A stretch of 64,000 bases of DNA, taken from positions 1 through 64,000 of the forward strand of contig NZ_BONF01000030.1 of the NCBI RefSeq assembly GCF_016862575.1, in the 5' to 3' direction. Within the stretch, counting starts at the first letter, position 1. Each line of letters begins with the position of its first letter. Positions 1 to 64,000 of the stretch are shown in pieces. Origin of the DNA: Catellatospora bangladeshensis (GTDB lineage Bacteria > Actinomycetota > Actinomycetes > Mycobacteriales > Micromonosporaceae). Under the pieces are notes generated by a model. It searched no databases. It had not been told where the DNA came from and saw nothing but the letters and a program-made list of their open reading frames with translations. A program made the translations under genes and the position numbers.

Positions 1-20
1 GGCGCAACCCCGTAAACGGA

Positions 21-1580
21 CTACAACCCCTCAGCAACCGAAGCAGCAATACGCAGCCACGCATCCTGGGACTCCTCGCTGAGGCGCGCGTAGTCGATCG
101 GTTCGCCGGAGTCGAGCATGCGCTCGTAGGGGGCGATGAGGACGGCTCGGGTGCGGGCGGCGAAGTGGCGTTCGATGGCGGGGATGTCGAGTTCGCGGCG
201 GCTCGGGGGGAGGCTGACGATGGTCACTGCCTGGCGTACGAGTCTGCTGCGGCCTGTCTGCTCCAGGTGGTCGAGCATGCGTGCGGCTGTCTCCGCGGAG
301 TCGTTTCTGGCCGACATGGTGACTACGAGCTGGTCTGTGGCGTCTATTGCCGCCTGCCAGTTCTCTGCTCGTACGTTGTTGCCGGTGTCGACCATGATCA
401 GTTTGTAGAAGCGGCTGACGACTTCGCGGATCTCGGCGAAGGCGTGGGCGGTCAGCATCTCGCCCGCTGTCGCTGATTCGTCGGAGGCCAGTACCTCGAA
501 CATGCCGTCGCCTTGTGCGCGGACGTACTGGGAGAGGTCGCCTACGCGGCTCTGGGCGCCCTGGAACTGGTGCAGGTCGCGGAGCAGGTCGCGGACGGTG
601 CGGGAGTGGAAGTCCTGCTGGGAACGCATGCCGAGGGTGCCCTGGGTCTCGTTGTTGTCCCAGGCGAGGACGTAGCCGCCGCGTTTGCGGCCGAAGGTCA
701 TGGCGAGCAGGAGGACGGCGACGGTCTTGCCGGCGCCGCCCTTGGGGTTGACGACGGTGATCTGGCGCAGGCCGCCGAAGTTGCGGCGGACCAGGTCGGT
801 GGCGCGGCGGACCTCCTGCTCGCGCTGGCCGGGGCTGAGGTTGACCAGGCCGAACGTGGTCTTGCGCAGCGCTGCCTGGATGCCCATGTGGGCGACGGGG
901 TCGGCGGGGCGCTGGGCGCGGCGGCGGGCGAACTCCTCGGCGGTGGGCAGGTAGACCTCGCCTGCGGCGGTGGGCTGCTGCGGGTTGCCGAACTGTGGTG
1001 CCTGCTGCGGGGTGGGGGTGGCCGGCATGGGAGGCAGCGGCGGGACGTGCGGGTTCTGCTGGGAGGCGACGGGCCATACGCCGGGGGCGGTCTGTGGCGG
1101 CGGCACGGCGGTGACGGGCGGGCGCTGCGGCGCGGGGGTGGCCGGCGGGGCCGGGACCGGCGGCAGGCCGCCCTGCTGGTCGGCGGGGCGCTGGGGCGGG
1201 GCCGGGATGGCGCCGCTCTGCGGGGCGGGGACCGGGGGCGCGGGGATCGGCGCGGAGCCGGTCTGCGGCAGCGGGATCGGGGCGCTGTGCGGCTGGACCG
1301 GCACGGCGGTCGGTGGCAGCGGCACGGGCACCGAGCTCTGGCCGCGTGGCGGCAGCGGCACGGGCATGGTGGCGGTCAGGTCGGCACCGCCCGCCACGGG
1401 CTGCGGCCCGGCCAGCGGGATGCCCGCCTGCGGGGCCGGCACCGCGATGGGCACCCCGGCCATCGGCTGGTCCGGGCGCGGGACGGGGGCGGACGCCCGG
1501 GTCCCCTGGCCGCGCGCGGCCGGCTTGCTGTCCTCGCCAGGGCCGCTGATCTCGTCCGGCGGCCACTCCCAGTCCGTCAT
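21..1580 (-). CDS. ParA/MinD-like ATPase with long proline-rich N-terminus
   Basis: The 519-residue protein has two parts. Residues 1 to about 205 are low complexity, rich in Pro, Ala, Val and Gln. The rest is a SIMIBI-class ATPase with the deviant Walker A KGGAGKT at residues 280-286, and a Walker B-like IMVDTGNN follows. The ATG at 1578-1580 has GGGGAGAGGG just upstream. Similar stand-alone proteins with a disordered head occur near type VII secretion genes and elsewhere in actinobacteria, but no ESX gene is visible here and there is no parB or parS nearby. A role in chromosome segregation is therefore not supported; positioning of a protein complex is a guess. The family assignment is firm, the substrate unknown. 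Confidence 0.85.
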   Translation of the reverse strand: MTDWEWPPDEISGPGEDSKPAARGQGTRASAPVPRPDQPMAGVPIAVPAPQAGIPLAGPQPVAGGADLTATMPVPLPPRGQSSVPVPLPPTAVPVQPHSAPIPLPQTGSAPIPAPPVPAPQSGAIPAPPQRPADQQGGLPPVPAPPATPAPQRPPVTAVPPPQTAPGVWPVASQQNPHVPPLPPMPATPTPQQAPQFGNPQQPTAAGEVYLPTAEEFARRRAQRPADPVAHMGIQAALRKTTFGLVNLSPGQREQEVRRATDLVRRNFGGLRQITVVNPKGGAGKTVAVLLLAMTFGRKRGGYVLAWDNNETQGTLGMRSQQDFHSRTVRDLLRDLHQFQGAQSRVGDLSQYVRAQGDGMFEVLASDESATAGEMLTAHAFAEIREVVSRFYKLIMVDTGNNVRAENWQAAIDATDQLVVTMSARNDSAETAARMLDHLEQTGRSRLVRQAVTIVSLPPSRRELDIPAIERHFAARTRAVLIAPYERMLDSGEPIDYARLSEESQDAWLRIAASVAEGL

Positions 1581-1697
1581 CGCCCTCTCCCCAGTGCGGT
1601 GTGCCCTGCAGCCTAGTCAGTGTGTACGAGCCGTGGCTCCTCCGCGATGGCCCGCTCTCGCTACGGCCGGCCGCGGCCGATCACGTTCCCGCAGGTG

Positions 1698-4071
<2,374 letters not shown>

Positions 4072-4083
4072 CCCGCTTCACTG

Positions 4084-4142
4084 CGTTGATCATGAACTTA
4101 TGGCACGGCTCGACGGCGTGTTCTGGCCGTAAGTTCATGATC
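4084..4142. repeat. Left inverted repeat, itself a hairpin
   Basis: Bases 4084-4121 match the reverse complement of 5166-5203 at 35 of 38 positions, so the AbiEi-like gene is enclosed by an inverted repeat. The left copy also folds on itself: GATCATGAACTTA at 4088-4100 pairs perfectly with TAAGTTCATGATC at 4130-4142. It lies just after purA and may double as its terminator, though there is no T-run. Confidence 0.8.
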
Positions 4143-4223
4143 GACGAGGGGGCCGCCGTGGTTGTCCACAGGGGTTGTCCACAGGGGTTGTGAGCGGGGG
4201 CGGCGCGGCGGAGGCTGGCGGCC

Positions 4224-5189
4224 GTGCTTGCTGTGCAACGACTGGCCGAGCGCCAGGACGGGCTGATCACCGCGGCCCAGTGCCGGGAGCTGAGACTGTC
4301 CGCAGCCACGGTGAAGGGGTTCATCCGGCAGGGTGTGTGGCGAGCGCTCAGCCGCGGCGTCTATCTGGTGGATGCCGATCTGCGGGGCGTGCCCGACTCA
4401 CCTCGGGCGCTGGTCCGGGCCGCGTTGCTGAGTTCCGGGCCGAACGCCGTCGCCGTGCTGGAGAGCGCGGCCGCCGTGCACGGCCTGCACGGATTGCGGC
4501 CGCAGACGCGGTTGCACGTCAGCCTGCCGGGCAAGCTGGCCGTGCCGCGCCGCCTCACTGAGGCGACGGTGGTGCCACACCAGCTCACGCTCGCGCCCGA
4601 GGACGTGATGGTCGTCGAAGGGATCGCGGTCACGACGCCGCTGCGTACCCTCGCTGATCTGCTTTTGCGGGTGGACCGCCTGGCCGCGGTATCGGTGCTC
4701 GACTCGGCGCTCCACCAGCGATTGATCACGGAGGAGGAGCTGGCGGAGTTGCCGCGCCTGATGCGCGGCCGCCGTGGCGCGGTGGTCGCGCGGACCTGGA
4801 TCGAGCAGGCGGACGGCCGCGCCGAATCGCCGTTGGAGACCAGGTCCCGGCTGCGCTGCACCGACGCCGGAGTGACTCCCGACGATCTTCAGGCGGAGAT
4901 CGTCGACGATGCCGGTCGGCTGCTGGCACGTGTCGACATGCTCTGGCGCGCCGCCCGGCTGATTGCGGAGGCCGACGGCGGCGAGGTCCACGACCGCCCC
5001 GAGGCGGTCTTCCGGGACCGCCAACGGCAGAACGACCTGACCAACGCCGGCTACCGCATCATCCGCTTCACCTGGCCCGACACCCTCGACCCAGCCACCA
5101 TCCCCCGCGTCGTCCGCCGCGCCCTGGCCCGGTCCGCTGGAGTCGATCAGGAAGCTCTGGACATGAAACACCGTCGACCCGTGCCATAA
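4224..5189 (+). CDS. AbiEi-like winged-helix / DUF559 nuclease-fold protein
   Basis: The 321-residue protein has an N-terminal winged-helix region of the AbiEi antitoxin kind (residues about 1-55: LAERQDGLITAAQCRELRLSAATVKGFIRQGVWRALSRGVY reads as this domain) and a C-terminal Vsr/DUF559-like region (residues about 230-300: DMLWRAARLIAEADGGEVHD, then GYRIIRFTWPD). Such proteins are common in actinobacteria, usually without an AbiEii toxin; none is adjacent here. GTG at 4224 has GGAGG nine bases upstream. The last codons lie inside the right arm of the flanking inverted repeat, so repeat and gene have moved or evolved together. Nuclease activity is not shown. Confidence 0.75.
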   Translation: MLAVQRLAERQDGLITAAQCRELRLSAATVKGFIRQGVWRALSRGVYLVDADLRGVPDSPRALVRAALLSSGPNAVAVLESAAAVHGLHGLRPQTRLHVSLPGKLAVPRRLTEATVVPHQLTLAPEDVMVVEGIAVTTPLRTLADLLLRVDRLAAVSVLDSALHQRLITEEELAELPRLMRGRRGAVVARTWIEQADGRAESPLETRSRLRCTDAGVTPDDLQAEIVDDAGRLLARVDMLWRAARLIAEADGGEVHDRPEAVFRDRQRQNDLTNAGYRIIRFTWPDTLDPATIPRVVRRALARSAGVDQEALDMKHRRPVP

Positions 5190-5203
5190 GTTCATGATCA
5201 ACG
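5166..5203. repeat. Right inverted repeat
   Basis: The reverse complement of this 38-base segment matches 4084-4121 with three mismatches. It overlaps the last eight codons of the AbiEi-like gene and ends about 20 bases before purD. Confidence 0.8.
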
Positions 5204-5222
5204 GGGAGGGTAGGGTGGGGGC

Positions 5223-6470
5223 GTGCGGGTACTGGTGGTCGGGAGTGGGGGGCGGGAGCACGCCCTGGTGCTGGGGTTGGTGCGGGATCCTGGGGTCGGC
5301 GCGGTGATTGCGGCGCCGGGGAATCCGGGGATTGCCGGGGTGGCGGCTGAGGTGCGGGATGTGGACATCCTGTCGCCGGAGGCGGTGGCGGCCCTGGCTG
5401 TTGAGGTTGAGGCCGATCTCGTGGTGGTGGGGCCGGAGGCGCCGCTGGTCGCGGGGGTCGCGGATGCGGTACGCGCGAAGGGTGTGCCCTGTTTCGGGCC
5501 GTCGGGCAGCGCGGCTCGGCTGGAGGGGTCCAAGGACTTCGCGAAGCAGGTCATGAACGCGGCGAAGGTGCCGACGGCACGGGCGTTCACGTGCACCACT
5601 CCGGAGGAGGCGGCACGGGCGCTGGACGCGTTCGGTGCGCCGTACGTGGTGAAGAACGACGGGCTCGCCGCGGGCAAGGGTGTCGTGGTGACCGACGACC
5701 GGGACGCCGCGCTGCGGCACGCCGCCGACTGCGGCCGGGTGGTGATCGAGGAGTACCTCGACGGGCCCGAGGTGTCGCTGTTCGTGGTGACGGACGGGGA
5801 GACGGCGCTGCCGCTGCTGCCCGCGCAGGACTTCAAGCGGATCGGCGACGGCGACAGCGGCCCGAACACCGGCGGCATGGGTGCGTACGCGCCGCTGCCG
5901 TGGGCGCCGCCGCAGCTGGTCGAGCACGTGATGGCGACGGTGGTGCACCCGACGCTGCAGGCGATGCGCGACGCGGGCAACCCGTTCGCGGGGCTGCTGT
6001 ACGTCGGCCTGGCGATCACCGCCGACGGCCCGAAGGTGATCGAGTTCAACGCGCGCTTCGGCGACCCGGAGACGCAGTCGGTGCTGTCGCTGCTGGAGAC
6101 GCCGCTGGGCGGGCTGCTGTACGCGGCCGCGACCGGCAAGCTGGCCGAGCACCCGGAGCTGCAGTGGGAGGACGCGTACTCGGTGACGGTGGTGCTGGCC
6201 AGCGCCGGCTACCCGGCGAGCGCGCGGACCGGCGACGAGATCACCGGGGCCGAGGGGCTGATCCACTCCGGCACGAAGCGGGACGCCGACGGGGTGCTGC
6301 GCTCGGCCGGCGGCCGGGTGCTGTGTGCCACCGCGAACGGGCGTGACCTGCACGCGGCGCGGGCGGCGGCGTACGAGCTGGTGTCGCACGTGGAGCTGGC
6401 CGGTTCGCAGCACCGCACGGACATCGCGCTGGCCGCCGAGGAAGGTCGCGTCGTCTCCCCCTGGCGCTGA
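5223..6470 (+). CDS. purD: Phosphoribosylamine-glycine ligase (GAR synthetase)
   Basis: PurD ligates glycine to 5-phosphoribosylamine with ATP, the second step of IMP synthesis. The 415-residue protein begins with the N-domain (VLVVGSGGREHAL), contains the ATP-grasp central domain (FSASSARLEGSK-like GPSGSAARLEGSKDFAK, YVVKNDGLAAGKGVVV, NTGGMGAYAPLP) and ends with VIEFNARFGDPETQ and the C-domain. GTG at 5223 is used; the purine-rich GGGGAGGGTAGGGTGGGGG precedes it. It is separated from purA only by the inverted-repeat unit, so purA and purD may once have been adjacent. Confidence 0.97.
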   Translation: MRVLVVGSGGREHALVLGLVRDPGVGAVIAAPGNPGIAGVAAEVRDVDILSPEAVAALAVEVEADLVVVGPEAPLVAGVADAVRAKGVPCFGPSGSAARLEGSKDFAKQVMNAAKVPTARAFTCTTPEEAARALDAFGAPYVVKNDGLAAGKGVVVTDDRDAALRHAADCGRVVIEEYLDGPEVSLFVVTDGETALPLLPAQDFKRIGDGDSGPNTGGMGAYAPLPWAPPQLVEHVMATVVHPTLQAMRDAGNPFAGLLYVGLAITADGPKVIEFNARFGDPETQSVLSLLETPLGGLLYAAATGKLAEHPELQWEDAYSVTVVLASAGYPASARTGDEITGAEGLIHSGTKRDADGVLRSAGGRVLCATANGRDLHAARAAAYELVSHVELAGSQHRTDIALAAEEGRVVSPWR

Positions 6471-6541
6471 CGCTCCGGCATCGGCCTCGCGCCGGGCCAC
6501 CAGTGCGAGCACGTCGTGAGGCGGCCGCTCCACCTGCGAGA

Positions 6542-6594
6542 CGTTAAGAAGGGCACCTTCTACAACGCATAGCGTTAAGAAGGTGCCCTTCCTT
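6542..6594. repeat. GTTAAGAAGG-family palindromic repeat
   Basis: AAGAAGGGCACCTTCT (from 6547) pairs with AGAAGGTGCCCTTCCTT (ending 6594), and GCGTTAAGAAGG is repeated in the middle. Related elements lie at 25178 and 41712. It sits between the convergent ends of purD and the acyl-CoA ligase and may serve as a terminator for both. Confidence 0.85.
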
Positions 6595-8154
6595 TCACAT
6601 TGGGTGGAGGAGGCGGGGGATCACCTTGCCGGTGGCGGTGCGGGGGAGTTCGGGCAGGAAGTGGACGTCGCGGGGGACGCTGAAGCGGGCCAGGTAGTGG
6701 CGGACGTACTCGCGGACCTCGTCGGCGTCTAGGGTCTGGCCGGGGTGCAGGACCAGGTAGGCGGCGAGGCGCTGGCCGTACTGGGCGTCGGGGACGCCGA
6801 CCACGGCGACCTCGCGTACCTGGGGTAGCTGGGCGAGCAGTTCCTCCAGGGGGCGGGGGAAGACGTTCTCGCCGCCGGAGACGACCATGTCGTCGGCGCG
6901 TCCGTCCACGTGGAGCAGGCCGTCCGCGTCGAGGTGGCCGAGGTCGCCGGTGCCGAGCAGGCCGCCGCGCAGGTCGGCCGCGGACGGGTCGCCGGGGCCG
7001 CGGGTGTACCCCTCGAACAGCATCTCGTTGCCGACGTGGATCTCGCCGATCTCGCCGCGGGCCACGGGGCGGCCGGTGGGGTCGAGGATCGCGATGCGGG
7101 TGCCGTGCGGCGGGCGGCCCGCGGTGCGGTGGTCGCGGCGCAGGTCGGCCGGGGTGGCGATGGACGCCCAGGACGCCTCGGTGGAGCCGTACAGGTTGTA
7201 CAGGCAGTCGCCCCAGGCGTTCATGAACAGGGTGGCCAGGCCGCCGGGCAGCGCCGAGCCGCTGACCGCGGTGATCCGGGGCGGCCGGGCGGGCACGGCG
7301 CCAGCCTCGACCAGGCGCTGCAGCATGACGGGCACGGCGAACAGGGCCGTGCACCCGTGCGTGTCGACGGCCTGCACGGTGGCCGTGGGCTCGAAGCGGC
7401 GCTGGAGCACCACGGTGGCGCGCATGGCCAGGGCGAGCTGGAGCGCCGCGTACCCCCAGGTGTGGAACAGCGGGGCGGAGATCAGGATGCGCTCGCCGAC
7501 GTGCAGCGGGATGCGGTCGATGATGGAGACGAGGGGGCCGAAGCCCTTCGGGGTGGGCCGCCGGGCGCCCTTGGGCGCGCCGGTGGTGCCGGAGGTGAGC
7601 ACGATGGTCCGCCCGGCCCGGTTCACCTCGTGCCGGCGCTGCTGCGGTGTCTCCGCGAGCAGCGCCTCTACCGAGGACTCGTCCAGGCGCTCGCAAGCGG
7701 CCGCGGCGGCGGTCGGCGCGAACTCCCGGTCGTGCAGGAGCAGGCGGAGTTGCTGCTGCTCGGCCACGGCGGCGAGCTGCGGAGCGGACAGGGCGGTGTT
7801 GACCAGGACCGCGTCCGCGCCCAGCAGCGAGCAGGCGACCATGGCCTCGACCAGGCCGGCGTGGTTGCGGCACATCAGGCCGACGCGTACGCCGGGACCG
7901 ACGCCCCGGGTCGCGCCGAGCGCCGTGGCCAGGCGCTGCGCCCGGCGCATGAGCTGGCGGTAGGTGATCGGGCCGCGGTGCTCGTCGATGATCGCGATCC
8001 GGTGCGGGTCGCGGGCCTCGGCGGCGCGCAGCTCGCCGGCGAGCGTGAAGCCCCACCGGCGCAGCGCGTTGAGCTGGTCGGCCACGCGGTTGGGGCTGCC
8101 CGGCTTGAGCAGCCCGCGGCGGGCGAGGGTGCGGACAATGAAGAGCAGGTCCAC
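6595..8154 (-). CDS. AMP-forming acyl-CoA ligase
   Basis: The 519-residue protein belongs to the ANL adenylating family. It has the P-loop TIVLTSGTTGAPKGARRP, the adenine motif LYNLYGSTEAS, GTGDLGHLDADGLLHVDGRADDMVVSGGENVFP, and a C-terminal TATGKVIPR with the catalytic lysine near the end. The likely substrate is a fatty acid or sterol side chain, because the neighbours are an acyl-CoA dehydrogenase, an SCP2 protein and a TetR regulator. GTG at 8152-8154 follows a GAGAGAGG stretch. A TTAC-N6-GTAA operator lies about 40 bases upstream, which suggests control by the TetR protein at 10012. Confidence 0.92.
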   Translation of the reverse strand: MDLLFIVRTLARRGLLKPGSPNRVADQLNALRRWGFTLAGELRAAEARDPHRIAIIDEHRGPITYRQLMRRAQRLATALGATRGVGPGVRVGLMCRNHAGLVEAMVACSLLGADAVLVNTALSAPQLAAVAEQQQLRLLLHDREFAPTAAAAACERLDESSVEALLAETPQQRRHEVNRAGRTIVLTSGTTGAPKGARRPTPKGFGPLVSIIDRIPLHVGERILISAPLFHTWGYAALQLALAMRATVVLQRRFEPTATVQAVDTHGCTALFAVPVMLQRLVEAGAVPARPPRITAVSGSALPGGLATLFMNAWGDCLYNLYGSTEASWASIATPADLRRDHRTAGRPPHGTRIAILDPTGRPVARGEIGEIHVGNEMLFEGYTRGPGDPSAADLRGGLLGTGDLGHLDADGLLHVDGRADDMVVSGGENVFPRPLEELLAQLPQVREVAVVGVPDAQYGQRLAAYLVLHPGQTLDADEVREYVRHYLARFSVPRDVHFLPELPRTATGKVIPRLLHPM

Positions 8155-8194
8155 GGGGTGAGCCTCTCTCTGTCAACGTCAGGTGTCCCGCATA

Positions 8195-8208
8195 TTACTC
8201 ATCGGTAA
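8195..8208. promoter_or_regulatory. TTAC-N6-GTAA operator at acyl-CoA ligase
   Basis: TTACTCATCGGTAA has the same half-sites and spacing as the sites at 9969 and 38147. It lies 41 bases upstream of the ligase start. Binding by the nearby TetR protein is inferred. Confidence 0.55.
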
Positions 8209-8220
8209 CCATGATGTGAA

Positions 8221-8253
8221 GACGGCGGCCCACCGTAAGGGTGGACCGCCGTC
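8221..8253 (-). terminator. Hairpin terminator after acyl-CoA dehydrogenase
   Basis: GACGGCGGCCCACC pairs with GGTGGACCGCCGTC (one mismatch) around a GTAAG loop. It lies 15 bases beyond the stop of the minus-strand dehydrogenase. There is no clear T-run, as is usual in high-GC actinobacteria. Confidence 0.75.
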
Positions 8254-8267
8254 GATGAGGTAACGGT

Positions 8268-9488
8268 TCAGCGCAGCGACGCGCCGGTGATCGCCCGTGC
8301 CACGACCAGCCGCTGGATCTCGCTGGTGCCCTCGAAGATGGTGTAGATCTTGGCGTCGCGGTACCACCGCTCCACCGGGTGCTCGCGCAGGTAGCCGGCG
8401 CCGCCGAGGATCTGCAGCGCCTTCTCGGTCACCGAGACCGCGACCTCGCCCGCCTTGAGCTTGGACATCGAGCCCTCGCCCGCGGTGAACGGCCGGTTGT
8501 TGCGGCCCATCCACGCCGCCCGGTAGACCAGCAGCCGGGCCGCGTCGATCTCCATCCGCATGTCGGCCAGCGCGAACGCGACCGCCTGGTTCTCCACGAT
8601 GGGCCGGCCGAACTGCACCCGCGTCTTCGCGTACTCCAGGGCGTACTCGTACGCCGCCCGCGCGATGCCCAGCGCCTGCGCGCCGACCGCAGGGCGGGAC
8701 AGCTCGAACGTGCGCATCGAGGCCTGCCCCGACGAGCGCTGCCCGGAGCGGGCCCGCGCCAGCCGCGCGTCCAGCGCGTCCTTGCCGCCCAGCAGGCAGC
8801 GGCCGGGCACGCGCACCTCGTCCAGGAACACGTCCGCGGTGTGCGAGGCCCGGATGCCGAGCTTGCGCAGCTTGCGGGCGGTGTGCAGGCCCGCGGTGCC
8901 GGGCGGCACGATGAACCCGGCCTGGCCGCGCGAGCCCAGCTCGGGGTCGACGACCGCCGTCACCACGTGCACGTTGGCGATGCCGCCGTTGGTGGCGTAC
9001 GCCTTCTGGCCGGTGAGCACCCACTCGTCGGTGGCCGCGTCGTACACCGCGCGGGTGCGCATGGCGCCCACGTCGGAGCCCGCCTCCGGCTCGGTCGAGC
9101 AGAACGCGGCGACCTTCGGGTCGTCCTTGGTGCCGAAGCACTGCGGCACCCACTCGGCCATCTGCTCCGGGGTGCCCGAGCCGAAGATGCCCGCGACCGC
9201 CAGCGAGGTGCCCATGATGGCCAGGCCGATGCCGGCGTCGCCCCAGAACAGCTCCTCGCTGGCGATGCACATGGACAGGCCGCTCGGATCCGCCCACAGG
9301 TTGGCCAGGAACTCGAAGTCGTAGAGGCCGATCTTGGCGGCCTCCTGGATGACGGGCCAGGGAGTCTCCTCCCGCTCGTCCCACTCCGCCGCGGCCGGGC
9401 GCACGACCTGCTCCGCGAAGCCGTGCACCCAGTCGCGCAGATCCCGCTGCTCCTCGTTGAGGTCGAGGGAGAACTCCAACGAGGACAT
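8268..9488 (-). CDS. Acyl-CoA dehydrogenase
   Basis: This FAD enzyme makes the first double bond in beta-oxidation. The 406-residue protein has the N-terminal helical domain, a central strand domain (FCSTEPEAGSDVGAMRTRA; KAYATNGGIANVHVV) and the C-terminal helical bundle (YALEYAKTRVQFGRPIVENQAVAFALADM; QILGGAGYLREHPVERWYRDAKIYTIFEGTSEIQRLVVAR as one continuous C-terminal signature). The gene begins two bases after the stop of the SCP2 gene, so the two are co-transcribed. Chain-length specificity cannot be read from the sequence. Confidence 0.95.
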   Translation of the reverse strand: MSSLEFSLDLNEEQRDLRDWVHGFAEQVVRPAAAEWDEREETPWPVIQEAAKIGLYDFEFLANLWADPSGLSMCIASEELFWGDAGIGLAIMGTSLAVAGIFGSGTPEQMAEWVPQCFGTKDDPKVAAFCSTEPEAGSDVGAMRTRAVYDAATDEWVLTGQKAYATNGGIANVHVVTAVVDPELGSRGQAGFIVPPGTAGLHTARKLRKLGIRASHTADVFLDEVRVPGRCLLGGKDALDARLARARSGQRSSGQASMRTFELSRPAVGAQALGIARAAYEYALEYAKTRVQFGRPIVENQAVAFALADMRMEIDAARLLVYRAAWMGRNNRPFTAGEGSMSKLKAGEVAVSVTEKALQILGGAGYLREHPVERWYRDAKIYTIFEGTSEIQRLVVARAITGASLR

Positions 9489-9490
9489 GA

Positions 9491-9943
9491 CTAGGCCTTC
9501 GGGATGTTGAACAGGTTCGCGATGTTGGCGGCCAGCGCCAGGTCGCCCTTGGCCTTCAGCTTGCCGGTCATGAACATCATCACCGGGTTGCCGTTGCCGG
9601 AGACGACCTTGAGGAAGTCGGCCGGGCCGACCGTGACGGCGAGCTTCGGCTCGTTGGCCGGCTTCTCCGACAGGGTGCAGGCGCCGTTGGCGATGACCAG
9701 CTCGTACGTGTCCGAGCCGCCGTCCGGGGCACCGGTGATGATCCAGTGGATCACCGCTTCGGTGTTGCCGGCGCGCTCCGGGCGGAACAGGCCGGGCATC
9801 CGGCGGAAGATCTCGTCCAGCACCTTGGTGCGCAGGTCGCCGCTGAGCACCTCGGTCAGCTGGGCGTCCGAGGCGTTCTTGACCAGCGACGCGAACTGCG
9901 CCGGGTCGAGCGAGCTGAAGTCGGACAGGTCGAGCTCGGCCAT
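9491..9943 (-). CDS. SCP2 sterol-binding domain protein
   Basis: A 150-residue single-domain SCP2-like protein, a hydrophobic-pocket fold that binds sterols or acyl chains. The C-terminal half (ADFLKVVSGNGNPVMMFMTGKLKAKGDLALAANIANLF) is characteristic. ATG at 9941-9943 is chosen because GGAGG lies just upstream and because the longer frame would run through the operator and the TetR promoter. It is first in a two-gene operon with the acyl-CoA dehydrogenase and is divergent from the TetR gene. Confidence 0.9.
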   Translation of the reverse strand: MAELDLSDFSSLDPAQFASLVKNASDAQLTEVLSGDLRTKVLDEIFRRMPGLFRPERAGNTEAVIHWIITGAPDGGSDTYELVIANGACTLSEKPANEPKLAVTVGPADFLKVVSGNGNPVMMFMTGKLKAKGDLALAANIANLFNIPKA

Positions 9944-9968
9944 GATGTCCTCCGTAATACCTGGAAAC

Positions 9969-9982
9969 TTACTCGTGCGTAA
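9969..9982. promoter_or_regulatory. TTAC-N6-GTAA operator in TetR/SCP2 divergon
   Basis: TTACTCGTGCGTAA lies between the divergent SCP2 gene and the TetR gene, 26 and 30 bases from their starts. This position is typical of TetR autoregulation. The same pattern recurs at 8195 and 38147. Confidence 0.65.
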
Positions 9983-10011
9983 CATTACGGCGGAGTAGGT
10001 AGGCTGGCAAG

Positions 10012-10692
10012 GTGCAGAGCAGTCCACTCACTCCAGGTGACCCCGCCGCGGCCCGTGCGGACGGCGGCCGGACCGGCCGGGTGCCGCGCGCGGAACGCGA
10101 GCAGCAGATGCTCGACGCCGCCGTGCTGGTCTTCTCCCGCCGCGGCTTCCACCACGCCAACATGGACGAGATCGCCGAACTCTCCGGCGTGTCCAAGCCG
10201 ATGGTGTACGCGTACCTCGGCACCAAGGAGGAACTCTTCATCGCCTGCCTGCGCCGCGAGTCGGCCCGCCTGGTCAGCGGCCTGGCCGCGGCGGCCGATC
10301 CCACTCTCCCTCCGGACCAGCAACTGTGGCGGGGACTCAAAGGTTTCTTCGAGTTCGTCGGCGCACACCGCGACGGCTGGTCCGTGCTCTACCGGCAGGC
10401 CCGCACGCAGCAGCCGTTCTCGGCCGAGATCAGCCGGATGCGGGAGGCCGTCGTCGAGGTGATCACCGATCGGCTGGACGGCGCGCTGCGCCAGGAGGGG
10501 CGGCAGGTCAAGCCGGACGATCTCACCGCGATGGCGCTGACCCTGGTCGGCGCGAGCGAGTCGCTGGCCGACTGGCTGGCCGACCACCCCGACGAGGATC
10601 CCGGCCGCACCGCCACCCGGCTCATGAACGCCGTCTGGCTCGGCGCCGACCAGCTCATGCGCGGCTCGACCTGGCGCCCGCCCACCCCCTGA
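10012..10692 (+). CDS. TetR-family regulator, probably of lipid genes
   Basis: The 226-residue protein has the TetR helix-turn-helix at about residues 28-72 (AAVLVFSRRGFHHANMDEIAELSGVSKPMVYAYLGTKEELF) and a C-terminal ligand domain. GTG at 10012 follows GTAGG. It is divergent from the SCP2/acyl-CoA dehydrogenase operon, with an inverted TTAC-N6-GTAA between them. Because the same site also appears upstream of the acyl-CoA ligase and in the fabG-thiolase divergon 28 kb away, it probably represses fatty acid or lipid oxidation genes and is released by an acyl-CoA. The ligand is inferred. Confidence 0.88.
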   Translation: MQSSPLTPGDPAAARADGGRTGRVPRAEREQQMLDAAVLVFSRRGFHHANMDEIAELSGVSKPMVYAYLGTKEELFIACLRRESARLVSGLAAAADPTLPPDQQLWRGLKGFFEFVGAHRDGWSVLYRQARTQQPFSAEISRMREAVVEVITDRLDGALRQEGRQVKPDDLTAMALTLVGASESLADWLADHPDEDPGRTATRLMNAVWLGADQLMRGSTWRPPTP

Positions 10693-10743
10693 CCGCGCCG
10701 CGGCCCGATCTTGCCCACCCGGGCGGAGACCCCGCCACGCAGG

Positions 10744-10796
10744 GAGCCGGCCCCAGGGGCACCGCACGGGGGAACGGCGCACACCGGGGCCGGCTC
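10744..10796. terminator. Bidirectional hairpin between convergent genes
   Basis: GAGCCGGCCCC at 10744-10754 pairs perfectly with GGGGCCGGCTC at 10786-10796 around a 31-base loop. It separates the convergent TetR and lipoprotein genes. Confidence 0.6.
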
Positions 10797-10826
10797 GGTC
10801 CACCGAACCCGCCGGGAGAGATGCGG

Positions 10827-11393
10827 TCAGCTCACCGCCGGGCTCGGCGTGGCGGGCCGCAGCACGGCACATGCCTGCAGCGCCTCCGCCACCTTCGGAT
10901 CGGCGGTGGCGAGCTGCTGCCCGGGTGTGAAGTCCACACCTCGTTCAGCCAGGCAGTTGCGGTACGCCGCGTTGGCGCCGTTCTCGCCTCGGTTACCGCC
11001 GAAGCCGCCCGGGCCACCGCTGGGGCGCACCGCTGCGCAAGCCTGCTGTGCCTGCTGCCATTGCTCGGCCGTCACGCCTTCCGGCAGGCGCATACCCCCG
11101 CCGGGGCCGCCGAAACCACCGGGCTGACCGCTGGGGCGTACCGTCGGCCGGTTCGTCGGCATGCCGGAGGGCCGGGCCGTCGGCCGCCCGGACGGGCCAC
11201 CGCGGCCGAAGGTGTCCCCCAGGTCGATGCCCTGCTCCTTGAGGCAGGCGCTGTACGCGGCGAACCCGTCCGCGGCGCCGCCGCTGCCGGTGTTCTGGCC
11301 GGTGTCGCCCTCGTCGGCGGCGCCGCAGGCTGCGGCGAGGCCGAGCACGGCGACGGCCACGGTCGCGGTGAGCGCGGCGCGGAAGTTTCTCAT
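10827..11393 (-). CDS. Secreted lipoprotein with CxxxxG(V/I) motifs
   Basis: The 188-residue protein starts MRNFRAALTATVAVAVLGLAAACG, a signal peptide ending in a lipobox-like AAAC. The mature part has two related motifs, YSACLKEQGIDLGD and YRNCLAERGVDFTP, separated by a Pro/Gly/Arg-rich linker with GGFGG patches, and a further Cys-containing helix QQAQQACAAVRP. ATG at 11391-11393 is the only start that puts the signal peptide first; the open frame extends much further upstream. The gene is divergent from a MacA-like adaptor. A second protein of this type occurs at 21394, also beside an adaptor, so a role as extracytoplasmic partner or sensor is plausible. Confidence 0.75.
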   Translation of the reverse strand: MRNFRAALTATVAVAVLGLAAACGAADEGDTGQNTGSGGAADGFAAYSACLKEQGIDLGDTFGRGGPSGRPTARPSGMPTNRPTVRPSGQPGGFGGPGGGMRLPEGVTAEQWQQAQQACAAVRPSGGPGGFGGNRGENGANAAYRNCLAERGVDFTPGQQLATADPKVAEALQACAVLRPATPSPAVS

Positions 11394-11488
11394 CGGCGTC
11401 TTCACCTGCGCGAGCCTGCGCGAGCGGCCTCGGTGCCCGCTCGACCGGACCTCAGGATGAGCTGGGAGTGCGCGGGCGCCCCCCGGCT

Positions 11489-11506
11489 TTGAGGTGGCTC
11501 CGAGGT
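11489..11506 (+). promoter_or_regulatory. 11-bp-period direct repeat upstream of adaptor 1
   Basis: GAGGT occurs at 11491-11495 and 11502-11506, in TTTGAGGTGG and CTCCGAGGTGG. The period of 11 and the CTCCGAGG core match the sites at 12848 and 15631. It overlaps an alternative GTG start (11494), which argues for translation from 11551. Confidence 0.45.
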
Positions 11507-11550
11507 GGTGTGAAGCGATCGCCGAGCGGCGCCCGCGAGACTCCCCGGCC

Positions 11551-12816
11551 ATGACGTTCGTGGTGCGCGGAAGACGGCGCCGGTGGCTGGCTGCGGGCTC
11601 GGTGGTGCTGGTCGGCGCCGTGGTGGCGACGGTGCTCGGGTTGCGGGGCGGTGATCCGGCCCCGGCGGCCGCGGCGACGACGGCCGTGCAGCGTGGCGAG
11701 GTCACCTACTCCGTGGCCGCCTCCGGGAAGGTGGCCCCGGTCGCCACCCGTGAGCTGGCGTTCTCCGTGTCGGGCACGCTGACCTCGGTGAAGGTGAAGC
11801 CCGGCGACGAGGTGCTCCCGGGTGAGGAGCTGGCCGCGATCGACGACGCCGACGCGCGGGAGGCCCGCGACGAGGCCGCCAACGCGCTCGCCGAGGCGGA
11901 GCAGGCCCTCACCGATGCCGAGTCCGCGGACGGCGACACCAGCTGCGACACGGCGGTACGGGCGGCCGCGGCGGCTTACCCCGGATCCCCGGCGGCCGCC
12001 GAACCGGCCGCCTTCGCCGCGGCAGGCTCGTCGAGCGCTTCGCCGAGCAGCTCACCCAGCGCCGCCCCGAGCCCGAGCGCGAGCCCGTCGGCCGGCCCGT
12101 CGCCCTCGCGGACCCCGGGCGCCCGGCCCTCCCCGTCGCCGACCGCGGGCGCGGGCGGTGGCTGCCAGGGTAGCGGTGGCAGCTCCGGCGGGCGCGGCGG
12201 CGCGGGCGGAGACGCGATCTACTCCGCGCAGGTCGCGGTGAACCGGGCCGTGGCCGACCTGGCCCGCGCCGAGCGGGAGCTGGCCGGCACGGTCATCACG
12301 GCGCCCGTCGCGGCGAAGGTGCTCGCGGTCGAGGGCCGGGCCGGGGACGCGGTGGGCACGGCGACGTTCATCAAGCTCGGGGTGACCGCCACGATGATGG
12401 TCGAGGCCGAGTTCGCCGAGGCCGATGCGGTGAGCCTGGCGGTGGGCCAGCCGGCCACGGTGACCCTGGCCAACCGCCCCGATGAGACGCTCGCCGCGAC
12501 CATCGCCGAGGTCGCCGCGACCGGCACGGCCAGCGGCACGCTGGTGCGCTACCGGGTGCTGCTGGCGTTCGACGGCTCGCCGGAGGGGCTGCTGATCGGG
12601 CAGAGCGCCACCGCGGGCGTCGTGCTGAACCGAGCCGAGAGCGTGCTGCTGCTGCCCCAGTCGGCGGTGCGCATGACCGGCGACACCGAGGGCGAGGTCA
12701 AGCTGCCGGACGGCACGGCCCGCCAGGTCAAGGTCGGGCTGCGCGGTGACGGTGACGTCGAGATCGTGGCGGGGCTCACCGAGGGCGACAGCGTACGCGT
12801 CAACGCCCGCTCGTGA
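11551..12816 (+). CDS. MacA/HlyD-type periplasmic adaptor without adjacent ABC gene
   Basis: The 421-residue protein has an N-terminal membrane anchor (residues about 10-30), a biotinyl-lipoyl-like half (SVSGTLTSVKVKPGDEVLPGEELAAIDDADARE), a coiled-coil hairpin (ARDEAANALAEAEQALTDAESADGD) interrupted by a Ser/Pro/Ala/Gly-rich insert of roughly 80 residues, the second lipoyl half (GTVITAPVAAKVLAVEGRAGDAV) and a beta-barrel and membrane-proximal domain. The ATG at 11551 begins directly before the anchor. Unlike the adaptors at 15672 and 21915 it is followed by a two-component system instead of an ATPase, so it may share the downstream transporter or act in sensing. Confidence 0.85.
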   Translation: MTFVVRGRRRRWLAAGSVVLVGAVVATVLGLRGGDPAPAAAATTAVQRGEVTYSVAASGKVAPVATRELAFSVSGTLTSVKVKPGDEVLPGEELAAIDDADAREARDEAANALAEAEQALTDAESADGDTSCDTAVRAAAAAYPGSPAAAEPAAFAAAGSSSASPSSSPSAAPSPSASPSAGPSPSRTPGARPSPSPTAGAGGGCQGSGGSSGGRGGAGGDAIYSAQVAVNRAVADLARAERELAGTVITAPVAAKVLAVEGRAGDAVGTATFIKLGVTATMMVEAEFAEADAVSLAVGQPATVTLANRPDETLAATIAEVAATGTASGTLVRYRVLLAFDGSPEGLLIGQSATAGVVLNRAESVLLLPQSAVRMTGDTEGEVKLPDGTARQVKVGLRGDGDVEIVAGLTEGDSVRVNARS

Positions 12817-12847
12817 ACTGAGCCTCTTCCATGCTTCTCTCACCCGG

Positions 12848-12866
12848 CTCCGAGGAAACTCCGAGG
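12848..12866 (+). promoter_or_regulatory. Perfect CTCCGAGG direct repeat upstream of response regulator
   Basis: CTCCGAGG at 12848-12855 is repeated exactly at 12859-12866, an 11-bp period that fits tandem OmpR-type monomers on one DNA face. It ends 50 bases before the response regulator start, which suggests autoregulation. Confidence 0.55.
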
Positions 12867-12916
12867 CAGGATGGATACAACCAGCTCACAGCTTGCTTTG
12901 AGCGAAGGGGGAGCCG

Positions 12917-13651
12917 GTGACGCAGCAGGAGCGGCCGCGGACCAGGGTGCTGGTGGTCGACGACGAGACGAACATCTGTGCGCTGCTGTCGGCGACGCTG
13001 CGCCTGGTCGAGTTCGACGTGCGGGTCGCGCACACCGGACGGGACGCGCTGATCGCGGCCGAGGAGTTCCAGCCTGACCTGGTCGTGCTCGACGTGATGC
13101 TGCCCGACCTGGACGGCTTCGAGGTGGCCCGGCGGTTGCGCGCCGACGGCCGCGGCCCGGAGAACGCCCTGGTGCCGGTGCTGTTCCTGACCGCCCGCCA
13201 CTCCGTGGAGGACCGCATCTCCGGTCTGACCGTCGGCGCCGACGACTACGTCACCAAGCCGTTCAGCCTGGAGGAGGTCGTGCTGCGGATCCGGGCCATC
13301 CTGCGCCGCAGCCGCCCCGGCGGCGAGCCCGCCGACAGCGGGGTGCTGCGCTACGCCGACCTGGAGCTGCACGAGGACGCGCACGAGGTGCGCCGCGGCG
13401 GCAAGCTCGTCGACCTGTCCCCGACCGAGTTCAACCTGCTGCGCTACCTGCTCGTCAACGCGGGCCGGGTGGTGTCCAAGGCGCAGATCCTGGACCGGGT
13501 GTGGAGCTACGACTTCGGCGGCGACGGCCGCATCGTCGAGTCGTACGTCTACTACCTGCGCAAGAAGGTCGACAAGTGGGACCCGCCGCTGATCCACACG
13601 GTGCGCGGCGTCGGGTACGCGCTGCGCCTGCCCCGGGGTGATCAGGAATGA
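12917..13651 (+). CDS. OmpR-family response regulator
   Basis: The 244-residue protein has a receiver domain (VLVVDDETNICALL; phosphoacceptor Asp59 in VVLDVMLPDLDGFEV; conserved Lys in DDYVTKPFSLEE) and a C-terminal winged helix (LVDLSPTEFNLLRYLLVNAGRVVSKAQILDRVW, ending in HTVRGVGYALR). GTG at 12917 follows AAGGGGGAG. The stop overlaps the ATG of the histidine kinase by ATGA, so the pair is translationally coupled. Direct repeats with an 11-bp period upstream of it and of two adaptor genes are its likely targets. Confidence 0.96.
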   Translation: MTQQERPRTRVLVVDDETNICALLSATLRLVEFDVRVAHTGRDALIAAEEFQPDLVVLDVMLPDLDGFEVARRLRADGRGPENALVPVLFLTARHSVEDRISGLTVGADDYVTKPFSLEEVVLRIRAILRRSRPGGEPADSGVLRYADLELHEDAHEVRRGGKLVDLSPTEFNLLRYLLVNAGRVVSKAQILDRVWSYDFGGDGRIVESYVYYLRKKVDKWDPPLIHTVRGVGYALRLPRGDQE

Positions 13652-15264
13652 TCCGGCCACCGTGGCGGCGGTGGACCCTGCGTACCCGGATGGTGGTCGC
13701 GGTGGTGGCCCTGGCCGGAGTCGCCCTGCTCATCACCGACTTCGTCGCCGCCACCACGCTGCGCCACTACCTGGTCCAGCGCTTGGACGAGGACGTGCTC
13801 CGGCTCAGTGGCCCGCGCGGCAACGGCGGCAACTGGTTCGGCTCCGGCCAGCCCGCGCAGCCGGGCACCGTCCCGCAGCCGAGCGCGAGCGCCGCGCCGT
13901 CGGCGACGGCCCCGGCCGAGGTCGTCTGCTCGTGGCCGGAGTTCGCCACCGGGCGGTTCGGCGCACCACCCGGGCCCACCGACGCCATCCTGCTGACCTA
14001 CGACGCCGCGGGCGACGTCATCTCCTGCAACTCCAGTGACATCAGCTACACCGAGCGGCCACGGCTGACTTTCGACGAGATCAAGGCGCATGCCGACACT
14101 AAGCCGGGGCCCGGCCGCCCGTTCAGCGCCAGCAGCCTCTCCGGCCAGGAGTTCCGAGTGGCGGTCAGCCGCGCGCCCGAGGAGCGAGGCGGTGGGTACC
14201 GCGTCTCGGCGATCTCGACCGCGCGAGACGACACCACCGCGAACCTGATGCTCATGATCGTTCTCGGTGTCGGCGCGGCGGTGCTGCTGGTGCTCGGCTT
14301 CGTGGCGTACAGCGTGGTCCGAGTGGGGTTGCGGCCGCTGACGAACATGGAGCACGCCGCCGCGCAGATCGCGGGCGGTGATCTCACCGCCCGGGTGCCC
14401 GATCCCGACCCGCACACCGAGCCCGGCCGGCTCGGTCTCGCGCTCAACACCATGCTGTCCCGCATCGAGGCGGCGGTGACCGCGCGTGCCGCGTCCGAGC
14501 AGCGGCTGCGTCAGTTCCTCGCGGACGCCTCGCACGAGCTGCGCACCCCGCTCACCTCGATCCGTGGCTTCGCCGAGCTGTACCGGCGCGGCGGTGCGCC
14601 GCCCGGCCCGGAGCTGGACGAGACGATGTCCCGCATCGAGCAGGAGGCGGGCCGGATGGGTCTGCTGGTCGAGGACCTGCTGCTGCTGGCCGCGCTGGAC
14701 GAGGAGCGCCCGCTGCAGCAGTCCCGGGTGGACCTGCTCGCCGTCGCGGCCGACACGGTCCGCGACGCGCACGTGCGCAACCCGCAGCGCACCGTGGAGC
14801 TGGCCGGGTTCGAGCCGGTCTGCGTGCTGGGCGACGAGCATCGGCTGCGCCAGGTCGCCACGAACCTCGTCGCCAACGCGCTCCAGCACACGCCCGCCGA
14901 CGCCCGGGTGACCCTGCGTATCAGCCACCGGGGCGGCGAACCCGCCGACGAGCCGTTCGAGCTGCCGGTGGCCCGGGACAGCGGCCCGGTGGTGGCCGCG
15001 GTCGGCGCCGAGCTGGACCCGGAGCTGCCGGTCGCGGTGGTCGAGGTCAGCGACACCGGGCCGGGGGTGCCGCCGGAGCACGCGTCACGCATCTTCGAGC
15101 GGCTGTACCGCGCCGACCCGCACCGGGCGCGCAGCCACGGCGGCGCGGGCCTGGGCCTGGCCATCGCCTCGGCGATCGTGAAGGCGCACGGCGGCCGGAT
15201 CGAGCTGGCCACGGCACCGGGCGCGGGCTCGACGTTCCGGGTCCTGCTGCCGCTGGCCGCCTGA
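13648..15264 (+). CDS. Sensor histidine kinase
   Basis: The 538-residue kinase has a first membrane helix at about residues 14-35, an extracytoplasmic sensor region of about 160 residues with a Gly/Asn/Ser/Pro-rich stretch, a second helix at about 197-219, a HAMP domain, the dimerisation domain with phosphoacceptor His296 in DASHELRTPL, and a HATPase domain (NLVANALQHTP; DTGPGVPPEHASRIFERLYR; GGAGLGLAIASAIV). Ten residues of Ala/Pro/Ser linker precede the sensor core, which has no recognised domain. It partners the overlapping upstream response regulator. Confidence 0.95.
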   Translation: MIRPPWRRWTLRTRMVVAVVALAGVALLITDFVAATTLRHYLVQRLDEDVLRLSGPRGNGGNWFGSGQPAQPGTVPQPSASAAPSATAPAEVVCSWPEFATGRFGAPPGPTDAILLTYDAAGDVISCNSSDISYTERPRLTFDEIKAHADTKPGPGRPFSASSLSGQEFRVAVSRAPEERGGGYRVSAISTARDDTTANLMLMIVLGVGAAVLLVLGFVAYSVVRVGLRPLTNMEHAAAQIAGGDLTARVPDPDPHTEPGRLGLALNTMLSRIEAAVTARAASEQRLRQFLADASHELRTPLTSIRGFAELYRRGGAPPGPELDETMSRIEQEAGRMGLLVEDLLLLAALDEERPLQQSRVDLLAVAADTVRDAHVRNPQRTVELAGFEPVCVLGDEHRLRQVATNLVANALQHTPADARVTLRISHRGGEPADEPFELPVARDSGPVVAAVGAELDPELPVAVVEVSDTGPGVPPEHASRIFERLYRADPHRARSHGGAGLGLAIASAIVKAHGGRIELATAPGAGSTFRVLLPLAA

Positions 15265-15321
15265 CGCACTCGTCGGCCCGGTCTGACGCTGCACGCGCTT
15301 GCTACTTTATGCACAACGCGG

Positions 15322-15363
15322 CCGTTGTTTGATACTTCAAGGCCTCTAGGTATCAAACAACGG
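15322..15363. repeat. 14-bp-arm palindrome with GATAC/GTATC core
   Basis: CCGTTGTTTGATAC at 15322-15335 pairs perfectly with GTATCAAACAACGG at 15350-15363. A second pair, TTGATACC at 15369-15376 and GGTATCAA at 15390-15397, follows directly. Both lie just upstream of a Fic-N-like fragment and look like operators, not terminators, since the TTGATACC half-site is reused. Confidence 0.75.
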
Positions 15364-15401
15364 CTCCTTTGATACCGAAGAACCCCGCAGGTATCAAGGG
15401 A

Positions 15402-15599
15402 GTGGCAGTGCGGCGTGACCAGTTCCTCCCCGCTCAGCAGGCCCACGTGGTGCGGGCGGAGCGAAACTACCTTGCCTTCCTGCCGCCCCCGCTGCCACCG
15501 GAGATCGTCCTCGACAGCTCCTTGCTAACCCGGCTCTCGGCGGCGGTCCGGTGGCACCGGGCCCCGACCCCGGCCCGGATCGCCCTGGTCAAGCCGTAA
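15402..15599 (+). pseudogene. Fic-family N-terminal fragment
   Basis: The 65-residue frame contains YLAFLPPPLPPEIVLDSSLLTRLSAA, which resembles the N-terminal domain of actinobacterial Fic proteins (a short strand, a proline run, then a helix). It ends before any FIDO domain, and no HPFxxGNGR motif is found in the rest of the intergenic region, so it is probably a remnant of a longer gene. GTG at 15402 follows AAGGGA. Two palindromes precede it. It could instead be a real small protein; similarity is judged by eye. Confidence 0.4.
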
Positions 15600-15630
15600 C
15601 CGGCGCGCCGACGGCACCTCCCAGCTTCCT

Positions 15631-15648
15631 CCGAGGTCGGCCGGAGGT
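15631..15648 (+). promoter_or_regulatory. 11-bp-period direct repeat upstream of adaptor 2
   Basis: CCGAGGT at 15631-15637 is followed after 11 bases by CGGAGGT at 15642-15648, preceded by CT as in CTCCGAGG. It lies 24 bases before the adaptor start and resembles the sites at 11489 and 12848. Confidence 0.45.
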
Positions 15649-15671
15649 CCCGTCGAGGGCGTGCCGCCACG

Positions 15672-16850
15672 ATGCTCGCCATGCGATTGCGGCGAGCCAT
15701 CCCGCTCGGGCGCACCGCCCTGCTGAACAGCGCCCTCGGGGTGCTGCTCGCGGGCGGCGGCACCTGGGCGTACTTCATGATCAGCGGCGACGCGGAGCCG
15801 GCCCAGGGCAGCACGGTGCGCACCGTGGCGGTGGCGCAGGGCACGGTGACCGCGACGGTGACCGCCGACGGCACGATCGAGTCGGCGAACACCATGTCGG
15901 CCGACTTCACCACCGGCGGCACCGTCACCGCGATCAAGGTCAAGGTCGGTGACAAGGTCAAGAAGGGCGCGGTGCTCGCCACGGTCGACGCGACCGAGGT
16001 GAACGAGTCCCTGGACACCGCCGAGCGCAACCTCGACGCCGCGCGCGACGCGCTGGACCGGGCCGAGGACGGCGGTGACGACAGCACCGTCGCCAACGCC
16101 GAGAACCAGGTGGACCAGGCCGAGTCGGCGGTGGCCGCGGCCAAGCGGGCGGTGAACGGCACCGTGCTCAAGGCGCCCATGGCGGGCACGGTGGTGGCGA
16201 TCAGCGGCGCGGTGGGCGGCTCCTCCGGCGGCTCGTCGGGCGGCGGCAACGGCTCGTCGTCCTCGTCCTCCTCCTCGGGCTTCATACAGCTCGCCGACCT
16301 GACGAAGCTCCAGGTCGCGGCGGGGGTCGCCGAGGCGGACGCGACCCGGCTCAAGACCGGGCAGAACGCGACCGTGGCGTGGAACGCGCTGACCGGCGCG
16401 ACCGCGACCGGCAAGGTGTCGGCGATCTCGCCGACCGCGTCCGACGGCAACACCGTGACGTACCCGATCGAGGTGCTGCTCGACAGCATCCCGGAGGGCG
16501 TCCGGCTGGGGCAGACGGTGAGCCTGACGGTGACCGTGGACGAGGTCGCCGACGCGGTCTACGTGCCGGCCGCCGCGGTGCGCACGGCGGGCGGGCGGAC
16601 CACGGTGACCGTGGTGAAGGAGGGCGTGCAGGAGACCCGGTCGGTGGAGATCGGGCTCAAGGGCGACGCGTACACCGTGATCGTGTCCGGGGTCGAGGTG
16701 GGCGAGCAGGTCGTGCTGGCCACCGTCACCGGCGGCACGAACAACCAGCAGCAGTTCCCGGGCGGGCCGGGCGGCCTGACCGGCGGCGGCTTCGGCGGGG
16801 GCGGCTTCGGCGGCAACGGCGGCAACCGTCCCGCGGGCGGGGGCCGGTGA
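15672..16850 (+). CDS. MacA-like periplasmic adaptor of ABC exporter
   Basis: The 392-residue protein has a membrane anchor near residues 15-37, a lipoyl half (FTTGGTVTAIKVKVGDKVKKGAVLATVD), a short hairpin, a Ser/Gly-rich insert, the second lipoyl half, a beta-barrel and a membrane-proximal domain (VYVPAAAVRTAGGRTTV). The C-terminus is Gly/Phe/Asn-rich (GGGFGGGGFGGNGGN). ATG at 15672 is used; 15681 is also possible. The stop overlaps the ATG of the ATPase, so adaptor, ATPase and permease form a tripartite-type MacAB operon; Gram-positives have no outer membrane channel, so the adaptor probably acts at the wall side. Confidence 0.9.
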   Translation: MLAMRLRRAIPLGRTALLNSALGVLLAGGGTWAYFMISGDAEPAQGSTVRTVAVAQGTVTATVTADGTIESANTMSADFTTGGTVTAIKVKVGDKVKKGAVLATVDATEVNESLDTAERNLDAARDALDRAEDGGDDSTVANAENQVDQAESAVAAAKRAVNGTVLKAPMAGTVVAISGAVGGSSGGSSGGGNGSSSSSSSSGFIQLADLTKLQVAAGVAEADATRLKTGQNATVAWNALTGATATGKVSAISPTASDGNTVTYPIEVLLDSIPEGVRLGQTVSLTVTVDEVADAVYVPAAAVRTAGGRTTVTVVKEGVQETRSVEIGLKGDAYTVIVSGVEVGEQVVLATVTGGTNNQQQFPGGPGGLTGGGFGGGGFGGNGGNRPAGGGR

Positions 16851-17584
16851 TGGCGGCGTACGGCAGGGACGGCCGCCCGGTCCTGGAGGTGACGGACCTG
16901 GTCAAGACGTACGGCGAGGGCGAGACGGCGGTGCACGCGCTGGCCGGGGTCAGCCTCGTCGTCGAGCCCGGCGACTACGTCGCGATCATGGGCTCGTCGG
17001 GCTCCGGCAAGTCCACCCTGATGAACATCCTCGGCTGCCTGGACGTGCCCACGTCGGGCACCTACCGGCTGGACGGGGTGGACGTCAGCGAGCTGAACGA
17101 GTCGCAGCTGGCGCTGGTGCGCAACCGCCGGATCGGGTTCGTGTTCCAGTCCTTCAACCTCATCGCCCGCACCAGCGCGCTGGCCAACGTGGAGCTGCCG
17201 CTCGCGTATGCCGGGGTGAGCCGGGCCGAGCGGCGCGAGCGGGCGCTGGCCGCGCTGGACATGGTCGGCCTGGCCAACCGGGCCGACCACGACCCGAACC
17301 AGCTCTCCGGCGGCCAGCAGCAGCGGGTCGCGGTGGCCCGCGCGCTGGTGAGCCGGCCCGCGCTGCTGCTGGCCGACGAGCCCACCGGCAACCTGGACAG
17401 CCGCTCCACCCGCGACGTGCTCGGCATCCTGGACGGGCTCAACGCCCAGGGCCGCACCATCGTGCTGATCACGCACGAGGACGAGGTGGCCGAGCACGCC
17501 CACCGCACGATCCGGCTGGTCGACGGGCAGATCGTCACGGACGAGCGCCGCCGCTCCATCGACCGGCAGGCGGTGGCCGTATGA
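16850..17584 (+). CDS. MacB/LolD-type ABC transporter ATPase
   Basis: The 244-residue ATPase has Walker [11 protein letters not shown]-loop VFQSFNL, signature LSGGQQQR, Walker [13 protein letters not shown] and the H-loop in [11 protein letters not shown] at 16850 is the normal start because it overlaps the adaptor stop as TGATG; the open frame runs further upstream in the adaptor and is not used. It is followed by its permease with an ATGA overlap. Confidence 0.96.
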
Positions 17585-18783
17585 GCGTCTTCGAGGTCTT
17601 CGGCTTCGCGCTGCGCGGCGTCGCGGCGAACAAGCTGCGCTCCGGGCTGACCGTGCTCGGCATCCTGATCGGCGTGGCCGCGGTGATCCTGCTGGTCGCG
17701 GTCGGCAACGGCTCTGCCAAGCAGGTCGAGGACAGCCTGGCCGCGCTCGGCACCAACACGCTGACCGTGCAGGGCGGCCGCGGCGGCGACACCGGCTACC
17801 GTACCGACCTGACCCTCGACATCGTCAAGGCGCTGCAGGACAGGGACTCCGCACCGGACGTGAAGAGCGTCTCGCCGGTCGTCAGCTCGTCCCAGACGCT
17901 GACCTTCGGCGACGCGTCGTACGACGTGAACTCGGTGATCGGCACGTACCCGTCGTACTTCTCCGCGTCGAACAGCGTGGTGGAGCGCGGGTCGGGCTTC
18001 ACCGAGGAGGACGTCGACCAGGCCGCCCGGGTGGTGGTGCTCGGGCCGACCACGGCCGAGGAGCTGTTCGGCACCGTGGACCCGGTCGGGCAGCGGGTCG
18101 GCATCGGCGGGCAGATCTTCTCGGTCATCGGCGTGCTGGCCAAGAAGGGCTCGACCGGCTTCAACGACCCGGACGACGTGGCCATCGCGCCGCTGCCCGC
18201 GGTCCAGCGCGCGCTCACCGGCTACGGCCCCGTCTCGTCGATCACCATCGAGGCGGTGAACGCCGACGCGGTGGCCGCCGCCAAGGCCGAGATCACGTCG
18301 ATCCTGAACGCGAAGATGCACGTCGCGGACGGTGCCAGCAGCACCCCGTACCAGATCCGGGACGCCTCGCAGCTGCTGGAGACGCGCACCGCGACCGCGG
18401 AGACGTTCACCGTGCTGCTGGGCGCGGTGGCCGGGATCTCGCTGGTGGTGGGAGGCATCGGCATCACCAACATCATGATGGTGTCGGTGACCGAGCGGAC
18501 CCGGGAGATCGGCATCCGCAAGGCGCTGGGCGCCCCGCGCCGGATCATCCTCACCCAGTTCCTGATCGAGGCGACGCTGCTCAGCCTCGCCGGCGGTGGG
18601 TTGGGCGTGGCGGCGGCGCTGATCGGCGCCAACTTCGAGATCGTCGGCATCAAACCGGTGATCATGCCGGACTCGGTCGCGCTGGCGCTCGGCGTGTGCG
18701 TCGCGATCGGCCTGTTCTTCGGCAGCTACCCGGCCAGCCGCGCCGCCGGACTGCGCCCCATCGACGCCCTGCGGTACGAGTGA
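17581..18783 (+). CDS. MacB/FtsX-type ABC permease
   Basis: The 400-residue permease has one N-terminal helix ([19 protein letters not shown]), a large extracytoplasmic MacB-like domain of about 220 residues, and three C-terminal helices including [31 protein letters not shown], a classic MacB cytoplasmic loop signature when read as one segment, and the terminal PIDALRYE. It overlaps the ATPase gene by ATGA. Exported substrates of this family are usually peptides, lipids or lipoproteins; nothing here fixes which. Confidence 0.95.
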
Positions 18784-18797
18784 GGAGCCCGACCCCG

Positions 18798-19343
18798 ATG
18801 AAGCACGCGATCCGTAACCCGGACACTGCGCCCACCGACGCCGCCGCGCCCATGGACGACCTGGTCGCGGGCCTGGCCAAGGCGAAACGCGGGCCGTGGC
18901 TCACCCGCAGCACCGGCATCCTGCTGGCGCTCGTGCTGACCTGCGGCGGCTTCCTGGCCGGCGTCCAGGTGCAGCAGCGCTTCGGCACCGGCTCCGGCAC
19001 GGCGGCCGGGTCCGCGACGGGCAACCGCCCCGCCAACGGCTACCGCGGCAACTTCGGCGGCGGGCAGTTCCCCGGCGGCCTGCCCGGCGCGCAGCAGGGC
19101 CAGAACGGCGGCCAGCAGACCGCCGCCGCACCGATCACCGGCAAGATCAAGCTCGTCGACGGCACCACCGTCTACATCGAGACCACCGACGGCCGCGTCC
19201 TCACCATCAAGACCGGCGACACCACCACCGTCCAGGCCACCGAGAAGATCACCCTCAAGGACCTGGCCGCCGGCACCGCCATCACCGTCCAGGGCACCAC
19301 CCAGGACACCACCGTCACCGCCACCTCCATCACCGCCGGCTGA
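18798..19343 (+). CDS. Membrane-anchored DUF5666-like protein
   Basis: The 181-residue protein has a cytoplasmic head, one membrane helix ([19 protein letters not shown]), a Gly/Asn/Gln-rich linker ([12 protein letters not shown]) and a C-terminal beta-rich domain ([23 protein letters not shown] and two further repeats) resembling DUF5666. ATG at 18798 follows GAGGAG. It is the last gene of the adaptor-ATPase-permease operon, so it probably works with the exporter on the outer face of the membrane. Function unknown. Confidence 0.75.
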
Positions 19344-19349
19344 CGCCTA

Positions 19350-19424
19350 GATCATCCGACTTGCCAGGCAATCGGGCGTATCTTGCGCTCGCATACCCCC
19401 ATGTGCCTGGCAAGTCGGACGATC
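19350..19424. repeat. 75-bp CGACTTGCCAGGCA palindrome, copy A
   Basis: The ends are GATC-(A/G)-TCCGACTTGCCAGGCA in inverted orientation, matching at 20 of 21 positions, around a 33-base centre containing GGGCGTAT. It lies between the convergent DUF5666-like and histidine kinase genes. Related copies start at 21272, 23753 and 28008. Confidence 0.9.
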
Positions 19425-19444
19425 AACGACGCGGCCGCGGCGGG

Positions 19445-20575
19445 TCAGAGGGTCACGGTGAGGGTGAGGCCGCCGCCGGGGCGGGGGGTGGCGGTGGCGG
19501 TGCCGTGGTGGGCCTGGGCGATGGCGCGGACGATGGACAGGCCCAGGCCGAGGCCGCGGGCCGGGCTCGCGGTCCGCTCGCGGCCCAGGCGGCGGAAGGG
19601 CTGGAAGATCGATTCCATCTCGTACGCCGGCACGACCGGCCCGCTGTTCGTCACCACCAGCCGGGCCCGCCCGCCCACCGTGGCGGTCTCCACCCGCAGC
19701 CAGCCGTCCTCGGGCACGTTGTGCCGGACCGCGTTCTCGACCAGGTTCTGCACCAGGCGTTCCAGCAGCACGGGGTCGCCGGTGACCGGCGCCGCATCGA
19801 GCAGCCTGGTCACCGCCGGGCCGCCCGGCGGCAGCGCCTCCAGCACGTACTCGGCGATGTCGGCCAGGTCGACCGGGGTCCGCTCGGTGAGCTCGTTCTC
19901 GCTGTCGGCGAGCGTGAGCAGCCCGTCGATGAGCCGCTCGTGCCGCTCGTTCACCCTCAGCAGCGCCTCGCCGAGCTGCCGCGCGTCGGGGCTCGCGTCC
20001 GGGCGGGTGACGGCCAGCTCGACCAGGGCCCGGTTCAGCGCCAGCGGCGTACGCAGCTCGTGTGAGGCGTTGGCGACGAAGCGGCGCTGCCCGTCGAAGG
20101 AGCGGTCGAGCCGCCCGACCATCGCGTCGAACGTGTCGGCGAGCTGCTTCACCTCGTCCTTCGGCCCGTCCAGCGCGATGCGCTCGTGCAGCCCGCGGCC
20201 GCCCGTGCCGGCCGCGATCCGCCCGGCGGTGGCGGTGATCCGGTGCAGCGGCTGCAGCGCCCGCCCGGACAGTGCCCAGGCCAGCGCGGTCGCGGCGGCC
20301 AGCACCAGGCCGAGGGCGACCCCGCCCTGAGTGATGATCGTGGTGAGGGTGTCCTGGCGGGACTGCTCGGCCTTCTCCTGGAGCAGCTCCTTGAGCTTGG
20401 TGATGTCGCCGCCGGTCTTGAGCAGGTCGGTCACGGCCATCCGGGTGTCGATCGGCTTGGTGTTGAGCTGCCACTTGACCAGGAAGTACGTGATGGCCAG
20501 CAGGGACAGCCCGGCCACGGTGAACAGCACCACGTAGAGCAGGGTCAGCCGGACGCGCAGGGTCAGCCTGTTCAC
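19445..20575 (-). CDS. Sensor histidine kinase
   Basis: The 376-residue kinase has two membrane helices (about residues 10-32 and 80-100) with a short sensor loop of about 45 residues, a HAMP domain, phosphoacceptor His172 in NASHELRTPLAL, and a HATPase domain (NLVENAVRHN; GLGLGLSIVRAI). GTG at 20573-20575 overlaps the response regulator stop as GTGA, so the two are translationally coupled; the longer open frame covers the regulator and is an artefact. The small sensor loop suggests detection within or near the membrane, for example of envelope stress or antibiotic. Confidence 0.94.
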   Translation of the reverse strand: MNRLTLRVRLTLLYVVLFTVAGLSLLAITYFLVKWQLNTKPIDTRMAVTDLLKTGGDITKLKELLQEKAEQSRQDTLTTIITQGGVALGLVLAAATALAWALSGRALQPLHRITATAGRIAAGTGGRGLHERIALDGPKDEVKQLADTFDAMVGRLDRSFDGQRRFVANASHELRTPLALNRALVELAVTRPDASPDARQLGEALLRVNERHERLIDGLLTLADSENELTERTPVDLADIAEYVLEALPPGGPAVTRLLDAAPVTGDPVLLERLVQNLVENAVRHNVPEDGWLRVETATVGGRARLVVTNSGPVVPAYEMESIFQPFRRLGRERTASPARGLGLGLSIVRAIAQAHHGTATATPRPGGGLTLTVTL

Positions 20576-21228
20576 GGGAGGCGATACCCCACTCCGGCGA
20601 CGGTCTCGATCGGCTGCGGCTCGCCGAGTTTGCGCCGCAGCTTCATCACGGTCACCCGGACCACGTTGGTGAACGGGTCGATGTGCTCGTCCCAGGCCCG
20701 TTCGAGCAGCTGCTCGGCGGAGACGACCGTGCCGTCGGCGCGCAGCAGCTCGGCGAGCACGGCGAACTCCTTGCGGGCCAGGCCGAGGTCGCGGCCGTCG
20801 CGCTCGGCGGTGCGCCGGGCGGGGTCGAGCACGATCCCGGAGCGCTGCAGCACCGCCGGGTTCCGCAGCACGGCCCGGCGGGCCAGCGCGTGTACCCGGG
20901 CCGCCAGCTCGACCATGGCGAACGGCTTGGTGAGGTAGTCGTCGGCGCCGAGCGCCAGCCCGGCCACCCGCTCCCGCACCGCCGCGGCGGCGGTCAGCAT
21001 CAGCACCCTGGTCTGCGGCAGCGTGTCGGAGATCTCCCGGCACAGCTCGTCCCCGGGCCGCCCCGGCAGGTCACGATCCAGGACCACGACGTCGTACGGG
21101 TGCACGGCGAGCCGCTCGTGCGCGGCGTCCCCGTCGTACGCCACGTCCACCGCGAACGCCTCCCGCCGCAGCCACTCCGCGACGGCGTCCGCCAGCACGT
21201 CCTCGTCCTCCACCACCAGCACTCGCAC
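20572..21228 (-). CDS. OmpR-family response regulator
   Basis: The 218-residue regulator has a receiver with phosphoacceptor Asp51 (VVVLDRDLPGRPGDE), the conserved Lys in DDYLTKPFAM, and a winged helix (LGLARKEFAVLAELLRADGTVVSAEQLLERAW; ETVAGVGYRLP). GTG at 21226-21228 is chosen because VRVLVVEDE is the normal N-terminus; a GTG seven codons upstream is possible. It is divergent from the second lipoprotein-MacAB operon, and a shared 15-base motif lies about 25 bases from both starts, so it probably controls itself and that operon. Confidence 0.94.
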   Translation of the reverse strand: MRVLVVEDEDVLADAVAEWLRREAFAVDVAYDGDAAHERLAVHPYDVVVLDRDLPGRPGDELCREISDTLPQTRVLMLTAAAAVRERVAGLALGADDYLTKPFAMVELAARVHALARRAVLRNPAVLQRSGIVLDPARRTAERDGRDLGLARKEFAVLAELLRADGTVVSAEQLLERAWDEHIDPFTNVVRVTVMKLRRKLGEPQPIETVAGVGYRLP

Positions 21229-21252
21229 GCAGCAATGATGCCCGCCCACCGG

Positions 21253-21268
21253 GTAACCCCGGCATAAC
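21253..21268 (-). promoter_or_regulatory. GTTAT-N6-GTTAC motif upstream of response regulator
   Basis: On the minus strand GTTATGCCGGGGTTAC contains two GTTAY half-sites 11 bases apart, like OmpR-type GTnAC-N6-GTnAC sites. It is 24 bases from the response regulator start. Confidence 0.45.
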
Positions 21269-21271
21269 CAA

Positions 21272-21345
21272 GATCCGCCGACTTGCCAGGCAAGTGGGCG
21301 TATGCGCGTTCATGATTCGCCAGGTGCCAGGCAGGTCCGACGATC
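21272..21345. repeat. 75-bp CGACTTGCCAGGCA palindrome, copy B
   Basis: The element starts GATCCGCCGACTTGCCAGGC and ends in the inverted GCCAGGCAGGTCCGACGATC, 74 bases in all. It sits in the divergent promoter region between the response regulator and the lipoprotein operon, where it could influence both. Confidence 0.85.
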
Positions 21346-21354
21346 ATGAGGCGG

Positions 21355-21370
21355 TTTATGCCGGGGATAC
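21355..21370 (+). promoter_or_regulatory. Mirror copy of the GTTAT-N6 motif upstream of lipoprotein
   Basis: TTTATGCCGGGGATAC repeats the motif at 21253-21268 in the opposite orientation with 14 of 15 core bases identical. It lies 23 bases before the lipoprotein ATG, the same distance as on the other side. Confidence 0.45.
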
Positions 21371-21393
21371 GCGCCCGCCGGTCTGATGGGGTC

Positions 21394-21918
21394 ATGAGGA
21401 CGAGAACGTGGGCCGTCGCGGCCGGGCTGGCGGGAGTGCTGGCGCTGGCGGCGTGTGGTGGGCAGGCGGACGAGGGCGTGGCGACGGCGGGCGGGGCCCG
21501 GCCGGACGCGAGCGCCTCCGCCGCCCCGGAGGACAAGACGGAGCAGGGGCGCCGGTTCGCCGCCTGCATGCGGGAGCACGGCGTGGACATGCCCGACCCG
21601 GAGCCGGGCGAGGCGATGCGCGCCGAGATGAGCAAGCTGCCCAAGGACAAGCTGGCGCCCGCGCTGGAGGCGTGCAAGACGCTGCTGCCCGGCGGCGGCG
21701 ACGCGCTTCAGCTCGACCCGCAGCAGGTGGAGCAGTTGCGGGCGCTGTCGAAGTGCATGCGGGAGAACGGCGTCGAGGAGTTCCCCGAGCCGGACGACAC
21801 CGGCAAGCTGCGCCTGGAGGGCAACCTGGCGGACCTGCGTACCAGCCCGAGGTTCCAGCAGGCGCTGGAGAAGTGCCGCGGCCTGATGCCGGCGTTCAAG
21901 GGCGGCGGTGGCAAGTGA
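21394..21918 (+). CDS. Lipoprotein with two CMRE(H/N)GV repeats
   Basis: The 174-residue protein has a signal peptide with lipobox LAAC (MRTRTWAVAAGLAGVLALAACGG) and two copies of a short motif: FAACMREHGVDMPDPE and LSKCMRENGVEEFPEPD, each followed by a further Cys (LEACKTLLP and LEKCRGLMP). This gives four regularly placed Cys after the lipid Cys, which may form disulfides. ATG at 21394 puts the signal peptide at the start. It overlaps the adaptor gene as GTGA, so the lipoprotein is the first gene of an adaptor-ATPase-permease operon. Function unknown. Confidence 0.85.
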   Translation: MRTRTWAVAAGLAGVLALAACGGQADEGVATAGGARPDASASAAPEDKTEQGRRFAACMREHGVDMPDPEPGEAMRAEMSKLPKDKLAPALEACKTLLPGGGDALQLDPQQVEQLRALSKCMRENGVEEFPEPDDTGKLRLEGNLADLRTSPRFQQALEKCRGLMPAFKGGGGK

Positions 21919-22964
21919 GGGCGCGTTACCTCGTCGGCGGCGTCACCGTGCTGGCCGCCGTCGCGGCGGCCGGGCTGGCCGCGGGCCTGCCGACGTTCAC
22001 CGGCGGCGACGAGGCGACCGCCTCGGGTCCGGTGCGGACCGCCACGGTGACCCGGCAGGACCTGGCCGACACCGAGACCAAGACCGGCATCCTGGGGTAC
22101 GGCACCGAGTACACCGTCGCGGCGCGCGCCTCGGGCACGGTGACCTGGCTGCCCGCCGAGAACGCGCTGGTGGACAGAGGTAAGCCGCTCTATCGCGTGG
22201 ACGATCAGCCGGTGGTGCTGCTGTACGGCACCATGCCCGCGTACCGGCAGCTGCGCAGCGGGAGCGAGGGACCCGACGTGAAGCAGCTGGAGCAGAACCT
22301 GAAAGCCCTCGGGTACGGCGGCTTCACGGTGGACCGGGAGTATACCGGCGCGACCGCCGACGCGGTGCGGCGCTGGCAAGAGGATCTCGGCCTGCCGGAG
22401 ACCGGCACGGTCGAGCCGGGCCGGGTCGTGTACGCCGCGGGGCAGGTGCGCGTCGACGCGCGCAGCGCCGCGGTCGGCGACCTGGTGCAGCCGGGCACCC
22501 CGCTGCTCACCCGCACCGGCGTGGACCGGGCGGTGGTGGTCGAGCTGGAGGTCGCCGACGAGCGGCTGGCCGAGACGGGCGCCGCGGTCGAGGTCGAGCT
22601 GCCGGACGGCAGGCGGGTGCCCGGCAAGGTCGGCGCCGTGCAGACGGTCATCACCCCCGGCGGCAACGGCGCCGAGCCGGCCACCAGCCTGGAGGTGACC
22701 GTGACGCTGGCCGGCAAGGAGGCGGTGCGCGGGTTCGACCAGGCGGCCGTCGACGTCGGTTTCACCGCGGACACCAGGGAAGGGGTGCTGACCGTGCCGG
22801 TCGCCGCGCTGCTCGCGCTCGCCGAGGGCGGCTACGGGCTGGAGCTGGTGGAGGGCGGGAGCACCCGGATCACGGCCGTGGAGACCGGGCTGTTCGCCGC
22901 GGGCCGCGTCGAGGTGAGCGGGGACGGCCTGGCCGAGGGCGCCGTCGTCGGGATGCCGTCGTGA
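21915..22964 (+). CDS. Periplasmic adaptor with inserted peptidoglycan-binding domain
   Basis: The 349-residue protein has an N-terminal membrane anchor, a lipoyl-type half ([36 protein letters not shown]), then a PG_binding_1-like domain at about residues 115-160 ([46 protein letters not shown]) in the place of the usual coiled-coil hairpin, and a beta-barrel end. GTG at 21915 overlaps the lipoprotein stop. The peptidoglycan domain suggests that the adaptor anchors the transporter to the cell wall in place of an outer membrane duct. Confidence 0.9.
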
Positions 22965-23704
22965 CGGCGCCGATGGTCGCCCTGCACGGCGTCACCAAGG
23001 TCTACGCGCAACGCGGCGAGTCGCACGGCGGGCCGTTCCTGCGGCGGCGCGCCGGGACGAGCCCGGTGGCCTCCGGCGCGGTGATCGCGCTGGCCGGGGT
23101 GAGCCTGCGGATCGAGCGCGGGGAGCTGGCCGCCGTGGTCGGCCCGTCCGGGTCGGGCAAGTCGACCATGCTGCACATGATCGGGGCGCTGGACCGGCCC
23201 ACCGAGGGTCGCGTCGAGATCGACGGGTACGACCTGGCGGCGCTGTCCGACGGGCAGCTGTCGGCGCTGCGCGGCAGCCGGATCGGGTTCGTGTTCCAGC
23301 AGTTCCACCTGGCCGGGGGCACGTCCTGCGTGGACAACGTCGCCGACGGCCTGCTCTACGCCGGGGTCCCGCTGCGCGAACGCCGCGAGCGCGCGGTCGC
23401 CGCGCTGGAGCGGGTCGGCCTGGCGCACCGGCTGGCCCACCGCCCGCACGAGCTGTCCGGCGGCGAGCGGCAGCGGGTCGCGATCGCCCGCGCGGTGGTG
23501 GGCGACCCGCCGCTGCTGCTGGCCGACGAGCCCACCGGCAACCTGGACTCGCACTCCGGCGCCGTGGTGCTGGACCTGCTTCGCGAGCTGCACGCCGCCG
23601 GCACCACCCTCATCGTGATCACCCACGACCGCGAGATCGCCGCCGGCTTCCCCCGCGCCGTCACCATGCGCGACGGCCGCCTCGCCACGGAGGTCCCCGC
23701 ATGA
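22961..23704 (+). CDS. MacB-type ABC transporter ATPase
   Basis: The 247-residue ATPase has Walker [11 protein letters not shown]-loop VFQQFHL, signature LSGGERQR, Walker [13 protein letters not shown] and H-loop VITHDREI. It has an insert of about 15 residues ([19 protein letters not shown]) after the first strand. GTG at 22961 overlaps the adaptor stop and the end overlaps the permease start by ATGA. Confidence 0.96.
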
Positions 23705-25047
23705 CCACCCCACCGCCCCCCGCCCCACCCTCCCCCACCCCGCCCGCCCCAAGATCGGCCGACTTGCCAGGCAGACGGGTGAATGAGGGGGCAAGATACG
23801 CCCGGTTGCCAGGCAAGTCGGACGATCATGGCGGCCCGGCCCCGGCCACGGCCCCGGCACCGAGTCCGCCGCGGATGCGGGTGGGGGATCTGCTGCGGGT
23901 GGGGGCGGTCGGGTTGCGTACGCGGCCCACGCGCGCGTTCCTCTCCGCGCTCGGTATCGCGATCGGGATCGCGGCGATGGTGGCCGTGGTCGGGATCTCG
24001 GCGTCGTCGCGGGCCGAGCTGGACCGGACGCTGGACCGGCTGGGCACCAACCTGCTCACCGTCACCCCGGGCAGCAGCCTGTTCGGGCAGGACGCGCAGC
24101 TGCCGCTGGACGCGGTCGCGATGATCGAGCGGATCGGCCCGGTCACCGACGTGTCCGCCGTGGGCCGGATCGAGGCGAAGGTGTACCGCACCGACCGCAT
24201 CCCGGCGGCGGAGAGCGGCAGCCTCGGCGTACGCGCCGCCGACCTGGACCTGCCCGCGACGGTCGGCGCCGAGCTGGCCGACGGCGTGTGGCTCAACGCG
24301 GCGACCGGCCGCTACCCGGCGGTGGTGCTCGGGGCCACCGCGGCGAGCCGGCTCGGCGTGCCCGAGGCCGGGCCGGACCGGCAGGTGTGGCTGGGCGGGC
24401 AGTGGTTCACCGTGATCGGCGTGCTGCGGCCGGTGCCGCTGGCCGCCGAGCTGGACACGGCGGCACTGGTCGGCTGGCCTGCCGCACAGGCGTACCTCGG
24501 CTTCGACGGCCACGCCACCACGGTCTACACCCGCTCGGCGGAGTCGCGGGTGGAGGCGGTGCGCGACGTGCTCGCCGCCACCGCGAACCCCGAGGCCCCG
24601 AACGAGGTCAAGGTGTCCCGGCCGTCCGACGCGCTCGCCGCGCAGCAGGCCACCGACGACGCGTTCACCGGGCTGCTGCTGGGCCTGGGCGCGGTCGCGC
24701 TGCTGGTCGGCGGGGTGGGCGTGGCCAACACGATGGTCATCTCGGTGCTGGAGCGGCGGGCCGAGATCGGGCTGCGGCGCTCGCTGGGCGCGACCCGGGG
24801 GCAGGTGCGCGGGCAGTTCCTGACCGAGTCGCTGCTGCTCGCGCTGCTCGGCGGGGTGGGCGGGGTGCTGCTCGGTGGGCTGGTGACGGCCGGCTATGCG
24901 CTGCTCCAGGGCTGGCCGGGGGTGGTGCCTGCCTGGGCGACGCTCGGCGGCTTGGGCGCGACCCTGCTGATCGGCGGTGTCGCGGGCCTCTATCCGGCGG
25001 TGCGCGCCTCCCGCCTGTCCCCGACGGAGGCGCTCGCCACGCCGTGA
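23701..25047 (+). CDS. MacB/FtsX-type permease with palindrome-encoded N-terminus
   Basis: The 448-residue permease has the usual core: helix 1 ([24 protein letters not shown]), a MacB-like extracytoplasmic domain, and three C-terminal helices with [20 protein letters not shown] and a terminal SPTEALATP. Unusually, about 58 extra residues precede it: a Pro-rich run, then residues about 18-43 ([25 protein letters not shown]) encoded by a 75-bp repeat. ATG at 23701 overlaps the ATPase stop and has GGAGG upstream, so this N-terminus is probably translated. A start at ATG 23875 would avoid it but lacks a ribosome site. Confidence 0.9.
23753..23827. repeat. 75-bp CGACTTGCCAGGCA palindrome, copy C (inside a CDS)
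   Basis: GATCGGCCGACTTGCCAGGC and the inverted GCCAGGCAAGTCGGACGATC frame a 75-base element in the 5' part of the permease gene. Its length of 25 codons, without stop in this frame, keeps the reading frame open. Confidence 0.88.
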
Positions 25048-25177
25048 CGCTTTCCTGATCGACGTCGGCCTGTCGCATCGAAAGTATCGGTGATCGAAGT
25101 CGGTGTGATAGGCCAGCGTCAATGCGAGCGCGGGGTGCGTGAGACCTGGCGACGTCGGGTGACCTGTGTGCCTGTGG

Positions 25178-25231
25178 CGTTAAGAAGGGCACCTTCCTAT
25201 ACGCAGAGCGTTAAGAAGGTGCCCTTCCTTC
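25178..25231. repeat. GTTAAGAAGG-family palindromic repeat
   Basis: CGTTAAGAAGGGCACCTTCC is followed by GCGTTAAGAAGGTGCCCTTC. It lies between the convergent permease and DUF885 genes, five bases past the DUF885 stop, and closely matches the element at 6542. Confidence 0.85.
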
Positions 25232-25236
25232 GTATG

Positions 25237-26907
25237 TCAGAGGCGGGCGAGGGCCTTGCGGAGGGGGTCGAGGCCCAGCGAGCCGAGGTCGAGCGCGTCG
25301 GAGTGGAACCTGCGCAGGTCGAACGCGGCGCCCTGGCGGGCCTTGGCCTCGTCGCGGGCCTGGAGCCAGATGCGCTCGCCGACCTTGTACGACGGCGCCT
25401 GGCCGGGCCAGCCCAGGTAGCGGTTCAGCTCGAAGCGCAGCATCTCGTCGCCCACGCGGCAGTGCGCGCGCAGGAACTCCCAGCCCAGCTCGGGCGTCCA
25501 CCGCTCACCGGGGTGGAAGCCGAACGGGTTGTCCCGCGGGATCTCCAGCTCCAGGTGCATGCCGATGTCGACGATGACCCGCGCGGCCCGGAACGCCTGG
25601 CCGTCGAGCATGCCGAGCTTGTCGGCCGGGTCGGCGAGGTAGCCGAGGTCGTCCATGAGCCGCTCGGCGTACAGGGCCCAGCCCTCGCCGTGGCCGGAGG
25701 ACCAGCTCAGCAGCCGCTGCCAGCGGTTCAGCTTCTCCGCCTGGTACGCCGCCTGTGCGACCTGAAGGTGGTGGCCGGGGGCGCCTTCGTGGTAGACCGT
25801 GGTCACCTCGCGCCAGGTGGAGAACTCCTCGACGCCCTGCGGCACGGCCCACCACATGCGGCCGGGACGGGTGAAGTCCTCGCTGGGGCCGGTGTAGTAG
25901 ATGCCGCCGTCGCTGGTCGGGGCCAGGCGGCACTCGATGCGCTGGATCTTCTCGGCGATGTCGAAGTGGGTGCCGTTCAGGTCGCTGATCGCCTTCTCGG
26001 CCAGCTCCTGCATCCAGACCCGGAAGTTCTCCTTGCCCTGGACCTTGTACTTCGGGTCCGCGTCGAGCTTGGCGACCGCGTCGTCGATCGAGGCGCCCGG
26101 CCCGGCGATGATCGCCGACACCGCCCGCATCTCGGTCTCCAGCCGGTGCAGCTCCTCGAAGCCCCAGGCGTACGTCTCGTCCAGGTCGACGCGGGCGCCG
26201 AGGAAGTACTGCGAGGCCAGCTCGTAGCGCTCGCGGCCGGCGGCCTCCTTCTCACGGCCCAGCGGGGCCAGCTCGGTGCGCAGGAAGCTCGCGAAGTCGG
26301 CGGTGGCCTCGTTCGCGGCCGCCGCGCCCCGGTCCAGCTCGGTGCGCAGCGCGCCATCGGCCTCCAGGCGCCGGGCCAGGCCGAGGTAGAAGTCGTCGCC
26401 GTCCGCGCTGGTCCAGATGTCGCACTGCTTGGCGACCTCTTCCAGCTGGCGGCGGGCGCTGACCTTGCCTCCGCGCGCCGAGTCGAGCAGCGTCTGCCGG
26501 TACTGCGCGAGCGCGGCAGGGAAGGCGTTGAGCCGGGCGGCGATGTTGGCGACCGCCTCCTCGCCGTCGGCCGGCATCAGGTCGAACGCGCCGCGCATGG
26601 TGTGCAGCGCGCTGGAGATCACGTTCAGCTCGCTGGTCACCTCGCCCGCGTCGTACCGGGCGACGCTCAGCTCGAGGCGCTCGATCATGGCCTCCTTGGC
26701 CACGAACTCGCGGTCGTCGGCGGGTTCGATCGCGCGCAGCTCGGCCAGGGTGCGGCGGTCCAGCTCGTCGGCCGCGGCGTACCCTGCCGCGGACAGGTCG
26801 TCGAGTTTGTCGTCGTAGCCGCTGATACCGACGAAGGTGGCGCCGATGGGGCTCAGCGGGGCCCATTCGTCGACATAGCGGTCAGCCAGGTCATCAACAC
26901 GTCCCAT
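25237..26907 (-). CDS. DUF885 family peptidase-like protein
   Basis: The 556-residue protein is a DUF885 member, a family of predicted zinc metallopeptidases. The central motif YHEGAPGHHLQ (an HExxxHH-like zinc site) and the downstream SSGHGEGWALYAERLM fit. It has no signal peptide, so it is probably cytoplasmic. ATG at 26905-26907. The gene is monocistronic, ending in a palindromic repeat. The family is clear; the substrate is unknown. Confidence 0.92.
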   Translation of the reverse strand: MGRVDDLADRYVDEWAPLSPIGATFVGISGYDDKLDDLSAAGYAAADELDRRTLAELRAIEPADDREFVAKEAMIERLELSVARYDAGEVTSELNVISSALHTMRGAFDLMPADGEEAVANIAARLNAFPAALAQYRQTLLDSARGGKVSARRQLEEVAKQCDIWTSADGDDFYLGLARRLEADGALRTELDRGAAAANEATADFASFLRTELAPLGREKEAAGRERYELASQYFLGARVDLDETYAWGFEELHRLETEMRAVSAIIAGPGASIDDAVAKLDADPKYKVQGKENFRVWMQELAEKAISDLNGTHFDIAEKIQRIECRLAPTSDGGIYYTGPSEDFTRPGRMWWAVPQGVEEFSTWREVTTVYHEGAPGHHLQVAQAAYQAEKLNRWQRLLSWSSGHGEGWALYAERLMDDLGYLADPADKLGMLDGQAFRAARVIVDIGMHLELEIPRDNPFGFHPGERWTPELGWEFLRAHCRVGDEMLRFELNRYLGWPGQAPSYKVGERIWLQARDEAKARQGAAFDLRRFHSDALDLGSLGLDPLRKALARL

Positions 26908-27019
26908 GCGTGGAAACCTAGCCGAACGTCCGGGCGGCGCGCAGGCGACTTAGTCGTGGCGCGATCCTGCCGTTCGATGTCCGGAAGTCGCTGGTGCGCG
27001 GGGCCGCCCCTCTGGCAGT

Positions 27020-27976
27020 GTGTCAGGGGTGACCACCACCATCGCTCCTGACACCACCGCGGCCGGGACCAGGTCCGCCTGGCTGCCCGCGTTCGCCGCG
27101 AACGCCGTCATCTGGGGATCGAGCTTCATCTTCATCAAGATCGGCGTACGGGAGCTGCACCCCACCTGGGTGGCCGCCGGGCGGATCACCGTCGGCGCGC
27201 TCACCCTGCTCGCGCTGCTGGTGGTGGCCGGGCAGCGGGTGCCCACCGACCGGCGGCTCTGGGGGCACATGCTGCTGCCGGGCGTGTTGGGCGTGGCGCT
27301 GCCGTTCACCCTCTTCGCGTACGGCGAGGAGCGGGTGGACAGCCTGGTCGCGGGCATCTGGAACGCGACCACGGCGCTGTGGGTGCTGCCGTTCGCGGTC
27401 GTCGTCTTCCGCACCGAGAAGTTCACCGCGCGCTCGGCGGGCGGCCTGCTGCTCGGCTTCGCCGGGGTGCTGACCGTGCTCGGCTTCTGGCACACCGACG
27501 GGGCGTCCTCGCTGTCCGGCCAGCTCATGTGCGGCGCGGCCGCCGCCTGCTACGGCGTGTCCATCCCGTACATCAAGCGCTTCGTCACCGGGCGCGGTTT
27601 CACGGGCAACCCGTCCGGCGTCTCGCTGGCCTTCGCGCAGACCGTCGTCGCCACGGCCGCCTCGGTGCTCGCCGCGCTGCTGGTGTCGGGTGCGCCGCCC
27701 GCGGTCACCGGGCTGTCCTGGCCGGTCATCGGCTCGGTCGTGGCGCTCGGCGTGTTCGGCAGCGGCATAGCGTTCGCGCTCAACATGCGGGTGATCGCGG
27801 TGGCCGGCGCCTCCATGGCCGCCTTCGTGACGTACCTGGTGCCCGTGGTCGCGACCCTGCTCGGCATCCTCGTCCTGGACGAGTCCCTGCACTGGAACCA
27901 GCCCGTCGGCGCACTGATCGTCCTGCTCGGCGTCGCCGTCGCCCAGGGCGCCCTCTCCCGCCGCCGCCCCGCCTGA
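27020..27976 (+). CDS. EamA/DMT-superfamily transporter
   Basis: The 318-residue membrane protein has ten predicted helices in two EamA halves (first from AANAVIWGSSFIFIKIGV, second from SSLSGQLMCGAAAACYGVSIPYI). Such transporters export metabolites or amino acids. GTG at 27020 is used; the in-frame GTG at 27029 is equally possible, and neither has a good ribosome site. No neighbour suggests the substrate. Confidence 0.92.
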   Translation: MSGVTTTIAPDTTAAGTRSAWLPAFAANAVIWGSSFIFIKIGVRELHPTWVAAGRITVGALTLLALLVVAGQRVPTDRRLWGHMLLPGVLGVALPFTLFAYGEERVDSLVAGIWNATTALWVLPFAVVVFRTEKFTARSAGGLLLGFAGVLTVLGFWHTDGASSLSGQLMCGAAAACYGVSIPYIKRFVTGRGFTGNPSGVSLAFAQTVVATAASVLAALLVSGAPPAVTGLSWPVIGSVVALGVFGSGIAFALNMRVIAVAGASMAAFVTYLVPVVATLLGILVLDESLHWNQPVGALIVLLGVAVAQGALSRRRPA

Positions 27977-28007
27977 CCCGCGGCCCGGCGCGGCCCGCGG
28001 GCCGCAA

Positions 28008-28082
28008 GATCCGCCGACTTGCCTGGCACATGGGCGAATGCGCGCCCAAGATACGCCCGGGTGCCAGGCAAGTCGGACGATC
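28008..28082. repeat. 75-bp CGACTTGCCAGGCA palindrome, copy D
   Basis: GATCCGCCGACTTGCCTGGC and the inverted GCCAGGCAAGTCGGACGATC frame 75 bases, with AAGATACGCCCGG in the right half as in copy C. It lies between the convergent DMT transporter and PHP genes. Confidence 0.88.
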
Positions 28083-28114
28083 AAGGCCCGCGGCCTGGCG
28101 CGGCCGGCGGGTGG

Positions 28115-28912
28115 TCAGGAGGCCGGGGCGTGGGTATGGGTCCAGGCGAGCAGGTCCTCCACGGGCCAGGTGTTGACGATCCGGTCGGCGGTGAGGCCGG
28201 CGGTCTCGGCGCGGGAGCAGCCGTTGACCAGCCAGTCGAGCTGCGCCACGGCGTGCGCGTCGGTGTTGACGGCGAACCGGAGGCCGTCCACCTTCACCGC
28301 CTTGCGCAGCAGGTTGGAGGGCGGGTCGAGGCGGTCGGGGCGTGAGTTGATCTCCAGGGCCTTGTCGTGGCGGGCCGCGGCGGCGAAGACCGCGTCCGCG
28401 TCGAAGCTGCTCGGCGCGCGCCGCCGCAGCGTGCCGCCCCGGCCGGCGTGCCGTGCGTCGGTGGCGACCGGCAGCTTGCGGCCGGTGCAGTGGCCGAGCA
28501 CGTCCAGGTGCGGGTCGGCCAGCGCGGTGAGCATGCGCCGGGTCATCTTCGCCCTGTCCATACGCAGCTCGCTGTGCACCGAGCCGACCACCACGTCCAG
28601 CCGGGCCAGCAGCTCCGGCTCCTGGTCCAGCGAGCCGTCGGGCAGGATGTCCACCTCGATGCCGGTGAGCACGCGGAACCCGGTGCCCGCCAGCGCCTCG
28701 TTCACGGTGGCGATCGCGTCGAGCTGGCGGTGCAGCCGGGCGGCGGACAGGCCGTGCGCGATGGTCAGCCGGGGCGAGTGGTCGGTGATCGCCAGGTAGT
28801 CGTGGCTTTGCGCGGCCGCGGCGGCGACCATGGCCTCGAGCGGATCGCCGCCGTCCGACCAGTCGGTATGCGTGTGCAGGTCACCACGCAGCAGCTCACG
28901 CAGGCTCGTCAT
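28115..28912 (-). CDS. PHP-domain metal-dependent phosphoesterase
   Basis: The 265-residue protein is a single PHP domain. The metal ligands lie in DLHTHTDWSDGG, ITDHSPR, GIEVDILPDGS, VVGSVHSEL, GHCTGRKL and NTDAHAVAQLDWL. It resembles the PHP part of bacterial PolX but has no polymerase or HhH region, so it is probably a stand-alone phosphatase or nuclease. ATG at 28910-28912. The substrate is unknown. Confidence 0.9.
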   Translation of the reverse strand: MTSLRELLRGDLHTHTDWSDGGDPLEAMVAAAAAQSHDYLAITDHSPRLTIAHGLSAARLHRQLDAIATVNEALAGTGFRVLTGIEVDILPDGSLDQEPELLARLDVVVGSVHSELRMDRAKMTRRMLTALADPHLDVLGHCTGRKLPVATDARHAGRGGTLRRRAPSSFDADAVFAAAARHDKALEINSRPDRLDPPSNLLRKAVKVDGLRFAVNTDAHAVAQLDWLVNGCSRAETAGLTADRIVNTWPVEDLLAWTHTHAPAS

Positions 28913-29055
28913 GCCGCCAGGCTAACCGTGCGGGCCGGGGCGCGGATCGCCGATCGGCCGGGGTGCTTCCGGTGGCCCGTAAGAGGATTGTCGGCGTCAT
29001 GGGGCCGCGATAGCCTCCGCACGCTGTTGCAACAGGTGCACGGGGAGGAAACACC

Positions 29056-30906
29056 ATGACCGCGGGCGTACGCGCGCTGCTGAGCGTGCTGATGCTGATC
29101 GGCTTCTACATACTCGCGCTGGTGGAGCTGGCGGCGGCGCTGGCCTTCGCGGTCTGGCTCGCCTCGGTGGCGCCGGCCGCGGTCGCCGTCAAGCTCAGCG
29201 CGCCGCTGTTCATCGCCATCGTCGGCGGTGTCGGCTGGGCGATGTGGCAGGCGATCCGGGCCAAGAACGAGCCGATGCCGGGCGTGGTGCTCGCCCCGGA
29301 CCAGGCGCCGCAGCTGTGGGCCGAGGTGCGCCGGCTGGCCGAGGGCGTCGGCACCCGCGCCCCCGACGAGCTGCGCATCGTGCCCGAGGTCAACGCGGCG
29401 GTGTCGGAGCACGCCAAGCTGCTCGGCCTGATCCCTGGCCGCCGCTACCTCTACATCGGGCTGCCGCTGCTGCAGGCGATGACCGTGGACCAGATGCGCG
29501 CGGTGCTCGCCCACGAGCTGGGCCACTACTCCGGCGCGCACACGCGGCTCGGTGCGGTGGCCTACCGGGGCCGGATCGCCATCGCGGGCGCGGTCAGCCG
29601 GATCGGCACGTGGAACGTGGCGGGCTGGCCGTTCCGCCTGTACGCCCGGCTCTACCTGCTGGTCGACAGCGCGGCCTCGCGCCGCCAGGAGCTGGAGGCC
29701 GACGCCGCCGCGGTACGGCTGGCCGGCAAGCAGGCCGCCGTCGCCGCGCTGACCGAGGTCACCGTCGTGGACCTGGCGTACGACTTCTACCTGGGCCGCT
29801 ACGTGGCGCCGGGCGCCGAGCTGGGCCTGCTGCCCGACGACGTGTTCGCCGGGTTCGGCGACCTGCTGGCCGCCCGCGAGGAGGAGCTGGCGGGCCTGCG
29901 CGAGCGCGCCGCCGAGCAGGAGCAGGGCTCGGTGTGGGACACCCACCCGCCGCTGCCGGTGCGCATCGCCGCCATCAACGCCCTGCCCGAGGGCTCGCCA
30001 AGCAACGACCGCCGCCGCGCCACCGACCTGATCCCGTACCTGCCGCAGGTGAGCGGGCGGCTGCACCAGCTCGCGATCAACGTGAACGGCCGTGAGGTGC
30101 TGCCCTGGCCGCAGTTCACCGCCGCGACGGAGAGCCGGCGCCTGCAGGGCGCGGCCGACAACATCTTCCGCGAGATCGCGCGCCGGCTTAACCGCCCGAT
30201 GGTGGGCCTGGCCGAGGTGCTCGATGCGCTGGCGGCGGGCCGGGCCGGTGAGCTGGGCGAGGCGTTCTTCGACGACGTCACCCGCAAGGAGGCGGCGGTG
30301 AAGTTCGCGCAGCCGCTGGAGGTGCTGCTGATGCTGGCGGCGCTGCGCTCGGAGCGGCTGTCCTGGCGTTCGTCGTGGACCGGCTCGTCGACCCTGGTGG
30401 ACGCCGACGGCAAGGAGCTGGACCTCGCCCCGGTGGCCGAGCTGGCGGTCGACCCGGCGACGCTGCCGCAGGCGCGCGCCCGGCTGCTGGAGCTGGGCAT
30501 CGAGGTCGCCGCCGCGATGGCGGTGGAGACGACGGCCACCGCGCGCGGCGGCGACGTGATCGCCGGGTTCGGCAACGTCACCTTCGACGGCATCGAGTCG
30601 GACCTGCTGGTGCTGGACAACGGCCTGATCGCGATCGCGACCAAGGGCGACAAGGACGAGGGCGCCGACCGGATGAAGGCGCTGGTGTCCGCGGTGCCGC
30701 TGACGAAGCTCGCCGAGCAGCACCGCTTCCTGCCGTACGAGGAGTTCCGCAAGGTCACCATCACCAAGCAGGTGCCGATCCGCGCCGTCATCGAGCTGCA
30801 CGGCGGGCGGACGGTCGAGCTCAAGGAATCGTGGACCGGCGACGAGCTGCACAAGGGCAGCCGCGACGTGCTCCACAAGGTGTTCGCACAGTTCACCGGG
30901 GAATGA
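29056..30906 (+). CDS. M48-family membrane metallopeptidase
   Basis: The 616-residue protein has two N-terminal helices (about residues 7-35 and 45-65), the zinc motif LAHELGHYSGAH with the third ligand in RRQELEADAAAV, two more possible helices between them, and an unusually long C-terminal region of about 320 residues without a recognised domain. The family includes HtpX and Oma1, which cut membrane proteins at the cytoplasmic face. ATG at 29056 follows GGGGAGGAAA. The next gene starts four bases after the stop and is probably co-expressed. Confidence 0.9.
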   Translation: MTAGVRALLSVLMLIGFYILALVELAAALAFAVWLASVAPAAVAVKLSAPLFIAIVGGVGWAMWQAIRAKNEPMPGVVLAPDQAPQLWAEVRRLAEGVGTRAPDELRIVPEVNAAVSEHAKLLGLIPGRRYLYIGLPLLQAMTVDQMRAVLAHELGHYSGAHTRLGAVAYRGRIAIAGAVSRIGTWNVAGWPFRLYARLYLLVDSAASRRQELEADAAAVRLAGKQAAVAALTEVTVVDLAYDFYLGRYVAPGAELGLLPDDVFAGFGDLLAAREEELAGLRERAAEQEQGSVWDTHPPLPVRIAAINALPEGSPSNDRRRATDLIPYLPQVSGRLHQLAINVNGREVLPWPQFTAATESRRLQGAADNIFREIARRLNRPMVGLAEVLDALAAGRAGELGEAFFDDVTRKEAAVKFAQPLEVLLMLAALRSERLSWRSSWTGSSTLVDADGKELDLAPVAELAVDPATLPQARARLLELGIEVAAAMAVETTATARGGDVIAGFGNVTFDGIESDLLVLDNGLIAIATKGDKDEGADRMKALVSAVPLTKLAEQHRFLPYEEFRKVTITKQVPIRAVIELHGGRTVELKESWTGDELHKGSRDVLHKVFAQFTGE

Positions 30907-30910
30907 GGCC

Positions 30911-31966
30911 ATGCCGGTCGAGCCACTGCCGACGGGAGAGTATCGCGTGATCCAGCAACGACACCCCGACCCGCACCAGCCCGGTGCGCCGGTGCACCCG
31001 TCCGGCGGCCCGGCCGGTGTCCTGGGGTACACCGAGCCGGACCGGGCCGCCGCCCACGGCGGGGTGGTGGCCGCGGCCGCCGCCGCCGAGGCGCGGGAGG
31101 AGAGCAACTGGTCCATCGGCGACTTCCGCCTGGCGACCATGCTGGTCGGCACGGTCGTCGGGGGCGGCATCGCGCTGACCAACGGCAGCAGGGACGATCG
31201 GCTGGTCTTCGTCATCGTGGCCGCGCTGCTCGGCGCGGCCTCCGGCGAGGCGTTCGGCTTCGGTCTGTCCCGCTGGGTCGAGGTGCGCCGGATGCACCGG
31301 ATCGTGAAGCGGCGGGTGTGGTTCTCGGTGCTCACCGTGATCGCGGTCGCGGCAGCCCTGGTCGCGGCGACGCCGGTGCTGCTGCCCGAGGTGGCCGGGG
31401 GTGTCGGCCAGGGCTTCATCGACGCCAAGAATCTGACCGAGCGCGGCATCGCGCTGTCCGCCTTGGCGATCATCGGCGGTCTGCCCAGCGCCGCGACGCT
31501 GGCGGCGGTCAAGCAGGTGGCCGCCGATCCGCTGTCGGGCACGCCGGGTCAGCAGCTCGACGCGCTGCTGCGGCTGCGGCGGATGTGCGCCCGGATGCTC
31601 AGCCAGCTCGGCATCCTGGTGCTGCTGGTGATGGGGGTCAACGCCGCCGCGCGCACGGTCGGTACCGTCGAGCTCGATCCGGGAGTGGTCATCTTCTCGG
31701 GCGTGGTGGCGTCGTTCGTGGTCGGGACCATGTACGCGCCCACCGCCGCCACGCTGCGCCGACGCGGCCAGATCTTCGTGGAGCGGCACTTCGCCCTGGA
31801 CCACGTGCCGGTCGCCGAGCTGGTCGATGCCGCCGAGAACAAGGGCAAGCTGGAGAAGCTGCTCAGCCTCGACCAGACCACGTTCGGCGAGCTGAAGGCC
31901 GGTCTGGTCGTGCTCTCCCCGGTCGTCGCCGGCGCCGTGGCCCTGATGATCCAGAACCTGAAGTAG
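30911..31966 (+). CDS. Multi-pass membrane protein of unknown function
   Basis: The 351-residue protein has a Pro-rich cytoplasmic head of about 70 residues and about seven hydrophobic segments, for example ATMLVGTVVGGGIALT, LVFVIVAALLGAASG, VWFSVLTVIAVAAALVAA and VVIFSGVVASFVVGTMYAP. It is not recognised. ATG at 30911 lies four bases after the M48 peptidase stop (GAATGAGG serves as ribosome site), so it may be a partner or substrate of that peptidase. Confidence 0.75.
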   Translation: MPVEPLPTGEYRVIQQRHPDPHQPGAPVHPSGGPAGVLGYTEPDRAAAHGGVVAAAAAAEAREESNWSIGDFRLATMLVGTVVGGGIALTNGSRDDRLVFVIVAALLGAASGEAFGFGLSRWVEVRRMHRIVKRRVWFSVLTVIAVAAALVAATPVLLPEVAGGVGQGFIDAKNLTERGIALSALAIIGGLPSAATLAAVKQVAADPLSGTPGQQLDALLRLRRMCARMLSQLGILVLLVMGVNAAARTVGTVELDPGVVIFSGVVASFVVGTMYAPTAATLRRRGQIFVERHFALDHVPVAELVDAAENKGKLEKLLSLDQTTFGELKAGLVVLSPVVAGAVALMIQNLK

Positions 31967-31977
31967 CCCCCGCACGA

Positions 31978-32020
31978 GTGAAGCTCCCGTCCCGCGAGAA
32001 CCGCGGGGCGGGAGCTTCAC
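31978..32020. terminator. Bidirectional hairpin terminator
   Basis: GTGAAGCTCCCG-T-CCCGCG pairs with CGCGGGG-C-GGGAGCTTCAC with one internal mismatch. It separates two convergent genes. Confidence 0.85.
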
Positions 32021-32038
32021 TGTGGAGACAGGCGGCGG

Positions 32039-33223
32039 TTACCAGCCCGTGTCGATGAAGCCGGGCCGGTTGACCAGGTTGAACAGGGCGAACCGGCGCT
32101 GCGCGCTGCCGTTGATGGCGGTGTACGCGCCACCCGCCACCAGCTGCCCCAGCTCCGGGTTGGTGCTGAGGGTGTTCACGCCGACCGAGCCGTTGCCGTT
32201 GGCGGTCCACGGCAGCAGCTCCCCGCCCAGGGTGACCGCGGCCAGCTTGACCCGCCGGTTGGAGCCGTCGAGACAGACGCCCTTCACGCCGACGTTGGCG
32301 CTCTTGCACACGTTGTCGAAGTGCCCGCCGAGGTAGACGATGCCGTCCAGCACCGCCACCGCCTGCACGTCGCCGTCCGTGGTGATGGTCCACTTCGCGT
32401 TGCCGGCCAGGTCCATCGCGGTGGCCCGGCCGCCGGCGCCGTCGATGCCGGCGTACAGGGTGCCGCCGCTGAGCGCCAGGTCGTGCACCATCGCCGTGAC
32501 GTGGGACCAGAAGCCGAGGTCGACGTCGCCCCGCGCCGGGTCGACCGCGGCGATCTTGCCGGTGCCCTTGAGGTAGTTCACCGCGTTGAAGCGCCCGGCG
32601 AGGTAGACCCGGTCGGACGAGACGAGCAGCGCGCGCACGATGTCGTTGACGTGCGGCCGCCAGTTCGGGTCGAGCGCGCCGGTGCTGCTGTCGAACGCCG
32701 CGGCGCGGGCGCGTTCCTGCCCGTTCACGCTGGTGATCGAGCCGCCGACGTAGAGCCGGTCGTGCCCCACGGCCAGCGCGTACGGCGTACCCGAGATGGC
32801 GTGCTTGAACCCGCTGTGCAGCACGCCGTCGGCGTCGACCTTCGCGAGGTTGTCGCGGCTCACGCCGTTGATCTTGTGGAACGAGCCGGCCAGGTAGATC
32901 CCGGACCCGTCCGCGGCGAGTGCGGTGATCCGCCCGTCGGCGACCGGGGCCCAGGGCAGCAGGGCGCCGGTGCGCGCGTCGACCGCGGCCAGCCCCGCGC
33001 GCTTCACCGACTTCCCGTTGCTGGTGACCGAGGTGAAGTCACCGCCGACGTAGATGGTGCTCCCCCGGTACACGGTGGCGTGCACCTCGCCGTTGAAGGT
33101 CACCGAGGGCGCCGGAGCCGGGTTCACCGGGCCGGCGAGAGCGGCCGAACCGGCCGAAGCGGAGGCGAGCACGCTCACGACGGCCGCCACCGCGATATCC
33201 CGCAATCTTGTACATTTCAGCAC
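32039..33223 (-). CDS. Secreted beta-propeller repeat protein
   Basis: The 394-residue protein has a signal peptide (AVAAVVSVLASASAGSAALA, cleaved near residue 30) and at least six repeats of the form (V/I)Y(V/L)GG-F--(V/I)NG----LA-(V/I)D--TG, a delta-60/PQQ-like beta-propeller pattern. It should be exported and may bind carbohydrate or protein in the wall. GTG at 33221-33223 is a weak start, but it is the only one that gives a signal peptide. No catalytic residues are evident. Confidence 0.8.
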   Translation of the reverse strand: MLKCTRLRDIAVAAVVSVLASASAGSAALAGPVNPAPAPSVTFNGEVHATVYRGSTIYVGGDFTSVTSNGKSVKRAGLAAVDARTGALLPWAPVADGRITALAADGSGIYLAGSFHKINGVSRDNLAKVDADGVLHSGFKHAISGTPYALAVGHDRLYVGGSITSVNGQERARAAAFDSSTGALDPNWRPHVNDIVRALLVSSDRVYLAGRFNAVNYLKGTGKIAAVDPARGDVDLGFWSHVTAMVHDLALSGGTLYAGIDGAGGRATAMDLAGNAKWTITTDGDVQAVAVLDGIVYLGGHFDNVCKSANVGVKGVCLDGSNRRVKLAAVTLGGELLPWTANGNGSVGVNTLSTNPELGQLVAGGAYTAINGSAQRRFALFNLVNRPGFIDTGW

Positions 33224-33288
33224 GTCATACCCAACGAGGCACCCACCGGGCCGACGCTCCCGCGCGCGGTGTGTGGCAGGCTGCGCGT

Positions 33289-34284
33289 GTGAACATCGCG
33301 GTGATCGGACTCGGGCTCATCGGCGGATCGCTGATGCGCGCGCTGGCGGCCGCCGGGCACCGCGTGCTCGGCTTCGACGCCGACCCTGAGGTGCGCGCGA
33401 CCGCCCGCAGCGCGGCGGCCCGGGTGCCCGCGGCGCAGCGCTGGCAGATCACCGCGACGATCCGCGACGCCGCGGCCGACGCCGACCTGGTCGCGCTGGC
33501 CGTGCCGCTGCCCGCGCTGGACGACGTGCTGGACGCGCTGGTCGCCAGCGGCTTCCACGGCCTGATCACCGACGTCACCTCGGTGAAGGGCCCGGTGCGC
33601 GAGGCGGTCGCCCGGCGGCTGCGCGGCGCGGCCAACCCGCTGGCCGGGTTCGTCGGCGGGCACCCGATGGCGGGCAAGGAGACCTCGGGTTTCGCCGCCG
33701 CCGACCCGGCGCTGTTCACCGGCTGCGCCTGGGTGCTGTGCCTGGACGAGCCGGGGGTGCTCGACGACTGGCTGACCCTGGCCGGGCTGGTCACCTCGCT
33801 CGGCGCGCGGGTGGTGCCGTCGACCAGCGACGAGCACGACCGCGCGGTGGCCGCGATCAGCCACGTGCCGCACCTGCTCGCCCTGGCCCTGGCCGCGGCC
33901 GCCGCAACCGACCCGCTCGCGCTCACCCTGGCCGCGGGCTCGTTCCGGGACGGCAGCCGGGTCGCGGGCAGCCGCCCCGAGCTGGTCGCGGCGATGTGCG
34001 GCGGCAACGCGGCGGCGGTGCTGCCCGCCCTCGCCGACGTGCAGTCCCGGCTGGACGAGGCGGCCAAGGCGCTGGAGGGACGTGACCCGATCCGCGCGGT
34101 GCGCGACTGGGCGCAGGACGGCCACACCGCGCGCCGGGCCTGGCCGCCCGCGCCTGGCCGCCCCGAGCAGGTGCCCGCCCGGACCGAGACGCTGCTGCGG
34201 CTGGGCCGGGCCGGGGGCTGGATCACCGAGGTGGCCCCGGACCGCCGTACCGTGACCGCGTTCCTGCCGGTTGAAGGTGCGTGA
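33289..34284 (+). CDS. tyrA: Prephenate dehydrogenase
   Basis: TyrA oxidises prephenate to 4-hydroxyphenylpyruvate for tyrosine synthesis. The 331-residue protein starts VNIAVIGLGLIGGSLMRAL, an NAD-binding fold, and has GGHPMAGKETSGF with the substrate-binding His region and HDRAVAAISHVPHLLAL. No chorismate mutase or ACT domain is attached. GTG at 33289 is chosen so that the Rossmann strand is near the N-terminus; the longer frame runs into the divergent promoter. The end overlaps a small membrane protein gene by GTGA. Confidence 0.93.
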   Translation: MNIAVIGLGLIGGSLMRALAAAGHRVLGFDADPEVRATARSAAARVPAAQRWQITATIRDAAADADLVALAVPLPALDDVLDALVASGFHGLITDVTSVKGPVREAVARRLRGAANPLAGFVGGHPMAGKETSGFAAADPALFTGCAWVLCLDEPGVLDDWLTLAGLVTSLGARVVPSTSDEHDRAVAAISHVPHLLALALAAAAATDPLALTLAAGSFRDGSRVAGSRPELVAAMCGGNAAAVLPALADVQSRLDEAAKALEGRDPIRAVRDWAQDGHTARRAWPPAPGRPEQVPARTETLLRLGRAGGWITEVAPDRRTVTAFLPVEGA

Positions 34285-34583
34285 GCCGACGCCGTCCCAC
34301 CCTGCGTGAGCCCCACCCGGTACGCCCGTGGGCGGTGGTGGCGGGCGCGCTGGCCGCGGGGGTGTGGCTGCTGTCGTTCGGCATGTTCGGGGTGACCCTC
34401 GGCGGCTACGTGGCCTGGACCCTGCTGGCCGGCCTGCTCGCCTGGGCCGCGGCGCACGCGCTGGCCCGGTACGGAGACCGGGGGGTGGCCGCCGGGGTGG
34501 CCGCCGCGACCGGGGTCGCCTGGACCGCTGCCGCACTCTCCGTAGTCATGGAGTGGATTCGCCGAGGAGCGTGGCCACTATGA
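34281..34583 (+). CDS. Small membrane protein downstream of tyrA
   Basis: The 100-residue protein has three hydrophobic segments (AVVAGALAAGVWLLSFGMFGV, YVAWTLLAGLLAWAAAHAL, GVAAGVAAATGVAWTAAAL). GTG at 34281 overlaps the tyrA stop, so it is translationally coupled. It is not recognised; the coupling suggests that both are expressed together but not that they interact. Confidence 0.7.
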   Translation: MSRRRPTLREPHPVRPWAVVAGALAAGVWLLSFGMFGVTLGGYVAWTLLAGLLAWAAAHALARYGDRGVAAGVAAATGVAWTAAALSVVMEWIRRGAWPL

Positions 34584-34716
34584 GTGACCTTGTGTTAAGA
34601 CTCCGCGACGGTCGCGGCGGCGGTACGGTGCTGAGGAGCACCGGTCACGAAGCGTCATGGATCGACCGCGTTCCCGGACTTGACGGAGGTCACACTCGCG
34701 CGGCACTCTCGGCTGT

Positions 34717-34914
34717 ATGTGGACGCCCCAGCAGCCAGATCCGGACCGGTGCCGCCGGCGCCTGCAGTTGCTGGCCGAGCTGTCCGGAGGCACGGGCCGG
34801 GAGCGTCTGCTCCCCGTCGTGGGCAGCACCCGGGCCGGCCGGGGGGCGGGCAGGGGTGTCGCGGCGGAGAAACTCCGCGAGCTGATCGCGATGCGTCGGC
34901 GACTGGCGGGCTGA
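34717..34914 (+). CDS. Small hypothetical protein
   Basis: A 65-residue, Arg- and Leu-rich protein (MWTPQQPDPDRCRRRLQLL ... KLRELIAMRRRLAG). Third codon positions are almost all G or C, as in real genes here, and it sits in an otherwise empty 440-base gap. No ribosome site is evident before the ATG. It is not recognised. Confidence 0.4.
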   Translation: MWTPQQPDPDRCRRRLQLLAELSGGTGRERLLPVVGSTRAGRGAGRGVAAEKLRELIAMRRRLAG

Positions 34915-35026
34915 CGGGTCGTTGTCTGATCAGGGCCGTCAGTCCGCAAGAGCCGCCGGATGACCAGCCCTCGCCGGTGACCCGCGAGGTCGCCCGGCGC
35001 CCATATCGACACTATTTGGGGGGACC

Positions 35027-36009
<983 letters not shown>

Positions 36010-36032
36010 GGCGCCGCCGCGACGGGGTCCGG

Positions 36033-36833
36033 TCAACGGGTGACCGTGCCGGCCAGGTAGGGCTTGCCGGAGCGGGCGTCGCGCAGGCCGAACTCCCGGC
36101 CGGTCCAGGTGAACCCGACCGTCGCGGGCAGCAGCATCGGCAGCTTGAAGGACACGTCGACCGTGTACACGTCCGGCAGACGGCCCTCCAGCGCGGCCAG
36201 GCAGCGGGCCTTGCTCCACATGCCGTGCGCGATGGGGCGCGGGAAGCCGAACAGCCGCGCGCCCAGCCACGAGGTGTGGATCGGGTTGTGGTCGCCGGAG
36301 GCGTCCGCGTAGGCCGTGCCGGTCGAGGTGGGCACCCGCCAGGTCGCGTGCGGCGGCGCCCCGGGCGCGGGCTCGCGGGCCGGGCGCTCCTCGCGCGGCC
36401 CCGCCGACGGCCCGCGCCGCAGGTACGTCGACACGTCCCGCCACACCACGGCCCCGTCCACCGACGCGGTGGTGATCACGTCGTACTGCCGTCCGCGCGG
36501 ATGGTCGCGCAGGTCCTGGGCGTGTACCGCCAGCTCCAGCACGTCGTCGGCGGTCAGCGGCCGGGTCTGCTCGATGCGGTTCGCCACGTGCACCCCGCCG
36601 ACCACCGGGAACGGGAAGTCGCGCCGGGTCATCAGGTCCAGCTGCAGGCCGAAGCCCAGGACGTGCGGGTACGTCACCGGCAGCCGGTCGCTCAGCCGGA
36701 ACCCGCACACCCGCTGGTAGCGGGCCAGGTGCGCGCGGTCCACGACGGCCGTGCTGGTCAGCGTGTCCTCGGGCAGCGTGCTGGGCCGCGGGAACGGCAC
36801 CACGGACAGCGCCGCGCGCAGCATGCTCGGCAT
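36033..36833 (-). CDS. MaoC-like double hot-dog dehydratase
   Basis: The 266-residue protein has the hydratase-2 motif in its second half (ASGDHNPIHTSWLGARLFGF followed by PRPIAHGMWSKARCL) with the catalytic Asp and His, and an inactive first hot-dog half. It hydrates enoyl-CoA or dehydrates hydroxyacyl-ACP. Gene order with the next two genes matches mycobacterial htdX (Rv0241c)-fabG4 (Rv0242c)-fadA2 (Rv0243). It starts one base after the fabG stop and is co-transcribed with it. Confidence 0.88.
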   Translation of the reverse strand: MPSMLRAALSVVPFPRPSTLPEDTLTSTAVVDRAHLARYQRVCGFRLSDRLPVTYPHVLGFGLQLDLMTRRDFPFPVVGGVHVANRIEQTRPLTADDVLELAVHAQDLRDHPRGRQYDVITTASVDGAVVWRDVSTYLRRGPSAGPREERPAREPAPGAPPHATWRVPTSTGTAYADASGDHNPIHTSWLGARLFGFPRPIAHGMWSKARCLAALEGRLPDVYTVDVSFKLPMLLPATVGFTWTGREFGLRDARSGKPYLAGTVTR

Positions 36834-36834
36834 G

Positions 36835-38136
36835 TCAGGCCCCCAGCAGCGACTGGCCGCAGACCCGCACCACGTTCCCGGTCACCGCGGCCGAGCCCGG
36901 CGCGGCGAACCAGGCCACGGTCTCGGCGACGTCCACCGGCAGGCCACCCTGGGACATGCTGTTCATGCGCCGCCCGGCCTCGCGGATGAACAGCGGCAGC
37001 TTCGCGGTCATCGCGGTCTCGATGAAGCCCGGCGCGACCGCGTTCACGGTGATGCCCCGCGCCGCGAGCACCGGGGCCAGCGCGTGCACCCAGCCGATGA
37101 CGCCGGCCTTGCTGGCGGCGTAGTTGGTCTGGCCGCGGTTGCCCGCGATGCCCGCGATCGAGGCGACGCCCACGATGCGGCCGCCGTCCGGGATCAGGCC
37201 CGCGTCCAGCAGCACCTGGGTGACCTGCGCCGGGGCGATCAGGTTGACCTTGAGCACGGCGTCCCAGCGGGCCGGGTCCATGTTCGCCAAGGTCTTGTCG
37301 CGGGTGATGCCCGCGTTGTGCACCAGCACGTCCAGGCGGCCGTGCCGCTCCCGCAGGTGGCCGGCCAGCCGCTGCGCGGCGCCCTCCCCGGTCAGGTCCA
37401 GCTGGTACGCCTCGCCGCGCACCTCGTTGGCGACCTTGGCCAGGTCGTCCCCGGCCGCGGGCACGTCCAGGCAGACCACGTGGGCGCCGTCGCGCGCCAG
37501 CACCCGGGCCATGGCCGCGCCGATGCCCCGCGCCGCGCCGGTGACCAGCGCGACCTTGCCCCGCAGATCGCCGCCTTCGGGCGCCGGGACGGCGGCCACC
37601 TCGATCGTCTGCCCGCTCACGTACGCCGACTTCGCCGACAGCAGGAAGTCGAGGGTGGAGCGCAGCGCTGCGGTGTCGGCGGCCGGGTGCACCCGGACCA
37701 GCTGCGCCGTGGTGCCCCGGCCGAACTCCTTGCCGACGCTGCGTACGAAACCGTCCAGGGCCTGCTGTGCGGCGGCCTGGCCGGGGTCGGCGACCGCGGC
37801 GAGCGGCAGGCCCAGCACGACCACGCGGCCGGCGGGGGTGAGCGCCCGCGCGACCGGGTGGAAGAAGTCGTAGAGCGCGCGCAGGCCGGCCGGGCCGGTG
37901 ATGCCGGTGGCGTCGAAGACCAGCGCGTGGTGCTTACCGGCCTCCTCGCTCGACGCATACAGCTTGGCCAGCTCCTCGAAGCGCGGGCCGTCGGACGGGC
38001 CGACGAGCACCGGACCGGGGATGAGCGGGTCGCCCTCGCGGAACCGGGCCAGCTTCGGCGGATCAGGCAGGCCGAGCCGCTTGACTATCGCCCGCCCCGG
38101 CCCGGACCTTGCGAAACTTGTGTAACGGTCGCTCAT
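36835..38136 (-). CDS. fabG: High-molecular-weight 3-oxoacyl reductase (FabG4-like)
   Basis: The 433-residue protein is longer than ordinary FabG (about 245). The first 200 residues are a degenerate Rossmann-like domain (GPVLVGPSDGPRFEELAKLY); the last 230 are a full SDR with TGAARGIG, NAGITRD, a Ser in VASIAGIAG and YAASKAG. This architecture is that of mycobacterial FabG4, which reduces 3-oxoacyl-CoA with NADH. ATG at 38134-38136. A TTAC-N6-GTAA palindrome lies just upstream, shared with the divergent thiolase. Confidence 0.9.
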   Translation of the reverse strand: MSDRYTSFARSGPGRAIVKRLGLPDPPKLARFREGDPLIPGPVLVGPSDGPRFEELAKLYASSEEAGKHHALVFDATGITGPAGLRALYDFFHPVARALTPAGRVVVLGLPLAAVADPGQAAAQQALDGFVRSVGKEFGRGTTAQLVRVHPAADTAALRSTLDFLLSAKSAYVSGQTIEVAAVPAPEGGDLRGKVALVTGAARGIGAAMARVLARDGAHVVCLDVPAAGDDLAKVANEVRGEAYQLDLTGEGAAQRLAGHLRERHGRLDVLVHNAGITRDKTLANMDPARWDAVLKVNLIAPAQVTQVLLDAGLIPDGGRIVGVASIAGIAGNRGQTNYAASKAGVIGWVHALAPVLAARGITVNAVAPGFIETAMTAKLPLFIREAGRRMNSMSQGGLPVDVAETVAWFAAPGSAAVTGNVVRVCGQSLLGA

Positions 38137-38142
38137 GCGGTA

Positions 38143-38164
38143 GACCTTACTCGCGAGTAAGGTC
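38143..38164. promoter_or_regulatory. Perfect 22-bp palindromic operator in fabG-thiolase divergon
   Basis: GACCTTACTCG and its exact mirror CGAGTAAGGTC meet at the centre. The inner TTAC-N6-GTAA is the pattern found at 8195 and 9969. It lies 7 bases from the fabG start and 19 from the thiolase start. Confidence 0.7.
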
Positions 38165-38182
38165 GAACACCAGGAGGCTGTT

Positions 38183-39445
38183 GTGACTCAGAGTGTGCGC
38201 AAGGTGGCCGTCATCGGCGGCAACCGGATCCCGTTCGCCCGGTCCAACAGCAAGTACGCCCAGGCTTCCAACCAGGACATGCTCACCGCCGCGCTCGACG
38301 GGCTCGTCGCCCGCTACGGACTGTCCGGGCAGCGCCTCGGCGAGGTCGCCGCGGGCGCCGTGCTCAAGCACGCCCGCGACTTCAACCTGACCCGCGAGTC
38401 GGTGCTCGGCACCGGCCTCGACCCGGCCACCCCCGCCGTCGACCTGCAGCAGGCCTGCGGCACCGGTCTCCAGGCGATCACCTACCTCGCCAACAAGATC
38501 GCGCTGGGCCAGCTGGAGTCCGGCATCGCGGGCGGCGTGGACACCACCTCCGACGCGCCGCTGCAGCTCAACGAGCAGTTCCGCCGCGTGCTGCTGCGCC
38601 TCAACAGCGCGAAGAGCACCGGCGAGCGGCTCAAGGCGGCGCTGGCGCTGCGCCCGCTCCAGCCGTTCAAGCCCGAGCTGCCCCGCAACGCCGAGCCGCG
38701 CACCGGGCTGTCCATGGGCGAGCACGCCGCGATCACCGCCGAGCGCTGGGGCGTCACCCGCGCCGACCAGGACGAGCTGGCCCTCGACTCGCACCGCAAG
38801 CTCGCCGCGGCGTACGAGGCGGGATTCTTCGACGACCTGCTCACGCCGTACCTCGGCCTGACCCGGGACCAGAACCTGCGCCCCGACACCTCGCTGGAGA
38901 AGCTCGGCTCGCTCAAGCCCGTGTACGGCCTGCGCGGCAAGAACCCGACCATGACCGCGGGCAACTCCACCCCGCTCACCGACGGCGCCGCCGTCGTGCT
39001 GCTCGGCTCCGACGAGTGGGCCGCCGAGCACAGCCTGCCGGTGCTGGCGCACTTCGTCACCGCGCAGACCGCCGCCGTCGACTTCGTGCACGGCGACCCC
39101 GAGCCCGAGGGCCTGCTCATGGCCCCGGTGTACGCGGTGCCCCAGCTGCTGTCCCGGCTCGGCCTCAAGCTGCAGGACTTCGACTTCTACGAGATCCACG
39201 AGGCGTTCGCGTCGCAGGTGCTGGCGACCCTGGCCGCGTGGGAGTCCAACGGCCTGGGCACCATCGACCGGTCCCGCCTCAACGTGAACGGGTCCTCGCT
39301 GGCCGCGGGGCACCCCTTCGCCGCCACCGGCGGCCGTATCGTCGCCACCGCCGCCAAGCTGCTCGCCCAGCGCGGCTCCGGCCGCGCCCTCATCTCCATC
39401 TGCGCCGCCGGCGGCCAGGGCGTCGTCGCCGTCCTCGAACGCTGA
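38183..39445 (+). CDS. Acetyl-CoA acetyltransferase / thiolase (FadA2-like)
   Basis: The 420-residue thiolase has the nucleophile Cys in LQQACGTGLQAI, the His in LAAGHPFAATGGR and the acid/base Cys in SICAAGGQG. It would split 3-oxoacyl-CoA or join acyl-CoAs. GTG at 38183 is fixed by AGGAGG five bases upstream. It is divergent from fabG and maoC, the arrangement of mycobacterial fadA2, with a shared palindromic operator. Confidence 0.93.
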   Translation: MTQSVRKVAVIGGNRIPFARSNSKYAQASNQDMLTAALDGLVARYGLSGQRLGEVAAGAVLKHARDFNLTRESVLGTGLDPATPAVDLQQACGTGLQAITYLANKIALGQLESGIAGGVDTTSDAPLQLNEQFRRVLLRLNSAKSTGERLKAALALRPLQPFKPELPRNAEPRTGLSMGEHAAITAERWGVTRADQDELALDSHRKLAAAYEAGFFDDLLTPYLGLTRDQNLRPDTSLEKLGSLKPVYGLRGKNPTMTAGNSTPLTDGAAVVLLGSDEWAAEHSLPVLAHFVTAQTAAVDFVHGDPEPEGLLMAPVYAVPQLLSRLGLKLQDFDFYEIHEAFASQVLATLAAWESNGLGTIDRSRLNVNGSSLAAGHPFAATGGRIVATAAKLLAQRGSGRALISICAAGGQGVVAVLER

Positions 39446-39466
39446 CCCGCCGTGCCCGGGTCCGTG

Positions 39467-39527
39467 CTGCAGTTTCGGGGAAACTGCAGCATCGGCGGCC
39501 TCTGCGAGCGCAGTTTCCCCGAAACTG
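39467..39527. repeat. Inverted pair of CAGTTTCGGGGAAACTG
   Basis: CAGTTTCGGGGAAACTG at 39469-39485 (itself a hairpin, extended to CTGCAGTTT...AAACTGCAG) is repeated in inverted form at 39511-39527. It separates the convergent thiolase and vapC genes and may be a terminator. The same core recurs as a tandem array at 46061. Confidence 0.8.
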
Positions 39528-39533
39528 GGGGCG

Positions 39534-39956
39534 CTAACGAATGGTGCCGGGTGGGGCGAGCCACTGGGCGGGCTGGCCGGTGGCCTTCTTGATGACGTCG
39601 AAGTCGCCGTCGTAGTGCAGGACGGTGAGGCCGTTCAGCTCGGCCGTCGCGGCGACCAGGAGATCTACGGGGCCGGCGCTGCGGTGCTGCCCATGCTGAG
39701 TGAGCAGATCCTGCACCTGTGCCGCTCGCTGGTAGACGTCGTCGGGCATCGGGAGCCAGGGGTAGGTCTCGCCGATCAACGCGAGGATCTTCTTGCGGTC
39801 GGCATAGGACCGCGCCGTGTGCAGGAACTCCAGCTCGGTGACGGCGCATATGCCCACCAGGCCCTGTTCTACCTGCTGATTCCAGCTGAGCGCCTCGGGC
39901 CCGCGCCGTAGCAGCCGGACCAGGGCGCTCGTGTCAACTAAGTAGTCAGCCGTCAC
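39534..39956 (-). CDS. vapC: PIN-domain toxin (VapC family)
   Basis: The 140-residue PIN protein has the acidic residues expected of a Mg-dependent RNase: Asp in YLVDTSALV, Glu in AVTELEFLH, Asp in [11 protein letters not shown] and Asp in [13 protein letters not shown] at 39954-39956 overlaps the antitoxin stop as GTGA, which is typical of VapBC; the longer open frame is an artefact of overlap. Its RNA target is unknown. Confidence 0.92.
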
Positions 39957-40168
39957 GGCTTCGGACGATAGTTCTTCTTGTCCAGCAGCTCGTCGAAGTA
40001 TCCGGTATCCGCCATCTGCCGCAACTCCTCCAGCGCACGCGCCCGCCGCAGGCTCGCGGCGGACTCCCGCAGGGCGGTGTTGACGGTGTCCTTCTTGGTC
40101 TTGGTGCCGAAGACCTCGGCGGCGTCGGCGAGCAGCTCCTCGTCGATGTCGATCAGCATCTTCGCCAT
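39953..40168 (-). CDS. vapB: VapB-type antitoxin
   Basis: The 71-residue protein starts [21 protein letters not shown], a ribbon-helix-helix DNA-binding region with [14 protein letters not shown], and ends in a Lys/Tyr-rich tail that would bind the PIN toxin. ATG at 40166-40168 follows GAGGGGGAG. The toxin gene overlaps its end by four bases. An inverted GTATATA repeat about 20 bases upstream is the likely autoregulatory operator. Confidence 0.92.
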
Positions 40169-40186
40169 CGGCTCCCCCTCGCGTAC

Positions 40187-40222
40187 GCGATATATACGAT
40201 CTCGCCAAGAAGTATATACGCG
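40187..40222. promoter_or_regulatory. VapBC operator-like inverted repeat
   Basis: GCGATATATAC at 40187-40197 and GTATATACGCG at 40212-40222 form an inverted repeat in an AT-rich patch between vapB and purB. It is unusual in this GC-rich DNA and well placed for autoregulation of vapBC. Confidence 0.65.
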
Positions 40223-40264
40223 CGGCCGCGGGCTGGCCAGGGACGGGGATCGCTGCGTGCGAGA

Positions 40265-41707
40265 ATGAGGCACGTGACGAAGCGCCCGCACGTACCGAAT
40301 GTCCTGGCCACCCGCTATGCCTCCGCTGAACTGGTGACGCTGTGGTCGCCCGAGGAGAAGGTCCGCGCCGAGCGCCGGCTGTGGCTCGCGGTGCTGCGCG
40401 CCCAGCGTGATCTCGGCATCGCGCTGCCCGACGGCGTGATCGAGGCGTACGAGCGGGTGCTGGACCAGGTCGACCTGGACTCGATCGCGGCCCGCGAGCG
40501 GGTGACCCGGCACGACGTGAAGGCGCGCATCGAGGAGTTCAGCGAGCTCGCCGGGCACGAGCAGATCCACAAGGGGATGACCTCCCGCGACCTCACCGAG
40601 AACGTCGAGCAGCTGCAGATCCGCGACTCCTTGCTGCTGATCCGGGACCGGATCGTCGCCGCGCTGACCCGCATGGCCGCTCGTGCCACCGAGTACGACC
40701 AGACGATCATGGCGGGCCGCTCGCACAACGTGCCCGCGCAGGCCACCACGCTGGGCAAGCGCTTCGCGTCGGCCGCGCAGGAGATGCTGATCGCGTACGA
40801 GCGCCTCGACGAGCTGATCGCCCGCTACCCGCTGCGCGGCATCAAGGGCCCGGTAGGCACCGCGGCCGACCAGCTCGACCTGTTCGACGGCGACGCCGCG
40901 AAGGTCGCCGAGCTGGAGCGCCGGGTCGCCGGGCACCTCGGCTTCCAGCGGGTGCTCGACAGCGTCGGCCAGGTGTACCCGCGCTCGCTCGACTTCGACG
41001 TGCTGACCGCGCTGGCCCAGGCGGCGTCCGCGCCGTCGAGCCTGGCCACCACGATCCGGCTGATGGTCGGCCAGGAGCTGGCCACCGAGGGCTTCAAGCC
41101 GGGCCAGGTGGGCTCGTCGGCGATGCCGCACAAGATGAATACGCGCTCCAGCGAGCGCGTCAACGGCCTGGCCGTGATCGTGCGCGGCTACGCGAGCATG
41201 GCCGGGGAGCTGGCCGGCGACCAGTGGAACGAGGGCGACGTGTCGTGCTCGGTGGTGCGCCGGGTGGCCCTGCCGGACGCGTTCTTCGCGCTGGACGGCC
41301 TGTTCCAGACCTTCCTCACGGTGCTCGACGAGTTCGGCGCGTACCCTGCCGTGATCAACCGCGAGCTGGACCGCTACCTGCCCTTCCTCGCCACCACGAA
41401 GGTGCTGGTCGGCGCGGTCAAGAAGGGCGTCGGCCGGGAGACCGCGCACGAGGCCATCAAGGAGCACGCGGTCGCCGTGGCGCTGGCCATGCGCGAGCGC
41501 GGCCTGGCCGAGAACGACCTCTTCGACCGCCTCGCCGCCGACACCCGCCTGGGCCTGTCCCGCGCCGAGATCGACGCCCTGGTCGCCGACCGCTCCGCGT
41601 TCGTCGGCGCCGCCTCCGCCCAGGTCGCCGCCATCGTCGCCCAGGTCGAGAAGATCGCCGCCCAGCACCCCTCCGCCGCCGCCTACACCCCCGCCGCCAT
41701 CCTCTAA
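40265..41707 (+). CDS. purB: Adenylosuccinate lyase
   Basis: PurB removes fumarate from SAICAR and from adenylosuccinate. The 480-residue protein has the superfamily motifs [20 protein letters not shown], the His in [14 protein letters not shown] and the signature [20 protein letters not shown] at 40265 is used; GTG at 40274 is possible. It is transcribed away from vapBC and ends five bases before a palindromic repeat. Confidence 0.97.
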
Positions 41708-41711
41708 CCCC

Positions 41712-41766
41712 AAGGAAGGGCACCTTCTTAACGCTATGCGTAGAGGAAGGTGCCCTTCTTAACGCT
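41712..41766. repeat. GTTAAGAAGG-family palindromic repeat (inverted)
   Basis: AAGGAAGGGCACCTTCTTAA and GAAGGTGCCCTTCTTAACGC, separated by CGCTATGCGTAGAG, form the same element as at 6542 and 25178 in opposite orientation. It follows purB directly. Confidence 0.85.
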
Positions 41767-41869
41767 TGCCGACGGCACGCACCCTCGCCCGAAAGCGGGA
41801 GGGGACTGCCCGGGCTCTGGCAGGCGCGGCGCGACCACGCCCCTGTCTCGGGCTGAGAGGATCATTTCC

Positions 41870-42472
41870 GTGGAGTTTCTGGGCGCCCTGCTGGTGGCGT
41901 TCGTGGCGATCTTCCCGGTGGAGCTGCCGGACAAGACGTTCGTGGCGACGCTGGTCCTGAGCACCCGCTACCCGCCGCTGCCCACCTGGCTCGGCGTGGT
42001 GGCCGCGTTCGGCGTGCAGTGCGTGATCGCGGTGGCCTTCGGCGCGCTGCTGACGAAGCTGCCCACCCAGCCGGTGCAGTTGGTCGCCGCGGCGCTGTTC
42101 GCGGTGGGCGCGTTCGTGCTGGCCCGGGGCGCGGGCAAGGCCGACGAGCAGGAGCATGAGCAGGAGGAGGAGTTCGCGGCCAAGGCGGCCGAGCCCAAGC
42201 GCGGCTGGCGGGCCGCGGGCGCGAGCTTTCTGGTGCTGTTCACCGCCGAGTGGGGCGACCTGTCCCAGCTGCTGCTGGCCGGGCTGGTCGCCAGCGGGCG
42301 GCCGGTGGTGCCCACGTTCCTCGGCGGCTGGCTCGGCCTGGCCACCGTGTCGGGTCTGGCGGTGCTGCTCGGCCGGTGGCTGTTGAAACGGGTGAAGCTG
42401 CGAGTCATCCGTTACGTCGGCGCGGGGGTCTGTGCGGTCCTGTCGGTCGTGACCTTGCTCTCAGCTCTGTGA
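41870..42472 (+). CDS. GDT1/UPF0016-family cation transporter
   Basis: The 200-residue membrane protein has two homologous halves of about three helices each. The family motif E-x-GD-(K/R)-(T/S) appears as PVELPDKTF in the first half and as TAEWGDLSQ in the second. The family includes bacterial manganese exporters. A charged cytoplasmic loop (EQEHEQEEEFAAKAAEPKR) separates the halves. GTG at 41870 follows GAGAGG. Confidence 0.9.
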   Translation: MEFLGALLVAFVAIFPVELPDKTFVATLVLSTRYPPLPTWLGVVAAFGVQCVIAVAFGALLTKLPTQPVQLVAAALFAVGAFVLARGAGKADEQEHEQEEEFAAKAAEPKRGWRAAGASFLVLFTAEWGDLSQLLLAGLVASGRPVVPTFLGGWLGLATVSGLAVLLGRWLLKRVKLRVIRYVGAGVCAVLSVVTLLSAL

Positions 42473-42590
42473 AAGCAGTGAACTTGTGGGAGTTTCGGTG
42501 CTCCCCAGAATTCTTGCCGGTTACGCCTGCCGGTAATCTGAACCTGCCCGTGGCGGACAGGCAGACATAGAAAAAGTCAGGAGTTTCCCC

Positions 42591-42833
42591 GTGGCTCGCG
42601 TCGTGGTTGACGTCATGCTTAAGCCCGAGATCCTCGACCCGCAGGGGCAGGCCGTCGCGAACGCGCTGCCCCGCCTGGGCGTCAATGACGTCGCCTCAGT
42701 GCGTATCGGTCGCCGTGTCGAGATCGATTTCGCCGGAGAGGCCGACCTGGAGAGGGCCCGCGAGATCGCGGACAAGCTCCTGGCCAACCCGGTCATCGAG
42801 GACTACGAGATCCGGGTCGTCGAAGCCGCATGA
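42591..42833 (+). CDS. purS: PurS subunit of FGAM synthase
   Basis: PurS bridges PurL and PurQ in the three-subunit formylglycinamidine ribonucleotide synthase. The 80-residue protein ([24 protein letters not shown] ... [14 protein letters not shown], read in parts) is normal in length. GTG at 42591 follows CAGGAG. It is the first gene of purSQL and overlaps purQ by ATGA. Confidence 0.97.
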
Positions 42834-43506
42834 GCAAGATCGGTGTGGTGACCTTCCCCGGTTCGCTGGACGACGGGGACGCGGCCCGTGCCGCGCGTAT
42901 CTCCGGAGCCGAGGTCGTACGGCTCTGGCACGCCGACCCCGAGCTGCACGGCGTCGACGCCGTGGTGCTCCCGGGCGGCTTCTCCTACGGTGACTACCTG
43001 CGCTGCGGCGCGATCGCCCGGTTCGCGCCGGTGATGGAGGCCGTCGCCGACGCCGCGCGCGGCGGCATGCCGGTCATGGGCATCTGCAACGGCTTCCAGA
43101 TCCTGTGCGAGGCCCACCTGCTGCCCGGCGCGCTCACCCGCAACCAGCACCTGCACTTCCGCAACCGGGACCAGTGGCTGCGGATGGAGAACACCGACAC
43201 GGCGTGGACCAACCACTTCACCGACCGGCAGGAGATCCTGATCCCGGTGAAGAACGGCGAGGGCTGCTACGTGGCCGACCAGCGCACGCTGGACGAGCTG
43301 GAGGCGAACGGCCAGATCGTGGCGCGCTACATCCGCGGCAACCCGAACGGCTCGACCCGCGACATCGCGGCGATCCGCAACGAGGCCGGCAACGTGCTGG
43401 GCATCATGCCGCACCCAGAGCACGCCGTGGAGGCGCTGACCGGCCCCTCGCTGGACGGTCTCGGATTCTTCTCTTCGGTGCTCCGGCACCTGGCGGGGGC
43501 AGCAGC

Positions 43507-43510
<4 letters not shown>
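42830..43510 (+). CDS. purQ: PurQ glutaminase subunit of FGAM synthase
   Basis: PurQ releases ammonia from glutamine for PurL. The 226-residue class I amidotransferase has the nucleophile Cys in [12 protein letters not shown], and the His and Glu in MPHPEHAVE. It overlaps purS and purL by ATGA on both sides. Confidence 0.97.
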
Positions 43511-45984
<2,474 letters not shown>

Positions 45985-46060
45985 GCAGCACCCCGACGGA
46001 AACACCTCGGGCGGCCTGCCCGGCGGCGGACACATGATCCGGCACCGGGCGGGCCGCCTT

Positions 46061-46227
46061 CAGTTTCGGGGAAAGTGCACGAGTCCGAACCGGCGCGGCC
46101 GCCAGTTTCGGGGAAAGTGCACGAACCCGAACCGGCGCGGCCGCCAGTTTCGGGGAAAGTGCAGCAATCCGAGCTGACGCGGCCGCAGTTTCGGGGAAAG
46201 TGCACGAATCCGAATCGGCGGGGCCGC
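46061..46227. repeat. Four tandem 42-bp repeats
   Basis: CAGTTTCGGGGAAAGTGCA starts at 46061, 46103, 46145 and 46186, each followed by a similar stretch (CGAxxCCGAACCGGCGCGGC). The period is 42, 42 and 41. Each core is almost self-complementary (CAGTTTC-GGG-GAAAGTG). The array lies between purL and the sigma factor, ending about 150 bases before the sigma gene. Confidence 0.9.
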
Positions 46228-46378
46228 AGCGTCCCCGAACCACCCCCGGCAGCGGCCTCCGCCCCCGTGCGGGGTGGTTGAGGAAGTTCCGAAAAGATCT
46301 TCGCAACCTCTCCCTCGGGTCGGGCGTGATGTCGCGACGGGCCGGACGGGCCCGGACCACCAGGGGAGCGACGGGGAC

Positions 46379-46900
46379 ATGGCTTCACAACGAGGCGACA
46401 CGGGATCGGCCGGCCGCGCCGATTTCGAGGAGTGCTACGCGGCCCACTTCCACAGCCTGACGCTGCAGCTGAACGCGTACCTCGGCAACCTGACCGAGGC
46501 GCAGGACATGGTGCAGGAGGCGTTCTGCCGCGCGCTGGCGCGCTGGGACCGCATCGCCGGCTACCACGATCCGGCCGCCTGGGTGCGCCGGGTCGCCTGG
46601 AACCTGGCGACCAGCGGCTGGCGCAAGCGGCGCACGACGCTCAACTTCCTGCACCGGCAGCGGGAGGAGCAGGTGGCCGGGCCGAGCCCGGACCGGGTGG
46701 CCGTCACCCGTGCGCTGGCGAACCTGCCTGAGGCGCAGCGCCGCGCCTGCATCCTCTTCTACATCGCCCAGCTCTCCATCGCGGAGATCGCCGAGCAGGA
46801 GGACGTCGCTGAAGGCACCGTCAAGTCCTGGCTCCACCGCGGCCGCACCGCCCTCGCCGCCCAGCTCACCGAGGCCCGGAAGGAGCCGAACCATGTCTGA
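46379..46900 (+). CDS. ECF sigma factor, SigE family
   Basis: The 173-residue sigma factor has region 2 (FEECYAAHFHSLTLQLNAYLGNLTEAQDMVQEAFCRAL) and region 4 (LPEAQRRACILFYIAQLSIAEIAEQEDVAEGTVKSWLHRGR). ATG at 46379 follows GGGGAG; an upstream in-frame ATG would add an unconserved stretch. The stop overlaps the start of the next gene by 8 bases. A tandem repeat array lies in the upstream region. Confidence 0.93.
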   Translation: MASQRGDTGSAGRADFEECYAAHFHSLTLQLNAYLGNLTEAQDMVQEAFCRALARWDRIAGYHDPAAWVRRVAWNLATSGWRKRRTTLNFLHRQREEQVAGPSPDRVAVTRALANLPEAQRRACILFYIAQLSIAEIAEQEDVAEGTVKSWLHRGRTALAAQLTEARKEPNHV

Positions 46901-47726
46901 GTTCGACGATGACCTGCTCATGTCGGCCTTCGCCGAGTACCGGTCCGAGACCAACCCGCAGATCAAGCCCACCGGTACGGGCGCCGCGTACCAGACCGTG
47001 CGCTACCGCAAGCGGGTCCGCACCACCGCCGTGGCGGCCTGCGCGCTGACGGCGGTGCTGGTCGGCGGCGGGGCGTTCGCCTCGTTCACCGGCAACCAGG
47101 GCGTCGCGCCGCAGCCGGGCGCCAGCTCGGCCGCCCCGTCGGCAGTCGCGTCGCCCTCGCCGTCCGCCTCGCCGTCGGCGTCACCTTCGCCGTCCGCCTT
47201 GCCGAGCCCCGCGATCGCGACGTCCCCGCCGCCGCCCGGCAGCGAGCTGCACGGCCTGGAGGACGCCACGCTCGACCTGCCGGTCCGCAAGGTCGGCCGC
47301 GAGCACTGCCCCAGCGGCAGGGTGAAGTTCCGCGACGGCAAGGCCGGGGAGTACACCCGGATCGCCGACGTGATCAGCGTCGACATCGACGGTGACGGCG
47401 TGTTCGAAGAGGTCGCGCTGATCACCTGCCGTTCGGGCGAGGGCGCTTTCGGTCAGGTGATCGCGCTGCGCCCCAGCGGCTCCGGCCGGTTCGACACGAT
47501 CGGCGTCGTGATCGAGATCGAGCCGTCGGTGGGTGCTGGGAGCCAGCGGATCGAGAACGTCAAGCGGATCAAGCCCGGCAAGCCCGGTGAGATCCTGGTC
47601 GAGGTCGGCAACCACGAGACCACGTACACGGACGAGAACCGGCTCAAGGGTGTCTTCCAGTGGCGCGGCTACCGCTGGAACGGCACGAAGTTCGCGCAGA
47701 GCAGCGGCCCGACGACGTTCGCCTGA
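46893..47726 (+). CDS. Membrane protein coupled to sigma factor (possible anti-sigma)
   Basis: The 277-residue protein has a 45-residue cytoplasmic head, one membrane helix (TAVAACALTAVLVGGGAFASF), a Ser/Pro/Ala linker and an extracytoplasmic domain with DIDGDGVFEEVALITC, like an EF-hand/VCBS-type calcium loop. ATG at 46893 overlaps the sigma gene, as anti-sigma factors usually do, but no zinc anti-sigma motif HxxxCxxC is present. It may be a sensor or partner of the sigma factor. Confidence 0.75.
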   Translation: MSEFDDDLLMSAFAEYRSETNPQIKPTGTGAAYQTVRYRKRVRTTAVAACALTAVLVGGGAFASFTGNQGVAPQPGASSAAPSAVASPSPSASPSASPSPSALPSPAIATSPPPPGSELHGLEDATLDLPVRKVGREHCPSGRVKFRDGKAGEYTRIADVISVDIDGDGVFEEVALITCRSGEGAFGQVIALRPSGSGRFDTIGVVIEIEPSVGAGSQRIENVKRIKPGKPGEILVEVGNHETTYTDENRLKGVFQWRGYRWNGTKFAQSSGPTTFA

Positions 47727-47739
47727 GCCGGAACGCGGC

Positions 47740-47766
47740 GGCCCCGGAAGCCTGGCTTCCGGGGCC
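47740..47766. terminator. Bidirectional hairpin terminator
   Basis: GGCCCCGGAAGCC at 47740-47752 pairs perfectly with GGCTTCCGGGGCC at 47754-47766 around a single T. It lies between convergent genes. Confidence 0.85.
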
Positions 47767-47776
47767 GTCTCGCGGG

Positions 47777-48406
47777 TCAGGCCGGGTAGGTCTGGGCGGC
47801 CCGCTCGGCCTGGCTCAGCCAGCCCCGCTCCACCATCGTGTCCAGCACGGACTCCCAGGCCCGGCGCGGATCGGCGTCGGCTTCCGGGGCCAGCGGCACC
47901 GCCAGCACGGCGGCCTCGGCGACGGACAGCTGGGCCACCGGCTTGCCGAAGCGCGTCTGCGCCGCGGTGGCGAGGCCGGCCGTGCCGCGGCCGAAGTCGG
48001 CGTTGTTCAGGTAGAAGCCCAGCAGCTCGGTGCGGGTGTACCGGTCTTCGAGCTTCGACGCCATGATGCCGACGCGCCAGCTCGACACGTCGTCGCCGGC
48101 CACTGCCGCCGCGGCGTAGCGCCGGGTGATCAGGGAGCCCGACCAGGGCCGGAACGGGTCCTCGTAGAAGTCGGGATCGACGGCCGCGACGAAGGTGTTG
48201 AGCACCGGCATGGGCACCTCGCGCAGGTCCACGACGGCATGCTGGGGCCGGAGTTCTCCCGGCTCGGGCACGCTGGCGTAGAACTGTACGGCGGCCACCG
48301 CGGCGAAGAGCACGATGAACACGTCGATCGCGACGATCGCGGTGATGATCCGGCGGCGCCGGCTCCATCGGGGCGGGGACTCCTGCACCACATCGACCAT
48401 GGTCAT
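47777..48406 (-). CDS. Degenerate GT51 transglycosylase-like protein, copy 1
   Basis: The 209-residue protein has one N-terminal helix (residues about 20-43) and a domain with the layout of the GT51 transglycosylase of class A PBPs: FVAAVDPDFYED at 72-83, SLITRRYA at 91-98, KLEDRYTRTELLGFYLNNADFGRGTAGL at about 118-144 and FGKPVAQLSVAEAAVLA. Aligned by eye to the family, the first catalytic Glu (of EDRxF) is Val76 and the second (of RKxxE) is Val112, so it is probably inactive. No transpeptidase domain follows. The next gene upstream is a paralogue. Confidence 0.75.
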   Translation of the reverse strand: MTMVDVVQESPPRWSRRRRIITAIVAIDVFIVLFAAVAAVQFYASVPEPGELRPQHAVVDLREVPMPVLNTFVAAVDPDFYEDPFRPWSGSLITRRYAAAAVAGDDVSSWRVGIMASKLEDRYTRTELLGFYLNNADFGRGTAGLATAAQTRFGKPVAQLSVAEAAVLAVPLAPEADADPRRAWESVLDTMVERGWLSQAERAAQTYPA

Positions 48407-48446
48407 GCGCCCACCCTAGACGCGGCGCGGTGGCGCCGCCGTCCCG

Positions 48447-49106
48447 TCAGTGGGTGATCTGCTTCGGGAACACCAGCCCGGCGCGGGTCGCGGCGCTCAG
48501 CAGGCCGCGCTCCACCATGGTGTCCAGCACCCGGTGCCAGGCCTGCTCGACGTGGGTCGAGCCCGCCCCGACGTGCACCGCGACCAGCGCGGCCTCGGCG
48601 AGGGTGAGGTCGCGCGGATCCTTGCCGGCGTACCACCGGGCCGCCTCGGTGAGGCCGGTCGCGCCGGTGTCGAAGCGTGCCGTGGTCAGGTAGAAGCCGA
48701 GCAGGTCGGGCTTGGAGTACCAGTCCTCGAGCTTGTGCGCGGCGACGCGCACCCGCCAGCTGTCCAGCTCGGACTCGTCGAGTCCCATCGCGGCCACCGC
48801 GTACTTCTTCGTGATCAGCGTGGACGGCCAGATCAGGCCGGTCGCCTGGTCGTGGAAGCCGGGGTCGACGGCCGCGACGAAGGCGTCGGCGACGCCGGGC
48901 GGCAGATTCGTCACCCGGATCGGGTGCGTGGTGGCGAAGCGCTCCTTGGGCATCGGCACGTCGGCGTAGTAGTACTGCATCCCGCCGTAGGCGACGCCTG
49001 CCAGCAGCACCAGCGCCGCGGCGAGACCGGCGAGCCGGAGCAGGCGGTTCGGCTTCGGCGGCGGCAGCGGCGCCGAGCGCGGAAGGTCGACAATGGACAC
49101 TCCCAC
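48447..49106 (-). CDS. Degenerate GT51 transglycosylase-like protein, copy 2
   Basis: The 219-residue paralogue of the protein at 47777 has a helix at about residues 22-42 and the same motifs: FVAAVDPGFHDQ at 76-87, STLITKKYA at 95-103, KLEDWYSKPDLLGFYL at 125-140 and LTLAEAALVAV. Val80 and Val119 stand where catalytic Glu residues are expected. GTG at 49104-49106 is used. The two genes are tandem, probably from a duplication, and share no operon partner on this strand. Confidence 0.75.
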   Translation of the reverse strand: MGVSIVDLPRSAPLPPPKPNRLLRLAGLAAALVLLAGVAYGGMQYYYADVPMPKERFATTHPIRVTNLPPGVADAFVAAVDPGFHDQATGLIWPSTLITKKYAVAAMGLDESELDSWRVRVAAHKLEDWYSKPDLLGFYLTTARFDTGATGLTEAARWYAGKDPRDLTLAEAALVAVHVGAGSTHVEQAWHRVLDTMVERGLLSAATRAGLVFPKQITH

Positions 49107-49145
49107 ACGGTAAACGTATCGACGGCTGTGCGCAGCCCCGCAGGC

Positions 49146-49589
49146 TCAGGCCAGCAGTTTCCGCGGTCCGGGGCCCTGCGCGGCCAGCTGGTCGCCCGGG
49201 TTGTAGAGCGCGCAGGACTGCAGGGACAGGCAGCCGCAGCCGATGCAGCCGTCCAGGGTGTCGCGCAGGCGCTCCAGCAGCGCGATCCTCGCGTCGAGGT
49301 CGGCCCGCCAGCGCGCGGACAGCCGCGTCCAGTCCGCCTTGGTGGGGGTACGCCGTTCCGGCAGCTCGGCCAGCGCCTCCCGGATCCGCTCCAGGGACAC
49401 GCCGACCTGCTGCGCGATCCGGATGAACGAGACGCGGCGCAGCTCGCTGCGCTCATAGCGGCGCTGGTTGCCGCCGGTGCGCACGGAGTGGATCAGGCCG
49501 CGCTCCTCGTAGAAGCGCAGCGCCGACGGGGCCACCCCGCTCCGGGCCGACAGCTCGCCTATCGTCAGCAGCGTCACACCAGGCTTCAC
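49146..49589 (-). CDS. soxR: SoxR-type redox-sensing MerR regulator
   Basis: The 147-residue protein has a MerR helix-turn-helix (LTIGELSARSGVAPSALRFYEERGLI) and the [2Fe-2S] cluster motif CIGCGCLSLQSC with Cys115, 118, 120 and 126. It senses redox-cycling compounds. GTG at 49587-49589 is chosen near the conserved N-terminus; the longer open frame covers the divergent transketolase. The target is probably the divergent gene pair, unlike the oxidoreductase targets usual in actinobacteria. Confidence 0.93.
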   Translation of the reverse strand: MKPGVTLLTIGELSARSGVAPSALRFYEERGLIHSVRTGGNQRRYERSELRRVSFIRIAQQVGVSLERIREALAELPERRTPTKADWTRLSARWRADLDARIALLERLRDTLDGCIGCGCLSLQSCALYNPGDQLAAQGPGPRKLLA

Positions 49590-49605
49590 GATCCCCCGCC
49601 TTGAG

Positions 49606-49621
49606 TTCAAGTGCACTTTAA
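49606..49621. promoter_or_regulatory. Candidate SoxR operator
   Basis: TTCAAGTGCACTTTAA is a palindrome apart from one mismatched pair and lies between soxR and the transketolase N-subunit gene. TTGAGT at 49601 could be a -35. The match to a SoxR box (CTCAAG half-sites) is partial. Confidence 0.45.
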
Positions 49622-49637
49622 CTTGCACCCTACTCTC

Positions 49638-50315
49638 ATGGCTGTCATCGAAGTGGAACCGCTGCTCACGCGGTTGACCGGGGACGAGAAGCACGCGCCG
49701 AGCGCGTACTCGACCCTGGACGTGCTCTGGGTCCTCTACGACCGGGTGCTGCGGGTGGACCCGGACCGCCCCGACGACCCCGACCGGGACCGTTTCCTGC
49801 TCTCCAAGGGCCACGGCCCGGCCGCGTACTACGCCGTGCTGGCCGCCAGGGGCTTCTTCCCGCCGGACTGGCTCGACGACCTGGCCGGGGCGGACAGCCC
49901 GCTCGGCCACCACCCGGACCGGCTGCGCGTGCCCGGCGTCGAGATCAGCTCGGGCTCCCTGGGGCACGGGCTCGGCCTCGGCGTGGGCACCGCGCTCGGG
50001 CTGCGGGCCCAGGGCCGCCTGGCACCGCGGGTGTACGTCCTGCTCGGCGACGCGGAGCTGGACGAGGGCAGCAACCACGAGGCCATCGCGTACGCCGGCG
50101 CGACCGGCCTGGACACCGTCACCGCGCTCGTGATCGACAACCAGTCGGCCTCGCACGGCTGGCCGGGCGGCATCGCGTCCCGGTTCACGGTGCACGGCTG
50201 GACCGCGGTCACCGTGGACGGCCGCGACCACGACGCCATCGCCGCCGGGCTGGCGCAGGCACGGGAGGGCGCGCCGCACGTCGTCGTGGCGCGCGTCGAG
50301 CAGAAGGGGATCTGA
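49638..50315 (+). CDS. Transketolase-like N-terminal subunit (ThDP-binding)
   Basis: The 225-residue protein corresponds to the N-terminal half of transketolase: FLLSKGHGPAAYYAVLAARGFF, SSGSLGHGLGLGVGTALG and the ThDP motif LGDAELDEGSNHEAIAYAG to NQSASHG. ATG at 49638 has no ribosome site before it, so the message may be leaderless; a frame from 49611 would run through the operator. It is followed two bases later by the C-terminal half. Split transketolases often act on other sugars than in the pentose phosphate pathway. Confidence 0.9.
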   Translation: MAVIEVEPLLTRLTGDEKHAPSAYSTLDVLWVLYDRVLRVDPDRPDDPDRDRFLLSKGHGPAAYYAVLAARGFFPPDWLDDLAGADSPLGHHPDRLRVPGVEISSGSLGHGLGLGVGTALGLRAQGRLAPRVYVLLGDAELDEGSNHEAIAYAGATGLDTVTALVIDNQSASHGWPGGIASRFTVHGWTAVTVDGRDHDAIAAGLAQAREGAPHVVVARVEQKGI

Positions 50316-50317
50316 TC

Positions 50318-51190
50318 ATGCGAGAGGCGTTCGTCGACACCATGTCCCGGCTGATCGAGGAGGACCCGCGCACCGCGCTGGTGCTGGCCGACATCTCGGC
50401 CGCCGCGTTCGAGCCGGTCGCCCTCAAGCACCCCGACCGGGTGCGCAACGTGGGCATCCGCGAGCAGCTCATGATCGGCGTGGCGGGCGGGCTGGCCCTC
50501 ACCGGGCTTCGGCCGGTCGCGCACTCCTACGCCACGTTCCTGATCGACCGGGCGTACGAGCAGATCAAGCTCGACCTGGCTCACCAGGGCGTCGGCGCGG
50601 TGCTGGTCAGCGTGGGGGCCTCCTACGACGGCTCGACCGCGGGCTACACGCACATGTCACCGATGGACGTGCAGCTCATCGACACGCTGCCCGGCTGGAC
50701 CGTGCACGTGCCCGGCCATTCGGGCGAGGTCGCGCCGCTGCTGGCGGCCGCGATGCCCCACGACGACCCCGTCTACCTGCGGCTGTCGACCCAGGTCAAC
50801 GACATCGCGTACGCCGACGCGCACCTGCTGCGGCCGGTGCGCCACGGCTCGCGGGCGCTGGTCGTGGCGGTCGGGCCGATGCTGGCGCCGGTGCTGGAGG
50901 CGACGCGGGGGCTGGACGTCACGGTGGCGTACACCCACACCCCCCGCCCCTTCGACACCACCGGCCTGCGCGCCCTGGCCGGCTCCGGCAACGTGGCCCT
51001 GGTCGAGCCGTACCTGGCCGGCACCTCGGCCCACGTGGTCAGCGAGGCCCTGTCCGACCGCGCCCATCGCCTGCTCAGCCTCGGCGTGGGCCGGGTCGAT
51101 CTCCACGCCTACGGCACACCGGCCGACCACGCCCGGCGCCACGGCCTCGACCCGACGGGCCTCCGCGCCGCCCTGACCACCTGGCTCTGA
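50318..51190 (+). CDS. Transketolase-like C-terminal subunit
   Basis: The 290-residue protein carries the pyrimidine-binding domain (NVGIREQLMIGVAGGLALTG with the conserved Glu; AHSYATFLIDRAYEQIKLD) and the C-terminal domain. It should pair with the product of 49638 to form one active centre. The gene begins two bases after the stop of its partner. The substrate may be a sugar phosphate or a specialised metabolite precursor; no cluster around it decides. Confidence 0.9.
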   Translation: MREAFVDTMSRLIEEDPRTALVLADISAAAFEPVALKHPDRVRNVGIREQLMIGVAGGLALTGLRPVAHSYATFLIDRAYEQIKLDLAHQGVGAVLVSVGASYDGSTAGYTHMSPMDVQLIDTLPGWTVHVPGHSGEVAPLLAAAMPHDDPVYLRLSTQVNDIAYADAHLLRPVRHGSRALVVAVGPMLAPVLEATRGLDVTVAYTHTPRPFDTTGLRALAGSGNVALVEPYLAGTSAHVVSEALSDRAHRLLSLGVGRVDLHAYGTPADHARRHGLDPTGLRAALTTWL

Positions 51191-51337
51191 ACCGGCTGAT
51201 CCGCCGACGCCAACCCCGGCCCGGCTCCATCCCCGCCCGGTTCGGCGCCGGTCGGTTCCACCCGGCCTGGCTCCACCGCGGTCTGGCTCCACCGCGGTCT
51301 GGCTCCACCCGCGGCCGGGTTTCGCCGCCGTCCCTGC

Positions 51338-51405
51338 CAAGATCGGTGGTTCGTGTCCAAAACTGCGGTTGGGCCGCACTTTTGGACACGAAAGCCCGAT
51401 CTTGA
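51338..51405. repeat. Long imperfect hairpin with TCGTGTCCAAAA arms
   Basis: CAAGATCGG...TCGTGTCCAAAA pairs with TTTTGGACACGA...CCGATCTTG. It is the first of three CAAGATCG-type palindromes in the 370-base gap after the transketolase genes and may terminate both convergent units. Confidence 0.75.
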
Positions 51406-51450
51406 CCACCACCGGCGGGCCGCATCTCGCTCCCCGCGAGCGACCGCAAA

Positions 51451-51471
51451 GCAAGATCGCGACGATCTTGC
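51451..51471. repeat. GCAAGATCG palindrome
   Basis: GCAAGATCG-CGA-CGATCTTGC is a perfect palindrome with 9-base arms and a 3-base loop. A near-identical one lies at 51524. Between them is GCCC-GATAA-GGGC, a small further hairpin. Confidence 0.7.
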
Positions 51472-51523
51472 GCGAACTGTTAGGGATATGCCCGATAAGG
51501 GCGTGTCATCCCCACAGTCCATG

Positions 51524-51542
51524 CAAGATCGCCGCGATCTTG
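51524..51542. repeat. CAAGATCGC palindrome downstream of purM
   Basis: CAAGATCGC-C-GCGATCTTG is a perfect palindrome 19 bases past the purM stop and repeats the sequence at 51451. It may end purM transcription. Confidence 0.7.
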
Positions 51543-51560
51543 GTGGTGGGTGCGGGCGGG

Positions 51561-52703
51561 TCAGCCGCGGGTGTGGTGGCCGAGCATGTGGACCTGGCCG
51601 GTGCCTTCGACGATGTCGCCGACGTGCCAGCATTCGACGCCGCGGCCGGTCAGGAGGGCCATGGCGCGGTCGGCGTCGGCGGCGGAGACCACCGCGAACA
51701 TGCCGACGCCCATGTTGAAGGTCGACTCCAGGTCGGCGGTGTCGATGCGGCCCTTGCGCTGGATGAGGTCGAAGATGGGCTGGGGGGCCCAGGTGGAGCG
51801 GTTGACGATGGCGTCGACGTGCTTGGGAAGCACGCGGACCAGGTTGCCGGGGATGCCGCCGCCGGTGACGTGCACGAGTGCGTGCACCTCGCACTCGGCG
51901 ATCAGGGTCAGGCAGTCCTTGGCGTAGATCTTGGTCGGGGTGAGCAGCTCCTCGCCGAGGGTGCGCTGGTCGCCCAGGTCCTCGATGACCGAGTCGAGCT
52001 TGAGCCGGGCCTGGCCGAGCAGCACGTGGCGGACCAGCGAGTAGCCGTTGGAGTGCAGGCCGGAGGAGCGCATCGCGATGACCGCGTCGCCGACCTGGAC
52101 CCGCTCGGCGCCCAGGATCGCGTCCTCCTCGACGACGCCCACGCCGTTGGCGGAGAGGTCGTACTCGTCCGGGCGCATCAGGCCGGGGTGCTCGGCGGTC
52201 TCGCCGCCCAGCAGCGCGCAGCCGGCGTACCGGCAGCCGTCGGCGATGCCCGCGCCGATCTCGGCGATGCGGTCCGGCACGACCTCGCCGCAGGCGATGT
52301 AGTCGAGCAGGAACAGCGGCTCCGCGCCGCACGCGACCAGGTCGTCGACGACCATCGCGACCAGGTCGATGCCGACCGTGTCGTGGATGTTCATCTGCTG
52401 CGCGATGGCCAGCTTGGTGCCCACGCCGTCGGTCGACGAGGCCAGCACCGGGCTCTTGTACTTCGACGTGTCGAGCTTGAACAGGCCGGAGAAGCCGCCG
52501 AGGCCGCCCAGCACCTCGGGGCGGTGCGTACGCGCGACCTTGTCCTTCAGCATCTCCACGGCCCGGTCGCCGGCGTGGATGGACACGCCCGCGTCGGCGT
52601 AGGTGACGGTGCGCCGCCGGTTGGTGCTGCCCTCCGCCGTCCACAGCTGACGGTTGCCGTTCTCCGGCTGCCCGGAGACGGGGCGCTCGGTCACGTGCGT
52701 CAC
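51561..52703 (-). CDS. purM: AIR synthetase
   Basis: PurM closes the imidazole ring (FGAM to AIR). The 380-residue protein has YADAGVSIHAGD, SSTDGVGTKLAIA, LGGETAEHPGLM and HVTGGGIPGNLVRVLP. The first 40 residues before the core are a basic extension. GTG at 52701-52703 has AGGAGA upstream; the longer frame would lose it. It follows purF by 70 bases on the minus strand and is likely co-transcribed with it. Confidence 0.96.
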   Translation of the reverse strand: MTHVTERPVSGQPENGNRQLWTAEGSTNRRRTVTYADAGVSIHAGDRAVEMLKDKVARTHRPEVLGGLGGFSGLFKLDTSKYKSPVLASSTDGVGTKLAIAQQMNIHDTVGIDLVAMVVDDLVACGAEPLFLLDYIACGEVVPDRIAEIGAGIADGCRYAGCALLGGETAEHPGLMRPDEYDLSANGVGVVEEDAILGAERVQVGDAVIAMRSSGLHSNGYSLVRHVLLGQARLKLDSVIEDLGDQRTLGEELLTPTKIYAKDCLTLIAECEVHALVHVTGGGIPGNLVRVLPKHVDAIVNRSTWAPQPIFDLIQRKGRIDTADLESTFNMGVGMFAVVSAADADRAMALLTGRGVECWHVGDIVEGTGQVHMLGHHTRG

Positions 52704-52773
52704 GGTTCTTCTCCTCTTTGTGCGCGGCACCGGCTTTTCAGGGAAGGGTGTCGGTGCCGTGACGAGTGGTGCT

Positions 52774-54294
52774 TTAGGACCGGCTCAGTTCCGTCGTCGG
52801 CGCTGAGGGCTGGTCGCCGGTGCGCTCCTCGGGCCCGACGCGGCGGCCGACCCCTTCGAGCACGTGCTTGCCGATGAGGTTGGCGGCCGGCAGCTTGATC
52901 GGGTACTCCCCGTCGAAGCAGGCCCGGCACAGGCGGTTCTTCGGCTGCTCGGAGGCGGCGATGAGCCCCTCGAGCGACACGTAGCCGAGCGAGTCGGCAC
53001 CGATGGAGCGGCGGATGCCCTCCAGGTCCGTGCCGTTCGCCAGCAGTTCGGCGCCGGTGGCGAAGTCGATGCCGTAGAAACACGGCCACTTCACCGGCGG
53101 AGAGGAGATGCGTACGTGAACCTCCAGCGCGCCCGCCTCGCGCAGCATGCGCACGATGGCGCGCTGCGTGTTGCCGCGCACGATGGAGTCGTCGACCACG
53201 ACGAGGCGCTTGCCCCGCACGTTGTCGCGCAGCGGGTTCAGCTTGAGCCGGATGCCCAGCTGACGGATGGTCTGCGAGGGCTGGATGAAGGTCCGCCCGA
53301 CGTAGGCGTTCTTCACCAGGCCCATCCCGTACGGGATGCCGGAGGCCTCGGCGTAGCCGATCGCGGCCGGCGTGCCCGACTCGGGGCTCGGGATGACCAG
53401 GTCGGCCTCGACCGGGTGCTCCTTGGCCAGGCGACGGCCGATCTCCACCCGGGTCGAGTAGACGTTGCGGCCGGAGATGGTCGCGTCCGGCCGGGCCAGG
53501 TAGACGTACTCGAACAGGCAGCCCTTGGGGTCCGGCGCGGCGAAGCGCTGCGAGCGCAGCCCGTACTCGTCGATGGCGATCAGCTCGCCGGGCTCGACCT
53601 CGCGGACCACGGACGCGCCGACGATGTCCAGCGCGGCCTGCTCGCTCGCGACGACCCAGCCGCGCTCCAGGCGGCCGAGCATCAGCGGGCGCACGCCGTG
53701 CGGGTCGCGCGCCGCGTAGAGGGTGTTCTCGTCCATGAAGACGAAGCTGAAGGCGCCCTCGACGGTCGGCAGCACCTCCATCGCGGCGGCCTCGACGGAC
53801 AGGTCGGGCCGGCCCGCCAGCAGCATGGTGACCAGGCCGGTGTCGTTGGTCGAGCCCTGCCGGTCCATGCCCAGCTCGTCGGCGCGGCGGGCCAGGTCGG
53901 CGGTGTTCACCAGGTTGCCGTTGTGGGCCAGCGCGATGGTGGTGCCGGCGCTGGTCGACTGCAGCGTCGGCTGGGAGTTCTCCCAGGTCGAGTCGCCGGT
54001 GGTCGAGTAGCGCGCGTGCCCGATCGCGAGGTGCCCGCGCAGGCTGGCCAGGGTCGGCTCGTCGAAGACCTGGGCGACCAGGCCGATGTCCTTGTAGACC
54101 ACGACTCCGGAACCGTCGCTGACCGCGATCCCCGCCGCCTCCTGGCCGCGGTGCTGCAGTGCGTACAGGCCGAAGTAGGTGAGCTTCGCGACCTCTTCAC
54201 CAGGGGCCCAGACACCGAAGACGCCGCATGCGTCTTGCGGGCCTGGCCGGTGGGGGTCGAGTTCGTGGCTCAACCGGCCGTCGCCTCGGGGCAC
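52774..54294 (-). CDS. purF: Amidophosphoribosyltransferase
   Basis: PurF catalyses the first step of purine synthesis. The 506-residue protein has a 22-residue propeptide, after which Cys23 (DACGVFGVW) would become the N-terminal nucleophile. LVVVDDSIVRGNTQRAIV is the PRPP loop. Four Cys (in KGCLFEYVY, PCFYGID and RLCRACF) stand where the Bacillus-type enzyme holds its 4Fe-4S cluster. GTG at 54292-54294 has AAGGAG six bases upstream. Confidence 0.97.
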   Translation of the reverse strand: MPRGDGRLSHELDPHRPGPQDACGVFGVWAPGEEVAKLTYFGLYALQHRGQEAAGIAVSDGSGVVVYKDIGLVAQVFDEPTLASLRGHLAIGHARYSTTGDSTWENSQPTLQSTSAGTTIALAHNGNLVNTADLARRADELGMDRQGSTNDTGLVTMLLAGRPDLSVEAAAMEVLPTVEGAFSFVFMDENTLYAARDPHGVRPLMLGRLERGWVVASEQAALDIVGASVVREVEPGELIAIDEYGLRSQRFAAPDPKGCLFEYVYLARPDATISGRNVYSTRVEIGRRLAKEHPVEADLVIPSPESGTPAAIGYAEASGIPYGMGLVKNAYVGRTFIQPSQTIRQLGIRLKLNPLRDNVRGKRLVVVDDSIVRGNTQRAIVRMLREAGALEVHVRISSPPVKWPCFYGIDFATGAELLANGTDLEGIRRSIGADSLGYVSLEGLIAASEQPKNRLCRACFDGEYPIKLPAANLIGKHVLEGVGRRVGPEERTGDQPSAPTTELSRS

Positions 54295-54486
54295 CTGCTG
54301 CTCCTTGCGCTTGTCGCTTCAGTAGCTGGTTGATGCCCTGCTCGCCAAAGCCGGCATCGATGGTGTGTGTCGGCGTCGGGCGGCGATTGCCGCCGCAGCT
54401 CAGTGTACGTGACCGGCAGGGGTGGACACCCCGGTGCCCGGCCCGCGCGACACGTGACTGAATCCAGGGTTACCAGTCTGCCAGGC

Positions 54487-54843
54487 CTAGACGATCGGGA
54501 AAAGAGCCCCGATATCGGAGCGAATGCCACTGGCCCGAATCCGCCCATCGGCCACCGCCGCCGCCCAATCCACGCGTCCGGCGGCTAGCTGAAGAAACGT
54601 GACCGGATCGGTCTCGACCAGGTTCGGGGGCGTACCACGGGTGTGCCTTGGCCCTTCGACGCACTGAATCGCACCGTATGGGGGAACCCGCACCTCCACC
54701 GAACGGCCAGGAGCGGTCGTCGCAAGATGTGCCAAGAGTGCCCTAACCGCATCGCGAAGCGTCAAACGTTCCGGGACCCGGCCTGTGGCCAGGGAGTCGA
54801 GGGCTTCGGCCACCGCCGGGGATATATCAGGCGAGGGGGACAT
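54487..54843 (-). CDS. SCP_3-type sterol carrier family protein
   Basis: The 118-residue protein is the small sterol-carrier-like protein that accompanies purF in many actinobacteria (TLRDAVRALLAHLATTAPGRSVEVRVPPYGAIQCVEGPRHTRG in its middle; TDPVTFLQLAAGRVDWAAAV towards the end). ATG at 54841-54843 has no ribosome site and may be leaderless. It lies 192 bases upstream of purF on the same strand. Its function is unknown. Confidence 0.8.
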   Translation of the reverse strand: MSPSPDISPAVAEALDSLATGRVPERLTLRDAVRALLAHLATTAPGRSVEVRVPPYGAIQCVEGPRHTRGTPPNLVETDPVTFLQLAAGRVDWAAAVADGRIRASGIRSDIGALFPIV

Positions 54844-54998
54844 AAGCGGACGATACAAGATGACTTTTACTCATTATGTACGGGCCCTGGGTCGCGCAAT
54901 CCTTCCTTCGCAAGGCATAGTTGCGGGCGGTGTATTCCCGCAGCGCCCCCCACACCCCGCTCGCTGTGGGATATCGAGGAGCTTGGAAGGCGGTGGCC

Positions 54999-56999
54999 GT
55001 GACTACCCAGCGACGGTCCTGGTTGGCACGCGTCGGAGTGGTAGCGATGGTGTCGCTCGGCACACTCGTCGGCGTCTCCGCTCCCGCTTCGGCGGCCACC
55101 ACGGTCACGGCAGGCTCGGTCTCCGTCGAGGCCGGCGGCAGTGAGAAGTCGGTCACCGTCACGGTGACGGTCGGCAACGACGGCCCGGACCAGGATCTGA
55201 CGAACGTCGAGATCAAGATCGATAACCTGCCTGGCGGAGTGAGCTGCACCTCCGGTTGCAACACGCCTTTCACTGTGGTCAAGGGCTCAAGCGCCCCGCG
55301 CGTGGTCAAGATCAAGGCCAGCTCCAGTGCCGCTGCCGGTAGCTCGTCGGCGTCGGTGCGGGTCGGCGATCTGACTACCAACATGCAGATCACCGTGACC
55401 GAGAAGCAGGCCGAGACGACCGGCGAGATCGCCGGGCAGGTGGTGGACGTCTCCACGGGCAAGACCATCGGTGGGGCGATCGTGATGCTCTCGGACGGTG
55501 ACTCCAAGGAGTTCACCAAGACGGCCGACAGCGCGGGCCGCTTCAGCTTCAAGCCGACCGCCAGCAACCCGATCGCGCCCGGCATGATCGTGATCACCGC
55601 GCAGAAGGACCCGTACGAGCCCAGGAGCATCAACTTCAACCTCGGCAACGGCCAGAGCAAGAAGGACGTCCGCGTCTCCATGACGAACACGGCGGCCACG
55701 GCGTCGCCGACCGCCGAGGCGACGCCGAGCGACCTGGCCAGCGCGCTGCCCGAGGAATCGGGTCTCACCGAGGAGAGCCCCGGTGAGGCCGTGGACGTCT
55801 CCGGCGACCAGAAGGACGAAGAGGGCGGCCTGGACAGCATGACCTGGATCATGATCATCCTGGGCGGTCTGCTCGTGGCGCTGGGTATCGGCGCGATCGT
55901 GCTGCTGGTGATGAAGCGCGGCGGCGACGACGATGACGACGACGAGGATGACGAGGACGACGACGACGAGCCGGTGCGCGGCCGTCCGGGCGTGCGTCCC
56001 GGCCAGCCCGTGCGCGCCGGAGCGGGTGCGGGCGTCTACGGCGGCGCCGGTGGCGGCACCTACGGCCGTCCCGCCGACCCGACCATGGTGGCCCGGCCCG
56101 GCGCGGGTAACGACGCGACCGTGATGCACCGCCCCGGCGAGTACGGTGGCGTGCCGCAGCAGCGCGGCGCCCAGCAGCCCTACGGCTCCCCGGCCGCCAC
56201 CCAGCAGTACGGCGGCTACGGCTCGCCGGTGGCCCCGACCAGCGGTTACAGCGGCGGCCAGCCCAGCTACGACCAGGCCGGCTACGGCGCTCCGCAGGGC
56301 GGTTACGGCTCGCCCGCGGCGCCGACCAGCGGCTACGGCAACCCGGCACCGACCAGCGGCTACGGCAGCCCCGCCCCGACCAGCGGTTACGGCGGCAGCC
56401 CGGCCGGTGGCTACGGCTCGCCCGTGGCTCCGACCAGCGGCTACGGCGGCGGCCAGCCCGGCTACGGCGACCAGGGCGGCTACGGCCAGCAGCCCGGCGG
56501 GTACGGCCAGCAGGGCGGCGGCTACGGTGCCCAGCAGGGCGGCTACGGCCAGCAGCAGGGCGGCTACCAGGGCCAGTACGACGAGCCCACGCACTACGCG
56601 GGCCCGACCTCGGGCGGCAGCTACGGCGCGAACCAGGGCGGCTACGGCCAGGACCAGCAGGGCGGTTACGGCCAGCAGCAGGGCGGGTACGGGCAGGACT
56701 CGTACGGCGCCCAGCAGGGCGGCTACGGCCAGCAGCAGGATCCGTACGGCAGCCAGCAGGGCGGTTACGGCCAGCAGCAGAACGGCTACGGCCAGGACTC
56801 GTACGGCACTCAGCAGGGCGGCTACGGCCAGCAGCAGGATCCGTACGGCAGCCAGCAGGGCGGGTACGGCCAGCAGCAGAACGGCTACGGCCAGGACCCG
56901 TACGGCAGCCAGCAGGACGGCTACGGCCAGCAGAACGGCTACGGCGACGACCGGCGCGGCAACCGCGGCGACCGCCGGCTCGACTGGCTGGACGACTGA
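54999..56999 (+). CDS. Membrane protein with FUS-like Gly/Tyr/Gln-rich cytoplasmic tail
   Basis: The 666-residue protein has a signal peptide ([21 protein letters not shown]), a CARDB/Ig-like extracytoplasmic domain, a carboxypeptidase-regulatory-like domain ([20 protein letters not shown]), one helix at about residues 283-305 ([20 protein letters not shown]), an all-acidic run of about 15 Asp/Glu, and a cytoplasmic tail of about 330 residues built of GYGSPxAPTSGYG and QQGGYGQQQ(D/N) repeats. GTG at 54999 has GGAAGG eight bases upstream. The tail resembles the low-complexity domain of human FUS; phase separation is inferred. It is not otherwise recognised. Confidence 0.8.
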
Positions 57000-57016
57000 C
57001 CCGCCCCACTTGCCAC

Positions 57017-57064
57017 ATCAAAGCTCCCGGCACGCTGTTCCGACAGCATGGCGGGAGCTTTGAT
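57017..57064. terminator. Hairpin terminator before the RiPP locus
   Basis: ATCAAAGCTCCCG at 57017-57029 pairs perfectly with CGGGAGCTTTGAT at 57052-57064, with an inner GCTGT-TCCG-ACAGC. It follows the FUS-like gene by 17 bases and lies before the radical SAM gene. Confidence 0.8.
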
Positions 57065-57119
57065 CATGGAAAAAGGGCGCGCGGTTTGCTGGAATGGGCG
57101 GGTGGCCGGTGTTGGCGGC

Positions 57120-58205
57120 ATGCGGGGGCTTGCCTCCGTGCCGGGGTACGTCGTGATGCAGCCGACGACGCTGTGCAATCTGGACTGCGTCTACTGCTAC
57201 CTGCCCCTGCGCGCGGCGGACCGGCGGATGCCGGTGGCGGTGGCCGAGGCGGTGGCGGCCGACGCGAACGTCTGGGCGGCCGCGGGCCGCTTCTCCGTGG
57301 TCTGGCACGGCGGTGAGCCGCTGGCGGCCGGCCGCGAGCACCTGACGGCGCTGATGGCCCCGTTCGCGGCGGGCGTGGAGCAGCACGTGCAGACCAACGC
57401 CACGCTGGTCGACGACGCGTGGTGCGAGTTCTTCGCCGCTCGCGGGGTGCGGGTGAGCGTGAGCGTGGACGGCCCCGAGGACCTCAACGGGCAGCGGGTG
57501 TCGCGCGCGGGGCGGCCGGCGTACGACCGGATCGAGCGGGGGATCGGGGCGCTGCGGCGGCACGGCCTGCCGTATGCGGCCCTGTGCGTGGTCAGCGACC
57601 CTCGGCCGGGCCTGGCGGCCCGGCTGTACGCGTACTTCCTGGAGCTGGGCTGCGACACGCTCGGCGTCAACATCGAGGAGCGCGAGGGGGTCAACGAGCG
57701 CGCCAACGGGCATGACGCGGCCGCCGTGCGGGCCTTCTGGGCCGAACTGGCCGCGGCATGGCGCGCCGACCCGCGCATCCACCTGCGCGAGCTCGAGTGG
57801 AGCCTGCGCTACCTGGGCGCGGTGCTGGACGGCACCGACGGCGGGCTGCTGCCGCGCACGCTGGACCCCATTCCGACGATCGGGTATGACGGCGCGGTGG
57901 TGCTGCTCTCGCCGGAGCTGGCCGGGTTCCACGATCCGGTGTACGGCGACTTCGCCAGCGGTAACGTGCTCACCAGCCCGCTGTCGGCGCTGCTGGGCAG
58001 CGCTTCGACCGGCTGGGTGCCGGAGTTCCTCGACGGGATCGAGGCGTGCCGCGCGTCCTGCCCGTACTTCGGCTTCTGCGGTGGCGGGCACGCCGCCAAC
58101 CGCTACTTCGAGCACGGACGGTTCGACGGCACGGAGACCGAGCACTGCCGTAACAGCAAGATCAACCTACTGGAGGGAGTGCTCGACCATGTCCGACGAC
58201 ACTGA
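57120..58205 (+). CDS. amcB: Cyclophane-forming radical SAM/SPASM peptide maturase
   Basis: The 361-residue enzyme has CNLDCVYC at residues 19-26 (Cys19, 23, 26), which holds the radical SAM 4Fe-4S cluster, and a SPASM-type C-terminus with CRASCPYFGFCGGG and a later EHCR. It resembles maturases that join an aromatic residue to a neighbouring side chain. ATG at 57120 is preferred over upstream ATGs at 57048 and 57066, since that stretch lies in or next to a terminator and has weak codon bias, though 57120 lacks a good ribosome site. The precursor gene overlaps its end by 17 bases. The AmcB name is from recall of the family. Confidence 0.85.
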   Translation: MRGLASVPGYVVMQPTTLCNLDCVYCYLPLRAADRRMPVAVAEAVAADANVWAAAGRFSVVWHGGEPLAAGREHLTALMAPFAAGVEQHVQTNATLVDDAWCEFFAARGVRVSVSVDGPEDLNGQRVSRAGRPAYDRIERGIGALRRHGLPYAALCVVSDPRPGLAARLYAYFLELGCDTLGVNIEEREGVNERANGHDAAAVRAFWAELAAAWRADPRIHLRELEWSLRYLGAVLDGTDGGLLPRTLDPIPTIGYDGAVVLLSPELAGFHDPVYGDFASGNVLTSPLSALLGSASTGWVPEFLDGIEACRASCPYFGFCGGGHAANRYFEHGRFDGTETEHCRNSKINLLEGVLDHVRRH

Positions 58206-58383
58206 CCGCCTGGCCGACCGGATCCTGGACGCCCGCGCCGAACTCGCTCCCCTGCTGGAGGAGGCGCGGCTGGCACGGTTGGCCCGTTCTGAAGGGCCAG
58301 GCACGGACGGCGGCGCCGTCTGTGCCTGGAACCACTTCGAGAACATCCCGACCTTCTTCAACTGGAACAACCGGCCGCGCTGA
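58189..58383 (+). CDS. amcA: Multi-cyclophane RiPP precursor peptide
   Basis: The 64-residue peptide has a leader rich in Asp, Leu, Ala and Arg (residues 1-39) and a core of quite different composition at about 42-64, containing AWNHFENIP and TFFNWNNRPR. Four aromatic-X-polar triads can be read: WNH (47-49), FEN (50-52), FFN (56-58) and WNN (59-61), which are the sites on which three-residue cyclophanes form in related systems. ATG at 58189 follows GGAGGGAG. It overlaps the maturase gene. No protease or transporter gene is adjacent. The ring positions are inferred. Confidence 0.8.
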   Translation: MSDDTDRLADRILDARAELAPLLEEARLARLARSEGPGTDGGAVCAWNHFENIPTFFNWNNRPR

Positions 58384-58403
58384 GCGGCGGCGTCACAGGA
58401 AGA

Positions 58404-58652
58404 TCAGCGGCGGGGAGTCCAGTCCTTACCGTCGTCGTCATCGTCATCGTCGTCGACGGCGTAATTCGCGTACGGGTCGTACGGATCGCGCTCGTCGTCG
58501 TCGTGATCCTCGGCAACAGTACTGCCGCTGCCGCTGCTGAGCTCGTTACCTCCGAGCTCGCGCTGCAAGGCGGCGAGGTCGGTGTTCGGGGAGTGGTACT
58601 TCAACTCCCGGGCCACCTTAGTCTGCTTGGCCTTAGCTCGGCCGCGCCCCAT
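58404..58652 (-). CDS. DUF3073 family protein
   Basis: The 82-residue protein starts MGRGRAKAKQTKVARELKYHSPNTDL, the basic head of DUF3073, and has an all-Asp run near the C-terminus (VDDDDDDDDGKDWTPRR). The family is widespread in actinobacteria and near purine genes; its role is unknown. ATG at 58650-58652. It is convergent with the RiPP precursor gene. Confidence 0.9.
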   Translation of the reverse strand: MGRGRAKAKQTKVARELKYHSPNTDLAALQRELGGNELSSGSGSTVAEDHDDDERDPYDPYANYAVDDDDDDDDGKDWTPRR

Positions 58653-58858
58653 GGCCGACCCCCTCGCACATGAATGACGGGGCTACCCGAAGGCGGGCCC
58701 CGATGACGTCAGACATCTCTCGTGGGTCATACGGTACATGGGAGGAGGGCACTTCGGCATCTCGGGTTACCGGGTGTCTGACAGCACATCGGAACCTGTC
58801 CGTTTTATGACTGGTAAGGAGTATATCGCTCCCCAGTAATAACGGGCCACTCGACGGA

Positions 58859-58903
58859 CGAAGCCCCCGCTCGCGCTGTTTCAGCAGCTCGGCGGGGGCT
58901 TCG
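58859..58903 (-). terminator. Hairpin terminator after amino acid dehydrogenase
   Basis: CGAAGCCCCCGC at 58859-58870 pairs perfectly with GCGGGGGCTTCG at 58892-58903, with an inner GCTG-TTT-CAGC. It has the same inner layout as the terminator at 57017. The 58653-58858 stretch holds nothing else that can be recognised apart from the DUF3073 upstream region. Confidence 0.85.
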
Positions 58904-58916
58904 ATCATGAAAGGGG

Positions 58917-59978
58917 TCAGACCCGAATGGTCCGCAGACGGCCCACCTCGGCGATGCGCTGCTCGGCGAGGCGGTCCGCCGCGGCGGCCGGAGAGATGCC
59001 CTCGGCGTCCGCCGTTTCCAGGATTCGCTTCGTCGTGTCGTAGATCTTGGTGGCACGCAGCTTGGCCCGCTCGAAGCTGAACCCGTCGATCTCGTCCGCG
59101 ACCTGGATCACGCCGCCCGAGTTGACCAGGTAGTCGGGCGCGTACAGGATGCCGCGGTCGAGCAGCAGCTTCTCGATGCCGCCGTGCGCGAGCTGGTTGT
59201 TGGCCGCGCCGGCCACGATCTGGGCCTTCAGGGCGGGCACCGTGTCGTCGTTGAGCGCGCCGCCCAGCGCGCACGGCGCGTAGACGTCGATGTCGCCGGC
59301 GACCAGCGCGGTGGCGTCGGCGACCAGGCTGATCTGCGGGTAGGTGGCCCTGGCCCACTCCAGCGCCTTCGGGTGCACGTCGGTCGCCACGACCTCGGCG
59401 CCGTCCTCGATCAGGTGAGCGGTCAGGTACTTGCCGACCTTGCCCAGCCCGGCCACGCCGACCCGGCGGCCCTTGAGCGACGGGGTGCCCCAGCGGTGCT
59501 CGGCCGCGGCGCGCATGCCCTGGAAGACGCCCCAGGCGGTGAGGACCGACGAGTCGCCGGCGCCGCCGTACTCGACGCTGCGGCCGGTCACGAACTTCGT
59601 CTCGCGGGCCACCACGTCCATGTCCTGGACGTAGGTGCCTACGTCGCACGCGGTGTAGTAGCGGCCGCCGAGGGACTCGACGAACCGGCCGTACGCCCGC
59701 AGCAGCTGCTCGGACTTGATCTGCTCCGGGTCGCCCCAGATGACGGCCTTGCCGCCGCCGAGGTCGAGCCCGGCGAGGGCGTTCTTGTACGCCATACCCC
59801 GGGAGAGGTCGAGCACGTCGTGCAGCGCCTCCTCCTCCGTGGCGTACGGGTAGAAGCGCGTGCCGCCCAGGGCGGGCCCGAGCGCCGTCGAGTAGATGCC
59901 GATGATGGCCTTCAGGCCGCTGGCCCGGTCCTGGCAGAACACGACCTGTTCGTGACTGCCGTCGGTGAATACGCCCAC
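58917..59978 (-). CDS. Leucine/valine dehydrogenase
   Basis: The 353-residue NAD enzyme deaminates branched-chain amino acids. [15 protein letters not shown], the catalytic Lys in [13 protein letters not shown] and [10 protein letters not shown], the Rossmann strand [13 protein letters not shown] and [13 protein letters not shown] are typical of the Leu/Val/Phe dehydrogenase group. Streptomyces Vdh is the closest recognised type, but specificity cannot be told. GTG at 59976-59978 has GGAG upstream. Confidence 0.93.
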
Positions 59979-60102
59979 TGCTGGCTCCAGGTGACTCCGA
60001 TGGCCCTTGTGGGGCCGATCCGTTCTCGGTGTTTCCGAGGGGTCGGGCGACGCCGCGGTAGCGACGCTCCCGCTGACAGCCTAATCGTGGGAGGATCGCG
60101 AG

Positions 60103-60930
60103 GTGCCGTCACAGTTCGCCGCGTACCTGAGGGTCTACGAGCCGCTCACCGCGTTCGCGCCGGAACGTGAACGATTCTGGCGCCGCTACGTGGACGAGGG
60201 GCGCGCCATCGGCGTGTCCGACGGGCCCGGCCGCCAGCGGGCGACCGTGCTGGAGGCGCTCGGTGCGGGCTGGTCGCGCCTGCCCGACCTGCCCGATGAG
60301 GCATATGTCATGCAGGGGCTGACCGGCCAGGCCGAGGTGCCCCTGGTCTGCCCGTGGAACCTGCGGGTTCGGGTCGCCGAGGCCGCGCTGCAGGCCCGGG
60401 ACGGGGTGCCGCAGGTGCTCGCCGACGCCTTCGTGCCGCCGGTGCTGGTCGACCTGGCGCAGACCGTGGTCGGGCAGACCCGGGCCGAGGACCGGATGCA
60501 CGAGCAGGTGGCCACCTGGGGCGTGCCGCTGCGCTGGTTCGTGCTGGTCTCGCCGGCCGAGCGGGACCTGGTGCTGGAGCCGTCGCGCCGGGTGCTGCGC
60601 TACCGCACGGAGATCGGCAAGGCCCGGCAGCGGGCGCACAAGGGGCTGCGGGTGCTCCGCCGCACCCTGGGCGACGTGCCGATCACCGACTCGCTGCGGG
60701 AGACCGCGCGCTGGCTGGAGTCGTTCCACCCGGGGTCGGTGATCGAACTCGACTACGGCGGCCTGACCGCGCTGCTGTCGGAGGACGCGCTGCGCGACGA
60801 CGACTCGGTCGAGTTGGTCGCCACGGGCCTGGCGGGGCTGGAACGGGAGGACGGCGACGCCGCCACGGCCGCGTATGAGCAGCTCGTGCAGCGGTGGCGG
60901 GCCATCCAACTGCTGGAGCGCAGCAACTGA
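60103..60930 (+). CDS. Conserved hypothetical protein upstream of bldC
   Basis: The 275-residue protein is not recognised. It has a mixed helical composition, with LRWFVLVSPAERDLVL, VLRYRTEIGKARQRAHKGLRVLRRTLG and a C-terminal helix AYEQLVQRWRAIQLLE, and no signal peptide or membrane helix. GTG at 60103 has GGGAGG eight bases upstream. Its place before bldC, 219 bases away, is a sign of conserved neighbourhood only by inference. Confidence 0.8.
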   Translation: MPSQFAAYLRVYEPLTAFAPERERFWRRYVDEGRAIGVSDGPGRQRATVLEALGAGWSRLPDLPDEAYVMQGLTGQAEVPLVCPWNLRVRVAEAALQARDGVPQVLADAFVPPVLVDLAQTVVGQTRAEDRMHEQVATWGVPLRWFVLVSPAERDLVLEPSRRVLRYRTEIGKARQRAHKGLRVLRRTLGDVPITDSLRETARWLESFHPGSVIELDYGGLTALLSEDALRDDDSVELVATGLAGLEREDGDAATAAYEQLVQRWRAIQLLERSN

Positions 60931-61095
60931 CGGTAGGTAGCGCGCGGGTCACCTGGGGTGATCGAAAGCTATGAAATTACTGTCTTCATCCGCTAAAAGC
61001 AGACATGTCGTTCATTCATCATCCGTCCATCCACGGACCTTCACCCGTTCGGCCCATGTCGGACATCGGGGACTAGCCGGACTATGGGTAGCGCG

Positions 61096-61126
61096 TTGAC
61101 CGGCGGGACCCCGGTCTTCGTCTATA
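61096..61126 (+). promoter_or_regulatory. Candidate bldC promoter
   Basis: TTGACC at 61096-61101 and TCTATA at 61121-61126 are separated by 19 bases, slightly long, and lie 24 bases before the bldC ATG. The rest of the 219-base gap is AT-richer than its surroundings but shows no other site. Confidence 0.4.
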
Positions 61127-61149
61127 GGTACTTGTGGAGGAGTGACCGC

Positions 61150-61359
61150 ATGGCGTCGCGTACGCACGAACCAGAACCCCTGCTCACCCCGGCAGAGGTT
61201 GCGTCGATGTTCCGCGTCGACCCGAAGACCGTCACCCGGTGGGCCAAGGCGGGCAAGCTCAGCGCTATTCGTACGCTGGGTGGCCACCGCCGCTACCGCG
61301 AGTCGGAGGTGCGTGCTCTGCTCCAGGGTCAGATCCCGCACCAGCGTCAGGGCGACTGA
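61150..61359 (+). CDS. bldC: Developmental regulator BldC (MerR-like)
   Basis: BldC is a small MerR-type DNA-binding protein that controls entry into development in Streptomyces. The 69-residue sequence LLTPAEVASMFRVDPKTV and TRWAKAGKLSAIRTLGGHRR is that of BldC. ATG at 61150 has GGAGG nine bases upstream; an upstream frame exists but is not needed. It is expected to bind direct repeats cooperatively. A strong terminator follows. Confidence 0.95.
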   Translation: MASRTHEPEPLLTPAEVASMFRVDPKTVTRWAKAGKLSAIRTLGGHRRYRESEVRALLQGQIPHQRQGD

Positions 61360-61379
61360 ACCGAGACAACTGAACATAC

Positions 61380-61413
61380 GAAGAAGGGCGCTCCCCCCAG
61401 AGCGCCCTTCTTC
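61380..61413. terminator. Strong bidirectional hairpin after bldC
   Basis: GAAGAAGGGCGCTC at 61380-61393 pairs perfectly with GAGCGCCCTTCTTC at 61400-61413, followed by TTTGCC. It separates bldC from the convergent ABC transporter genes. Confidence 0.9.
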
Positions 61414-61428
61414 TTTGCCTTCCGCCGG

Positions 61429-62106
61429 TCAGGGCACCAGCGCGCCGTCGCGGAGGGTGACGACGCGGTCGGCCATGTCCATCAGGGCCGAGTCATGGGT
61501 GGCGACCAGGGCGGTCATGCCGCGGGCGTGCACCAGGGCGCGCAGCAGGTCCATGATCTGGCGGCCGGTCTCCGAGTCGAGCTGGCCGGTCGGCTCGTCC
61601 GCGATCAGCAGCTGCGGGTCGTTGGCCAGCGCGCGGGCCACCGCCACGCGCTGCTGCTGGCCGCCGGACAGCTCGTACGGCCGCTGGTTGGCGTGCGCGC
61701 CGACGCCGACCAGCTCCAGCAGCACCGCCACCCGCTGGTCCCGCTCGGCCGGGCGCACCTTGGCCAGGCGCAGCGGCACGCCCACGTTCTCGGCCGCCGA
61801 CAGGATCGGCACCAGCCCGAACGACTGGAACACGAAGCCGATCACGTCCCGGCGCAGCGCCACCAGCTGCGGCTCGGCCGCCGAGGTGACCTCCTGCCCG
61901 GCGATGAAGACCTTGCCCGAGGTCGGCCGGTCCAGCCCGCCGATGATGTTGAGCAGCGTCGTCTTGCCCGCGCCCGAGCGGCCGCGCACGGCGACCAGCT
62001 CGCCGCGCGCGGCGGTGAACGAGACGTCGCGCACCGCGTGCACGACCTTGCCCGCCCGGCCGAAGTCGCGGGACACGTTCTCGACCCTGACCAGCTCGTC
62101 AGCCAC
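61429..62106 (-). CDS. ABC transporter ATPase (LolD/MacB type), second ATPase
   Basis: The 225-residue ATPase has Walker A GRSGAGKTT, Q-loop VFQSFGL, signature LSGGQQQR, Walker B LLIADEPTGQLD and H-loop VATHDSAL. GTG at 62104-62106 with GGAGG upstream is the start; an earlier start in the previous gene is less likely. It overlaps the other ATPase by 8 bases. Two separate ATPases serve the permease, which suggests a heterodimeric pair. Confidence 0.95.
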   Translation of the reverse strand: MADELVRVENVSRDFGRAGKVVHAVRDVSFTAARGELVAVRGRSGAGKTTLLNIIGGLDRPTSGKVFIAGQEVTSAAEPQLVALRRDVIGFVFQSFGLVPILSAAENVGVPLRLAKVRPAERDQRVAVLLELVGVGAHANQRPYELSGGQQQRVAVARALANDPQLLIADEPTGQLDSETGRQIMDLLRALVHARGMTALVATHDSALMDMADRVVTLRDGALVP

Positions 62107-63061
62107 GGCGCACCTCCACACGGTCGGACTCCAGGGTGAGCTTCACCCGGTCCTTGAGCTCCAGTTCCTCCACGAACGCGCCGGGCAGCTGCATACGCCC
62201 GGCCCGGTCGAGCACCGCGTACTCCTCGCTGACCAGCTCGGTGCCGCCGTCGGCGGTGGCCCGCGCGGTCCGGCGCACCTCCGAGGCCAGCCGGCCGTCG
62301 CGGATCGCCACGGTACGCCGCACCTGCGTGGCCACGTTCGGGTCGTGGGTCACCACGACCACCGTCACGCCCAGCTCGGCGTTGATCGTCTGCAGCGCGC
62401 CGAACACCTCGGCCGCGGTCGACTCGTCCAGCTCGCCGGTCGGCTCGTCGGCGAACAGCACCTCCGGGTCGTTGGCCACGGCCAGCGCCACCGCCACCCG
62501 CTGCTGCTCGCCGCCGGACATCTGGTCCGGGCGGCGGTCCGCGCAGTAGCCGACGCCGACCATCTCCAGCAGCTCCGCCGCGCGCTCGCGGGCCCTGCGG
62601 CCGGACCGGGTGCCGGCCAGCCGCATCGGGGTCACCACGTTCTCCAGCGCGGTCAGGTACGGCAGCAGGTTGCGGCCGGTCTGCTGCCAGACGAAGCCGA
62701 CCATGTGCCGCCGGTACGACAGCCGCTTCTTCGCCGACATGGTGAGCAGGTCGTACTCGCCCACCCGGGCGATGCCCGCGGTCGGCACGTCGAGGCCGGA
62801 CAGGATGTTCAGCAGGGTCGACTTGCCGGAGCCGGAGGCGCCGACGATGGCCAGCAGCTCGCCCCGGTCCACCACCAGATCGAGCCCCTGCAGCGCGACG
62901 ACCTCGACGCCCTCGGTCTTGTAGATCCGCACCAGCCCGTCGCACACCAGGTGGCCGCGCAGCCGGTCGGCGCCGCCGGCCCGGTCCGCGGCCCGCTGCG
63001 CGGCACGGGCCTGCAGCGTGGCGAGGTCCGGCGGCGCGATGGTCTCGTCAGTGGTCGACAT
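62099..63061 (-). CDS. ABC transporter ATPase with long C-terminal extension
   Basis: The 320-residue ATPase has Walker A GASGSGKST, Q-loop VWQQTGR, signature MSGGEQQR, Walker B LFADEPTGELD and H-loop VVTHDPNV. After the ATPase core there are about 60 extra residues (VSEEYAVLDRAGRMQLPGAFVEELELKDRVKLTLESDRVEV) that look like a SpoVT/AbrB-type or small beta domain, unusual in this family. It overlaps the permease by one base and the next ATPase by eight. Confidence 0.93.
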   Translation of the reverse strand: MSTTDETIAPPDLATLQARAAQRAADRAGGADRLRGHLVCDGLVRIYKTEGVEVVALQGLDLVVDRGELLAIVGASGSGKSTLLNILSGLDVPTAGIARVGEYDLLTMSAKKRLSYRRHMVGFVWQQTGRNLLPYLTALENVVTPMRLAGTRSGRRARERAAELLEMVGVGYCADRRPDQMSGGEQQRVAVALAVANDPEVLFADEPTGELDESTAAEVFGALQTINAELGVTVVVVTHDPNVATQVRRTVAIRDGRLASEVRRTARATADGGTELVSEEYAVLDRAGRMQLPGAFVEELELKDRVKLTLESDRVEVRRG

Positions 63062-64000
63062 CAGCTCTCTCCCGCTTCGAAGGAACCGAGCCGGAGCACC
63101 TCACCGAGGCGCAGCCGGCGGTTGAACAGGGTTTCCACCGCGAGCGCGGTCAGCATTCCGATCAGCACCAGCGCCACCGCGGCGCCGGCCACCAGCGGGT
63201 CGAAGGCGACCCCGACCGTGATCCCGTCGGTGAACGTGTCGAGGCCCAGCGCCGGGGCGATGAGCCGCGGCATCGCCACGCCCACCACCGCGCCGGTCAG
63301 CACCGCCACGGTCACCACCGGCATCAGCTCCACCAGCAGCAGGCCCCGGCCCTGGCCTCGGGTCAGGCCCATGGTCCGCAGCCGGGACAGCACGGTGCCG
63401 CGGCCGCGGGCGCCGGAGACGACGGCGAAGCCGATCGCCAGCAGGGCCAGCAGCACGCCGGTGCCCGCGCCGATGGCGAACGCGAAGGTGATCACCGCGT
63501 TGACGCTGGTCTCGTCCAGCTCCGCGCGGGCGGAGTCCCAGGTCGTCACGAGCGTGACCGGCTCGTACGACTTCGCGCGGTAGCCGGTGCTCGCCCAGCG
63601 CTCCTGCCCGGCGTCGCCCGCCGCCCGCAGCGCCTGCGGGTCCGGGTCGCCCGCCAGCAGGTAGCCGCTGGGCAGCAGCGCCTGCCGGCTGTCCGCCGGG
63701 AACGCCTGCCAGGGCAGCACGATGAAGTTCGTCGCGCCGTTGGCGATCGGCGGGAACCCGTCGACCACCGCCGCCACCGAGAAGTCGTAGAACCGGCCCC
63801 GCAGCGTCACCATGCCCTTGCCGTCGCCGACCTGCTTCGCGGCGCCGGGCGAGAGCAGCGCCGGGATGACCGGGCTCTGGCCCGTCTCGGTGAACGCCGC
63901 GGGCGGGGTGAACTGGACCCCGGACTCGGCGAGCACCTTCGCGTAGGCCGGGCCGTCGAGCACCAGCGCGTACACCGTGCCCTTGCGCTGCTGGTCGACG
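63061..64000 (-). CDS. FtsX-type ABC permease, 3' part
   Basis: The frame is open to the window edge and the gene starts outside. The visible C-terminal part of about 313 residues has an extracytoplasmic region, three helices (VITFAFAIGAGTGVLLALLAIGFAVV; LLLVELMPVVTVAVLTGAVVGVA; VAGAAVALVLIGMLTALAV) and the end LRLGEVLRLGSFEAGES. It belongs with the two following ATPases. The start in the window is not the true start. Confidence 0.85.
   Translation of the reverse strand, partial: VDQQRKGTVYALVLDGPAYAKVLAESGVQFTPPAAFTETGQSPVIPALLSPGAAKQVGDGKGMVTLRGRFYDFSVAAVVDGFPPIANGATNFIVLPWQAFPADSRQALLPSGYLLAGDPDPQALRAAGDAGQERWASTGYRAKSYEPVTLVTTWDSARAELDETSVNAVITFAFAIGAGTGVLLALLAIGFAVVSGARGRGTVLSRLRTMGLTRGQGRGLLLVELMPVVTVAVLTGAVVGVAMPRLIAPALGLDTFTDGITVGVAFDPLVAGAAVALVLIGMLTALAVETLFNRRLRLGEVLRLGSFEAGES

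Follow-up and report, generated by a model that had tools for sequence, protein, structure and literature searches.

Gene organization at the amcBA locus

The window, a 64,000-nucleotide stretch of Catellatospora bangladeshensis DNA, carries on its + strand a radical SAM gene, amcB, whose 3' end is overlapped over 17 bases (58189–58205) by the 64-codon gene amcA (Table 1). The maturase frame, the overlap and the 64-residue peptide that the original prediction had described as a two-gene locus are all present in the sequence. The full AmcA peptide is MSDDTDRLADRILDARAELAPLLEEARLARLARSEGPGTDGGAVCAWNHFENIPTFFNWNNRPR, and it contains WNH, FEN, FFN and WNN within 15 residues (47–61), as had been reported.

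Two in-frame starts are available for amcB. The GTG is preferred because it aligns with the probable starts of orthologues, and the gene probably spans 57102–58205 (367 aa). Comparisons with named loci refer throughout to the best 80 of 216 hits. In 79 of these 80, an in-frame amcA ATG lies inside the 3' end of amcB, which makes translational coupling of amcA to amcB probable.

A consensus scan of positions 56900–59000 listed no promoter and no terminator. By eye, two similar GC-rich inverted repeats flank amcBA (57020–57065 and 58858–58905), both absent from the terminator-scan list. Immediately 5' of amcB, the window encodes a protein with a long Gly/Tyr/Gln-rich tail (54921–56999); at two other loci (L031 and L077) a frame end resembling the counterpart of this protein lies a few bases 5' of amcB.

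Table 1. Features of the amcBA locus and of the second amcB copy in the same genome
Feature	Position	Strand	Basis
amcB, radical SAM peptide cyclophane maturase (GTG start probable)	57102..58205	+	NF041718 match, 361-aa form
amcB start options: GTG 57102 (367 aa), ATG 57120 (361 aa)			
CX3CX2C radical SAM cluster motif, C25/C29/C32 (367-aa numbering)	57174..57197	+	alignment
C-terminal cysteines C316, C320, C326, C349	58047..58148	+	alignment
amcA, precursor peptide, 64 aa	58189..58383	+	NF041722 match
amcA leader, residues 1–42	58189..58314	+	81-sequence alignment
amcA core AVCAWNHFENIPTFFNWNNRPR, residues 43–64	58315..58380	+	conservation
Triad 1, W47-N48-H49, ring doubtful	58327..58335	+	divergent precursors
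Triad 2, F50-E51-N52	58336..58344	+	divergent precursors
Triad 3, F56-F57-N58	58354..58362	+	divergent precursors
Triad 4, W59-N60-N61	58363..58371	+	divergent precursors
Second AmcB, same genome	G000:C37:40076-41152 (L124:8029-9180)		525 bits, NF041718

Family identity and architecture of AmcB

Curated models exist for both enzyme and precursor, so that the kind of system, even its subfamily, is already named. AmcB scores 496.1 bits against NF041718 AmcB (cut-off 425), and AmcA scores 106.7 bits against NF041722 AmcA_3a (cut-off 65), a subfamily whose gene is also expected to adjoin amcB, as the overlap provides. These searches, of the maturase against peptide-maturase families and of the peptide against AmcA models, had been proposed as checks, and they uphold the class call of an AmcB-kind cyclophane maturase with an AmcA precursor. 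Subfamily 3a shares with the window both passed cut-offs, the gene pair and the multi-triad core, and nothing separates the two; core position 57 is Phe in the window and in 7 relatives vs Tyr in 73 (best 80 of 216).

It is extremely improbable that the enzyme is instead a maturase of the GrrM/OscB, FxsB (presumably MscB) or XyeB (which we take to be XncB) type. TIGR04261 GrrM/OscB does rank second among the models, but its 224.3 bits fall below its cut-off of 310, as do FxsB (81.8, cut-off 370) and XyeB (55.6, cut-off 450), and all three identities were rejected in favor of AmcB. The 3-CyFE triceptide maturases XncB, OscB/GrrM and MscB/FxsB do resemble the window system in being radical SAM enzymes acting on aromatic-x-Asn triads, going by the accessible part of the source (PMC11002830).

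The enzyme had been described as a radical SAM/SPASM maturase; the radical SAM half of this description stands and the SPASM half holds only in part. A Pfam search of AmcB returned Radical_SAM alone (E 0.1), with SPASM unmatched. The conserved cysteines were followed in an alignment of 125 rows (120 distinct proteins, partial rows included, one locus entered twice as L089 and L124), drawn from 157 AmcB hits after dropping L138, which has a stop in its span, and omitting another 32 loci (within the range L090–L125, L124 excepted). C25, C29 and C32 are Cys in 123/125 rows, L139 and L142 being gapped there. At C316, C320, C326 and C349 the cysteine is kept in 123 or 124 rows, the exceptions being the partial rows L141 and L142. 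Canonical SPASM enzymes have a seven-Cys pattern and two auxiliary clusters; AmcB has four conserved C-terminal cysteines. Because of this count, and by comparison with anSME, the four are likely ligands of a single auxiliary Fe-S cluster.

The fold model of AmcB, built from an alignment of the window protein and 32 chosen relatives, reaches pLDDT 93.2 and pTM 0.90. The nearest solved folds are ChlB complexed with its precursor (TMq 0.76) and then anSME (0.72). ChlB with ChlA (PDB 9gm3, 9gmc), solved with the precursor leader, is the closest solved entry in both sequence and fold, yet its identity to AmcB in the fold alignment is about 21%. Among the results listed by one literature search there was no paper on ChlB; in the titles and abstract openings listed by the literature searches, which left most subscription journals uncovered, none on AmcA or AmcB appeared. 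The new and interesting part of this locus is its conservation pattern.

Chromosomal place and inheritance

The surroundings of amcBA are strongly conserved among the best 80 of 216 loci. Downstream lie DUF3073 (79/80), LeuDH (80/80) and bldC (78/80, the remaining two being short stretches). On the other side purF is found in 79/80, on the amcB strand in 73 and on the opposite strand in 6, namely five Catellatospora loci and Catelliglobosispora koreensis. In these six the purF–purM block (51561–57000 in the window) is reversed relative to amcBA when compared with the 73 other named loci. The closest relatives by AmcB within the 80 are the five Catellatospora loci (83–86% identity).

AmcB distances correlate with those of its neighbors in the same best 80 of 216: r is 0.832 for PurF (79 loci), 0.858 for LeuDH (80) and 0.864 for the gene at 60103 (78), and 0 of 499 permutations reached the observed r for any of the three. 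With a fixed place and distances in step with its neighbors, amcBA looks like a resident, largely vertically inherited pair of the family.

The lack of an adjacent protease or exporter, pointed out in the original prediction, is confirmed: neither occurs among the conserved neighbors tested in the best 80 of 216 loci. The MacB-type exporter at 62 kb had been offered as a possible partner. A match to this ABC gene (61429–62121) lies near amcBA in just 12 of the 80 loci whose flanks were examined (best 80 of 216), which is too few for a conserved partner, and the gene was dropped as a candidate AmcA exporter.

Conservation of the AmcA core

In a shuffle test, 1 of 100,000 AmcA shuffles contained four non-overlapping aromatic-x-N/D/H triads within 15 residues. 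Conservation is the stronger test. Across 81 sequences (the window and the best 80 of 216 hits), 21 of the 22 core positions are invariant; all 80 relatives share residues 43–64, the exceptions being position 57 and, in one of them, an additional C-terminal Gln. The 81 cores are encoded by 59 DNA versions, and their likeness is therefore due to constraint on the protein. Just upstream of the core, the same 81 loci hold 77 different 30-residue stretches. Seven leader residues (L19, L22, A26, A29, R30, R33 and E35) are invariant in all 81 and would fit a recognition helix.

Expressed as uncorrected proportions, the core has pN 0.0051 and pS 0.331 (pN/pS about 0.015), the leader helix pN 0.231 and pS 0.550 (0.42), and AmcB pN 0.135 and pS 0.434 (0.31); the helix was chosen through its conserved pattern, and its value is biased towards seeming conserved. 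Statistics on the 81 sequences lean to close relatives, since these come from the best 80 of 216 hits; the pattern count in 354 genomes given below is wider.

Distribution across genomes

At E 1e-60, AmcB is matched in 313/354 genomes of the family, in 58/121 relatives and in 2/396 genomes drawn from the phylum, the two being the window's own and one of the same family. NF041722 matches 51 of the 121 relatives, 45 of them over the cut-off. As a protein query the 22-residue core finds matches in 297/354 family genomes. An exact degenerate DNA pattern of the core (F or Y at position 57, Ser allowed for two Arg, last base free) occurs in 292/354 family genomes and 24/44 genera, so that 62 of the 354 are without the exact core; the reversed pattern had no match among the genomes listed.

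The 41 family genomes (of 354) unmatched at this threshold indicate that amcB is dispensable in some lineages, with the qualification that G052, among the 15 genomes examined, is interrupted by a contig end. DUF3073 was found in 14 of these 15 genomes, at 15 places, G067 having none. In L186, L188, L189, L195 and L198, purM stands near DUF3073 and amcBA is missing. In L185, amcB is cut by the contig end; in L187, L190, L191, L192, L193, L194, L197 and L199, purM was not found in the stretch examined; and G070 contributes a second DUF3073 place, L196.

Triads and number of rings

All four triads are kept in 81/81 sequences of subfamily 3a (the window and the best 80 of 216), and they are partly lost in a wider group of divergent precursors, so the conservation of triads that had been named as a check holds within the subfamily and only partly beyond it. 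The wider group comprises 12 loci with the same neighborhood (L126–L133, L135–L137 and L139), here treated as natural variants. Triad 4 retains both the aromatic residue and the third-residue Asn in 12/12. Triad 3 keeps the aromatic residue in 12/12, with Gln (7), Glu (4) or Asn (1) in third place. Triad 2 reads F-x-D in 9/12 and F-x-T in 2/12 and is missing in L131. Triad 1 lacks its aromatic residue in 4/12 (L131, L133, L136 and L137); elsewhere it reads W-x-P (4), W-x-A (2) or W-x-D (2). The L131 core, in the same neighborhood, has just the last two triads (TYYNWNNRSR).

Known enzymes of this kind link Trp, Phe, Tyr or His to the β-carbon of residue i+2, and the third-residue acceptors named in the accessible part of the source are Asn, Asp, Arg, Ser or Ala, a set that does not include His, Gln or Glu (PMC11002830). 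Set against this 3-CyFE/triceptide triad, FEN, FFN and WNN of the window core fit and WNH does not; Gln or Glu occupies the third position of triad 3 in 11 of the 12 divergent precursors.

On these patterns the likely rings are, best first, W59–N61, F50–N52 and F56–N58. W59–N61 is best supported because it agrees with both measures, conservation in the variants and the acceptors named in that part of the source. The F56–N58 ring would fit within subfamily 3a, its acceptor changing elsewhere. A W47–H49 ring is possible and is the weakest of the four. Two to four rings are possible for AmcA; where up to four had been proposed, triads 4 and 2 stand up well in the 12 divergent precursors, the acceptor of triad 3 varies, and WNH is the least kept.

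The chances are about even that AmcA carries at most three rings, with W47-N48-H49 not crosslinked and serving, together with Cys45, another task such as metal binding or a disulfide. The loss of the triad 1 aromatic residue in L131, L133, L136 and L137 and the Pro or Ala ending in six others of the 12 speak for this, as does the invariance of Cys45 and His49 in 81/81 sequences (the window and the best 80 of 216). Against it, W47 and N48 vary no more than the other core positions in the same 81, and invariance of W47, N48 and H49 implies that all three matter in some way. A usual triad, W-T-D, may also occupy the triad 1 place in L129 and L135. The core of these two, RWTDVFTTQFTEFSNRPR, allows two alignments, which leaves their triads 1 and 2 uncertain; W-T-D could equally be assigned to triad 2, and if it belongs to triad 1 it favors a ring there.

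Proposed pathway and biological role

Building on the family match, the conservation, the fixed place and the gene overlap, the locus can with good confidence be assigned, in both identity and kind of chemistry, to the AmcA/AmcB family of RiPP pathways, here made up of two genes, the ring chemistry being taken by analogy from the family. AmcB would bind the helical AmcA leader and generate a 5'-deoxyadenosyl radical from SAM. In several core triads it would connect the ring of the aromatic residue i with the β-carbon of residue i+2, and the product would be a multicyclophane peptide. Removal of the leader, if any, would fall to a protease encoded elsewhere.

Because of the frozen core, the fixed place and the wide presence, a conserved physiological role for the product (signal, cofactor-like or metal-handling) appears more likely than a diversifying antibiotic. 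Mycofactocin and PQQ are RiPPs that serve basic physiology. Tentatively, and at a little less than even probability, the AmcA3a product may be a housekeeping multicyclophane, an endogenous small molecule with a near-frozen core, kept at one place in most of the family and acting within the cell or as a shared signal; its invariant Cys45/His49 head may contribute chemistry other than the cyclophanes. A near-invariant core at one place, where the conserved neighbors tested include neither a protease nor an export gene, makes a RiPP role in basic physiology testable.

AmcA could also give rise, through the same chemistry, to a secreted antibiotic-like cyclophane exported by a general transporter, which we consider unlikely, at roughly one chance in several. 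Darobactin and dynobactin are radical SAM crosslinked peptide antibiotics according to the accessible parts of their sources (PMC9055067 and PMC11002830, respectively), and AmcB gives weak matches, below cut-off, to the DynA and DarE models. A core that does not change would likewise fit an antibiotic whose target stays the same. An exporter, a protease and an immunity gene are nevertheless absent among the conserved neighbors tested in the best 80 of 216 loci, and a near-frozen core in 292/354 genomes weighs against the antibiotic role.

Related AmcA subfamilies and other RiPP loci

AmcA subfamily 3b (NF041723) occupies the same chromosomal neighborhood as the window pair, with AmcB 63–73% identical, and differs by cores such as GWRPFEDAFPTFYQFTNRPR. 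Applied to four divergent peptides, the 3b model scored two over its cut-off and two below. A second copy in the window's genome, on contig C37, belongs to subfamily 1 (NF041721): its AmcB likewise passes the NF041718 cut-off, and its precursor likewise has four triads, ends in KFDNRPTWDNGSKGFDNRPTWDNWSKSKK and scores 71.8 bits against AmcA_1 (cut-off 40). It differs from the window pair in its FDN/WDN core, in an AmcB 44% identical to that of the window and in its neighbors, an HTH protein and a pentapeptide-repeat protein. Of another 17 AmcB loci, located elsewhere, a pattern search showed 13 to have a precursor downstream in which FDN/WDN-type triads recur.

In two genomes of one genus (L189 and L195), the interval from purM to DUF3073 contains a graspetide-like precursor, followed by an ATP-grasp-like frame recognized by eye, so that one RiPP system sits where relatives carry another. 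TIGR04186 gives 19.6 bits on the L189 peptide, below its cut-off of 25, and 28.4 bits on that of L195, the only one of the two to exceed it.
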